From Syncephalis fuscata (lineage: Eukaryota; Zoopagomycota; Zoopagomycetes; Zoopagales; Piptocephalidaceae): a DNA stretch of 64,000 nt. The translations under genes were made by a program, and so were the position numbers. The number at the start of each line of letters is the position of its first letter. Positions within the stretch are counted from its first letter, which is position 1. This document shows positions 1 through 64,000 of the stretch, piece after piece. The notes beneath the pieces were generated by a model. That model saw only the letters and a program-made list of their open reading frames with translations. It searched no databases and was not told the origin of the DNA. The stretch lies in the NCBI GenBank assembly GCA_025786725.1, contig JAHLTZ010000058.1, positions 18,985-82,984 on the forward strand. The letters run 5' to 3'.

Positions 1-1558
1 TTATTATTATTGATACTGCAGTAAACATTATGCAAATTGCACGTTTAATAGTGCTGATTTGTCAGATTAATTATGGCTTTTTTTCACTGTTTCTCAATAT
101 TATTTTAATAAATTTATATATATTACGCTGTCATGGGTTGCTATTGCAGCATTCTGTGGATTTGGTAAGTTAATATAAAGCTAAATAATCTAATTTATAC
201 TAAAACATATTCAATAGTAATATGGTTTGGGATCATATGCTACAAACTTAGAAAGCATCCAAATGGCCGCCATAAATTCATAAAGGTAGATTATTTGATA
301 AAGTTGGTGCGTTAATCATAATACTTATATATTGAATTAAATGACATGCCTTACTGTATTGGCGCTTTTCACGTATATTACAAATACGATTAAGTGCCAA
401 TTATTGACGTAAATAATTAATTGGCCTATATTTTTAAATGTAGATAGCAAATAGTAGTTGTCTTTACTTTATTTAGTCATCAGTATCTCTGCATTTAGTA
501 CAAATGGAATGCAGCCAATTCATTTACCAATACTGCGCAACGATATTTTCTATAGTTTCATAATTTCAAATATTGTTAATGCTGTGCAACAATAGTTTAG
601 TCGATAATACTGTTACTGGTGTTACAAAAATTTAGCATTGGAATCTAGCGAACACCAGCATTTTTTGCTTTATTTGTATTACGCACACTGAAACTTGGTG
701 TTCTATTACCCACTTCAGTTGATAACATTAGCGCATTATGGCAAACTTAATATTAGTCACTTTTAATAGGATGTATGTTACAATATTTGATTTATATACT
801 TGTACAATAATAGTTTTATATCCAAACAACTGTCTATGTACTAGAAGCTAGCTAAACAGTCATGTCGCGATAGAAAAACTTGAATAATTTATTTAAATAA
901 GTTAGTTGTTTATTTCTATAGTTATACAGTTTACTCATTAGTCTGTATTACAATCAAACAGAAAGAATAAATTAATTTGGTCGCACATACAATCTTGAAA
1001 CAAACCACGTTCTAAACAATAATTGTATTTGGATTAAAATAACAGCTATGGTCGTGAATAAAAACTATTTCATATTCATTAAGACTAGCAGTCTCTATCA
1101 TTAACTTAGTGCAGTGTTACTTATGCAAATAGTAATGGCGTAAACATCAAAGTGCTAATAGTAATATGGTATTGATATTATTAGCAAATGAATTAGCGTA
1201 GTGAAATAATAATGACCATACAGTTAGCTTATTTAAGTTAAATGCTTGTGTTGCTTATTATTATTAGGATTGTACTATCAATGCCCAATGTTTGGGACTT
1301 AACTAATAGCAGTATTTTTATTGGTATATTACTATCCATACCATATTTAATCCAGCTATTGTTACATTTGTGTAAGATAAAGACACAGTGAGTGGTATTA
1401 ATTGTGTATTTTAGCAATATATAAACCAATAATTATGCCATTAAGCTAAATAGCAATATTTTTATTTAATAAGCTTATTTGATTCTCTGTTACGTATTGC
1501 CAACAATTTAAACCGCAACAAATTACGTCAAATTTCTGTGAAAATAACATCAGAAATC
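1..1558. other. AT-rich non-coding left edge
   Basis: No coding region with splice structure or recognisable protein is visible on either strand. The stretch is AT-rich with short TA-rich runs. It should hold the promoter of the LPMO gene that begins at 1559. Confidence 0.5.
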
Positions 1559-2116
1559 ATGATAGCTTGGGCCAGTATTATTTTTGTTGCTATTCTCGGT
1601 CTTGGTACAATTGAAAGTGCACTGGCCCACATGAGCCTAGCGACACCAATTCCGCGTGGCAGCCTCAAAAACACCGGATATCCAGTAGACTACAATCTTC
1701 AAGCTCCACTTAATAATGTGGCATTTCCTGGTGATTTTCCCTGCCGTCACAGACAACGAGGTCCAATTACGGCAATCTACAACGCTGGCCAGTCCATTTA
1801 TGTTGATTTTGATATAAACAATCCACATAAAGGTGGTCATTGCCAATTTGGTCTTTCATACGACAACGAAAATTTTGTGGTGCTAAGGACGATGTTCCGC
1901 AATTGCTTTGATGTATTCAACTACAACATTCCGATTCCTGCAGGTGCCAGGGGTGGCAATGCCGTATTCAGCTGGAGCTGGATCAATGCTGATGGAAATC
2001 GCGAATTTTACATGAACTGTGCCGATATTCATATCAATGGGCCGTTGGACGGCAGCGTAACTGGCCAGAGAGTAATGGTTGCCAACATGCCAAACACGCC
2101 ATTCATTGACCAATAA
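1559..2116 (+). CDS. Secreted AA11-like lytic polysaccharide monooxygenase, early stop
   Basis: Copper-dependent oxygenase expected to cleave chitin-like polysaccharide outside the cell. The start is the ATG at 1559; an upstream in-frame GTG at 1538 is not a plausible fungal start. Residues 1-23 are a signal peptide ending ALA, so the mature protein begins with His24, the N-terminal half of the copper histidine brace. The second brace His is His90 in NPHKGGHC. A DFPC cysteine and the block WSWINADGNREFYMNC, typical of AA11 enzymes, follow. TAA at 2114-2116 ends the frame after PFIDQ, yet the same frame continues open to TAA at 2225-2227 and includes a further cysteine (KQCPV). That continuation looks coding, so this is a nonsense allele, a readthrough product or a base error. 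AA11 assignment is by motif only. Confidence 0.75.
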   Translation: MIAWASIIFVAILGLGTIESALAHMSLATPIPRGSLKNTGYPVDYNLQAPLNNVAFPGDFPCRHRQRGPITAIYNAGQSIYVDFDINNPHKGGHCQFGLSYDNENFVVLRTMFRNCFDVFNYNIPIPAGARGGNAVFSWSWINADGNREFYMNCADIHINGPLDGSVTGQRVMVANMPNTPFIDQ

Positions 2117-2450
2117 ATCTATGGAAAGGGCACTGATGGTTATGAATATTATAAGCAGTGTCCGGTCATTACTATCCCTTCGAACGCTCAACCGCGTGCT
2201 AATGGTCGTGTTAATGATCGTTATTAATAAATCTCATTTTGTTATTTACGATTAATGTGATTTTTAAACATACAATATTGCTGATTCAACTATGATGTTT
2301 TCAATTGATACATTTCCATTCTTGTAATTTTTATTAAACTGTGTCCATAATATTAATCACTAATTTCACTTTACTAGTTTACTTTAATAACGACTAGGAA
2401 ACATCATACCAATATATTTGCTTTATTCTAAAACCTTAAATTCAAAAAGC

Positions 2451-4294
2451 CTATTCTTGAGCCAAATCTAAAGGTAAATTCCATTCTGTAAAACACTGAC
2501 GTCGAACCTCCTCTTGATTGGTGCATGGTGGCAATTGACTAAAATATGGCCAGTATTAACCTTCAACTAGCACTCGCATGCTATTATTACTTACGGATTT
2601 TTGATATAACGCAGTATTTGTTTTAATGCAGTTGTCTGACGGCAAGCAAGTCTATAGAATGATGAAGCATTAATAAAATAGCATACATGTCAGTCAACCT
2701 GCCTTTGATTGCAATCTTTTAACCAGTTAATAAAAGCACCATCATTCTTTACCACACTCGTGTTTAGTATACTCTGCAGTTTCACTGTTGAATTTGGATC
2801 TTTAGAAATATCCTCAAGCATACGGTTATTTGAGTAAGTTTCTCTATAATTGTGGAGCTCGTTGTTGAAAATTGATGCCTATAACATATCTAGCACTTTT
2901 ATTAGCTGATTAGTCATGACAGAACAAATAGCTTACCGTTCTGCGTTGGCTGGTCGGCTACAAACAGGTTTAACAATGTGAATTTTTTCAAACGACTGGT
3001 AAAGTACATATAATAATTCAACCGTGCATGGATGATGCAAATCAAAGAACTTGCAAACAAACGTGCCACCAACGCGTAACACTCGAAGCATGACGTTAAT
3101 TTCATTTAAAATCAAATGCAATGATAACGTCTCTTGTTCTTGCTCTTTTCCAGTGACATCAAATGCCTATTAAGTATCACAGAAAAACTGTTTGTTAATA
3201 GCACTTCATTATTTGCCGTAAAACAACTTACACCATCAGCCACTACTATATCCACGCCTTGTTGATTTGTCTCGTTGAATACCACATTGGCAAAATGATC
3301 AGATATCTGCTGATTGCACAAATCACCTAGTGTAAATAAAGTTAGTACACAATAATTATAAGTACATCTGCATATATAACAATTACCAGTATCATTAGGA
3401 CTTTTGCCATAAATAATAGTAAGATTCTGACGTGCAAGTGCATCGGCATGAAATTGATCCAAGTTAAAGTCTTTCTCTTCTCCGGCTCCTGATGCTGCAC
3501 TCAGCGTAATCGCCCATCCCTTTGCCTCCTCTCCCCAGGTATGACGACGCCATAACATATATTCTACCAATAATTAATGATTTGTGTTCTTTGTTAAATG
3601 TTTTGTTTATAAATACCGGAAAATCCACCTGGACCACCTCCCAAGTCAGCAAATGTCAATATCTATTCCATCAATAATATTAAAAGTTTAGTTTGTAGCT
3701 GTGTAATTTTAACAACTAATCACCACTTACTTTATTTTTGGATGACGTGGCTATTAGTGAAAACATCGTATCAATGTTGGCCAGTTTCACGGCACCTCGA
3801 TTCATGAAAATACTTCTTCCAAGACTTTCATGAGGATTCGATCGGCTACGCGCCGTACTTAGCTTCTCATAGTCCACAAACGATAACATGGACTATATGT
3901 GCATTAATATGTCAGTTTTGTTAGATTATTTAATCAACTAAACTTACTTTTAAATCATTGACTTCTGATGAATCGTCTCCAGTATAAATATTGTATAAAT
4001 CAGCCGGTGTCTCATTCTATATCAATTTATCAATTAAAATTACACAAATACAACTAGCTTACCATTTCTGATAATTGGGCATTAAAGGATTCTGATGAAA
4101 GTATATTTTCACTGGAGGATGACAGAGTAAATACAATAGATTCATTTGTTGCTGGAGTAGTATTGGTGTTGCTGTATCCGATTGGCCTGTTGCTTCGCTA
4201 GGCTAATTTGATATTGCTCTTCGGCAACCTGGGCTTCGTGACGGTATTGTCTATCATGGATATGGATACCTGGTGGAGGAACAGGCGAATACAT
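2451..4294 (-). CDS. CMTR1-type cap-specific mRNA 2'-O-methyltransferase (FtsJ fold)
   Basis: Predicted to transfer a methyl group from SAM to the ribose 2'-O of the first transcribed nucleotide of capped mRNA in the nucleus. About ten exons are visible: 4063-4294, 3948-4016, 3731-3892, 3617-3662, 3387-3563, 3232-3326, 2937-3166, 2703-2889, 2595-2651 and 2451-2538. The SAM motif FADLGGGPGGFSE is split by the intron at 3564-3616 and is followed by YMLWRRHTWGEEAKGW, a CMTR1 signature. Later come VDIVVADG and GGTFVCKFFDLHHP, the catalytic Asp/Lys region, and SRPANAER. The donor at 2697-2702 is GC, not GT. The frame breaks once near 2880 and once near 4180, so the N-terminus and one junction are uncertain. 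No capping guanylyltransferase domain is present. Confidence 0.8.
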
Positions 4295-4394
4295 AGTGTA
4301 TTTTTGTATTCAATATCGTCGTCTATATACAACAATAAACAGCTTGTTTAATTCGTCAAATATAACATTCCAGTATTCCAAGTTTACCTGTATA

Positions 4395-4486
4395 TGGATT
4401 CATACTGGTATTCAATTGTTATTGTATTTATGATTACGCAAATACAAGAGGTAGTGGTAGTAGTGGTAGTAGTGGTAGTAGTAGTG
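4395..4486. repeat. GTA/GTG trinucleotide microsatellite
   Basis: An imperfect run of GTAGTG triplets covers about 4449-4485. It yields a poly-valine reading frame that is not a gene. It sits between the divergent cap methyltransferase and the zinc/OB-fold gene. Confidence 0.8.
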
Positions 4487-4639
4487 ACGCGACAGATATG
4501 TCAAAGCTGCAATTTTATTTTATCTAGTTATAATACTAAATATGTGCTACTTATTCAAGTAATAATAATACGCCACATTATTTAGTATTTTTTTATTAAA
4601 AGCTCTTTCTTTAATTTGTATAATGCAAAGTCGGCGTGA

Positions 4640-5558
4640 TTCTCGACAACTTTTAGCTTTTGGAATCTATATACCATCTCAACAATTCTTTATTCTGCAT
4701 GTCCAAAATGTTACTCTAGTCTAAAAGCCGCCAAACAAATAGCGTCTTTGAATAATCGCGGCGAAGAGGCGTATATTTGTTGTAAATGCAAGTGCACTAT
4801 CAGTGCATCGTCAATAGAATATCGAGGTCTGCTTCGGGTTATAGTAAGCATTGAACAGCAGTTATATCTAGGTAAATAGGCAAATGTGCTACTATTTATA
4901 AATAGCAAGTGATTAACAGTATGATATACTACTTAGTGGCCGTATTTAATCACTGGTCAGAAGAGTTAATTGACATGGAAACATCATTATTGGCTAAAAC
5001 ATTAACAGATCCTGCATCAAAAGCCAAAATACCATTAAATATATCATCGATGCAGCTCAACAACTGCGCCATCGTTTACAACAAGCAATTGTTGGCAAAT
5101 GGCTTATATTTAGTGCTAATATACCACGTCAATTTGTTCCAACAAATGAACTGACTGCTGATAACTGCACTTTTCTTCGTTTATCCTTGCATAGTATACC
5201 TACTAGCGGCTATCCTTTTCGTCCTTTGAATCAATTACCAATGGTAAAACTACCGTCATTCAAGTGGGTTGCCGCGTCAACCAAACAGCTATCAAAGAAA
5301 TCAGCAAAACAGAAGAATTTGACACTAAATAAGCCACCATTGCCGTTTTGTATAGCACTTTCTGCAGATCATTTACAACGACAAAACACCAAACGATACA
5401 CGAGTGTCAATGCGTCTATTTTATCCTATATGACTGCACTACCTACACGGCCTTATGCAAAACAAGAGACAACCGCAGAAGATATCGCCCAAGTGACTGA
5501 AATGGTAGATTATCTAAGTCTTTTAAATCCTGACGATACATTTTGGAAAGAGTATTAG
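4640..5558 (+). CDS. Zinc-ribbon plus OB-fold-like protein (RPA1-C-like), broken frame
   Basis: The family is not firmly recognised. One frame carries ACPKCYSSL and, about 35 residues later, YICCKCKC followed by EYRGLLRVIV. This CxxC...CxxC pattern inside a beta-rich segment resembles the zinc-containing OB fold at the C-terminus of RPA1, MEIOB or DDIAS-type ssDNA-binding proteins. An intron (donor ~4871, acceptor TACTTAG at ~4937) joins this to VAVFNHWSEELIDME. The frame must then change near 5040 to reach IIDAAQQLRHRLQQAIVGKWLIF, and it runs on to TAG at 5556-5558. The first exon is unclear because TGA closes this frame at ~4639. The frame change may be an unrecognised intron or a base error. 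It is divergent from the cap methyltransferase, with ~350 bp between them. Confidence 0.35.
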
Positions 5559-5785
5559 CTTACAAATTGCAAAATCATTTATTTGTAATCTGTTTTATTA
5601 TATGGCAATGTAAATAATGTAAAAGATTAAAATGTTTTATCAATAAATTAAATCCAATGATATTTGCTTGTACATAATAGACATCGACACTAATGACATT
5701 AATAATAATAATCAATTAAATCATCGTAATTAAATGATTGTGTATTTAAAGGATAAACAAGATAGTAGTAATACAAAAGGCCAGA

Positions 5786-8700
5786 TTACAATTCAGCGGC
5801 CTGTAATTGTTCCATTTTACTCAGTTCCTGAGGTGATAGCTTTAATAGCATGCCCAGAACAGGTATCAATTGTTGCTATATAACATTGTTAGTATAGTCT
5901 ATTATTCAATGTATTCAACTTACTCTTTGTCCACGAAACTCAACGAACTTTAACACAACATGTCTTAAATATTCAAGATTGACCGCTTCACCTAAATGTT
6001 GATCCATAGAGCCACGTGGTTCTGATGGTGAACGTACTTTCATCGGACTGGTGGGTAGACTAGGTACAGGTGATGGTGTTCCTCGTTGGCCGAGTAATGA
6101 TGGTTCTGTTGGATGTTGCTGCTCAATACGTCGTTGCATTCGACGTATTTCATCCTTTAATGTCTATCAATAAGTGTAAATAATGATTAATTTTACAAAT
6201 ACCATTATTATTATGGTTTATTACTTACTTTGTTAAGCGTTCGTAAGTGACTTTCACGTAAAACACCAGCTTCCAATTGATCGTCCAATTGTGTCTTTTC
6301 CTCTTCTAAAGTAGCTATGCGATTCCGCTCTTGGGTTAACTGTGTAGACATATCTTCTTGTTGCTGTTTGAGCTGTGCTACATGTTCAGTGATTGTCGTC
6401 AATTTGTCTAATGTCGTTGTATGTTCAGATTGTATACGCGACAGCTCTTCCTTTGAACTAGCCAAGGCAGTAGCAATTTCATCGCGTTCCTTAACTGCTG
6501 CTTGCAACTGTCGTTCCATTGTTTGGCGCAATACTTCATTTTCTGCACGAATACCATCCATTTCCTTGGCCAGTGCTACTGTACGGTCTTCACGTCGTTT
6601 TAACTCCCGTTCTAGACGTGTCTCCGTTGATCGATAGTCTGTTTCGAGTTCGGCCAAGTTTGCTTTAATACCATCACATTCGTTCGATTTTTGACTAAAT
6701 AGCTGTCGCGATGTATTAAGCTCCTCTTCTAATACCTCTACACGCTTCAGTTGTTGTTTCTGCTGCTGTTCTGCCGTGTCAAATCTTGATTGAAGCTGCT
6801 TCAATGCTGTTTGTAACGATTCACATTCAGCTTGCTTCATTTGTAATGCATCGGCTGATTGCGTTTCCTTTTCCTCCAGCTTCTTATAAGCTTCCATTAA
6901 TTCATCAGCGCTGGCTTTTAACTTTGTAAATTCTTCCGAATCTGTCTTGGACTGTGCAGCCGCACATTCAGTTTCTTTTTCTAAGCGTTTAATAGTAGCC
7001 GATCGATCTTCAATCGTTTGAGCGTGCTCGTCTCGTTCTTGCTGTAACTTTTCAATCTGACGACGACATCCCTTAAGTGATTCGACTAGCTTGTTAATCT
7101 TATCGTCTTGCATGGTTGCTGCTTCTTTGAGATTGGTTATTTCAGTGTCACGCTCCTTTGCAAGTGTACCACCAGTCTTTATTTCTGTTTCCAGCTCTAA
7201 AATACGTTTCTGTCTCACTTTAATATCCTTATGGGCATTATCCAGCGAGATGTTTGTATCTTCAGCTCTTTTACGCAATTTTTCATGATCTTTAGTTATT
7301 TTCTCGTAAAGCTCACGTTGGTGCGTTGCTTCTTTCTTGGCTGTTTCCAGCTCTTGACATATGCTATCAGACTCTTTCTTCAATGTAGCAAGCTGCTCAT
7401 TTGCCTGTTCCAAGTCACTCTTTGCCTGTTCCATAGCTTCCTGTGCTTGCGCAAGTTCCACTGTTAGTTGTTCAACCTTTTCATTGTTAGAAGTAACCGC
7501 CTGCAGTTCTTCTTTATGTTTTAAAGCACGCTCATCCAATTCCCTTGTTAATTCATCAACGCGTGTTTGTACTTCATCACGTGCTGCCGCTACATCCTTC
7601 AACTGTGCTTCTAACTCAGTAACACGAGACGTAGCATTCTCGATTGCAGCTTTTTTATCTGTTTTCTGCGACTGTTGTTCTTGTCGTAAATCGGCTATAG
7701 TTTTTTCAGATACTTCTAATTTGCGTTTAATATCATTAAGTTCACGTCGCATCTTCTTGGCTGCTGCTTTGCCGCCTCCAGTAGCTCCAGTTGCATTACT
7801 GCTGTCATTTAAGTCTTTTTCCAATGCTTCTATAGATGCTTTTAAGACAGCTATCTCGGCAAGCTTATCCTTTTCCAGCTTTTCCATCTCAGCTTGTAAT
7901 CCATCTTTATCCGTTTTTGTACGATCAAGTTCATCAGTTAATTTGTCAATTTTAGTGGACAATGTTGCCGTCTCGTCAGTTTTAGTTGCTTCATCTAATG
8001 CAGTAGAAAGGGAACTACAGCGTTCTTTTAATTCAAGTAACTCTGCTTCTTTATCGTTAAGCTCTGTCACCTTTTGTTTCAAAGGTGCTACTAGTAATGC
8101 TTGAATTTGATCTTGAACTTGTAACGTTTGTTCCACTAATGTATCAATCAATTCTATGGTTGATAATGAATCTACATGGGAATTATCGGTATTAACTTCT
8201 TCTTTTCCTTTTTCTTCTTCTTCATCGACATTAGAACCAAGCTTTTGTATCGTTTGATATACTGTTACAAGTTGTTTTTGTACGGTATCTGTTTGTTCAA
8301 TGTTATGCTGCTTCACCACTTCAAATTGCTCAGTCAACTCTTTAAGCTGTTGTTTATACTGCTCAGTCTGCGTATTTAATTCCTCGCAGCGTGTATTAAC
8401 CTGTTCCAATTTATTGACCTGTTCTTTCCATTGTGTCGTTTCATTAGTCAATTCATCGTTGCATGTCTTTAATGAATTCATTTCATCCTCACGCTTTGAA
8501 ATGGACGCACGAGCTTCAGCAAGATCCTTTTCTAATGTCGCTAGTTATTCATAATTAATTACAATTGTTATTGTTGCTATTATTATTTATATACTGCTAC
8601 CTACTTTGTGTAGCAACAGAGCTTTTAATTTCTTTACTTGAGAGCGCAATTCAGTATTCTCCTTTTCTAATCGATTTAACTTCTCTGTTGTTGCCACACT

Positions 8701-10070
8701 AATTTCCTTTGATTTATTAGCTGATGATGCTTTAGTTTTTGGACTAGATGCTGTAGCAACTACACCGCCCAATGGAGCAATTTCGCCTAAATGTGATTGA
8801 AGATCACTGAGTGCTTTTCGAGCCGTCGGTGTATCTTCTAGTAGCTCATTTAGATCTGCACTTTGTTTTGATTGATCCTGCAAACAAGCATCAAGTTCTT
8901 TTAGTATCACTCCTAAAGAGCGTGGGCCTTGTAATGAGTCTATAGTATATAATTAGTAAGTTATAATAATCGATTATTGTTAAATAACGTATACCTTTTT
9001 CTGAATAAATAGAGGCATGTTCCGATAGTACTGATGCATCAGGCTCAGCTGACACTGCTACAAGTTGACGTTCAAGCTTTTCACGACGTGCTTCATTAGC
9101 CGCCCGTTCTGCATCCATTTGAGCTTGTAGTGTTTTTAACTCCATCTCCTTTCTGTACTCCATATTCATTAGATGCAATAATAATACAAATACTAGTACA
9201 ACTTTTACTTACGTTGTTCTAATTCTGATAATCTTTGAATTTCATTTCGGGCCATCTACTCATGATATGTGTTAATAAATTTAATTTAATGTATAAATAA
9301 ACATACATTACTACGTTCATTTAAACTACGTAAATGTTCTTCAAAAGCAGCAACATCGCCGATACCATCTAATGGTGTAACTTCGCGTAATACGTCTTCA
9401 ATGGCTTTCTTTTCTCGCAGTAATAATTTATACGCTTTAGCTATATCTGTTTCATTATGGTCAGAAATAATCTTAATTGTTAATAAATAACAAATTACTT
9501 CTTACCTGGAAAGCGTGCTTCATACTTTTGTAATTTTTCCAATTTTATTCTGACATCTCGTGGCAATTCAGAAATGCTGCCTATTGTACTAGACGGCGAT
9601 AAAGGATGGTCAAAAATACTGGGCGGCTTTTCTGCAGTCAGTGGATTTATTGATGCATTACTTTCTGTAGGCGAGTTCTCCTTTTCTGCATGTTCATTGT
9701 TGCTATCAGATGTAGGATTATTCGAGGTTGGTAGATCATATGGATGTTCTTTGATACTACTATTATCAAAAGGACTAGTTACGCTTAGTTGAGAGGCATT
9801 GTCGTCTTGAACGGCATCAGGTTCTGTATCGATTTGATAGTGGTCACTGTCGGCAATTGCCTCTACTTCATGTAATAATTGTTCCGCAGATGTTACCGAA
9901 GGTGCACGAGAACGCTGCTGCTGCTGCTGCTGCTGTTGTTGCTGTTGTTGAACACGAGTACGAGCCCGTGCTATTCCGTTGGCCATAGCATTGTTAGCTT
10001 GTTGTAGTCGTTCACTTTCTGCCAATTGTTTAACCGTCGTGTTAAGACGCTCTTTAAAGGAATTAAACAT
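5786..10070 (-). CDS. GRIP-domain golgin (Imh1/golgin-97/245-like coiled-coil tether)
   Basis: Expected to be a trans-Golgi vesicle tether recruited by an Arl1-type GTPase. The N-terminus MFNSFKERLNTTVKQLAESE leads to a polyglutamine run and an acidic Ser-rich linker, then KLEKLQKYEARFP joined through the intron at ~9480 to DIAKAYKLLLREKKAIEDVLREVTPL, a segment typical of fungal GRIP golgins. A heptad-rich coiled coil of about 850 residues follows, with one exon of ~2.3 kb (6230-8545). The C-terminus has NLEYLRHVVLKFVEF, with the conserved GRIP tyrosine, and continues after the last intron as LIPVLGMLLKLSPQEL. The start is the ATG at 10068-10070 and the stop is TAA at 5786-5788. At least six exons are visible. 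Antisense open frames over the coiled coil are shadows. Confidence 0.85.
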
Positions 10071-11757
10071 GACGAAAGCACACTAGCCCACCAAACCAGT
10101 AGACTGCACAGAGTTAATCGTCACTAAAACACGTCAACAATATCAAAAGAAACCAATAATAATAGAATAATCAAGAAGGCTTGGCAAGTAGTATAGGAGT
10201 AGTAATGATGGCGCCTGTCGTGGTAGTTAAGGAAAGATGAACACGGTAGAGTGGTGGTATTTGTAAACGGAACATTCTGTGTAATATATGTGTGATGTGT
10301 AACAAAACTCTATCCAACGGAATTACTGGTAATGTTCTATTACAATGGCTATCAAATTAGCTTTTCATTTGTTTATTCATGGCATTTTACACCATTTCAT
10401 GTCTTATTGACTAAAACAATTCATTAGAACGAAAGGCCTTCTATGCTTTAGCTTGTCGCTAAAAGAGAAAAAGATTTATTCATTTGTTATTCATTACATT
10501 TTGAGATAGAATAAATAAATAAATTAGTAAAGTTGCGTTCTACTGTAGTCGTATTGTTTTAGTATACAAAAAAGCTATCTACAGACTTACATCTATCTTG
10601 GATATCAAAAGCAATAAATTTTGAAGATAACCATAGTTTTTTGAAGTTACAATAACTTGGCTTTATTGATTTGCAGATTGATGTATCGCGTACTGCTGCT
10701 TTACACTCGCAGCTAATCATATTTAACTGGAACGGCATGGCGTATACGTTGTAGCTTCTTTACATTAGCTTTGATTAAACAATTGATGGCGTTGATAACT
10801 GAGTCTAATGTTTTACTATCAAAACTGCTATTGCACAGTAGGTAATGATTGATGACAGCAATTGATTGTTAAAAAGGCCTCTATCAAAAGCTAGTAGCAC
10901 AGCGTTAAAGGCAAACTGTTCGTTCTGATAGCGAAGTCGTAATGACAAATTAGATGCATGTATGAACCAATCAGCATATCTTTATGGCTTGAAAGTTACA
11001 ACTAGTTTACGTACAACAGTAAACACTTGTAAAGAACCACAGTCTCAATGCATTAAAATTGATGCTGAATCGATGTCATGCACTGCATGGAAAAGGAATA
11101 AACAGGCTTTATTTATTAATTTATTAGTAAAATTATAGTTGTCTGTAAAGTGAAAAACATACAATTTATTTCTTAAATTAAGCGATTCTACTTTTTTTTA
11201 CAAAAAGTATCGAGGCCTGTTTAACAATCTTATAATATTTTGTAACTAACTATGCGCTGTTTGAGCTAAATACAGATACTAGTGGTTAAGATTGTCAGCG
11301 AAGGCAACATCAAAAGTACAACGATACACCATCACTGTTTTGGCAGAAGCCAATAGGTTTTGTTTGCACCACATGCTTGAAGTTGTGTAACAATACTGTA
11401 AAGATTGTTGAGTGTATTTCTACCACATATGTACTAGATGATTGACATCATCGTGCTATTTGTGTAAATACTGAACAGGTTAAAGCTAAGGCTGAAAAAC
11501 AGCATGCTAAATTATGTCTTTATGTCAGTATGCAAGTGCTTTATTGGTTACACTGCATTTCAATGGTATAGCTCATAAAATGGATTATTTGGTTCCCCAG
11601 AATAAGCACAGACTTAAATAGCCCACAAAATACGCACAACTAACCAGTGATATCGTCATTACACTCTGTTTTTCGTCAAATACTCATTACTATCTACTTT
11701 ATATTACCAAGCTCTATTATTTATTCTTTTTGTTTGTTTTAGCAAATTAATAGCAAC
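10071..11757. other. Spacer with copy of the micro-exon locus 3' flank and a promoter-like region
   Basis: No open gene is seen. At about 10540-10700 the sequence resembles the 3' flanks of both micro-exon loci (near 13210-13370 and 16780-16960), sharing blocks such as TTACATCTA-CTTGGAT. This suggests the end of a third, lost copy. At 11610-11757 the sequence aligns with the 5' flank of the second locus (14240-14394), including a TTAAATAGCCCA element about 140 bp before the ATG. Confidence 0.45.
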
Positions 11758-13006
11758 ATGAAGCTTTCTATGCCGTTATCTGCATTATAGTTATAATATT
11801 TGTAACAACGGCCGGCATAGTAGATGCTAAGCCAACTCTGATCCGTCGTAGTATGTTGCAACTGCAATAGTCAGCTATACATTTGACTGAATATTATTTG
11901 TATCAACAAACTAACATTAATAGGTTGTAAGTTTATTGTAAATTAATCAATATTATGCTGACTATATATTATTTGTCGTATTTATTCAATAACTTGTACT
12001 GGCAGTTCGTAAGCGGCAGTGTATGTTAATTAGCTATACTCTGATTATACCGTTATGTAATACATGTGCTTAATAACATAACGTTGATAGCTGGTAAGTT
12101 ACATTGCGCATCAATTGGCTATATACTAAACCTATTTCATACATTGTGTGCTGCTGAATAACTTGTATCAATAGGCCGTAAGTGGCATTTTATATTAAGT
12201 AACGATATGCTAAGCATATGGCATACAATTTATGCGTTTAATAACTTATATTAATAGTTGGTAAGTGAGATTTTATGCTAATTAATTATGCACTAAGCAT
12301 ATGCCATACATTGCGTACACTTAATAAACCGTATACATAGGTCGTAAGTAAAGCTTTATATTGATTAGCCACGCACTAAATACACTTTATAAACCATACG
12401 TGTGTGTCCTGTACTAATAGAGAGTAAGTAAATTTATATGTTGACTAGTCATTTAGTAAATATACTTTATGCATCCTATGTGTTTATTAACATATATTAA
12501 TAGAGGGTAAGTAAATATTTATACCCGCCGATTATAAACTGAATATATCGCATGAACTGGTATATTTATTAACTGGTATTAATAGATGGTAAGTGGAATC
12601 ATATAATAATTAACTATACACTAAGTGTATATCACGCACCATATATAACCGATAATATATATTACTAGATAGTAGGTGTAGCTGTATATCAAGTATCATG
12701 GTCTAAACGTGTTTCCCATAAACTAAACATATTTAATAATCTGTATAAATAGCTGGTGAGTGGCATTATATACCAGCTAATTATGCACTGAGTATATAAA
12801 ATTATCTGCGTATGTTGTATGGCTTTTATTGATAGACCGTAAGTAATATTGTATATTATTAGCCATGTACTAAATATATGCCAATTGCCGCATATGCTTA
12901 ATAACTTTTATTGATAGCATGTAAGTATAGCTATATACCATTGAATTATACACTAATTATAATGCCTGTATTTTATAAATTTATAAATATACAATAATTA
13001 GTTTAA
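11758..13006 (+). pseudogene. Micro-exon secreted-peptide locus 1: signal exon (1-nt deletion) plus 13 triplet exons
   Basis: Exon 1 (11758-11850) aligns with exon 1 of locus 2 but lacks one base after TCTAT, so the signal peptide is out of frame and reaches TAG early. It still ends CGTCGTA then GTATGT, a donor after Arg-Arg plus one base. Thirteen units then place a three-base exon between AG and GT at 11924 GTT, 12006 TTC, 12091 CTG, 12175 GCC, 12258 TTG, 12341 GTC, 12421 AGA, 12504 AGG, 12586 ATG, 12669 ATA, 12753 CTG, 12836 ACC and 12918 CAT. Donors are GTAAGT except GTAAGC, GTAGGT and GTGAGT (12009, 12672, 12756). Reading in phase 1 gives no stop; an acceptor at 13000-13001 then gives one codon and TAA at 13004-13006. 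The locus is a recent pseudogene, or the deletion is a base error. Confidence 0.6.
11924..12992 (+). repeat. 13-unit tandem array, period ~83 bp
   Basis: Each unit runs donor, AT-rich body containing TATGCACTAAATATATG-like and ATTGTGTGTGTTTAATAACTTG-like blocks, acceptor, triplet. Bodies are diverged while splice sites are retained. The spacing of successive triplets is 82-85 bp with few exceptions. The array is homologous to the 21-unit array that starts at 14561. Confidence 0.9.
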
Positions 13007-14394
13007 AACCCAATACATTGGCATTTTTAGTGTAACTGATTGCTAGATTCAATATGATTTAAATATGTATCTAGCAAAAAGCAAGACCATTTGACAACTA
13101 TCGTTTATTCTATTTATACACCAAGTTTCAACTAATATCCGGCTTATTCAAATTTCAATAAATAATTTCATCACACTACTAACAAGACTGTGTTCAACTG
13201 TGTTTATTCAATTTTAAAATTTTATAGCTATTCTGTATGCTAAAGTAATAAATCTTATGAACATAGTCATATTTTTAAAGCTGTAATGATACATCGTCAT
13301 TTATTTGCAGTCTTGTGAAAATGTATATGGACTTTATTAGCACCAAATCTCAATTTTATATCCTTGTCCCAGCAAAATTCGCCTTGATTTCTTAACTATT
13401 TTGGTGTGTAAACTTATAATAAACCATATGGACTATGGTAAACTAAACCATTAAGCCATTTGTGCATCAAGATTGTTACTGCTTGGTGTAAACCAATATG
13501 TGCTACTGCAGTTTAGCACTATGCAGATAATTGTTAGACAAAGAAATAAAAACGATAAACTAGTGTTATTGCCTATTAATAGAAAGTTTCATGTCTTCAT
13601 GGTAAGGCAATAATAAGCATTGAAACGAATAATATGCCACTAAGGGCAACGAGGAAAGAAAGAATAGAGAAGAAAAGTTTTTTTAACCACCACGTTACCT
13701 CAATAGGGGCAAAGGCTTGAAGTTGAATTAATTGCGAGATGAAACGACTTTAAGATAAAAGAAGGTTTTAAAAAAGCCAGCAAGCTAGACTTGCCGGTTC
13801 CCTTTGATAGGAAGGCTTCCATCCCAATAATAATATACTTTTAAATAGTTAAAACCGAATTTGAATCAAGAGATAAGCATATATGTCTAGCAGAAGAATA
13901 AAATGGGTATTTTACAGATGCGCAATCTAGAATGCTAATCTGTCAACATAGGCCTGAGACTTGAAATGAAGAGAGAAGAAGAAATAAAATAAAACGCAAA
14001 AGGAACTTGGATTAAGAGATCGAGGGCTAAGATCTATTAGACCGAGGAACAAAAATAGAAGCAGCATTAGGCCTATGCCTTTCACTACACTATAATAGAT
14101 GCGGTTGGTACAGCAAAGGGCTTATAAAGTCATTGGATATGAAAAGTAAACTTGTGCATGCAATAGGTGAATCTCGCCTTTTGCATAGAACATGAGTTAT
14201 GTCTAGACCATAGCAGACATGTTACAATATTGGTATCTCAGTATAACCATAGATTTAAATAGCCCACGCAGCACACACAACTAACTAGTATTATCATCAT
14301 TACACTCTACTTTCTTCCAATACCCACTACTACTTACTTTATACTAACAAGCTCTATTGGTGCTTCTACTTAGTTTTTTAAAATCAATACCAAC
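12921..14394. other. Spacer between micro-exon loci with shared 3' and 5' flanks
   Basis: The first part (to about 13370) aligns with the 3' flank of locus 2, including GCAAAAAGCAAGACCATTTG against GCAAGAAACAAGATCATTTG. The part from 13640 to 14140 is more purine-rich and has no counterpart I can see. From 14240 the sequence is the 5' flank shared with locus 1, with TTTAAATAGCCCA near 14258 as a possible TATA-like element. No coding region is visible. Confidence 0.45.
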
Positions 14395-16284
14395 ATGAAG
14401 CTTTCTATTGCCGTCGTCTGCACCATTGTCATGGCTTTTGTGGCCACCACATCCGTGGTGGATGCCAGTCCAGCCCTAGCTCGTCGTGGTACGTTGTAAC
14501 TACAATAACTAGTTATACATTTAATTAAATATTATTTTAATACCAAATTAACGCTAATAGATCGTAAGTTGGATTGTATACCAGCCATCTATGTACTAAT
14601 TGTATGCTATTTGCTGTGTGTGTTTAACAACTTGTGTTAATAGCTCGTAAGTAATATTGTATATTTACTAATCATGTACTAAATATATATATTATTTACT
14701 GTGTATATTTGATAACTTGTACCAACAGGATGTAAGTGATATTATATATAACCAGCTATGCGCTAAACATATGTTTTATATTGTGTATGCGCAATAACTT
14801 GCATTAATAGGGAGTAAGTGTCGGTTATTTTGATCGACTATTTGCTAAATATATATTATGTATTATGCGTGTTTAATGACTTGTATTACTAGAGTGTAAG
14901 TGTCATTGTATATTCAGCAAATATGTACTAAATATATATTATGTACCGTGTGTATTTGATAACTTGTATTAATAGTTCGTAAGTGTTATTATATATTTAT
15001 CAGCTATGCACTAAATATATGTCATACACCATGTATATTTAATGGCTTGCATTAATAGCTAGTAAGTATTATTGTATATTATTTATTTATACACTAAACG
15101 TCTTTTATGCATTGTATTTATTTAATAATTTAACACTAATAGCTGGTAAGTGTTATTTTATATTTATTAATTGTACACTAAGCATATTTTATATATTGTG
15201 CATGTTTGGTAACTTGTATTAACAGTTTGTAAGTGGCGTTTTATACTTATCAGCTATGTACTAAACATATATTGTACATCATACGTGATAACCTTTGATA
15301 ATAGACAGTAAGTGCTATTGTATATTCATTAACTATACACTAAACATCCTTCATACATTGTATTTGTTTAATAATTTATAATGATAGATAGTAAGTAATA
15401 CTGTATATTTATCGGATGTGCGCTAAACATATAGTATATACTGTGTGCGTTTAACAATGTACATTAACAGGTCGTAAGTCTCATTGTATATTTATCAACT
15501 GTACATTAAAAATATGCAATATATTATATTCGTTTGACAATTTATACTAATAGATGGTAAGTGACATTTTATACTCATCAATTATGTAATAAATATATGC
15601 TATACGCTATGTGTGTTTAATGATATACATTAACAGGTCGTAAGTGTTATTTAATACTCATCAGTTATGCACTAAATATATGTCGCACACTGTGTGTTCA
15701 ATAACCTATGATAATAGATAGTAAGTGACATTGCATATTCATTAATTACATACTAAACTTATTTCGTTTATTTTGTGTACTTAATGACTTGTATTAATAG
15801 CTGGTAAACTTCATCTTATATTAACGAGCTATACACTAACTATATATTATATATTGTGTGCGCATAATAACTTGCATTAATAGGAAGTAAGTGTCATTCT
15901 ATATCAACCGACTATGTACTAAACATATTTTATATGCTGTGTGTTCGATTACCTGTATCAATAGGAGGTATTTGAATTGCATATCAAGTAGCTATGTACT
16001 AAACATATGTCATGCACTGCTTTTGTTTGATAACATGTATTAATAGCTGGTAAGTAACAATTTATATTTATTAATTATGCGCTAAACATATGGTATGCAC
16101 TGTTTATATCTAATGATTTGTATTATTAGTCAGTGAGTAGCATTGCATATTAATCAACCATGCACTAAAAGATGTTTACACTGCGTGTTTAATAATTTAC
16201 ACTGATAGTTTGTAAGTATGATTGTCTAGTGTTGGTTTATACACTAATTATATGATATGTCACATTCATTTATAAACATAGAAT
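14395..16284 (+). CDS. Micro-exon secreted-peptide locus 2: signal exon plus 21 triplet exons
   Basis: Exon 1 (14395-14488, 94 nt) codes a signal peptide starting MKLSIAVV, then SPALARR, and ends one base into the next codon at donor GTACGT. Twenty-one three-base exons follow at 14561 ATC, 14644 CTC, 14729 GAT, 14811 GGA, 14893 AGT, 14976 TTC, 15059 CTA, 15143 CTG, 15226 TTT, 15305 ACA, 15388 ATA, 15471 GTC, 15554 ATG, 15637 GTC, 15718 ATA, 15801 CTG, 15894 GAA, 15965 GAG, 16047 CTG, 16130 TCA and 16209 TTT. Each lies between an intron end (TTAATAG, TAACAG or similar, with a TAATAAC-like branch site ~13 nt upstream) and a donor, GTAAGT in 18 of 21. In phase 1 the joined codons have no stop and begin D-P-R-W-K-F. 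An acceptor at 16280-16281 gives TAA at once; an alternative at 16303-16304 would add 29 codons ending at 16393. Arg-Arg fits Kex2 processing just before the array. Seen: the pattern. Inferred: splicing and product. Confidence 0.65.
14561..16260 (+). repeat. 21-unit tandem array, period ~82 bp
   Basis: The units have the same architecture as the first array. Triplet-to-triplet distances are mostly 82-84 bp, with one pair at 93 and 71 bp that compensate. Donors deviate from GTAAGT at 15804 (GTAAAC), 15968 (GTATTT) and 16133 (GTGAGT). The array is not a CRISPR: units are contiguous, diverged and lack conserved repeat/unique spacer alternation. Confidence 0.9.
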
Positions 16285-16393
16285 AACCGATGCTCTCAAG
16301 ACAGCAACATTGGCATATAATTACGCTTTTAGCTTAATATTCTTTAGATATATCCTTGGCAAGAAACAAGATCATTTGATGAATGCCGTCTAG

Positions 16394-17717
16394 TCTACCT
16401 CCATATCAAGTTCTAACCAATGTTCCAGTTTATGCATCTTTAATCAATGATATCATTGTATTATTAACAAATATGCATTCAGTTGTGTCTACTCGACTAT
16501 GCAAACTTGTTATAATAAACATATAATTTTATTTAATTATACTAATCAATTTGCTATACTTTTGTTCAAATTTACTTTATATCCAGCAGTTAACAAAAGT
16601 TCGTATATACACCACAACTTCATCGCTGATATCCACACACCTCATTGCTCATCTATAAATCTTTTGTATCATTTTATAAATAATTTCTTTTGAAATTTTA
16701 GCTACAATTTAAAAAACGTTATATATATTGACTATTCAATACATTTTAAATAGAATTAATGCATTAACTATCATTACTGTGCTCTGATATAGTTTTATTG
16801 TTATTTTTTTAGTATATTTAACAAAAAAAAGTTACATCTAGCTTGGATGCTAAAAGAAATAATACTCAAGAATAATTGTAGTCTTTGACATTGCAATGAA
16901 TTATCGTTGCTTATTTTCATATTAACAATAAGGGCATATAAAGCTCATTAGCACTAAATTGCAATTATAAAACGTTAACCTCATACGAATTACGTTAAAT
17001 TATTGACAATTTATTGTGTGCATGTTAATAAACTATATTAATTATAATACTATTAGGTAAAGGTAAAATACATAGTTCTTTCCCCTTCTAATATGTACAC
17101 TCGGTTTGACTAATAAGTTCGTTTTATGTATTTTTTGATTTCTGTTAATACATAGGGCATTACTAATCTACTTAATAATTTTCATCTAATTAGCTGCATG
17201 TAAAATCGGTTATTACTTATTAAGGTGAAAAACATCTAGTGTTTTATAAGCTATTGACTGTTAATTCGTACTGTAAATTTTATTATGCTTTTTTAATAGA
17301 ACCATGTATTTATTACTAAAAATCTGAATATTTGAATAAACACAACAGAATCCAGGCTTATTAGTAACATAATGGCGCCATTGATTAAAGGTTGAATAAA
17401 CCAATGCATTAACTGGGATTACTATATAAATAGACTAAACAGCAGTTGGCAAGTGATTTTACTTTGCACTGGATATATCTAAATTATACTGAATTAGTTA
17501 ACATATTATAATTAGATATACGCAATACAACTATTTCATATTATTTTAGCAATAATATCAATGGTTTATTTATTGCATATTTTTCTAGGCTATTAAAATA
17601 AATAAGTTTTAAAAATATTGTTAAGTGTGTATTAGTTACAGCAAAAACTCAAAGCTGTAAAATAGACAGTTTAATAATGGGTAAATGAGGTTAATTATTA
17701 AATAGCTAGCTTTGTGA
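16394..17717. other. 3' flank of micro-exon locus 2 with decayed unit-like segments
   Basis: Up to about 16960 the sequence parallels the 3' flank of locus 1. Segments near 17005-17065 (ATTGTGTGCATGTTAATAA..ATACTATTAG) and 17390-17480 (AACAG..TTGGCAAGTGATTTTAC..GCACTGGATATAT) look like worn copies of single array units. No coding region is visible. Confidence 0.4.
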
Positions 17718-19296
17718 CTAATGTTGTTTCTTGTACATGGGCTCCATTCTGCCATCGGGTAGAATCTTAAGTGCTCCAATGGTATTACCATGAGATGGCA
17801 TCCAACGAGAAATGGCTATATCGATAACAATGTAGGTATTATCACAGCGGGAAAGGAATTTGTGGTTCAATTGCACGGCATGTGCAACAACCATTCGTTT
17901 GACGCCATAGTTTTCCAATACGGCCTTAACTTCATCACAGACTTTCTTTTCATCGTGATTACGGGAGTATTCAATGAAAAACGCCGGACCATTAAAACCA
18001 ATAATCGAATCCATGTCTTGCCTCAATATAGTTTTTCTGGCTTCGTGGTGTTCTATTTCATTCTTTGCGTGTGCATTGATTTGTTCCAAACGAGCCTTTG
18101 ACCATGCCTTTGATATGCCACCATGTGCAAATATGGTATCGCCCACACGATGAACTAGCGGAAGTCTGAATAGTCGTTTGCCCAATTCACCTGTTTGTTT
18201 GAATGCTTCGGCGCGTTTTTTAGGATCGTGATACTCTTTTGAATCTGCAGCATCTTTTGTTTCGTGAACAAGATTCATAAGTTCATGATTGCCCAAAATT
18301 TGAATAACCTAATATGTAGATAAAAACATTAGTACAACGTATAAAAAGAATAAAATATACAATGGCTTACACGACTATCATGTTCACGAGCTTCTTTAGC
18401 AAGTCTTTCCATTAAATCGAGCACTTTCTTTGTATCGGGGCCACGATCAATAAGATCTCCCTAGTTTTAATACAAATATAAGTCAGTGTAATACGATTGC
18501 GCTATTAACTCACCGTTTGCACAAATACAGTGTTGACAGCGATCCATTTCTTATGCGAATCAATAAGACCTGCCATTTGCATTGTAGCAATAGCATTGTC
18601 AAAATCGCCATGCAAATCGCCAATAGCAATAACATTACGATTTTTTAGACTGGATGCATATTTAAATGTTGCATGGGTAGTATCAAACCATTCTGACATA
18701 GGAGGATATTGCACCTTTGGCATGCAGGAAGAGGAGAATAGCGGCTTGTTGATGTAGCGAGCACCGCCATCGTCACCAATAGTAACAATATGATCCTTGC
18801 TTTTAATATCTTCTAAAGCACCGGCTATATATATACCAGGCTTTAACAAATGGACTGGAATGTTTCGTCGACCATTTTCATAAGTAATTGGAGGTGCATC
18901 GTAGGCATATTTATAGGTCGTCTCCCATACGGATAATTTTTTCTGCTCCTGGACATTTTTAACCAATTTACTTAAATGACCCCATATTATTGAGTCGGTC
19001 TTGAGTGCGCACACAACTTGGCTGTTGGGCATACAATTGGGACTAACCAACACTTCAGCGGGTGACTTGGCAAGTATCAGTTGACCTTCGTGATCATCAC
19101 CAACAATTTCATTAAGAATATTATTTGGACCGCAGCTAGCATAATAACCAACGGTGACATCAGCCACTGCTATTGCTTCTGGAGTTAAGGTCCTAAGTAT
19201 TTTTTTTGAAAATGAAGTAACACTAGCATCGGAAAATTTAGATAAAGCTAGCAGCAATGTGCTAATCGCTAGTACATTAGATGTAATATACTTCAT
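17718..19296 (-). CDS. Secreted calcineurin-like metallophosphatase (Shewanella-like PPP)
   Basis: Metal-dependent phosphoesterase of the PPP superfamily. Exons are 18514-19296, 18371-18460 and 17718-18308. The ATG at 19294-19296 starts a signal peptide ending near SDAS, so the protein should enter the secretory pathway. The metal-binding motifs are complete across the exons: GDLHGD in exon 1, GDLIDRG at the start of exon 2 and GNHE at the start of exon 3, then FAHGG and a late VVAHAVQ. The order and the AHGG spacing fit Shewanella-like protein phosphatases rather than PP1, PP2A or calcineurin. A ~190-residue N-terminal region precedes the catalytic domain. The substrate is unknown. Confidence 0.85.
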
Positions 19297-20740
19297 TTTG
19301 AATAGATCGTAAGCGTATCAAAAAATACAATTCCGTTGAACGGTAGGAAAAAAACGCAATTATCGTAATGAAAAAAATTGGTCGAAAAGATATGGAATTA
19401 TTTTAAAACTCCTTTACTATTTGTATTTATATTCTAGTTCATTAAGGGACTACTGTATTTGGTAACGGCATATGTGCTAGTCACTAAACTCGATTTGGAA
19501 TTGATAATTATTTGTCCAAAAAGTAAAATAATAGGTTGTGCCTTATCCATTACTAAATAGAACAGCTAAATGGCATTAGTTTATTTAACATTTTATTGCG
19601 GCTTTAGTAGTATATACCATTGCATAGACAAAGTTTAAATTTTATTACTATTATTTTAAAACAGAAAATAGCCAGATAACCAATTTTATTTATTTGATAG
19701 ACAAAATAATAAAACTCGATAGAATGTAAGTGCTGTAGGAGTAGCGCATTGACATCAAACAGTGTTTCAACAACTATCCAACTTTCTAATTATTTTATGG
19801 TGTCGTTTTGTTTACACGTGGATCAGATCAGTCTCGATTGTTTTTCCGCTTTATTACAGTTCCGAAAAGTAATAGTGGTAAGTATGCTGTCATAATGCGC
19901 TTCACGTGTAAATAGCACTATTTATTCATGATCACTGATAGCTCAATATGGTAATTACTTTTTAAAGTGTACCATTTTGGATGCAACGTGCTTAGAATTG
20001 GCGTTCCTCAATATGGTATTGCCCGAGCAAAACGGTAACTTTAATACAAAATCCGCTAAGGAAAATACGGATATTGTGCTAATGCCGGATAAACAGCATT
20101 CTATACACTATTTATGACTATTTGTAATAATAAGATATTTTGCCTATATTTATAATAAAGCACGATAAGCAGAATGAATTCAATAGTAGCTGCAGTATAA
20201 TAAAGGTTGATTCATCATGTTGCTATTTAGTTTATCCTTAAGCTGATTGACCAACTGGTTAAAATTTTATTTGCATGAACAATCGTACTGCCATTTAATG
20301 GCCTATCTAGTATTAAAAGTCCGTTTTTATTCTAAAATTATCTTTTTTTTAATTAATAAAATATTCGAACTATAAATAACTGATAACATGGTAACAAATG
20401 ATATATTATTATTATTATTTGCGTGAACTTTGGCTAAAATACGAGACTTTTCAAATTAAAAAGGAATAAAAGAAATAGTTGAGTAACAGCTATTATCAAC
20501 TTGTGAATTATAATAATGACGATGAAGATGGCGGTAATGATGCTAACAATACGGAAAAGGAAATATAATACCCGTACAAACATTTAGGGCCAGCCTTGGT
20601 TGTTGTTGTTGTTGTTGTTGTTGGTGCTTTAAGCATTATTGATACAGTAACATAACAGATTATACACAAATATTCAAATGTCTAACGTGCATTTGTATGA
20701 CGTGTGGTCAGATAAAAAGCAATTACATACTAGTTGGCGA
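19297..20740. other. Intergenic region with GTT microsatellite
   Basis: No gene is seen. A (GTT)n run lies at about 20597-20621. The stretch holds the promoter of the phosphatase (its start is at 19296) and the 3' side of the TBC gene. Confidence 0.5.
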
Positions 20741-23700
20741 TTAGCGTTTACCAACAATAGCCTGTAGTTCTAGCTTCTCAGCTTCGGCCATACAAAGTTG
20801 CATTTTGACATCGACTACTTGTCCGGTGAGTTCCTGCATCTGTGCTTCTAATTCGGCATTTTCCATCATCAGTTTAGATTTCCAACCAATAAGCTCGTCT
20901 AGCTGTTCACGAACGCGTTCGTCGCCCTTTTCACGCTCCTCATCGAGTCGACGCTGCATTTGGGTAATTTCATCGCGAAGGGCCTGTTCTCGAGCGGCGG
21001 CCTCTTCTAACTTCATACGTTCTTCAACCAGTTGACTAGATATAGTGCACTGTTCTTCGCTCATAGCTACTACTTGTTTTTCAGAACGACGTAGTTCCGA
21101 TTCAAGTCGTTTATTATCACGTCGAAGACTTTCAATGACCGATTGTTCTGACGCCACACGGCGTGCTTCTTGGTGATATTCGGCGGCCCATTGTTCAAGC
21201 TGTTTGGCCGAGACTTTAACATTGGTAGCATCCATGACCAATTTGGCTTCTTGTGTACGATAGACTTCGAATAAATCAGTCTTTAAAAAGGTTAGCAAGT
21301 CTTCAAAACCCATGAGTAGCAAACGAGCACGATTAGCACGCATTAAAGCAACGGCAAATCGATGTAGACTTTCAACGCCTTCGGCAAAGATGATATCCAT
21401 AATACGATAGACCATCGATAGAGGGAATTTATAGGCAAAAAATGTCATATACCATTGTGAGGCATACATGGTCGTTTGAATGCCTTGTGCATTAAGATGG
21501 CGTGATAGATCGGGATGGTGTACAGCCAATAGCTTTTCAAACTGATGTAATCGTACATGCAAGTCCTCCATACTAGGCGTATAGTGACCACGTAAGTTAT
21601 AATATTGCATTAAACGTACTAATGTACAAAATGCCTCATCTTCAGGCATCTATTTACTATCATTAGTATCATAGTCAACTGTTCATTATTATTCCTAAAC
21701 TTACGTGTAATAAAAGTGGTCCTACGACAAATGGAATACCTTGGCAGTAGCCAACTTCCGTATCAAATAGCGAGTAAGCACGCACTACATTAAACAACGC
21801 CGACTGTCCTGGTCCATCCTTTTCGCGGAAATAGTCGTGATTTGGAAAAGTACGCGGCAGATCAAGTCGAATTACTTTCTCATGCTGTGAATCACGTTTA
21901 AGCAATTCAGCATAGACCATTTCAAGTTCCGGATCTTCGGCATGCGCAATTAGACGCCAAACCATACCACGCAGACGAGCTGGAATACCCGCTTGAATAC
22001 GACGAGCTACCACTTTGGGATGTCGTTTAACAACCGTTTCATAATCATTAACCAACTGTCCCCAGAAATCTATATTATCAATAGCATTGTTAATAAATTA
22101 GTATATTATATATTTCTATTTGTGCTAATGACTTACCCCAGTCAATTTCTTCATCACTGCCTTCATCGCTATCTTTCAGCGACTGTAATTGACGTGGATC
22201 TATACGCATACGACGTGTCTTTGGGTCTTGTTCTAGTGCACGATTTTGTGCTTCAAGACGTGCTAGCAATAAATCGGCACCCGAATCCGTATCTGTAGTA
22301 AATACCGACCACATGATCCACGTCGTTGATGAACACCAAGTGAGTCAGATCCAGATGATAATGGTGCACTGCCATCTGGATTGGGCAAAGGTGAACTAGG
22401 ACGGAAGAAGTACGAAAGACGACTTGTCATATTCTGCTTGAATGATATAATCGATTCAGCCGGTGTTGGCGGTGGCATTAAAGCCGATGGATCCTTGGGC
22501 GATGGTGGCATATGATGCATGCCCATTGAAGTAACTGAACTGCCAGATGACCGAATCTTCTCTGAATTTGGTGTAGAAAGCGCTGATCCCACTGACTGTC
22601 TATTTAATGACTGTGAATCTGTCATTGTAGGTGGACGATCAGGGAATTCTTCGAGTGGTGTATTTGGATTGGAAGGCAATGATTCATTATCCGCAAAGCT
22701 TAATGGTGGCGGTGGCTGTCGACGCAACATGGCCGCCAATGCTGTTTCATTCACCGGTTCATCTTCTTCCTCGTCACTTTCCGTGTCAATATCTTGTTCG
22801 GCAATAGCTGCTGCTGCCGCCTTTGACGCCTCTTCTTCTGCTCTTAACTTGCCCATTAATGCTTGGACATCTTGACCGGCATTTAATGCTTCTTGGGTCT
22901 GTCGTTCTGCCGCTTCACGTTCTGATGAAGATTGACGTGCTTTACCAAGTAGATCCGCCAACGAAGATGACATATTTAATGCTTCTTCAATCCGACGATC
23001 TGTTTCTGGATCATCGCCAGATGAATTATAGTCATCGTCGTCATCGTCGTCATCTTCTCCATCATCTTTAAATAGTTCAGCTGAATGGGCCCGTTCTAAT
23101 ACTGCAGTATCATTTCTTAAATGATCAACTATGTCATCTTCATCATTACTGTCCATAGCACTTGGTTCTATTAGATCAGAAACTTGTGTTGGCATACGTT
23201 CCATTAGACTTTTAATACGGTCCATGGCTGGATTAGTGGCCTCTTTACTCGTTGAAACAACAGGTGTTGTTGGATCTTCATCTTCATAGGAATCTTTATG
23301 CGTATATTCTTCCTTTTCCTTCTCCTCTTCTTCTTCATTACTATCATCTTCAGATAATTGAAGTTCAGGATGTCGTTGATATGATGCAGTATGGTTAGCT
23401 GAAGATTGAATAGGCAAGTTTTCTTCCTCTTCCTCTTCCTCCTCTTCAGAAGAATTGCTAAAATTCATATGAGAATTACCAACAGCTGGCTGTGCTGATT
23501 TGAATGACTGACTATGATTAGGCCCACGCGAATTAGATGACCATTTTGACTGAATAGCCTCCTTCTCCTCCTCTTCTTCTTCACTATCCTGAGTTCTGTC
23601 ATGACAATTTGATGAAAGCTGTGAGCGTAAACGACTCGTGTAATCTTCTTCATCTGGTTCTAGTTCCGAGTCATTCTGTAAATCTTGTCCATATGAAAAT

Positions 23701-24284
23701 GCCGGCCGCTGCTTTGTTCTACCAAATGATGTAACTGGTGAACTCTTTTTAACTTGATATACCGTCTCTTCTTCTTCATCCTGTGTATCGTCTGCCGTCA
23801 TTGAATGATGACGCAAGTGTTGAGAATAATGATGTTGAGGCTTTGTTTTAGTTGTTGTATGAGTGTCCATATCATGTTGATCATCACTATCAAATCTAGA
23901 AGGACGTAAATCGTCCATTGACGCTAAACTATCGTCACTGCGATGATTACTCATTCGGCCAGCCGATCTGTGACGTAATTTTTCACGTAATCTTTGTGTA
24001 TAATCTTGCCTATCATCATTATCGTCATTATCTGCATCGCTTTCTTCTTCCTCCTCCTCCTCCTCCTCCTCATCATCATCTAGATTCCAATGACTAGCCA
24101 TTTTATTGGTCTTTGAAGCCGATAATGATGGTTGAGGACGCCAACGAGTCGAATTAGTTGTAGCATGATCATCATAGTCTGATTCCTGTTCAGTGTCACG
24201 TTCTCTTCCGCTATCATCATCATCGTGGTGATTTGTATTCATTTGCTCTTTGAGTCGCCTCATAAAATCTGATGCATCACTCAT
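20741..24284 (-). CDS. TBC-domain Rab GTPase-activating protein (Gyp5/EVI5-like)
   Basis: Accelerates GTP hydrolysis on a Rab GTPase in vesicle traffic. Exons are 22337-24284, 22137-22292, 21705-22069 and 20741-21649. The N-terminal ~650 residues are low-complexity, with many acidic Glu/Asp runs and repeated Ser. DWDFWGQLVNDYE begins the TBC domain, followed by RIQAGIPARLRGMVW, the arginine-finger motif IRLDLPRTFP and the glutamine-finger motif YCQG. A C-terminal coiled coil of ~120 residues fits EVI5/Gyp5. The first intron is only 46 nt with a weak donor (GTGTTC); without it the frame would have to shift there. The acidic N-terminus is compositionally extreme but in frame throughout. Confidence 0.85.
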
Positions 24285-26376
24285 TATTATAGCTGTATTA
24301 TTTGTTGTTGTTGTTGTTGTTGAAAAATATAACTAAATAAATGAACCTTTTGACTTGCAAGTCAAGACCAGCTGTATACTTCAAACCAAATGTTGACACA
24401 AAGAATCAACGTTTATATGGGCACAGAAACAAAGCAATTAAGCTATAGCAATTGCTATGTTGTCGTTGTCGTTGTTGCTGTTGCTGTTGTTATTGTCGTA
24501 GTAGGAACGATATGAATAATGACGGTTCTAGAAAGAAGAATAATCTTTCGTAGTAACAAAAAGATTATAGTAGTTATATGCCTAAACGTAAAGTATTGAT
24601 GTAATAGATTAAATACTGATAGGCAACAACGGTATCCAAGAGATAGGCATATAGTGAAAGGAATGAGAACAGAATCTAAGCAGATAAACAACACAAACAC
24701 TAGATGTAGAAACGCAGTGGAAATACGAAAGACGTAGCAAGTCAATCTGTAAGATGACAAAAGTAAAAAGACAAGATGAGCACTAATAGCTAGAAGCACT
24801 CGTTAGTGCGAAAGGAGAGATGCTTTAGAAAAGAAATAGACGCAGGCTGTGTATAGAATACAGACAATCTGTAAGCTAGTAGATGAAATAGATAAAGAGA
24901 GAAAGAATAGAGAGAAAGAGAGAGAGAGAGAAAGATAGAAAGAAAGGTAAACATAGGCCCGATACAGGCTACTAAGGGAAAGAAGTTGTTTGTAGTTGGT
25001 ATCGTAGTATGGCTGTTGTTTAGAATGTCAGGAGAATAAATAAATAGATGTGTGTGTGTGTTTATGTGTATTAATTATATATTTATATGTAGGTATTCAT
25101 TTGTGTGTGTATTTGTGTATCTGTAGGTATGATGTGTAGACTTGTGTGTACTTGTATGTACTTGTATGTGTGAAGCAATAAAATAGAATTAAAACATCAA
25201 TGGCCTTGAATATCAACGATGACAGTAGATGCAATGGTATAACACTTTAATCATTGGTATAATCATTTTACTAGTAGTAATTAGTAGTAATTATTATTAA
25301 ATGGGTTGTTGAGGTAAGTCTGTTTATACTTAATATCGATCATAACAAAAAACCGTTTCTGAGTAAGACCACTTGATAGATAAATGTTAATCGAAGTGTA
25401 CGGAACCATGAATTGTGTCTTGGAAAGGAGAAATACGGGCTTATTCGTTTCAGCCCTAGAGATGCACTTATAAACTTCCTTTCTCTACACCGATTGATAA
25501 TAACGAAGGGAACGTTAAGGGGCAAGATAGGAGGCTTTTTTAAGATGTAGAGTTACAGTCAATATACACTTGACCATTTAAACTCAAACAAAATGAGTAT
25601 TTATAGCCTTGTTAAACGGATTTGATACACGGTGTGTTGTACGGTGCACTCAGCGACTAAATGGTGTACTTGATTGACGTGATGTCTTTGTTTATAAAAC
25701 CATTTATATTAAATACTATAGAAACATTTAATACGTGATGTATAACAAAAAATAACCAATTAATAATACAAATTATTAGTAATAAGTTTAATAGTACCGT
25801 TATTGTTACTATTGATACTTATAGTTAGTAATATAGATAATAAGTGATTTGTAATAGTTGCTAAAAATAAAATATACAAGTAATAATATCGTGAGAGTAT
25901 ATATATATATGCGACGGTGTCATTACTGAACTATCTCCGCCATTATAATTTAAATACCGCTATTTATTGATATTAGACGAGTTTAACCCCATTATCTTAA
26001 TTAACTACTCCGACCGTCATATGATCCAATCATAGGTTTGAGTGTTATTGATAGTAATACAATAGAGAAACTAGGCACAGTTATCAAGTTTGATGTGCGT
26101 AAACAATAGACACAAAGAATAGATGAAACTAATGGATACAAGGGTAACCATTAATGAAAAATAGGTGAGCGATAATTGATTAGACATTACACTTTAGAGA
26201 GTGTAGATTGAAAGTATGGTTTATTTAATTCGGTTTATTAGTATTATTGATAAGTACATTAAAACTGTATTAATATCTAATAGTAAATACTAGTTATTTA
26301 AAAGTCTTAATTTATTCATCATCACTTATAGTTGTGTGTAAATATACAGATATGTATATGTTAGTGAGTGAGTGGA

Positions 26377-26421
<45 letters not shown>

Positions 26422-27613
26422 ATATGTATGTATACCTTGAACCATGCTCTCTTATGCATACTATCTATCTACTGGAGAGCATAGGCGTGTTTACACGTGG
26501 ACTGGCCATGACCGCGTGTCTGTGCCATGTACGCATGTGCCATACAAAAATAGGCCGTACATTAACCTGCATGGCAATCAATAAATATTCACCTTGAATC
26601 TGGCACTACAGTGACGTTGGTACTTCCTGATGCGGCGTACCAAGCCTTTCACACTGCCACTATTGCTTTCACCGTTTTACTATTGCGGGTGAAATGGCTA
26701 CTAGTATCAGCATGCATAGACTACAATGTTTAGAATCATGTGCACAAACCAATATAGACATGTGCGGGTACACGCATGGATTAATACGATATCATGCATT
26801 GTATCATCGATGGCACAATTGATATGACACTGCCATCATTGTATCTACCCAACTATCTATCAATTATCATTTAGAAATAATAGCAACGATACTAGTAATG
26901 TGTAAGCAATAGCGTAGAATGTAATATAATAGTTATTAATACGCTAATTGACGTAATAGTTAGAATCAAGGCCTATTAGCAGTAAGAAGAAAGTAGCCGC
27001 CATATTAAAAATAAATAGCTATCCAATAAGACGCGACAACATCAAGGACAGTTTTTTGTAACCAACTACGATGAGTTGGAAATGAACAGTGCATGTGACC
27101 CGGAACGAAACGAAAAAAGATGGTCACTCAAAAGCTAAACACCAAAAAATACTTGGAATCAATTCCTTGAAAATAAAACACACATATATACACAAAATAC
27201 AAGTACTGAGTGTGTGAATATATAAGTATTTTATAGTTAATAACGATGTTTATTAATACTATACTGTATGTATATCTGTATAGATGTATTGCTGTTATCT
27301 GTATTCATGTGTGTATATCTGTATATCTGTATGTATGTGTGTATGTGGATGAATGAATGAATGAATGATGATTTCTCCGACTTGCGTGGTCATATCACAC
27401 ATTTACTTATCATGTTGTGTGTGTGTGTGTGTTCCCTGGCCTCCCTTTTTCATCAAAGAAACCGCGCACACCACAACGAGCTTGTACTTGCTCACACACT
27501 TCATCTCATTGTGCTTGCCACACCTTGTTCTTTTGTTCGTCGCTACATCATTGATTACTTCTACGCCAACTTTGAACCATTTAGTACCTATTACTCTACA
27601 CGCTTCCTTTTCT

Positions 27614-27645
<32 letters not shown>

Positions 27646-28175
27646 ACTACTACTTACTACTACGTTACAACCTATTCTACCTATTAGTTGCAACTAATAA
27701 TACGTTCGCGGTTGCTAGTTCCACTATCATCCTGACATTCGTTATTTAAATACTAGCTTATTGGCTATTATTAGTCTATGCCGTCGTATTAGTGAACATA
27801 ATTAGTTTTCTACCGTATTATTGGCATTACTCGATACTATTGAAGTGCTAGTTAGTATTCTGTGTTGTAACGTTGTTATCGCTACCGTAATTGTTGTTTC
27901 GTTGGTCAATTTGTTCGATTGGCTATATTAGTATACATTAATAATTGCTAGCTCTGTGTCCTACCAGTGCCAGTAATAGTAATAGTACTGAACTGATTTG
28001 TACCGAAGAAGATACATTAATATTCACAAAGACTATAATTGTAGTAGTGCCAAAAGCTGCTATTCCCCTTTATATATAATTAAGCTTAACGAACCCGCTT
28101 CGATCGCTGTCCTAGTCTTGTATATCGACTCTAGTTAGTCGTGTACTTGCTTTCTATCATCCTTATTTCTATATT
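24285..28175. other. 3.9 kb non-coding region rich in microsatellites
   Basis: No gene with codon-like structure is seen. It holds GTT/GTC runs (24300-24500), a GA tract (24895-24945), TGTG tracts (25050-25170; 26379-26420) and CTA triplets (27614-27665). Open frames across the tracts are low-complexity only. It is the shared upstream region of the divergent TBC and RhoGAP genes. Confidence 0.55.
26379..26421. repeat. TG dinucleotide microsatellite
   Basis: About twenty consecutive TG units lie in the divergent intergenic region between the TBC and RhoGAP genes. Confidence 0.9.
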
Positions 28176-31100
28176 ATGACCGTGGCACCTGGCCCATCTC
28201 TCGTAGTTGAATCAATGGCGCTTGAAGCACCACGCGAAGAGTGGGTGGAGATCCAGGATCCACAATCTGGCAATATATTCTATGCAAATCCGGTAAGTTG
28301 GCTATAGCATGTTTGAATATGCCATAAACTAATGGTCTAATTTTGTGATATGTATATTGGATGTGTTGTTTTATTTGTACATGATATACACTTATAGAAT
28401 ACAGGCGAATGCTCATGGGAGGAGCCTATGAATGCACACATGTAAGTGATACCGGGAGTAAGGAGTATGACGACAAAGTGGTTTCAAAGTCAAAGCTTTA
28501 AAATGGATTGTACGATTACTAAACGTCGTTTCAATTTATTTGCATGCATTTGAACTATGTGTAGTTATTATAACAATGGCATAATAATGATAGCTGACTT
28601 TTAATCTATGGCTATGACTATAACTGTTATTAGTAAACCACGCGATCCAACTGGTGAATGGTGGGAGTTATTTGACGAGACACACGGACTACCCTACTAC
28701 TATAATACGTATACTGGTCAGACAGAATGGCTTCGGCCGGAAGTTGGCACGGTGATCCCACTTCATGCATTACAGGTACGCATCGGCATTATGTGTCTAT
28801 TGTAATATGTAGATGCATGCATGACAATCTACTAACCACAGTGGATTAAAATAGAATTCCACCATTGGCAAGCGAGTTTCAATGGCCATTACTGATCGTG
28901 CCTCACGTGTACTTAGCAGTGAAGATGTTGATTTCAGTAAATTGGAACAAATGTATGGCAAACAAGGCCAAGGAGCTGCTGCTTGTCAGCGTAATAACAT
29001 ATACCAAATGGCACCGTCAAACAGTGGTGATGGCCAAAACAATCAAACTTACGCACAAAGGCAACAACAACCGTCGAACTTCAATGTGGTGACACCTCGT
29101 TCTTCCGTCTACAGTGAAAGTAAAATGAGTGAAGCTAGCATATATAGCACACAATATACATCGATGGGACAACAGCAACAACAACCACAGTCACAGCAGC
29201 CACAATATCGACAGCAGCAACATCAGCAATCACAGCCACGACAACAACAACAACAACAGCAATTGCAGCATCGACAACAACAACAACAGCAATCGCAGCA
29301 TCGACAACAACAACAACAGTCACAGCAGCAGCAACAACAACAACAGCAGCAGCAGCAGCACTACCGACACCGCTCTCAAGGAGCTACTAGTGAAGCTATA
29401 AGAGCTACTACTGGTCCAAACGGTAATCAAGCAGCTACTAGTCGACATCGACCACACGCTAGTGCGCACGTACAGCACTCGATTCCAAAGGTAAGTGATT
29501 AACACACCACTACAATTATTATATACTAACTATTTATTGTAGATCTCTTGTAGCAATATTGATGAAGAAGCCAATATGGCTATGCCTACACATCCAATGC
29601 TTAAACAAGGCAATCGACCAGCCAATGAGGATGGCCATGGCGCACAGCAGCAGCAAATGAGTCTGCAACAACGACGTAAGATGCAAAATGGTACCACCAA
29701 TGGTTCGTCATCACAAACGTTGCAAGCTGTTGATCGTTCACGTAATATCACTCGCTCAGCCAGTGCCATAGATCTTAAAATCGGTAGTCCCGATAATATA
29801 GATGCAAATGGCAATGGTCTTTATGTTCAACCCACGCACACCACCGCCAGCGTAGTTGAGTTTCATCGTGGTGGCGATGATGACTATCCAAGATCCGCTG
29901 GACTTTTACGTACGGATGACTATAGTAATCAGAATCAGAGTGCGTTTTATGAAATCATTTTTGAAGGTCATTTTCTTGTTGTTTCTTTTTTATTTATTTA
30001 TTTGTTGTTGTTGAAAGAGGGAAAATGACCGCGGGGCGAAAATAACACTATAGAGCCAAAACTAACCTTTTTTTGCTTTTCCTTTTTATTTTAGTGGAAA
30101 CCGGTGCTACATTAATGTCGCAATCACCATCGGCCAAATCAGCGCCACAGAGTCGGTAAGTAGTATGACAAGTTAGTGTTAGCATCTTATTTACTTGTCT
30201 ACTTATTGATAATGGATTTAGTACTTCATTGCCTGATTTGCACGATGATCCAATTATTCAACTTCAAATTGATGGGTTTGCCAAGAAACACTTTGCCACC
30301 CACAAAAAGGGATTGTTCCGTCGTAAAGTGCCAGTTGAGAAGATGTTGCAATGGTCAAGAGTAGGTTATTACATAAATAATTTGTTTAATTCAATACTAA
30401 TTGGTGTTAACTAGGAATCGCTCAAATTGCCTCTACTTACTTTGAACAAGAATGCTCATCGTGATGCACTTAAAGTATTCAAGATCATTCAGCGTATTAT
30501 GGGTGACCGTCCTCGTGTACGTGGCAGCACTGCCGTTGAGGATATTCAATGGGTATTGGACCGTGGTCTACAAGAACCAGAACTACGTGATGAGATATAC
30601 GTTCAACTGTGTAAACAAGTGACGGCCAATCCAAGTAGGCAAGTGTTTGCTATTTAAACGTATATGAAATAATAGACTAACCTACCATTAATATCAGTAC
30701 AAGTGTATTTAAAGGCTGGGAATTGCTTAGTGTCATTTGTGTCACATTCCCATCTTCAAAGAACTTTGAAGACTATCTAAAATGCTTTATACAACAGCAC
30801 TTTAACGAACCAGACCGTATTGATATTATGGCAGTTCATTGTCACAAGAAATTGCTACGTATTATTAACACAGGTCCAAAGGGTAAAGCACCGACCTTTG
30901 GCGAGATTGAACATGCCAAAGCGGCCGCTTTCAATCCAACTGTATTTGGTGAAGGTCTTGATACTATTATGGAAATGCAAGAAAAAGACTTTCCTGATCT
31001 GCCTATTCCACGTATTCTTGCCTTTCTGGCTGAAGGCATTCTTGAGCTTAATGGTCAAAAGTCCGAGGGTATATTCCGTGTACCGGGCGATGTTGACTTT

Positions 31101-31537
31101 GTTACCAATCTCAAACTACGTATTGAGAAGGGCAATTACGATTTAGCCGGTATTACTGATCCCAATGTACCCGCATCTCTACTTAAGTTCTGGCTTCGTG
31201 ATTTGGCCGATTCACTTATTCCGGGCGATTCCTATCGTGAATGTATTTCAAATGCCGAGGATGCCAAGTCGGCCCTGGCCATTGTTGCCCGACTACCCGA
31301 CATTAACCGACAAGTGGCCGAATACATTATCGGATTCTTCAAGTATTTGCCCGACCCGAGTGTAGTCAACGCACCAAAATGACGATTGATAACCTTGCTA
31401 TGGTGTTTGCACCCAGTTTCCTACGCTGTCCAACAAGCAGTCTGACCCAGATCTTTGAGAATACGCGGCATGAACAAGCGTTTGTTAAAACACTTATTCT
31501 GAACATGCAATGCCGGCCTATCGACAAAAGAACATGA
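28176..31537 (+). CDS. WW-WW-MyTH4-RhoGAP protein (ARHGAP39/Vilse-like architecture)
   Basis: Predicted Rho-family GTPase-activating protein linked to proline-rich and cytoskeletal partners. The ATG at 28176 starts exon 1. WW domain 1 (EEWVEIQDPQSGNIFYANP) is completed by a short second exon with TGECSWEEP. WW domain 2 is GEWWELFDETHGLPYYYN. A polyglutamine/serine linker covers 28855-29490. The MyTH4 domain contains DPIIQLQIDGFAKKHF and EDIQWVLDRGLQEPELRDEIYVQLCKQ. RhoGAP follows: SEGIFRVPGD holds the catalytic arginine and LLKFWLRDLADSLIP the core. The intron after NPS uses a GC donor (GCAAGT, ~30639). At 31376-31380 (CAAAATGA) the frame stops, but one extra A would restore MTIDNLAMVFAPSFLRC and the rest to TGA at 31535-31537. 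That is most simply a homopolymer base error. Confidence 0.85.
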
Positions 31538-32343
31538 ATTTACATTTAGTAGTTCTTTCTCTTTGTTTCTTTCTCTTTTCTTTCTTTTCTCAGTTTTTTC
31601 TACGTAATTTCAAGACAGTGCAAACGGTGATTGCTCTGTGGTTGATGTATACAATAGATATTCATCTACAACAAACAAACAAGTAGAAAGAGAATCACCC
31701 AAGCTCTTAAGATATACGAATCATCTATGCAAGCCACTATACTTTTATCTATTGTCATTGACACACAGAATATATTATTACTATTATTATTGCTATATTA
31801 TGACTATTATCCGTGTTGTTAATGTAGTTAATGTTTGCGTTGTTGTTGTTATGGTCATTATTAATAATCTACCGTGGTTATTTGATATGTAACACGTGAT
31901 AACCCAACTCTAATCTTTTCCTGTCATGTTTAATAAACATGTGTGTTAGATGTGTATTAACAGTCCTTCGGTCATTATAAACACCGCGCCATTGCCTTGA
32001 TTTTCTTTTTCTTGTTACCGGTTACCGGCTGTTGTTGTTTCAGTCGTTTATTTTTGTTGTCACTTTGATCACTTTTATCTTGTTATTGTTCTAAGTTTCC
32101 TATATATATATATATACTATAGGGAAAGAGTTATACGATAGATAGGACGGTAGCCATATCTATTCTAGTATAACGTACACATCTAGTTTTTTATATAGTA
32201 AATTAACTGCACTAGCACGTCATCTTTAAGGCTGCAATTACTATATTTTTCTTTTTAAACCAAATTTATTTACATTACAAAAAGACTATTAGCAATACTA
32301 CGACTACAATCTTTTCTAGTTAGTATTGCAGCAATTAGGGACG
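31538..32343. other. Intergenic region between RhoGAP and DGAT2 genes
   Basis: AT-rich with a short TA run near 32103-32117 and a repeated TACCGG near 32016. No gene is seen. It should carry the RhoGAP 3' end and the DGAT2 promoter. Confidence 0.5.
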
Positions 32344-33450
32344 ATGATTCAATTTGCTCCTCTTAATGTACCGCGTCAACGCCGTCTTCAGACTTTGGCC
32401 GTGTTGCTATGGATATTGATGTTGCCAATATGTTTGAGCATCTTTCTCTACTGTGTCTGGCATGCGGCAACTTGGCCATTAGTCACGGCCTACATGACGT
32501 TTATGTACTTTGACGTGGCACCCGAACATGGTGGACGTAAAATTGAATGGATGCGTCGGCTTATTTTCTGGCGTTGGTTTGCTGACTATTTCCCTATGCG
32601 GCTTCATCGGGAAGTATTACTTGATCCATCACGTAATTATATATTTGGTAAGCATTAAATTGATTAAAATAGTATGGTTATGGTTATTAATTACAATTGA
32701 TTGTACTAGGCTATCATCCCCACGGTATTATCAGTATGGGTGCGTTTACTAACTTTGGTACTGAAGCAAATAATGTAAGCGAATTACTGCCTGGCATTAA
32801 TTGCCGCTTAATGACCTTGGCATCGAATTTCAGCATTCCATTGTATCGCGACTTTATCCTATCGCTTAATATTACATCAGTGTCACGAAAGTCAATTGAA
32901 CGCATTTTGGCCAAAGGGCCTGGTAATTCGTGTATGATTGTTATTGGTGGTGCGGCTGAAAGTCTTAATGCACGGCCTGGTGTTAGTGACTTGACACTAA
33001 AGAAACGACTTGGCTTTATTAAACTGGCTATTCGCAGTGGGTAGGTTATTAGTAATCGCTTTATATCCAGTATCTAACATTGTGCGATATAGAGCTGATT
33101 TAGTACCAGTATTTTCGTTTGGTGAAAATGATATCTACGATCAAGTAAATAATGAACAAGGTTCGATGGTACGCACAATACAGACACGTTTCCAATCGAT
33201 CTTTGGTTTTACCACGCCACTATTTCACGGTCGAGGTATTTTCAACTATAGTATGGGTGTTCTACCGCATCGCCGTCCTATCAATACAGTTATTGGTCGA
33301 CCCATTCGAGTACAGCAGTGTGATAACCCAAGTATGGAACAAGTGTTGGCTGTACAGCAACAATATATTAAAGGATTACAATCGGTCTATGATAACCATA
33401 AAGATGTATATGCCAAGGATCGTATTCGCGAATTACGTATCGTAGAATAG
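32344..33450 (+). CDS. Diacylglycerol O-acyltransferase, DGAT2 family
   Basis: Makes triacylglycerol from diacylglycerol and acyl-CoA at the endoplasmic reticulum and lipid droplet. Exons are 32344-32647, 32710-33040 and 33093-33450, all with GT-AG introns. The ATG at 32344 is the first; the upstream in-frame TTG is ignored. A hydrophobic hairpin (LAVLLWILMLPICLSIFLYCVW) lies near residues 20-45. The catalytic motif YHPHGIISMGAF spans the first intron. IVIGGAAESLNARPG and, after the second intron, ADLVPVFSFGENDIYDQ are diagnostic of the family. HGRGIF and PHRRPINTVIGRPI follow. The length of about 330 residues is normal. Monoacylglycerol or wax acyltransferases of the same family cannot be excluded. 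Confidence 0.92.
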
Positions 33451-33618
33451 AGCCATATGGTACCGACAGATATAAACAATGGCGTTGTTTATTCTAACAA
33501 GACAATCTTATTCTTTCTCATTTAATCTTTCTACGTTGCTATTATTTTATTTCATTAAATGTCCTTCATTATATACTATATTTATAAAGTGCTTAAAGAC
33601 AATGATAACTATTTATTA

Positions 33619-36416
33619 CTAGACTAGTCCTTCGGTAATCACTTGTTTCTTGTAGTCCTTGATGCCTTCACCTTCAAATCGAGCCACACGTCCTTTACTA
33701 CATACCCATATCTCGCTACTGACCGCAGAAATGAATCGTTCGTCGTGACTAACTAGCACGACACCACCACCAAACGATTTAAGAGCCTGAGTCAATGCAT
33801 CGATCGAATCCATATCCAAATGATTCGTAGGCTAAGTAAAAGCAAATATTAGTATTAATATTGATATTAATAAAACAATTTGACATTAATTACTTACTTC
33901 ATCAAGAATTAAAAAGTGTGGATTTTGAATGGCCATACAAGCAAAGGCAACACGACTCTTTTGACCACCACTCAGTGTACGAATCTGTTGTAGACCTGTC
34001 ATGCCAGAAATACCAAATGCACCCAATTGACGACGGTATTCTTCCTCAGTCTTACCCGGCCAACGAGAGGCCATATAGCCGACTGAAGTCATATTGACAT
34101 CAAGCTGGTCAACGTGATGCTGACTAAAGTAGGCAAAGCGTAAACGACCATTACGACGAACATCACCACTACTTGGTTCGAGTTGGCCAGTAAGTAATTT
34201 AAGCTATAAATAAAATAAAATTAATTAATTATTAATATTATAGTTATCATAAAGCGTTTACTTACCATGGTTGTTTTACCAGCGCCGTTTGGTCCAACCT
34301 AAATAATAAATAAGATTATCTATATTACATTATTTAAATAAAAAATTACTTACAATGGCAATACGTGAATTCATAAGCATATCAATATTAACATGCGATA
34401 ATGTACGACTGCCCGCTTGATAGCCAAAGGTTACTTCATTCATCTGCAAGATAGGCGCGTTAAGACTATCTGGATCAGGGAATTGGAAGGTGACCACTGC
34501 CTCATCTTCTGGCAATTCAAGGGTCGGTAGCTTTTCAAGAATCTTAATTTTACTTTGAGCTTGTGCAGCACGATTAGCATTGTAGCGCCAGCGATCGATA
34601 AAGTCTTGTAAATGTTTGCGATATTGTAGTTGTGATTCAAATTCACGTACTTGATTCTTACGACGTTCAACACGAGTTTTGTCAAACTGTGTGAAATTGC
34701 CCTTATAATAATCAAGACGTTCAGAATGTTGATGCATAATATCTGTGGCCACTTCATCAAGGAATTCTATATAAATAAATAGTACAGTTTAATGGCTATT
34801 CCATCTATTAATACATGCATTAATGACATACCTCGATCGTGAGAAACGACCAATAGTGTATTGGGCCAATTTTGCAAGTAATTTTCTAACCAAGCCACTG
34901 CAGGAATCTATTATAAATAAATAGATAAATAAATAGATAGGCATAAATGGCAAGTTAGTGTATATTCATTATTGTCATACTGTTTAATAGTTTACTAGTT
35001 TAATAGCTCTATTAACTTACATCCAACATATTTGTCGGTTCATCAAGTAATAGTAGATCTGGTTTACAGAACAGTGCACGGGCCAATGCCAAACGCATAC
35101 GCCAACCACCAGAGAATGTTCGAGTGGCTCGTTTTTGTGCCTCTGGTAAAAATCCTAAACCGGCCAGAATAGCCGATGCACTAATCAACATCATTTTAAT
35201 TAATACTAGCAATATTTGTTAAGTAGCTACTATTACTTACCGTGCTTCTGCTTTATCCGATTCAATTTCCTCTAATTTTTGGAAGGTTTTTTGAAGTCGT
35301 TCACTTAGCGAGTTCTTTGTTTTTTCATACGTTTCTTTGGCTGCTTCATCGTTTTCATCAATGGCCTGTTCATCAAGCTCGGCAAGTTCCTGTTGTATTG
35401 TACGTTCTTCTTCAAGTAAATGTTCACGCCAGGCATCGGCACTAAGTACCGCTTGAATGGCCGATGTATCTGTCCCCGTCATCTAATTGGATTAGAAATA
35501 CTTGTTAAGAAGAAGAAAAATAATACTTGTTGATAACAAACAATCACTTACTTCTTGTTCAACGTGAAGAATACTGACTTGTGCTGGTACGGCAACTTCA
35601 CGTAATGATATATTACGTAGCAGTGTACTCTTACCTATAGATAGTTATATCCAATGAGTACTATTACTTTATGTGCTTATTATGGTCAATATCAATATTT
35701 ACCAACACCGTTACGTCCAATAAGACCATATCGTCGACCAAATGATAACATCAAATTAGCATCGGTAAGGATACGTTTACCAGCAAACGAGATGTCAAAG
35801 TTCTAATAATAACATTATTCTATTATTCATATGACACTAGTAGGTAGATATTATAACTTACTTCAACACGGACATCCTTTGATTTACCACGGGTCGTTGT
35901 ATAGTCAAGAATAGGATTGACGGAAATAAATGTAGTATCGTCTTTTTGGTCAATAAGTTTACTTGCTTCATAGGCTGCACGACGATCGCGTTTTTCCATT
36001 TTCGCCTTAATCTTCGCTTCAGCTTTGGCCAGCTTTCGGTTATCGACCTGAGAGGCAACTTGTCGACCCGATACACGTTCCATATCAGACGAACCGACTA
36101 CAAGCCGCGCTGTAGCCGATACAGATTCTTGAGTAATCATCTGCACGGGCTGTTCGAGTTTTGTAAGTTTTGGTGCCGTGTCCGATACTCGATTCATACA
36201 GAGATCGCCAAGACGCCGACACAGATCGCGTACGGCAGTCTCGCTGCCACCTGCATCCTCAAGAATAGGCCCAAGGAATTCGGCCAAATCGTCTTCCTCT
36301 TCTACGGTCGGCGTGTCATCGAGGTAGCCGAGAATGTACTCGACAATGGCATCATCGACCGCGGGTATGCATTCGCGTACAAGCGCGGTCACTTGTTCAG
36401 TACGCATTTCACTCAT
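33619..36416 (-). CDS. ABCF ATPase, Gcn20/ABCF3-like
   Basis: Cytosolic twin-ATPase protein without membrane segments; Gcn20 works with Gcn1 on ribosomes to activate Gcn2 in amino-acid starvation. The ATG at 36414-36416 begins an N-terminal helical region ([25 protein letters not shown]) like ABCF3. ABC domain 1 shows GRNGVGKST, then [16 protein letters not shown] and [12 protein letters not shown]. The linker is basic and helical. ABC domain 2 shows GPNGAGKTT across an intron, [12 protein letters not shown], and FLILDE continuing to the Walker B/D-loop region over the intron at 33834-33896, then VLVSHDERF. About ten exons are separated by short introns. The stop is TAG at 33619-33621. All catalytic motifs of both halves are present. 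Confidence 0.92.
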
Positions 36417-36711
36417 ACTAACAGTAAGGATCTACAGAGGCTTTAAAGCCACGAGATACAGTAGATATAATAATAGAATAAAAGCGGTGAAGCTACAAAC
36501 TTTGCGTATGAATAATAGTGTGGCGGTGGCGATGTGTCTGTGTAAAAATCAATAGTTTAAAGACAACATTTCAGCTATTTATTAATAATACTAACAAAAT
36601 GATTAATTAATTAATAGTAAGAAGTTGAGTCAATATGGGTCATTTTTCTGCTCGTATTTGCATTCCGTTTAGCCGCGTTTTTAATTTTATTGTTTCTTCG
36701 TATAATACACC

Positions 36712-46986
<10,275 letters not shown>

Positions 46987-47534
46987 TTTAAAGGGAATAA
47001 AAAGTTTTTATTTTATTAATAACAACAAAAGACTTTGCATACTAGCATTGAGATTAACTTGTATCATACATAGATACTAAGTAAAGCAGTGTAAAACATA
47101 AAAATTTCAAACCTTTTAAGTTATTGTACTATCATATTACATAAATTTAAATGCATGTTTTTTCCAAATGTTTTATTTAAAACCAAAGTATAGTTATAAT
47201 AATATTTATTTATAAATCTCTACACCTGTGTGGTCACAATAGCGATAATAAGCAAAAATACTAAAAAGCAATCTACCCAACATGTCGGTATATCATAGAA
47301 CAGATTAATAGTAAATGAATGAATGTATTAGAATAAAAATTATTTTATTACCAAAACTACTCATTATTGTAGAACATGTTTATTAATAAAATAATGTATA
47401 GCTGGATGTGCGATAGGAAAATATTCAGGCAAAATTTCAGTCAAGCATAGTATTATTAATTTAATCATTATCTTTAACAATAAGCACATTATTTATAACT
47501 AAACGTTATGATTTATTGAATAAAGTGAGTAAAC
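46987..47534. other. Convergent 3' flank, AT-rich
   Basis: Non-coding sequence between the ATR stop and the fungalysin stop, which face each other. No repeat or gene is recognised. Confidence 0.5.
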
Positions 47535-49606
47535 TTATGTCATCCAAGGTTGAATAATCTCACATCCTTTAGGCATGTCATATGCTTCGATCGATTTAAC
47601 CAAAGGAGCAGCATATAAACCTTGCGCACTCAATCCAAGACCGCGCTTAGCAAATGCGGCCCAGATTTCGCAAGCATTATTTCCAAATGTCAATGCCTTT
47701 TCTGCTTGTAAAATAGCATTTCTTGCCGCAATAAAAGTTGGCGAACACAAAGTCAATTTCATGCCAGTAATAATCACCTTAAGGGCCAGCGTATTTCCTT
47801 TTTGCTTTAGTAAATCTTCATGCTGACCATATTTATAGTTTTTCCAGTCTATAAAGCCATGCTTTCGAACTAAATTCCAATAAATTTGATAGAGAATATT
47901 TCCCCAGATAGAGCCACCTGCATGTTCTTGTTGCCATTTGCTTTCGAGTAAATTACCATAACGAGCTGGATTATCTTGTTTGCTTAAGCTATAAGGATAT
48001 GGACGGCCACTATATATGTTGTCTAATTTATTGACATCCATCCTATCGGTTGGTTGCGATTTCTCTGTCATTTCAACCCAAAGAGCAACGAAATCGCTCC
48101 AGCCTTCTCCCATGGCTTTACCTTCCATGTTTGTTAGACAATTTGAGTTGTGACTACCACCGATTAATCGATTTGAAGTTCCATGGGTGACTTCATGAAC
48201 CATTAACTGTGATTGGAATCCCGAATCTAGATTTGGATAGCTTCCAGTCCACATGCCAGTCTTCAGTATCCCACTTTGACCATCGGGTGGTGTAGCAAAG
48301 AATGCATTATTAATAGATTCTGGATAGCGTAAATAGGCTTGAACGGGATCATTTCCATAACCGCCTTATCGAAATTAAGTTTTTGGAAATTTCCGGCTAT
48401 TTCATTAAAACCATATTCACGAAATATATCATGCATCATGTTAAATATATAAAAAGCGTTTGTTGCCGCTGCTTTAGCGCTTATTGATGCGGGGCCATAG
48501 CCATTATAATTGTATATATCATTCTTGCTTTTGACATACCCAGTAACACCATCATTTTCTATTTGTATGTTATTGCCCCACAATGCATTATATTTACGAG
48601 TGCCAATATGCCAATCATTTTTTGGATCAAACAGTTTTTGTGGATCTGTAAGAACTGTCTGTCCAGATTCATATATACGAATCTTTCCAAGTGGCACGAC
48701 ATTATATTGATAGCGACTCGTCCAGTTTGCCAAAGCTACCACGCGTGGCCTATCAACTGCTACATGAGCGTTAATATAGTCGATTTTAAGCTTTATGGTA
48801 AATTCCCAAGCCAGGGTCAGTTGCTTGTTTTTGAATGAATAAACGCGCGCTTGACTTGAATTGGATCGAGTGCAAATGGCACATTCTCTATAATATATTT
48901 GACATCATTTTCATTACTTGTTTTTTGGGGAGTAATTTTAACGGCATTAATATTAGGCAACTTTTGCTTAATGTGATTCGACAGTTCCTGAAGTGCTGCT
49001 CTCATACTGGCAATCATTTTTGGATCATCTGGAGACCAAACAGCCGGTTTAGCAACAGCAGGGCCACTATAAAATGAGTGGGCATAATTTATAATTTGTC
49101 CTTTGTCGTCCAAGTGAAATTCCATGTTGCTAGATTGAATTTCAATACCGTGCATGAGCTGTCTTAAATAAATGTGAGATAGCTTAGGAGATGTATCTTG
49201 GTAAATCTTCTTTAAAGCGTAACTTTCTTTTTGAAGGTTGAGATTTTCTTGAGCAAATTTTAAAGCAATAGATAGTGGGCTCTGATTTGAGCTATATTTT
49301 GCAGTAAGCTTTTCGAAATCAGCATCCAAAAGTGTTGTTTTATAGATATTTCTGGACTTGGATTTACATCAGGAATTGGCGTATAGCCATTGTTTAAACC
49401 TGTAGTTTGAGTTTTGGTTTAGATTGGATTTCAGGCTTTGCTGTGACTTGATTGACGTTATTTGTTGATATCTTTTGGTTCGACATAGCATTGGCAGTGG
49501 TGTCTATTTGTTGTTGCACTGTCTGAAGTTGAGCTGCCATCCTTGCTGTGGCAAAACTAGCAGCACTTGCAAGTACCAAAGCTGCTAATTTTAGACGAAA
49601 CTTCAT
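47535..49606 (-). pseudogene. Fungalysin (M36) metallopeptidase, several frame breaks
   Basis: Secreted zinc endopeptidase of the fungalysin family, made as a prepro-protein. The ATG at 49604-49606 starts a signal peptide (MKFRLKLAALVLASAASF). A propeptide, read in several frames between 48.8 and 49.5 kb, and the catalytic domain follow. The zinc motif HEVTHGTSNRLIGG has the HExxH histidines, and GEGWSDF carries the third zinc ligand Glu. The C-terminal ~150 residues are normal for M36. The frame breaks at least four times: twice between 49330 and 49430, once near 48825 and once near 48365. Two of these sit at A or G runs where one missing base explains the break. It is either a decaying gene or a badly polished one: it lies inside an inverted repeat, where base correction is hard. 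Confidence 0.8.
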
Positions 49607-50010
49607 TGTTTGGGCGTAATCGTATGTATACGAATGTTTAGTATTGTTAGGTAAGATAGAAGGCAAAGTTGGCCGATTTCAAATCAGATAAATTTTAATG
49701 TTATACGTGAGACGAAGAATAAACTACGCTATTGCCTGCAAAGAGTTATTTATCGTAGTAGATGAGCGAAGAGTGAGAGAAGACTAAAGAAACATCAAAA
49801 TTAAAAGTGGCTACTTTATAATATATGCTTATTGCCATGTGTTAATTGCCATTTAAATATTTTGAAGTTAAACGTTTTAAATTGCTAAAATAAATTAAAA
49901 GCTTCCTAATTAAGTAAATAAAATGGCGCTGTTTCAATTGTTTTATTTTTAATAAGGGTAACACATTATCACGGTAAATGTTACAGTAGTATCGCCACTT
50001 TTACAGTCTG
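49607..50010. other. Upstream region of the fungalysin gene
   Basis: AT-rich, no gene seen. It ends at the inner edge of the right inverted-repeat arm. Confidence 0.5.
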
Positions 50011-51090
<1,080 letters not shown>

Positions 51091-51264
51091 TATTACATAT
51101 ATTCATATTGCTATGATAATGTGAATGAGCAATATATCATGCAATTAAACAAATCTATTAAATTATATGTAAACATACATAAAGTAGTACATATATCGGA
51201 TATCAACATTATCACTAACTTTATATAAGCACTATGCTATTGATTAATAATAGCTACAATTATT

Positions 51265-51665
51265 TTAAAAGTGTGATTCCAGTGTACTAGTGTGATATAA
51301 TTAATAAAGTGTAAGCTAAAAATGATTACAATAGCTTATTTAATGCTGTATTATTATGTACAACTTTACGTAAAATAAAGTAAACTGCGTGATATTTTGC
51401 ACAAGCATGCGTATAATATATAAACAGCTACTGGTAAAGTGTGGTGATGTTGTATTGTGTGATGATGTAATGCTGTACTAATACGCTAATAAATGTGTAA
51501 TAATATCAGTTTTTACAAATTATGCCTTATATAACTAAAAGATATCAAAACAATTGTTGGATTTGACTTCTCCATGCTTAGCTGAACAGATTGGTATAAT
51601 TTATGGAGCAATGATTTTGCAAAAATAATTATTCAAAAATGCAATCTACGTATTTCTAATTTACT
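51265..51665 (+). repeat. Left arm of ~400 bp inverted repeat
   Basis: The segment from AAAAGTGTGATTCC to the block TGCAATCTACGTATT matches the reverse complement of 52170-52572 closely in its outer ~330 bp and more loosely inside. No protein is encoded. Confidence 0.8.
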
Positions 51666-51679
51666 TTAAAAAGTGCAAA

Positions 51680-51985
51680 TATTAGTACATACAACTTACG
51701 TAAATAAAGCAAATCGTCTGCTATTTTGCACGAGTATGCGTATAACATATATACAACTATTGGCAAAGTATACCGTGATTGTATTGTGTTCAGATGCATT
51801 AATTATGATAATACGCTAATAAATACGTAAAAATAGCAGCTTTTTACAGACTATGGCTTATATAACTAAAATACAGCAAAACAACTGTCGGATTCGAGTT
51901 CTCCATGCTTAGTTGTAAAGAATTATATAAGAAATAAAACAATGCTTTTTGCAAAAATTATTACCAAAAATGCAATTTACGTATT
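51680..51985 (+). repeat. Diverged direct copy of the 51.3-51.6 kb repeat
   Basis: It shares ordered blocks with the left arm: ACAACTTACGTAAATAAAG, TATTTTGCACGAG-ATGCGTATAA, ATACGCTAATAAAT, ATGGCTTATATAACTAAAA and TTCTCCATGCTTAG. A further partial start is seen near 52000. The cluster is therefore two to three direct copies plus one inverted copy. Confidence 0.7.
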
Positions 51986-52169
51986 ATTAATGAAGCTATT
52001 TTATGTTATACGTGTATGCGTATAATATAGATTGTCACTGTATTTTGGTATTTCTGCATACTAGCTTGCTGTTATGCTTATTATGGTATTGTAGAATGCT
52101 TTGTATTTACTTTGATTTGAATTTCGTGATTTTAAAACTTTAATATTAAAAATTAAGTTAATCACTTTT

Positions 52170-52572
52170 CTTTAGCTAATTTATACGTAAATTGTATTTT
52201 TAAATAATTACTCTTGCAAAAATTATTGCTCTATGTCTTATGCTAATCTGTATAACTAGGCATGGAGAACTTGAATCCAACAATTGTTTTGATATCTTTT
52301 AGTTATATAAGGCATAATTTGTAAAAACTGATATTATTACACATTTATTAGCGTATTAGTACAGGCATTACATCATCACACAATACAACATCACCACACT
52401 TTACCAGTAGCTGTTTATATATTATACGCATGCTTGTGCAAAATATCACGCAGTTTACTTTATTTTACGTAAAGTTGTACATAATAATACAGCATTAAAT
52501 AAGCTATTGTAATCATTTTTAGCTTACACTTTATTAATTATATCACACTAGTACACTGGAATCACACTTTTA
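52170..52572 (-). repeat. Right arm of ~400 bp inverted repeat
   Basis: Reverse-complement partner of 51265-51665, ending GGAATCACACTTTTA. With the left arm it makes a ~1.3 kb palindromic unit just downstream of the inverted ATR copy. It could be a non-autonomous terminal-inverted-repeat element, but no flanking target duplication is clear. Confidence 0.75.
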
Positions 52573-52912
52573 ATACTGCTGCATACTTTCATAGCGCTGG
52601 CGCAACAATCTCAAGTTTAAATTTGTAGACTGACCCTTTATCGGGATTTAAGGTACTATAAATAAAATAAGACATTTCTTGCTGCAATCATAGCTATTAG
52701 AAATAAAGACATTGCTACTATACTGATAATGAGTTTTTGATTCCGTCTTATTTCTATTTAGTTTCATACAAGTTATTCAGTTTATTATATTTGAGGTGTG
52801 CTAATTAATGATTAATAAGAAATGTTTATATATCAAATCAATATAATCAATTAATACATTGTATTCTAAGCGCTGACGTAAGTATTAACAAACATCAAAG
52901 TTAACGTTATAG

Positions 52913-53182
52913 TGTAACACCCGGAACTTACCCCGACTCTTTTTCCCAAGTAATATTAATCATTATTAATGGGAAAGTAATATTAAGTCCGCTCGTATCC
53001 ATAATCCCTATTTTACAGTATAAGTACTTCACATTCATAACAAATAATAAAAACATTAGTATTAGTATCATATTAACCTTGACTCTACTCCAACTTTGAT
53101 TTTATTCTTTATTTTGGTGCCTTATCCAATTAGCAATTAAACCATTGTTGTAAAATTAACAACAGTGCACCAAAAATTTACA
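52913..53182 (+). repeat. 5' LTR
   Basis: 270 bp, beginning TGTAACACCCGG and ending TTTACA, nearly identical to 55995-56261. TG..CA ends are typical of LTRs. The following TTGGCGAGCACAAT may contain the tRNA primer-binding site, as it includes a TGG that would pair with a tRNA CCA end. Confidence 0.9.
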
Positions 53183-53251
53183 TTGGCGAGCACAATAGAG
53201 GACCAACGTTCTCCTACGCTTTAAGACTATTACTAGTACAGCGTTTCCTTA

Positions 53252-53800
53252 TTATCAATATTATTTATTTAATATTGGTATACTACTTTCTTTATTATCA
53301 ATATTACTGTTTGATATTGGTATATTACTTTCTTTATTATCAATATTGTGTATTTAATATTGGTATAGTACTTCCTCATTATCAATATTATTTATTTAAT
53401 ATTGGTATATTACTTCTTTACTATCAATATTATTGTTTGATATTGGTACATTTACTTTCTTTATTATCAATATTACTGTTTGATATTGGTATATTACTTT
53501 CCTCATTATCAATATTATTTATTTAATATTGGTACATTACTTCTTTACTATCAATATTATTGTTTGATATTGGTACATTTACATTTCATTATCAATATTA
53601 TTTATTTAATATTGGTATATTACTTCCTTACTATCAATATTATTGTTTGATATTGGTACATTTACTTTCTTTATTATCAATATTGTGTATTTAATATTGG
53701 TATACTACTTTCTTTACTATCAATATTATTGTTGATATTGGTACATTTACTACATTTCATTATCAATATTACTGTTGGATATTGGTATATTATTCATTTA
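53252..53800 (+). repeat. 13-unit palindromic tandem repeat in the retroelement leader
   Basis: Thirteen ~42 bp units each contain ATCAATATTA...TAATATTGGTA or a close variant, so each can fold as a short hairpin with a loop such as TTTATT or TTGT. Units alternate between a few sub-types. The open frame across them is an artefact of the repeat. They lie between the 5' LTR and the gag start. Confidence 0.9.
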
Positions 53801-53852
53801 ACAATACTCATTAAACGATATCGAAAGATTGCCCCCTTAACAATATCGCAAA

Positions 53853-55160
53853 ATGGACGATTCAACCAACGTGTGGTCTACACAAGAAGCATCCCACCCT
53901 ACACCACAATGGCAATCGGTTTCCGAGAGCAATGGATGGTCGGATCAGTCGATACGCGAGACCATGAGTCTCCTCTTATCATTATCTCCACAGGAAAGAC
54001 TTCGCCTAGCCGACATCGCGCGCAACAATCATGACCAGATGCCAACCGTTGAGCAATCACCAACTGTGTCAGAGGCAACTCCAGGCAATAATGACCATCC
54101 GGAACAATGGCAAACAAACGCAGATAACCCCCGGCTCACTCACGAACCGATTAATGGAATCCCTGACTTGTCACAGGCTACGGGTGCTCACCCGGTAGTT
54201 ACTACGCAAGACTCAGGTAGAATCCTCGAATCGTTCGATGGAGTAAACCCATGGGCTAATATGCAGTCTAGCCAAATGTCCTGGTTTGCAAACCAACGTT
54301 ACGATAAGACAATCGTTCGGTTTGCAGGATCATTATTGACTGAAGACGCCATTGCATGGCTGGAACAGTACGACGAATGTGCAGAAAGGAATGGTTGGTC
54401 GCACGAAGCCAGGTTAAATACGGTCGGTAGTTATCTGGATGGACAAGCTAAGCTCTGGTGGAAAGCTATCAAACCAAAAGTCACGCATTGGCGCAAAGGT
54501 CGTGGACTACGCGACTCCGGACCTGCAACGTTTTATAATGAATTTCTCAAGGCTTATTTTACAGCAGATATCGTTGCTATTTGGCACCGATGCTTAATGG
54601 AAGGCAAACAACAACCCAACGAGAGTGTAGATATATTCGCCTTACGACTTCAAGATATAGCTAGAAAAGTTCGATATAGCCGTGAAGTAACAGATGAGAC
54701 TATTAGTGACATTTTTATGCGAGGACTGTCACAAGATCTGGAAGTGTCATTACGCGACTACGAAATGATGCAACCACTCGAATCGATTACGCTAGAAAGT
54801 CGAATCAGGACAGCGTCACGACTAGAAGCAAATCGTTGTATACCAACCAGATCGACTATTCCTGTATACCAGAACCAAGCAAATAGTCAACGAACTGATA
54901 ATACACCACGCATGCGACCTAACTATAACTGGCAACAACTAGTCAAACATGAACCAGCAACTGTACAATCGACCGACACCAAGATTAGTCGACTGGAAGA
55001 ACAAATTAGTAAAATGACTCAACAAATAGGTGAACTTACTACTACGTTGGACAAAAAACCATTAGTCGCACGTGACTACTCACCCAGAAAGTGTCGTACT
55101 TGTGGCAGTGCCGATCCACATAACTGGGCCGAATGTAAGCAGAGGAAGGATTTTCGGTAA
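53853..55160 (+). CDS. Retroelement Gag (nucleocapsid) protein
   Basis: A structural protein of 435 residues that would assemble virus-like particles around element RNA. The ATG at 53853 follows the hairpin array. Residues ~150-300 form a retrotransposon gag domain (KTIVRFAGSLLTEDAIAWLEQ..LDGQAKLWWKAI). A coiled segment (KISRLEEQISKMTQQIGEL) leads to a zinc knuckle CRTCGSADPHNWAEC, which has five rather than four residues between the second Cys and the His. The frame closes at TAA 55158-55160 and the next frame continues at -1 relative to it, across GGATTTTCGG. Confidence 0.85.
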   Translation: MDDSTNVWSTQEASHPTPQWQSVSESNGWSDQSIRETMSLLLSLSPQERLRLADIARNNHDQMPTVEQSPTVSEATPGNNDHPEQWQTNADNPRLTHEPINGIPDLSQATGAHPVVTTQDSGRILESFDGVNPWANMQSSQMSWFANQRYDKTIVRFAGSLLTEDAIAWLEQYDECAERNGWSHEARLNTVGSYLDGQAKLWWKAIKPKVTHWRKGRGLRDSGPATFYNEFLKAYFTADIVAIWHRCLMEGKQQPNESVDIFALRLQDIARKVRYSREVTDETISDIFMRGLSQDLEVSLRDYEMMQPLESITLESRIRTASRLEANRCIPTRSTIPVYQNQANSQRTDNTPRMRPNYNWQQLVKHEPATVQSTDTKISRLEEQISKMTQQIGELTTTLDKKPLVARDYSPRKCRTCGSADPHNWAECKQRKDFR

Positions 55161-55816
55161 CCGCGGCCCATGCTGAAGGTCAAGTCGTGGTATTACCTAA
55201 AGAACCTACAGACGAGCTAGCGTTAGCCGCAGAGAAGCGCGTCAAATCAATCAATAATCGAGATACGCCATACATTAAAACGCGTAATCAACGACGTGCT
55301 CATACCCAGTCAATAAATGAAGAAGTCCCGGTTGATACCCCACCAACGATATCAACCACTCCAATTAACCACCTACCTAAGGTCGTATCAATATCAGAAC
55401 CGCCAGAAGAAATTATACCAGAAGCGGATCCGATTACTACACCTATTCAATCTACCACATCATCGTCGATCGTAGAAGATGCAGAAATGGAAGACGACAA
55501 TGCAGCAACAACGATCGATAAAAGGACTGTAAATAACAAGTCTAATCGACCCAAATTTTCAGCCAAGTTACAGAAGCTAGTACAATTGTTAGAGACACGC
55601 CGACCGAAAGGCAGTGATACTTACGATATTAGCGACAAACTAGGCAATTGCAAGGTCGACATTACTTATGAGGAATTAACTGAATTCTTGGATGCACAAA
55701 TACACCCAGAAAAAGGTACTTATGCACCAGTTCGAAAGAAGAAGGTTAAAACAACGACTGAAGCTTTACAAGTCGACACAATATTCCCTCGTATACCTGA
55801 TGTTAAAGCATTATAA
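55150..55816 (+). CDS. Retroelement gag-pol linker region, truncated before protease
   Basis: Open frame without its own ATG that overlaps the Gag end at -1. It is rich in Pro, Thr and Ser, then contains KFSAKLQKLVQLLE and YDISDKLGNCKVDITYEEL, which resembles the segment upstream of the aspartic protease in Gypsy polyproteins. It ends at TAA 55814-55816, exactly where sequence from the far end of pol begins. Expression would need a frameshift, or a base error separates it from Gag. Confidence 0.6.
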
Positions 55817-55973
55817 ATTACTACCTAAGTGGGACGGACCGCGCACTATTATTGCTAGACACACCCCAGCCGTCTATACGATTAAGATTAAAGGTCAACT
55901 TCGTAAGGTTCATCGTGACCGTCTGAAACCGGCTCACACCTTTGATGCTTTTCCTGACGCTATAGAGGACTAG
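55817..55973 (+). pseudogene. Integrase C-terminal remnant
   Basis: The frame entering near 55790 reads LLPKWDGPRTI..VYTIKIKGQLRKVHRDRLKPAH, the SH3-like C-terminal tail of Gypsy integrases (GP-to-LKP block), and stops at TAG 55971-55973. No integrase core precedes it. The junction with the linker frame at about 55790-55825 marks the deletion that removed several kilobases of pol. Confidence 0.8.
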
Positions 55974-55994
55974 GCGCGTCTTAGAAGAGGGGCA

Positions 55995-56261
55995 TGTAAC
56001 ACCCGGAACTTACCCCGACTCTTTTTCCCAAGTAATATTAATCATTATTAATGGGAAAGTAATATTAAGTCCGCTCGTATCCATAATCCCTATTTTACAG
56101 TATAAGTACTTCACATTCATAACAAATAATAAAAACATTAGTATTAGTATCATATTAACCTTGACTCTACTCCAACTTTGATTTTATTCTTTATTTTGGT
56201 GCCTTATCCAATTACAATTAAACCATTGTTGTAAAATTAACAACAGTGCACCAAATTTACA
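55995..56261 (+). repeat. 3' LTR
   Basis: 267 bp, TGTAACACCC to TTTACA. Relative to the 5' LTR it lacks two bases in ATTAGCAATT (here ATTACAATT) and two A's near the end. Confidence 0.9.
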
Positions 56262-56378
56262 ATATTATAGAATGATATAGGTAGATAGAGATATATGCAT
56301 ACTGGATAATGGATCTATGATGACGAGTATTTGATGATTGATGTCACTCACCATCCATCATCATGTTTAATAGATTGG

Positions 56379-56497
56379 ATGTTATTAAATTTAGGGGGTG
56401 GCAGGCAAATGCTGCAAATGCGCGGTTAGGTCCTACAAACCGTTGTCTCACTCAAGCTAATAAATCCAAATCCAAATCCAAATGTTATTAAATTTAG
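56379..56497 (+). mobile_element. 5'-truncated LINE-like insertion with 16 bp target duplication
   Basis: The 16 bp ATGTTATTAAATTTAG occurs at 56379-56394 and again at 56482-56497. Between the copies lie 87 bp beginning GGGGTGGCAGGC and ending TAATAAATCC followed by (AAATCC)n. Long target duplications and a short tandem 3' tail are the marks of target-primed reverse transcription, so this looks like the dead-on-arrival tail of a non-LTR element. Confidence 0.7.
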
Positions 56498-56505
56498 TCA
56501 TTTGA

Positions 56506-56515
56506 CCCCCCCCCC
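56506..56515 (+). repeat. Ten-C homopolymer
   Basis: An isolated C10 run in AT-rich DNA directly after the LINE-like insertion. Confidence 0.9.
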
Positions 56516-56779
56516 AAAGCACTCTAAATAGTTGATTACCTGTCTAATAATTTTGTATGGCATGCAATATGCCATGCGATCATCACATTTTATTTGATTC
56601 CATTAGTAAATGTCAGTGCTCGCATACTTTGAAAATTAAAAAAACAAAATGTTGTGTAGTAGTGCCATGGCTTCTTGTATAAACTATGTATTCAAAATTA
56701 ATGAAAGGATAATCGGTTTAATAATATAAAATTAAATTTTATCTTTGTTTTTCTTTAGCATGGTATTAACCGCTACACC

Positions 56780-57209
56780 ACGTGCATCTGCTATATGCTT
56801 CCAGTTAACGTAAGTCTGCTTTTACGCCATTGAAAAAAGGAATCGGCAATGATGAGTGATAACGTGCTATTCTCGGGGTTCTTCGGGCATTAACCGGTAA
56901 TTATTACAGATTAGCATGCCTTGTCAAGTCAATAAGCATTACTGCCATTATAGCTGTTTGTTTAATGCTGTCGCGTGGATCCTTTGTGCTAATCCAGTCT
57001 GTGATATTCCAGCTAAGTTGCTTTTTTACCATAATTATCGAATCAACGGCATCTGATTCGAAGACAGCACGTCCATCGTGGCGGTAGCACGAGAAACAAG
57101 GCGGCAAAAACCTGTTTATTACTGCATTCGGCAGATGTGTGTTTGTAGACAAACAGGATAAGGAAGCAGCAAATACATCAATGACACAAAATTTCCAAAT
57201 AAAGGTCAT
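56780..57209 (-). CDS. Small protein of unknown function
   Basis: Not recognised. A ~100-residue frame on the minus strand (57209 down to 56904) contains ESDAVDSIIMVKKQLSWNITDWISTKDPRDSIKQT and then hydrophobic AIMAVMLIDL. A short downstream segment could add an exon. There is no in-frame upstream domain and no clear signal peptide. The alternation of hydrophobic strands faintly recalls tubby-like or scramblase folds, but I would not assign it. It may be a gene fragment. Confidence 0.25.
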
Positions 57210-57503
57210 TTATAAAACTAGAAAGGTCAATATTGGCGTATATGATTGATTTTTTCACCTGTGCTTCTCCTGAAATATACAGCACCTTGACTGGTATAAG
57301 ATCAGGACAACACTAAGTCGAGTATCAGTATCAGCTTTTCTCCTTGCTTTCTGTTTGCTCTCTAAGTATCCTATTATAGTTTGCTCATAACCAGCTACTG
57401 TATTGTACATTTGCTCAGTAGTTACAGTTGTTTATTCTTCTTTGTGCTAGGCTGTGTTGTGTTGCTCTTGTTTAGCTATTAGTTATATAAACCGTGTTAA
57501 ACA

Positions 57504-58642
57504 ATGGGCATTAATATAAGTCTTCCCAGACGCGGGAGCCAAAGGAGTTCTAGCACCAATGGAAAAAATTCACAAGGCAGCGGATCCGGTCGACAACGGT
57601 CCAAATCCGACTGCTTTGTATACGAGAAAGGACGGCGCTTTCACGGCGAAAAAGATGTGCCTTACCCTTTACCCAATGATTTAAACGAAGTGGATCGGTA
57701 GGTACTAGATATGTATAGTAAGAAATATATGTTTTTGACAAACTGTTTATCATTCTGACGTTTAGCCTTGATTTGCAGCATTTTATGATAAGATACTCTC
57801 TTAATGGTAATCATGTCTGTAAACTCAATCATCCGCAAAAGATGATTGACATTGGTACCGGTACTGGTATATGGGTCATGGTAAATAAATAAGAAAATAG
57901 TGGTTTTATTGCTAATAGATCGATATTTCATCAATATCCGCTGTGACCAATTGGCAATCTAGGAAATGGCATCAGAGTTTCCTGAGTGTCAGGTTTTTGG
58001 CATTGATATATCGGCAATACAACCAAAAGCGATTATACCGCCTAATGTGCATTTTGAGACAATGAACATTTTAGAAGGTAGATTTATTTGATTAGCATAA
58101 ACAATATGCTAAACATTATATATGTATAAAAAGGTATTTCTTACGAGTCCAATTTGTTTGACTATGTACATCAACGGTTGTTGTGCGCAGCAATTCCCGA
58201 ACTATATTGGCCAGAACTTGTAAAGGATTTAGCGCGTATCTGTGCACCTGGTGGCTCAGTAGAGATTATCGAGTCGTCCGCGTTGCTCTATAACGGCGGC
58301 CCATTGTGCGAGCAGGTCAACAATTGGTTTAATAACGTATGTTATTCGCGTGATATTCGGCTCGAGAAAGTATGGGACATTCCCGAGATGTTGGAAGCGG
58401 CCGGACTAAACCTTGAAACAGAACATTATATAAGATTGCCAATGGGCGAGTGGTGCAAAGAACTGGGCAGCACGGGCTGGCAAGATTTACTCAGTATTAT
58501 AACGTCAGTACGTCCTAAGATTATAGCTACCAGCCATATTACTGATGATGAAATCGATGCTGTTCTTGAAAATTTACACGAGGAGATTATTGCTGGACAA
58601 GCTCACTGGAAGGTTGGCATATTTATCGGCCATAAGCCATAA
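57504..58642 (+). CDS. SAM-dependent methyltransferase with N-terminal Gly-Ser-rich tail
   Basis: Class I methyltransferase of the type expanded in early-diverging fungi. Exons are 57504-57697, 57766-57880, 57963-58077 and 58134-58642, all with GT-AG introns. The N-terminus MGINISLPRRGS has Gly2 and Ser6, which suit N-myristoylation, and is followed by a low-complexity Ser/Gly/Arg stretch. Motif I is MIDIGTGTGIWVM, then FGIDIS (acidic end of strand 2), FDYVHQRLL, and LARICAPGGSVEIIE. The C-terminal half is helical with WKVGIFIGHKP at the end. The substrate is unknown; LaeA-like regulators share this fold but nothing here proves that role. Confidence 0.8.
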
Positions 58643-59465
58643 ATGATTGCCCTAAAAAATATAATTACTTATCTGATCGGCATTCAGTTATGCCTGCGCA
58701 ATTCACCGTAAATGTAAATAGACTTTATTGATTATTAATAAATATTTATACAATTAACTATTTAATAGGATGTACATAGTAAAGATGTTCATTAAAATAG
58801 TAGCAGTTAACAACACTAATTTGGTGTATTATTTTTAGAATAATCTTTATTAAATAATTATTTTATCTATGCTATTCACATCCAAGTAATATTGCATCAT
58901 CATTTATTAAATACTACTACTAATGTTTGGGTTGTGCATTAATACACTTATATCATATCGTTTTGTAGCATCACAAACTATTCTAATATGTAATTACATA
59001 TGTAGCTTTATAGTTGGATACTATTTGGAAGTCTATAAATCGCTTAGATAGCGACATTTGAACTAGAGATATTTGATTTATACTATTGCCGCATATAAAA
59101 ATGGCTGATTACTGGGTGTTAGATATAAGCATTTTCATAATTTAAATTCCTCCACTCCGTTTACTGTTCTAATTTGTCATTCAACACGTGGGTCGTTTTA
59201 GAAATCAGCCTATTTTATACAACTAGCTTACTTATCCAATAACATTTGAATAGATGGTTTCAAGTTATACCATTTTGATATTCGCTGTCACTTTTATCAG
59301 CCAAAACCATTCAGATGGATATACGCTATATATATCGGCATTTTCTTTTTTTTTCACGTAGTTCCTCATCTTCACAAGACATACCATCTCCTCCACCTTT
59401 TAACGAACAACTTTTCATATAAAATATATTTCTTGCGCAATTTAAATAGATAGAAATATACAATA
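58643..59465. other. AT-rich intergenic region
   Basis: No gene is seen. It holds the promoter of the secreted-protein gene that begins at 59466. Confidence 0.5.
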
Positions 59466-60655
59466 ATGATTTTTGATTTCAAATCCACCTTTACTGCTGC
59501 CGCTGGCGCCTTGATAATAGTATCGATTGGCTATAGCGTTGATGCACGTCCAGAAACAAGTGATGACGGTCAGTATTCTGCTGATCTATTCCTAAGTGTT
59601 TATGCTAACTTCATCCTAGTAAAAAGGTTTTATGGCTATCCGCTAACCTCGGGCAATCCGTTTTCTAAGAATGATCTAAAAATTCAAAAGATTTTTGAAC
59701 CAGTTGACACCAGTAATTCGGCTGTAGCATTGTTTAGAGGAAAGACATCTATTGTAACTTGTATTCCCAAAAACGAGCCAGTTGATTCTCTTTACCAAGT
59801 ACGCTACGCATAATAGCAATTTAATGCTGCCTAATGCTAATTGGTCTGATAGAAACTGCTAGGAAGAAGAATCAAAGATGAAGCAAATAATATTATAGAA
59901 CAAGGACCTACTTATAGTTTTGATCTTTACGAAAAATCAGCAACTTGTTACGTCACACCATATCGCTGTGATAAGCCCATTAAGGCTTATGGACAAGAGT
60001 TGGCAAAGAAATATGGTTCTGCAGCCCAATGGAACGACTATGCTCAATTCAAGGAATCTAAAAAACAATTTTCAGAAACTCGTTTTTTAGATGAAGAGAA
60101 CATTAATGCTAAGGGAGCAGCTATAATTAAAAAAATTAAGAATCGTAAGCAACTGTACCATTATACTAAAAATAAAAAGCTAATAGCTATACTAGTTATA
60201 CTTGCTACGCGAAAATTGGGCTGGAACGTCAATGATAACCTTGAAGGTAAGTAAAGTATGCTAGTATGTAATCCGTAATGTTAATATGTTTTTTAGATGT
60301 CTGTATCAATGGTAATGGGGAAGTTATATCATTAGTAAAATACGACAAAGCTTACACGCTAGCCTTTGGCGGAATGAGGCCAAATCAAATAGAAGGCGTG
60401 GCCTGGCGTACAAACGAGCTTACTATAAACATTATGAGCACATTCGCTGTACCTAAGGTTCAACCTTTTATTAAGATTTGTATAAAGGATCCCGCTGGCT
60501 ATCCTAATGCGTGGAAAAGCGAAAAAACTATTTGCAAGTTTGCTAGAGAAATCCTTGTTAAATCGCCAGTCAATTTTGAATCCGAGGCTAGTCATAGTGA
60601 CAGTTTGCCGCCAAACTACCATTCGTTGGGTGATCCTCCGCCTTATACTCCATAA
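59466..60655 (+). CDS. Secreted protein of unknown family
   Basis: Not recognised. Exons are 59466-59798, 59853-60246 and 60297-60655, giving about 360 residues. The ATG at 59466 starts a signal peptide (TAAAGALIIVSIGYSVDA). The mature part has a few cysteines (VTCIP, ATCYVTPYRC, VCIN, IKIC, ICKFA) that could pair, a Lys-rich middle (AAIIKKIKNRKQLYHYTKNKK), and a C-terminus with PPNYHSLGDPPPYTP holding a PPxY motif. PPxY usually binds WW domains in the cytosol, which is odd in a secreted protein. The first intron uses donor GTACGC and acceptor GATAG; other choices break the frame. An effector or enzyme role is possible but unproven. Confidence 0.7.
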
Positions 60656-62094
60656 TTGTTTGGCTTAATATTTGCTTGACACCTATTAATAAAAATATAA
60701 TTGTTTGACGTGCATTTGTATTAATAACTGTAGTAAAACTTGTAGCTGTCTCCCATCAATGATAACAACTATATTTGTTCGCTAGTGATGATAATAATAA
60801 TGCAGACTGATATAATACTAGTCTCGTTCAACTAAATAATCTAGATAGTTTTTTAGCATTGTTACGATTATAAAATATCACTAGCAATATCAATACGAGT
60901 AATTTTTATAAAGTCTATTCCATTTGCGATAAAACGCCAACCATTGATAATACATTGCATGTAAAACTGTCAGATGTGCAATGATGTTGCACCATGTTGC
61001 AGTCACCCAGCAAGCAAGCAATAGCACCGGATATACAACGATAATAGCAATACAAAATAGTAAATACAGCAATTCTAATATTAGTAGCTTATTAGCAACA
61101 GAAAATAGTATATTTGTATTACCGAAAATACCAGTAGTTTAATATTGACTTGATTATCATACCCCACTGATCACAGAATAAGCAGCTATAGTATGTGCAA
61201 TATTATTCTAGTTGCTATTTAACTCAATGCTATTTGTGCAAACTATTGAGTAGTCATACTTATTAGAATACAAGTCAGTATAGCACTGTGTCTTAAAGCA
61301 TTCCTCTAACTACATCCAATGTTGTATTAGAAAGTAGTCAACGTGTCAGAATGACTAAATATTAACTAAACTATTTTATTATTCGCTATATACGGCATAA
61401 TATGTTGATGTTGAATACTTTTATTTTCCGAATGTAAAAGTCTAACAATTACAAACATATACAATAGTTTATGTGTAGCCTTAATACAATAAGCGGTTCT
61501 GACATCAACCCAGTATTCTGACACATAACTAATGCATACGCAATAAATATACTTGCTACTTTATTTGCTTATTCTATTTTCTGAAAATCAATACCGCAAT
61601 ATTCAATTGCTATTTTCTGCTATCTACTTTAATCCCACCTAGTTATATTTGTCTTTCTAATTCAATAGGCTGTCTTTAAGTCATATTGCATATACTGTAC
61701 CCACCACGACCTACCGGACTGGTCATAACATCTATAATACTTTATATAAGTATCTATCATTACAATGAGTGCACGCCATATAACTTTAGCATACATGTCA
61801 ATATATGGCAAAGTAAACTAATAATTAGTTTATTGATAAATAATTAAAAGTTAATTAATTAATTTAAAAATAAACACTTGCCAATAGTATTTATTATTGT
61901 TTACAAGTAATTTTATTATGCGCTTAGTGAATATAAAAGCTGGCATTTTATAACGTAAATAACATCAATACATACTGAAATATATCGTAGCAATAATCAA
62001 AGTACAATTAGCTGTTTTATTTGTACGTCACGTGATTTATGAAATATATATGTAATTTGCGTTTTCCAAGAAGGGAAATATTTTGACCACTTTT
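60656..62094. other. AT-rich intergenic region
   Basis: 1.4 kb without a recognisable gene or repeat on either strand. Confidence 0.5.
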
Positions 62095-62166
62095 GCCCCA
62101 ATAGCCTAATGGATATGGCATTCGCCTTCTAAGCGAAAGGTCCGGGTTCGATCCCCGGTTGGGGTA
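62095..62166 (+). tRNA. tRNA-Arg (anticodon TCT)
   Basis: A full cloverleaf can be drawn: acceptor GCCCCAA/TTGGGGT, D arm GCC..GGC, anticodon stem TTCGC/GCGAA around loop CTTCTAA (anticodon TCT, reads AGA), and T arm CCGGG-TTCGATC-CCCGG. The discriminator base is A and no intron is present. A TTTTG run follows about 14 bases later rather than a clean T terminator. Confidence 0.93.
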
Positions 62167-62790
62167 CTCTAACCGTTTTGCTGCGTTTTTGTATATTTTG
62201 CTGCTGCGTAAACAAGCGCTGTTGTTTTTTTGGTCGCGTAAGGCTTGCGTATACATAGATATATAGATATGCAAATATAGGTAGTTTATTAATTATTTGT
62301 TGTATTAGTGTAATAATAATGGCACTGCTTATTATCATTTTATAATTAGTGATTACTATCATCACACATTATTGTCTTTGTTACATGGCACACTGGCTAT
62401 CAAAACTAATCATAGCTGTATTGTTTTGATAAATTCGGCTGTTTTATTGCTACTAATAAACTAGTTTATACCATTATTAAGCTTGGGTGAAAGATAGTGC
62501 AAACAGTGTACTCAAATACGAGTAATGTAAAATATACAGTGTTTATTACCATGCTAACATATATACTGTAAGTTTTAAGTTATAGTGACATATTAACCAA
62601 AAACAAATACACTAGCTAGTTATTACTTTTATTAAATACACAGTTGCTTAAGCATCAGTAAAACAAATAAACTATAAAGCAGTGATTTAAACTGTATATA
62701 ATCTACACTTATTGCATCTATTTTGTGTTTATTTCCAAGTATTATTTGTACTGCAATTTAATTAATGAGCTGTAACAACACTTATGTTTA
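62167..62790. other. AT-rich intergenic region
   Basis: No gene is seen between the tRNA and the stop codon of the dehydrogenase. Confidence 0.5.
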
Positions 62791-63950
62791 TTAATGCAAT
62801 ACTGGCATGTTTACATAGCTCTTTTCAGGGACATCTTCATGACGCCACAATGCAGTCACTGTTTTCAGTTGTGTATAGAACTGAATACCACTATAGAATA
62901 CGTGTTAGTGCTATGGTCGATTTAATTGAATCATACTATAGCTTACCTGCGACCATAAAAGTTAATATCGCCTCTAATGGAGCCACGTGAGCCGGTAAAG
63001 GAGAACATTGGCAATGGTACCGGCTATTCATCTTGTTAGTAATAGTATGCATATTGTGCATCTATCTACTTACAATAGGTACATTAACGCCAACCTGGCC
63101 TACATCGACTTGCATTTGGAACTTGCGTGCAGCAGCACCGTTGGTAGTGAAGATGGCAGTGCCGTTGCCGTATTCGTTGCGATTAATAAGATCTAGCGCT
63201 TCATCAAGTGTATCGACGCTGACACATACTAACACTGGACCAAAGATTTCTTCGCGATAGCAGCGCATATTCTCCTTAACACCGGTAATGATAGTTGGTC
63301 CTACAAAATTGCCTTTGTCGTATGGTGCTGGCATTTTGATCGATCGACCATCCAACAGGACTTCTGCACCTTCTTCTGTGCTTGAAGCAATGATTGATTC
63401 AACACGCGACTTGGCCTCGGGTGTAATTAGCGGTCCAAGATCGGCATTTGGATCAAAACCACCTGACACTTTAAGGTTTTTAGCCTTTTCGACTAATTCA
63501 GGTAGCCAGTTTTTGCTATCGCCGACAAAAATGACCGTCGACAATGCCATGCAGCGTTGGCCAGCTGCGCCAAATGCTGCACCCACTAGCTGATTAAGTG
63601 TAGCTTCCTTATTGGCATCTGGTAGAATGACACCATGGTTCTTTGCACCCAAGTTGGCCTGAACTCGCTTGCCGTTCTGTGTGCCGCGATCGTGGATATA
63701 CTTGCCGACACGGTCGCTACCCACAAAGCTAATGGCTCGAATGGCTGGATCATCACATAAGAAATCAACGGTTGGTTTGCCGCCATGTACAATGTTCAGT
63801 ACACCTTTAGGTACACCACACTGAACGGCCAAGTCTGCCAAGATAGCTGTGGCACCTGGATCACGTTCACTAGGCTTAAGCACCATTGTATTACCGCAAG
63901 CAATCGACAAGGGGAACATCCACAATGGAATCATAGCCGGGAAGTTAAAT
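62791..63950 (-). CDS. Methylmalonate-semialdehyde dehydrogenase (CoA-acylating), 5' part outside window
   Basis: Mitochondrial ALDH6-type enzyme that converts methylmalonate or malonate semialdehyde to propionyl- or acetyl-CoA in valine and pyrimidine breakdown. Exons seen are 63074-63950, 62947-63023 and 62791-62890; an acceptor at 63951 shows that upstream exons lie beyond the edge. [24 protein letters not shown] and [13 protein letters not shown] mark the NAD fold. [14 protein letters not shown] and [15 protein letters not shown], with the catalytic Cys, are typical of MMSDH; the position usually occupied by the catalytic Glu in ALDHs reads NHGV, as in this CoA-dependent family. The C-terminus [19 protein letters not shown] and [12 protein letters not shown] fits. 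No stop or frameshift is seen in the part present. Confidence 0.93.
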
Positions 63951-64000
63951 CTATCATTATATAGGTTAGTTTTGTAGTATATAACATATAGATGTTCAAA

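Follow-up and report, generated by a model that had tools for sequence, protein, structure and literature searches.

In all likelihood, a large gene family of Syncephalis fuscata encodes its small, putatively secreted peptides almost one codon per exon, as judged from genomic sequence. The gene analyzed here, which lies in a 64,000-nucleotide stretch of DNA (the window), is very probably a member of this family, the array genes of which have a leader exon, a run of 3-nt (occasionally 6-nt) exons and a short stop exon. In the proposed reading, exon 1 would encode a signal peptide and a propeptide with a dibasic end, the mature peptide would be built from 13–47 consecutive exons of 3 nt (occasionally 6) separated by introns of one repeat family, and a short terminal exon would supply the stop. 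Each mature codon would be divided between two exons, with its first base at the end of the upstream exon and the other two at the start of the downstream one; as these are phase 1 introns, codons of the mature peptide would be intact in the DNA only within 6-nt exons.

The array in the window

An earlier note on this DNA had described 21 units of AG, three nucleotides and GT behind exon 1, and these were present in the window as described (Table 1). Exon 1 comprises 94 nt (31 codons plus one base), is followed by the donor GTACGT and encodes MKLSIAVVCTIVMAFVATTSVVDASPALARR; in a leader search of the genome it was matched at C254:33379-33474 (E 1.1e-9). Each triplet is directly preceded by AG (17 TAG and 4 CAG) and directly followed by GT, the donor being GTAAGT in 18 of 21 cases and GTAAAC, GTATTT and GTGAGT in one case each. 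The internal introns measure 76–82 nt, compared to 72 nt for the first and 70 nt for the last. Introns of this kind are not unusually short for S. fuscata, since two ordinary introns of a DGAT2 gene in the window, which matches an S. fuscata protein at 100% over 98% of the query, are 62 and 52 nt long.

Joined in phase 1, the array reads MKLSIAVVCTIVMAFVATTSVVDASPALARR-DPRWKFPTVYNSHGHTGRAVI, that is, a 21-residue peptide, DPRWKFPTVYNSHGHTGRAVI, after RR. The acceptor that had been proposed just past the array was found at 16280-16281, and the stop TAA spans the last junction, with the T of the last triplet completed by AA at 16282-16283. The claim that the phase 1 reading contains no stop was true of this array but is weak as evidence, as 45% of shufflings of its 21 triplets were also stop-free. 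Further, the peptide is devoid of cysteine and, when compared to the intronless family members described below, 403 of 1,000 shuffles scored as well. The window copy appears to carry an intact array, but the one-codon-per-exon reading is not provable from that copy alone.

Table 1. Features of the array gene and of the second array in the window.
Feature	Position	Strand	Remark
Leader exon of second array copy	11758..11850	+	93 nt, one base short; signal peptide frame broken
Second array, 13 triplets between AG and GT	11924..12920	+	GTT TTC CTG GCC TTG GTC AGA AGG ATG ATA CTG ACC CAT
TATA-like element	14254..14265	+	TTTAAATAGCCC, read in sequence; comparable AAATAGCCC upstream of other family copies
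Exon 1	14395..14488	+	putative signal peptide plus propeptide with dibasic end (ARR); ends in phase 1
First intron	14489..14560	+	72 nt, GTACGT...TAG
3-nt exon 1/21	14561..14563	+	ATC
3-nt exon 2/21	14644..14646	+	CTC
3-nt exon 3/21	14729..14731	+	GAT
3-nt exon 4/21	14811..14813	+	GGA
3-nt exon 5/21	14893..14895	+	AGT
3-nt exon 6/21	14976..14978	+	TTC
3-nt exon 7/21	15059..15061	+	CTA
3-nt exon 8/21	15143..15145	+	CTG
3-nt exon 9/21	15226..15228	+	TTT
3-nt exon 10/21	15305..15307	+	ACA
3-nt exon 11/21	15388..15390	+	ATA
3-nt exon 12/21	15471..15473	+	GTC
3-nt exon 13/21	15554..15556	+	ATG
3-nt exon 14/21	15637..15639	+	GTC
3-nt exon 15/21	15718..15720	+	ATA
3-nt exon 16/21	15801..15803	+	CTG, donor GTAAAC
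3-nt exon 17/21	15884..15886	+	GAA
3-nt exon 18/21	15965..15967	+	GAG, donor GTATTT
3-nt exon 19/21	16047..16049	+	CTG
3-nt exon 20/21	16130..16132	+	TCA, donor GTGAGT
3-nt exon 21/21	16209..16211	+	TTT
Last intron	16212..16281	+	70 nt; end TTTATAAACATAG resembles last introns of other family members
Terminal exon start	16282..16284	+	AA completes stop T^AA; second in-frame TAA after

The window copy might possibly be a dying family member, in which the leader and splice sites survive while selection on the peptide is gone. The lack of cysteines and two weak donors would fit such a state, as would the frameshifted leader of the neighbor at 11758 and the mean similarity of the introns to those of other genes, which was 0.288 for the window copy and 0.245 for the neighbor vs. 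0.395–0.459 for 12 of the 13 other arrays. Nevertheless, the leader is intact, GT and AG are kept in 22 out of 22 introns, no stop interrupts the 21 codons and the terminal stop is in place; moreover, P0174, a public gene model, also has a cysteine-free product behind the same leader.

Splice-site pattern and coding signal across the genome

The pattern TAATAG-3nt-GTAAGT was found 2,716 times genome-wide compared to 5 in a reversed control, while no excess was detected with 2 nt (26 vs. 36 in the control) or 4 nt (14 vs. 20) between the two sites. In 6-nt exons the acceptor is placed 3 nt further upstream, and the corresponding form, AATATTAG-6nt-GTAAGT, was found 58 times vs. 0. Among the exon lengths counted (2, 3, 4 and 6 nt), those that keep the frame on skipping, 3 and 6 nt, were far over control, and 2 and 4 nt were not. 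Two successive units (ATAGNNNGTAAGT, 60–80 bases, AGNNNGTAAG) occurred 2,712 times vs. 0 in the reversed control, and NNNGTA directly followed the intron 3´ end motif TTTAATATTAATAG in 760 of its 788 copies.

Exon length was also examined in individual loci. With a donor–acceptor site model trained on 3-nt units, 290 of the 291 donors in the fetched loci that had a scored acceptor at most 40 nt away were at 3 nt distance (a further 114 donors had no scored acceptor within 40 nt). Inside the array spans of eight loci, 137 out of 141 GTAAGT were placed 3 nt after an AG. Array models in which exon length could vary up to 12 returned 262 exons of 3 nt, 16 of 6 nt and 3 of 7 nt; these models belong to an early automatic series that missed units with weak sites and was later replaced for the coding test. 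For 284 distinct units selected with a strict splice-site pattern, information content was 0.04–0.23 bits at the triplet positions and above 0.23 bits at 48 of the 50 flanking positions shown.

Regarding the introns, 346 of 348 are 60–85 nt long and of the GT-AG type. The introns of one array resemble one another as well as those of other arrays, with the best match found in the same gene for 135 of 348, and their positional homology between genes is weak (0.392 vs. 0.374).

The leader search returned 336 candidates in the genome, of which 150 were scored, all with E 3.6e-8 or better. The best 30 leader loci comprised 22 with arrays and 8 intronless ones, several being near-identical copies. 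Array genes have one common leader exon (MKLSIAVVCTIVVAL...), which resembles a signal peptide and ends in RR. A search of public proteins with a family profile gave 10 matches with E of 0.01 or lower, each of them under the name Syncephalis fuscata. What had been taken for a single gene of 3-nt exons is correct as to the 3-nt exons but belongs to a large family, in which a minority of exons measure 6 nt.

For the coding test, 47 leader places were considered, 39 of them with a donor after the leader; once near-duplicates had been dropped, along with any array that did not reach 5 exons, 14 non-redundant arrays remained, several of which are cut by locus ends. They contain 362 exons (347 of 3 nt and 15 of 6 nt, the only two lengths allowed by the tokenizer), and the array behind the broken leader at 11758 entered the count in the shifted frame. 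Each array has 13–47 exons of 3 (rarely 6) nt, which cover the mature part and not the leader, and these consecutive very short exons form most of the coding sequence, as in micro-exon genes.

Of the 377 codons of the 14 arrays joined in phase 1, 55 encode Cys and 1 is a stop. When triplet order was shuffled within genes (10,000 times), the mean number of Cys was 28.2 (sd 3.8, maximum 45) and that of stops 16.6 (sd 3.1, minimum 4), and none of the 10,000 shuffles was as extreme as the real arrays on either Cys or stops. Shuffling across genes gave 26.9 Cys and 16.7 stops. The other two frames of the real arrays had 1 Cys and 2 stops (frame 0) and 14 Cys and 37 stops (frame +2), and an earlier set of 12 arrays had yielded 39 Cys vs. 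19.6 and 1 stop vs. 13.0 after shuffling. Since phase 1 codons span exons about 80 bases apart, the avoidance of stops and the amino-acid bias across junctions can stem only from the joined message. A chance repeat or a non-coding satellite was rejected, as the coding signal depends on triplet order.

Among the arrays that could be followed to their last triplet, the joined peptides after RR contain six Cys in L071 (GSYEECKACMVVCKDRGELSKEQCQGKCYNQC), L072 (GTVAECKTCLSHCTRGGDTKKFCSIQCSHNYFPAQC), L075 (ANSKCTDACKAACKTQGASAPADKRAEWIKNCISGVCKC), L076 (AGGSEECRVCLENCKKNGWSAFWCHTWSTCSRACA), L036 (DAIEDCRRGRAACFKKCQSTWRDSASLEYRSCSMDCASYWRICSPFPL) and L077 (GISAKCQACRDGCSKKHKWNLWSRYKCRRDYCNDRDFCQG), and eight in L074, which is cut by the locus end. 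L069, in which the terminal exon is reached, has two Cys and an in-frame stop, and is the sole stop-bearing array of the 14. The spacing C-x2,3-C-x3,4-C was observed in 8 of the 12 arrays of at least 17 exons (mean 0.44 and max 4 in 5,000 shuffles) but not in the other 4. It was also present in 6 out of 6 intronless peptides tried. An AlphaFold model of one intronless member was poor (mean pLDDT 63, pTM 0.29) and consisted of helices only.

Intronless paralogues and divergence of the triplets

The intronless paralogues have the leader, promoter and 3´ end of the arrays and encode a Cys-rich peptide of the same kind, e.g. GGKSPQCTSCMATKCKKGMNASICNDICKKECSA and LDAKACQDCSNGCALSSSGNPLAAWLCSRNCKKFCE. 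Six of them share upstream DNA with eight array copies over up to about 1.3 kb, and a stretch of 267–280 bp including exon 1 aligns between the window copy and six intronless copies at 71–76%. In these loci, CGTCGT is followed by codons and then by the sequence of the array terminal exon, with the exact junction TGTG^AATAATCGATGG in L062. As in a retroposed copy, all introns are lost at exact splice junctions (the exact junction being that read in L062). However, a new promoter or location, also typical of retroposition, was not found within the upstream DNA of up to about 1.3 kb common to the arrays, which points to conversion of a resident gene by cDNA rather than to insertion elsewhere.

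Homology between joined arrays and contiguous genes was most evident for L080/L081 (contig C239; 23 exons, with the 3´ end beyond the sequence fetched), which joins to AKDPAKCNQCMSQCYGNYPYPSQA. Compared to the annotated protein P0169, 15 of 23 residues agreed (KDPAK-C..C...C..NYPYPS.A), with a score of 87, while 1,000 triplet shuffles reached a mean of 25.5 and a maximum of 51. A whole-genome search with the 24 residues of L080/L081 retrieved 2 sequences, each a contiguous ORF (E 8.4e-5, 64% identity), and its spliced DNA also aligned to the contiguous gene L079. With regard to similarity to the intronless set, 9 of 16 arrays beat at least 95% of their own shuffles, whereas 7, including both window arrays, did not beat 95%. 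A profile of array peptides run against ORFs detected no intronless copy at the default composition correction; without this correction, intronless copies appeared at E 0.058–1.4, mixed with chance hits. Taken together, the coding signal, the intronless paralogues and the homology of L080/L081 bear out for the family the earlier proposal of one codon per 3-nt exon in phase 1.

A trace of the arrays also exists in public annotation. The protein BDF19DRAFT_453770 (P0171) corresponds to exon 1, CCA, AAG and ATC, and then reads through the donor. Judging from this protein, a pair of successive 3-nt exons in this frame would already be part of the annotation. P0173 probably terminates in the same way, by donor read-through, so the annotation did not follow the whole array.

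The opposite order of events, in which contiguous Cys-rich genes came first and were then invaded by a mobile introner-like intron, inserted in phase 1 after each third base, is improbable. Introners and introner-like elements are families of similar short introns in one genome, with fungi among the examples (PMC9860276; PMC4457414). Invasion would be consistent with the introns of an array being copies of one family and with the existence of intronless copies with the same promoter, but it would need some 20–40 independent insertions per gene, in exact 3-nt steps and in one phase. In addition, the near-identical introns scattered in unrelated genes that mark such elements were not seen: in the 760 of 788 copies mentioned above, the motif of the intron 3´ end is directly followed by a triplet and then a donor, and does not stand alone in other genes. 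Insertion signatures were not evident in the arrays either. Duplication of neighboring triplets did not clearly exceed chance (19 vs. 15.3 at lag 1, with 552 of 3,000 shuffles as high; 21 vs. 13.4 at lag 4, with 67 of 3,000 as high), no 3-nt target duplications were apparent and the two ends of the introns do not form inverted repeats (3.37 matches out of 12). Scattered introner invasion was rejected as the main view on the basis of motif placement and missing insertion signatures.

In our proposal, the intronless copies would instead be arrays stripped of introns in one step via reverse-transcribed mRNA, and as such fossils of the fully spliced transcript. This direction is suggested; the reverse would need dozens of exact insertions.

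Divergence was analyzed in seven close pairs of arrays, some of which have a member in common. Triplets differed more than intron interiors in all seven pairs, with Fisher p <0.01 in five, while the other two were not significant alone. In four disjoint pairs with no skipped units, pooled without L077/L078, 28 of 315 triplet positions differed vs. 191 of 5,431 in intron interiors (Fisher p 2e-5), i.e., approximately 2.5-fold. The changed codons in four disjoint pairs were nonsynonymous in 16 out of 16 cases, compared to a rough neutral expectation of 0.795 (p 0.025); L077/L078 and L043/L061, with units missing on one side, were left out of this codon count. When L077/L078 was included (five pairs), differences amounted to 36/362 in triplets, 269/6,739 in intron interiors (p 1.7e-6), 40/2,389 in the splice core and 2/476 in exon 1; the codon count was then 21/21 nonsynonymous (p 0.008), although the joined codons of that pair are not reliable. 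L077 has lost the acceptor AG of one unit kept in L078, a change by which a single codon would be dropped with the frame preserved.

Part of the fast triplet divergence might be due to homogenization of the introns by gene conversion. That the triplets look fast merely for this reason, in the absence of diversifying selection, is somewhat doubtful: the introns are similar enough to convert, and the share of best matches within the same gene (135/348) is compatible with it, but any conversion tract should include the 3-nt exons within it, exon 1 shows hardly any change (2/476 in the five pairs), and the 16 of 16 nonsynonymous changes exceed the rough neutral value.

The same codon changes bear on whether the triplets are translated at all. 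If the array were removed as one long intron or retained, the product would be the leader peptide alone, and in the window a splice from exon 1 to the terminal exon would indeed be in frame and meet TAA at once. This is highly improbable, however, given that stops are depleted and Cys enriched across junctions that exist only after step-by-step splicing, that joined arrays are homologous to contiguous ORFs and that every changed codon in the disjoint close pairs (16/16) is nonsynonymous.

As to how translated arrays would be processed, the spliceosome would remove the introns one after another by intron definition, because a 3´ site and the adjacent 5´ site, at a distance of only 3 nt, leave no room for simultaneous occupation. 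The genus Syncephalis comprises mycoparasites. The leader, its dibasic end and the fast change suggest that a Kex2-kind protease may cut after RR and that the Cys-rich peptides may act, under diversifying selection, in the contact between mycoparasite and host fungus. A single codon would be gained or lost, without a frameshift, through a change of splice site, an unequal crossover between repeated introns or the skipping of an exon. We tentatively consider that single-codon exons might be a device for evolving peptides, in which one gene yields many in-frame peptides and reverse transcription fixes individual mRNAs as intronless genes.

Relation to known micro-exon genes

Micro-exon genes (MEGs) of Schistosoma have exons of 6–36 nt and of varied length. 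In the S. fuscata arrays, by contrast, 3 nt is the rule, the introns belong to one repeat family and intronless copies exist; the former are found in a worm and the latter in a fungus, and the two are likened as architecture. Aphid bicycle genes, of which the CYC motif is a feature, have exons much longer than 3 nt. They encode another protein in another kingdom and are likewise compared by gene architecture. According to PMC9168663, these fast-evolving putative effectors have about 17 exons per gene on average and, like the S. fuscata arrays, many small internal exons, nearly all in one phase and starting at codon position 2. In principle, the arrays are micro-exon effector families of the kind represented by MEGs and bicycle genes, with single-codon exons as a new extreme.

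Isolated 1-nt and 3-nt exons (in Arabidopsis APC11 and others), described in PMC4674806, indicate that exons below any splice-factor footprint are still spliced. Those are single events in ordinary genes, whereas S. fuscata has runs of tens of 3-nt exons family-wide. As for fungi, a 2024 Trichoderma paper states that functional microexons had not previously been described in filamentous fungi (PMC11121469). Our literature searches on 3-nt or single-codon exons, micro-exons, Syncephalis and mycoparasites, with bioRxiv and most subscription journals outside their scope, returned no description of such arrays among the matches listed. A phrase search for 3-nt or single-codon exons gave a match concerning mitochondrial genomes, and in two genome papers covering Syncephalis the words "exon" and "intron" are absent from the main text.

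The family would represent the micro-exon gene at its limit, with one codon per exon, tens in a row and in many genes, and with 3-nt exon sites numbering in the thousands across the 29 Mb of the genome. Because such short exons leave no room for splicing signals, nature has provided in these arrays a test case for intron definition in its pure form and for splicing that proceeds stepwise between sites separated by 3 nt. The arrays also suggest that entire families of secreted genes escape standard annotation, and the intronless copies are informative on the mode of intron loss. Finally, in S. fuscata a splice architecture would be tied to rapid codon-level change in the secreted peptides of a parasite.

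Neighbouring features and the second array

By eye, the 13 triplets of the second array in the window read free of stops from that copy's own RR, the dipeptide at which leader exons end. The ORF with a likely signal peptide gave no Pfam match at a threshold of 0.001; its possible mature start, HMSLATPIPRG, is similar to copper-dependent lytic enzymes.

Window features and near-identical array genes on S. fuscata contigs C1 and C2
Feature	Position	Strand	Remark
ORF	window 1538-2113	+	signal peptide likely
Second array copy	window 11758-12920	+ (as main array)	leader 1 base short, out of frame
Fungalysin (peptidase M36)	window 47538-48742	-	two open stretches
Tandem repeats, units 331 and about 42 bp	window 51359-51985, 53244-53800		adjoin Gag-like ORF
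Gag-like retrotransposon ORF	window 53853-55157	+	
Array genes	C1 475-478 kb / 531-534 kb	+ / -	duplicate pair
Array genes	C1 575 kb / 610 kb	- / +	duplicate pair
Array genes	C2 226 / 245 kb		duplicate pair

Insertions and duplicates among array genes

A repeat starting like TTTATTTTGAAGAGCTTGTGAGCCCCCGCTGCGC is inserted within array introns of several leader-family loci, namely L078 (in an intron of 501 nt), L031, L038 and L045, the last of which holds a variant. The duplicates on C1 and C2, inverted or on the same strand, make useful close pairs.

The leader in other proteins

The array-family leader also heads different mature regions in two public gene models, P0174 and P0175, one of these regions being cysteine-free with KR sites. 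Since these regions stand behind the same leader, it seems to be a shared module.
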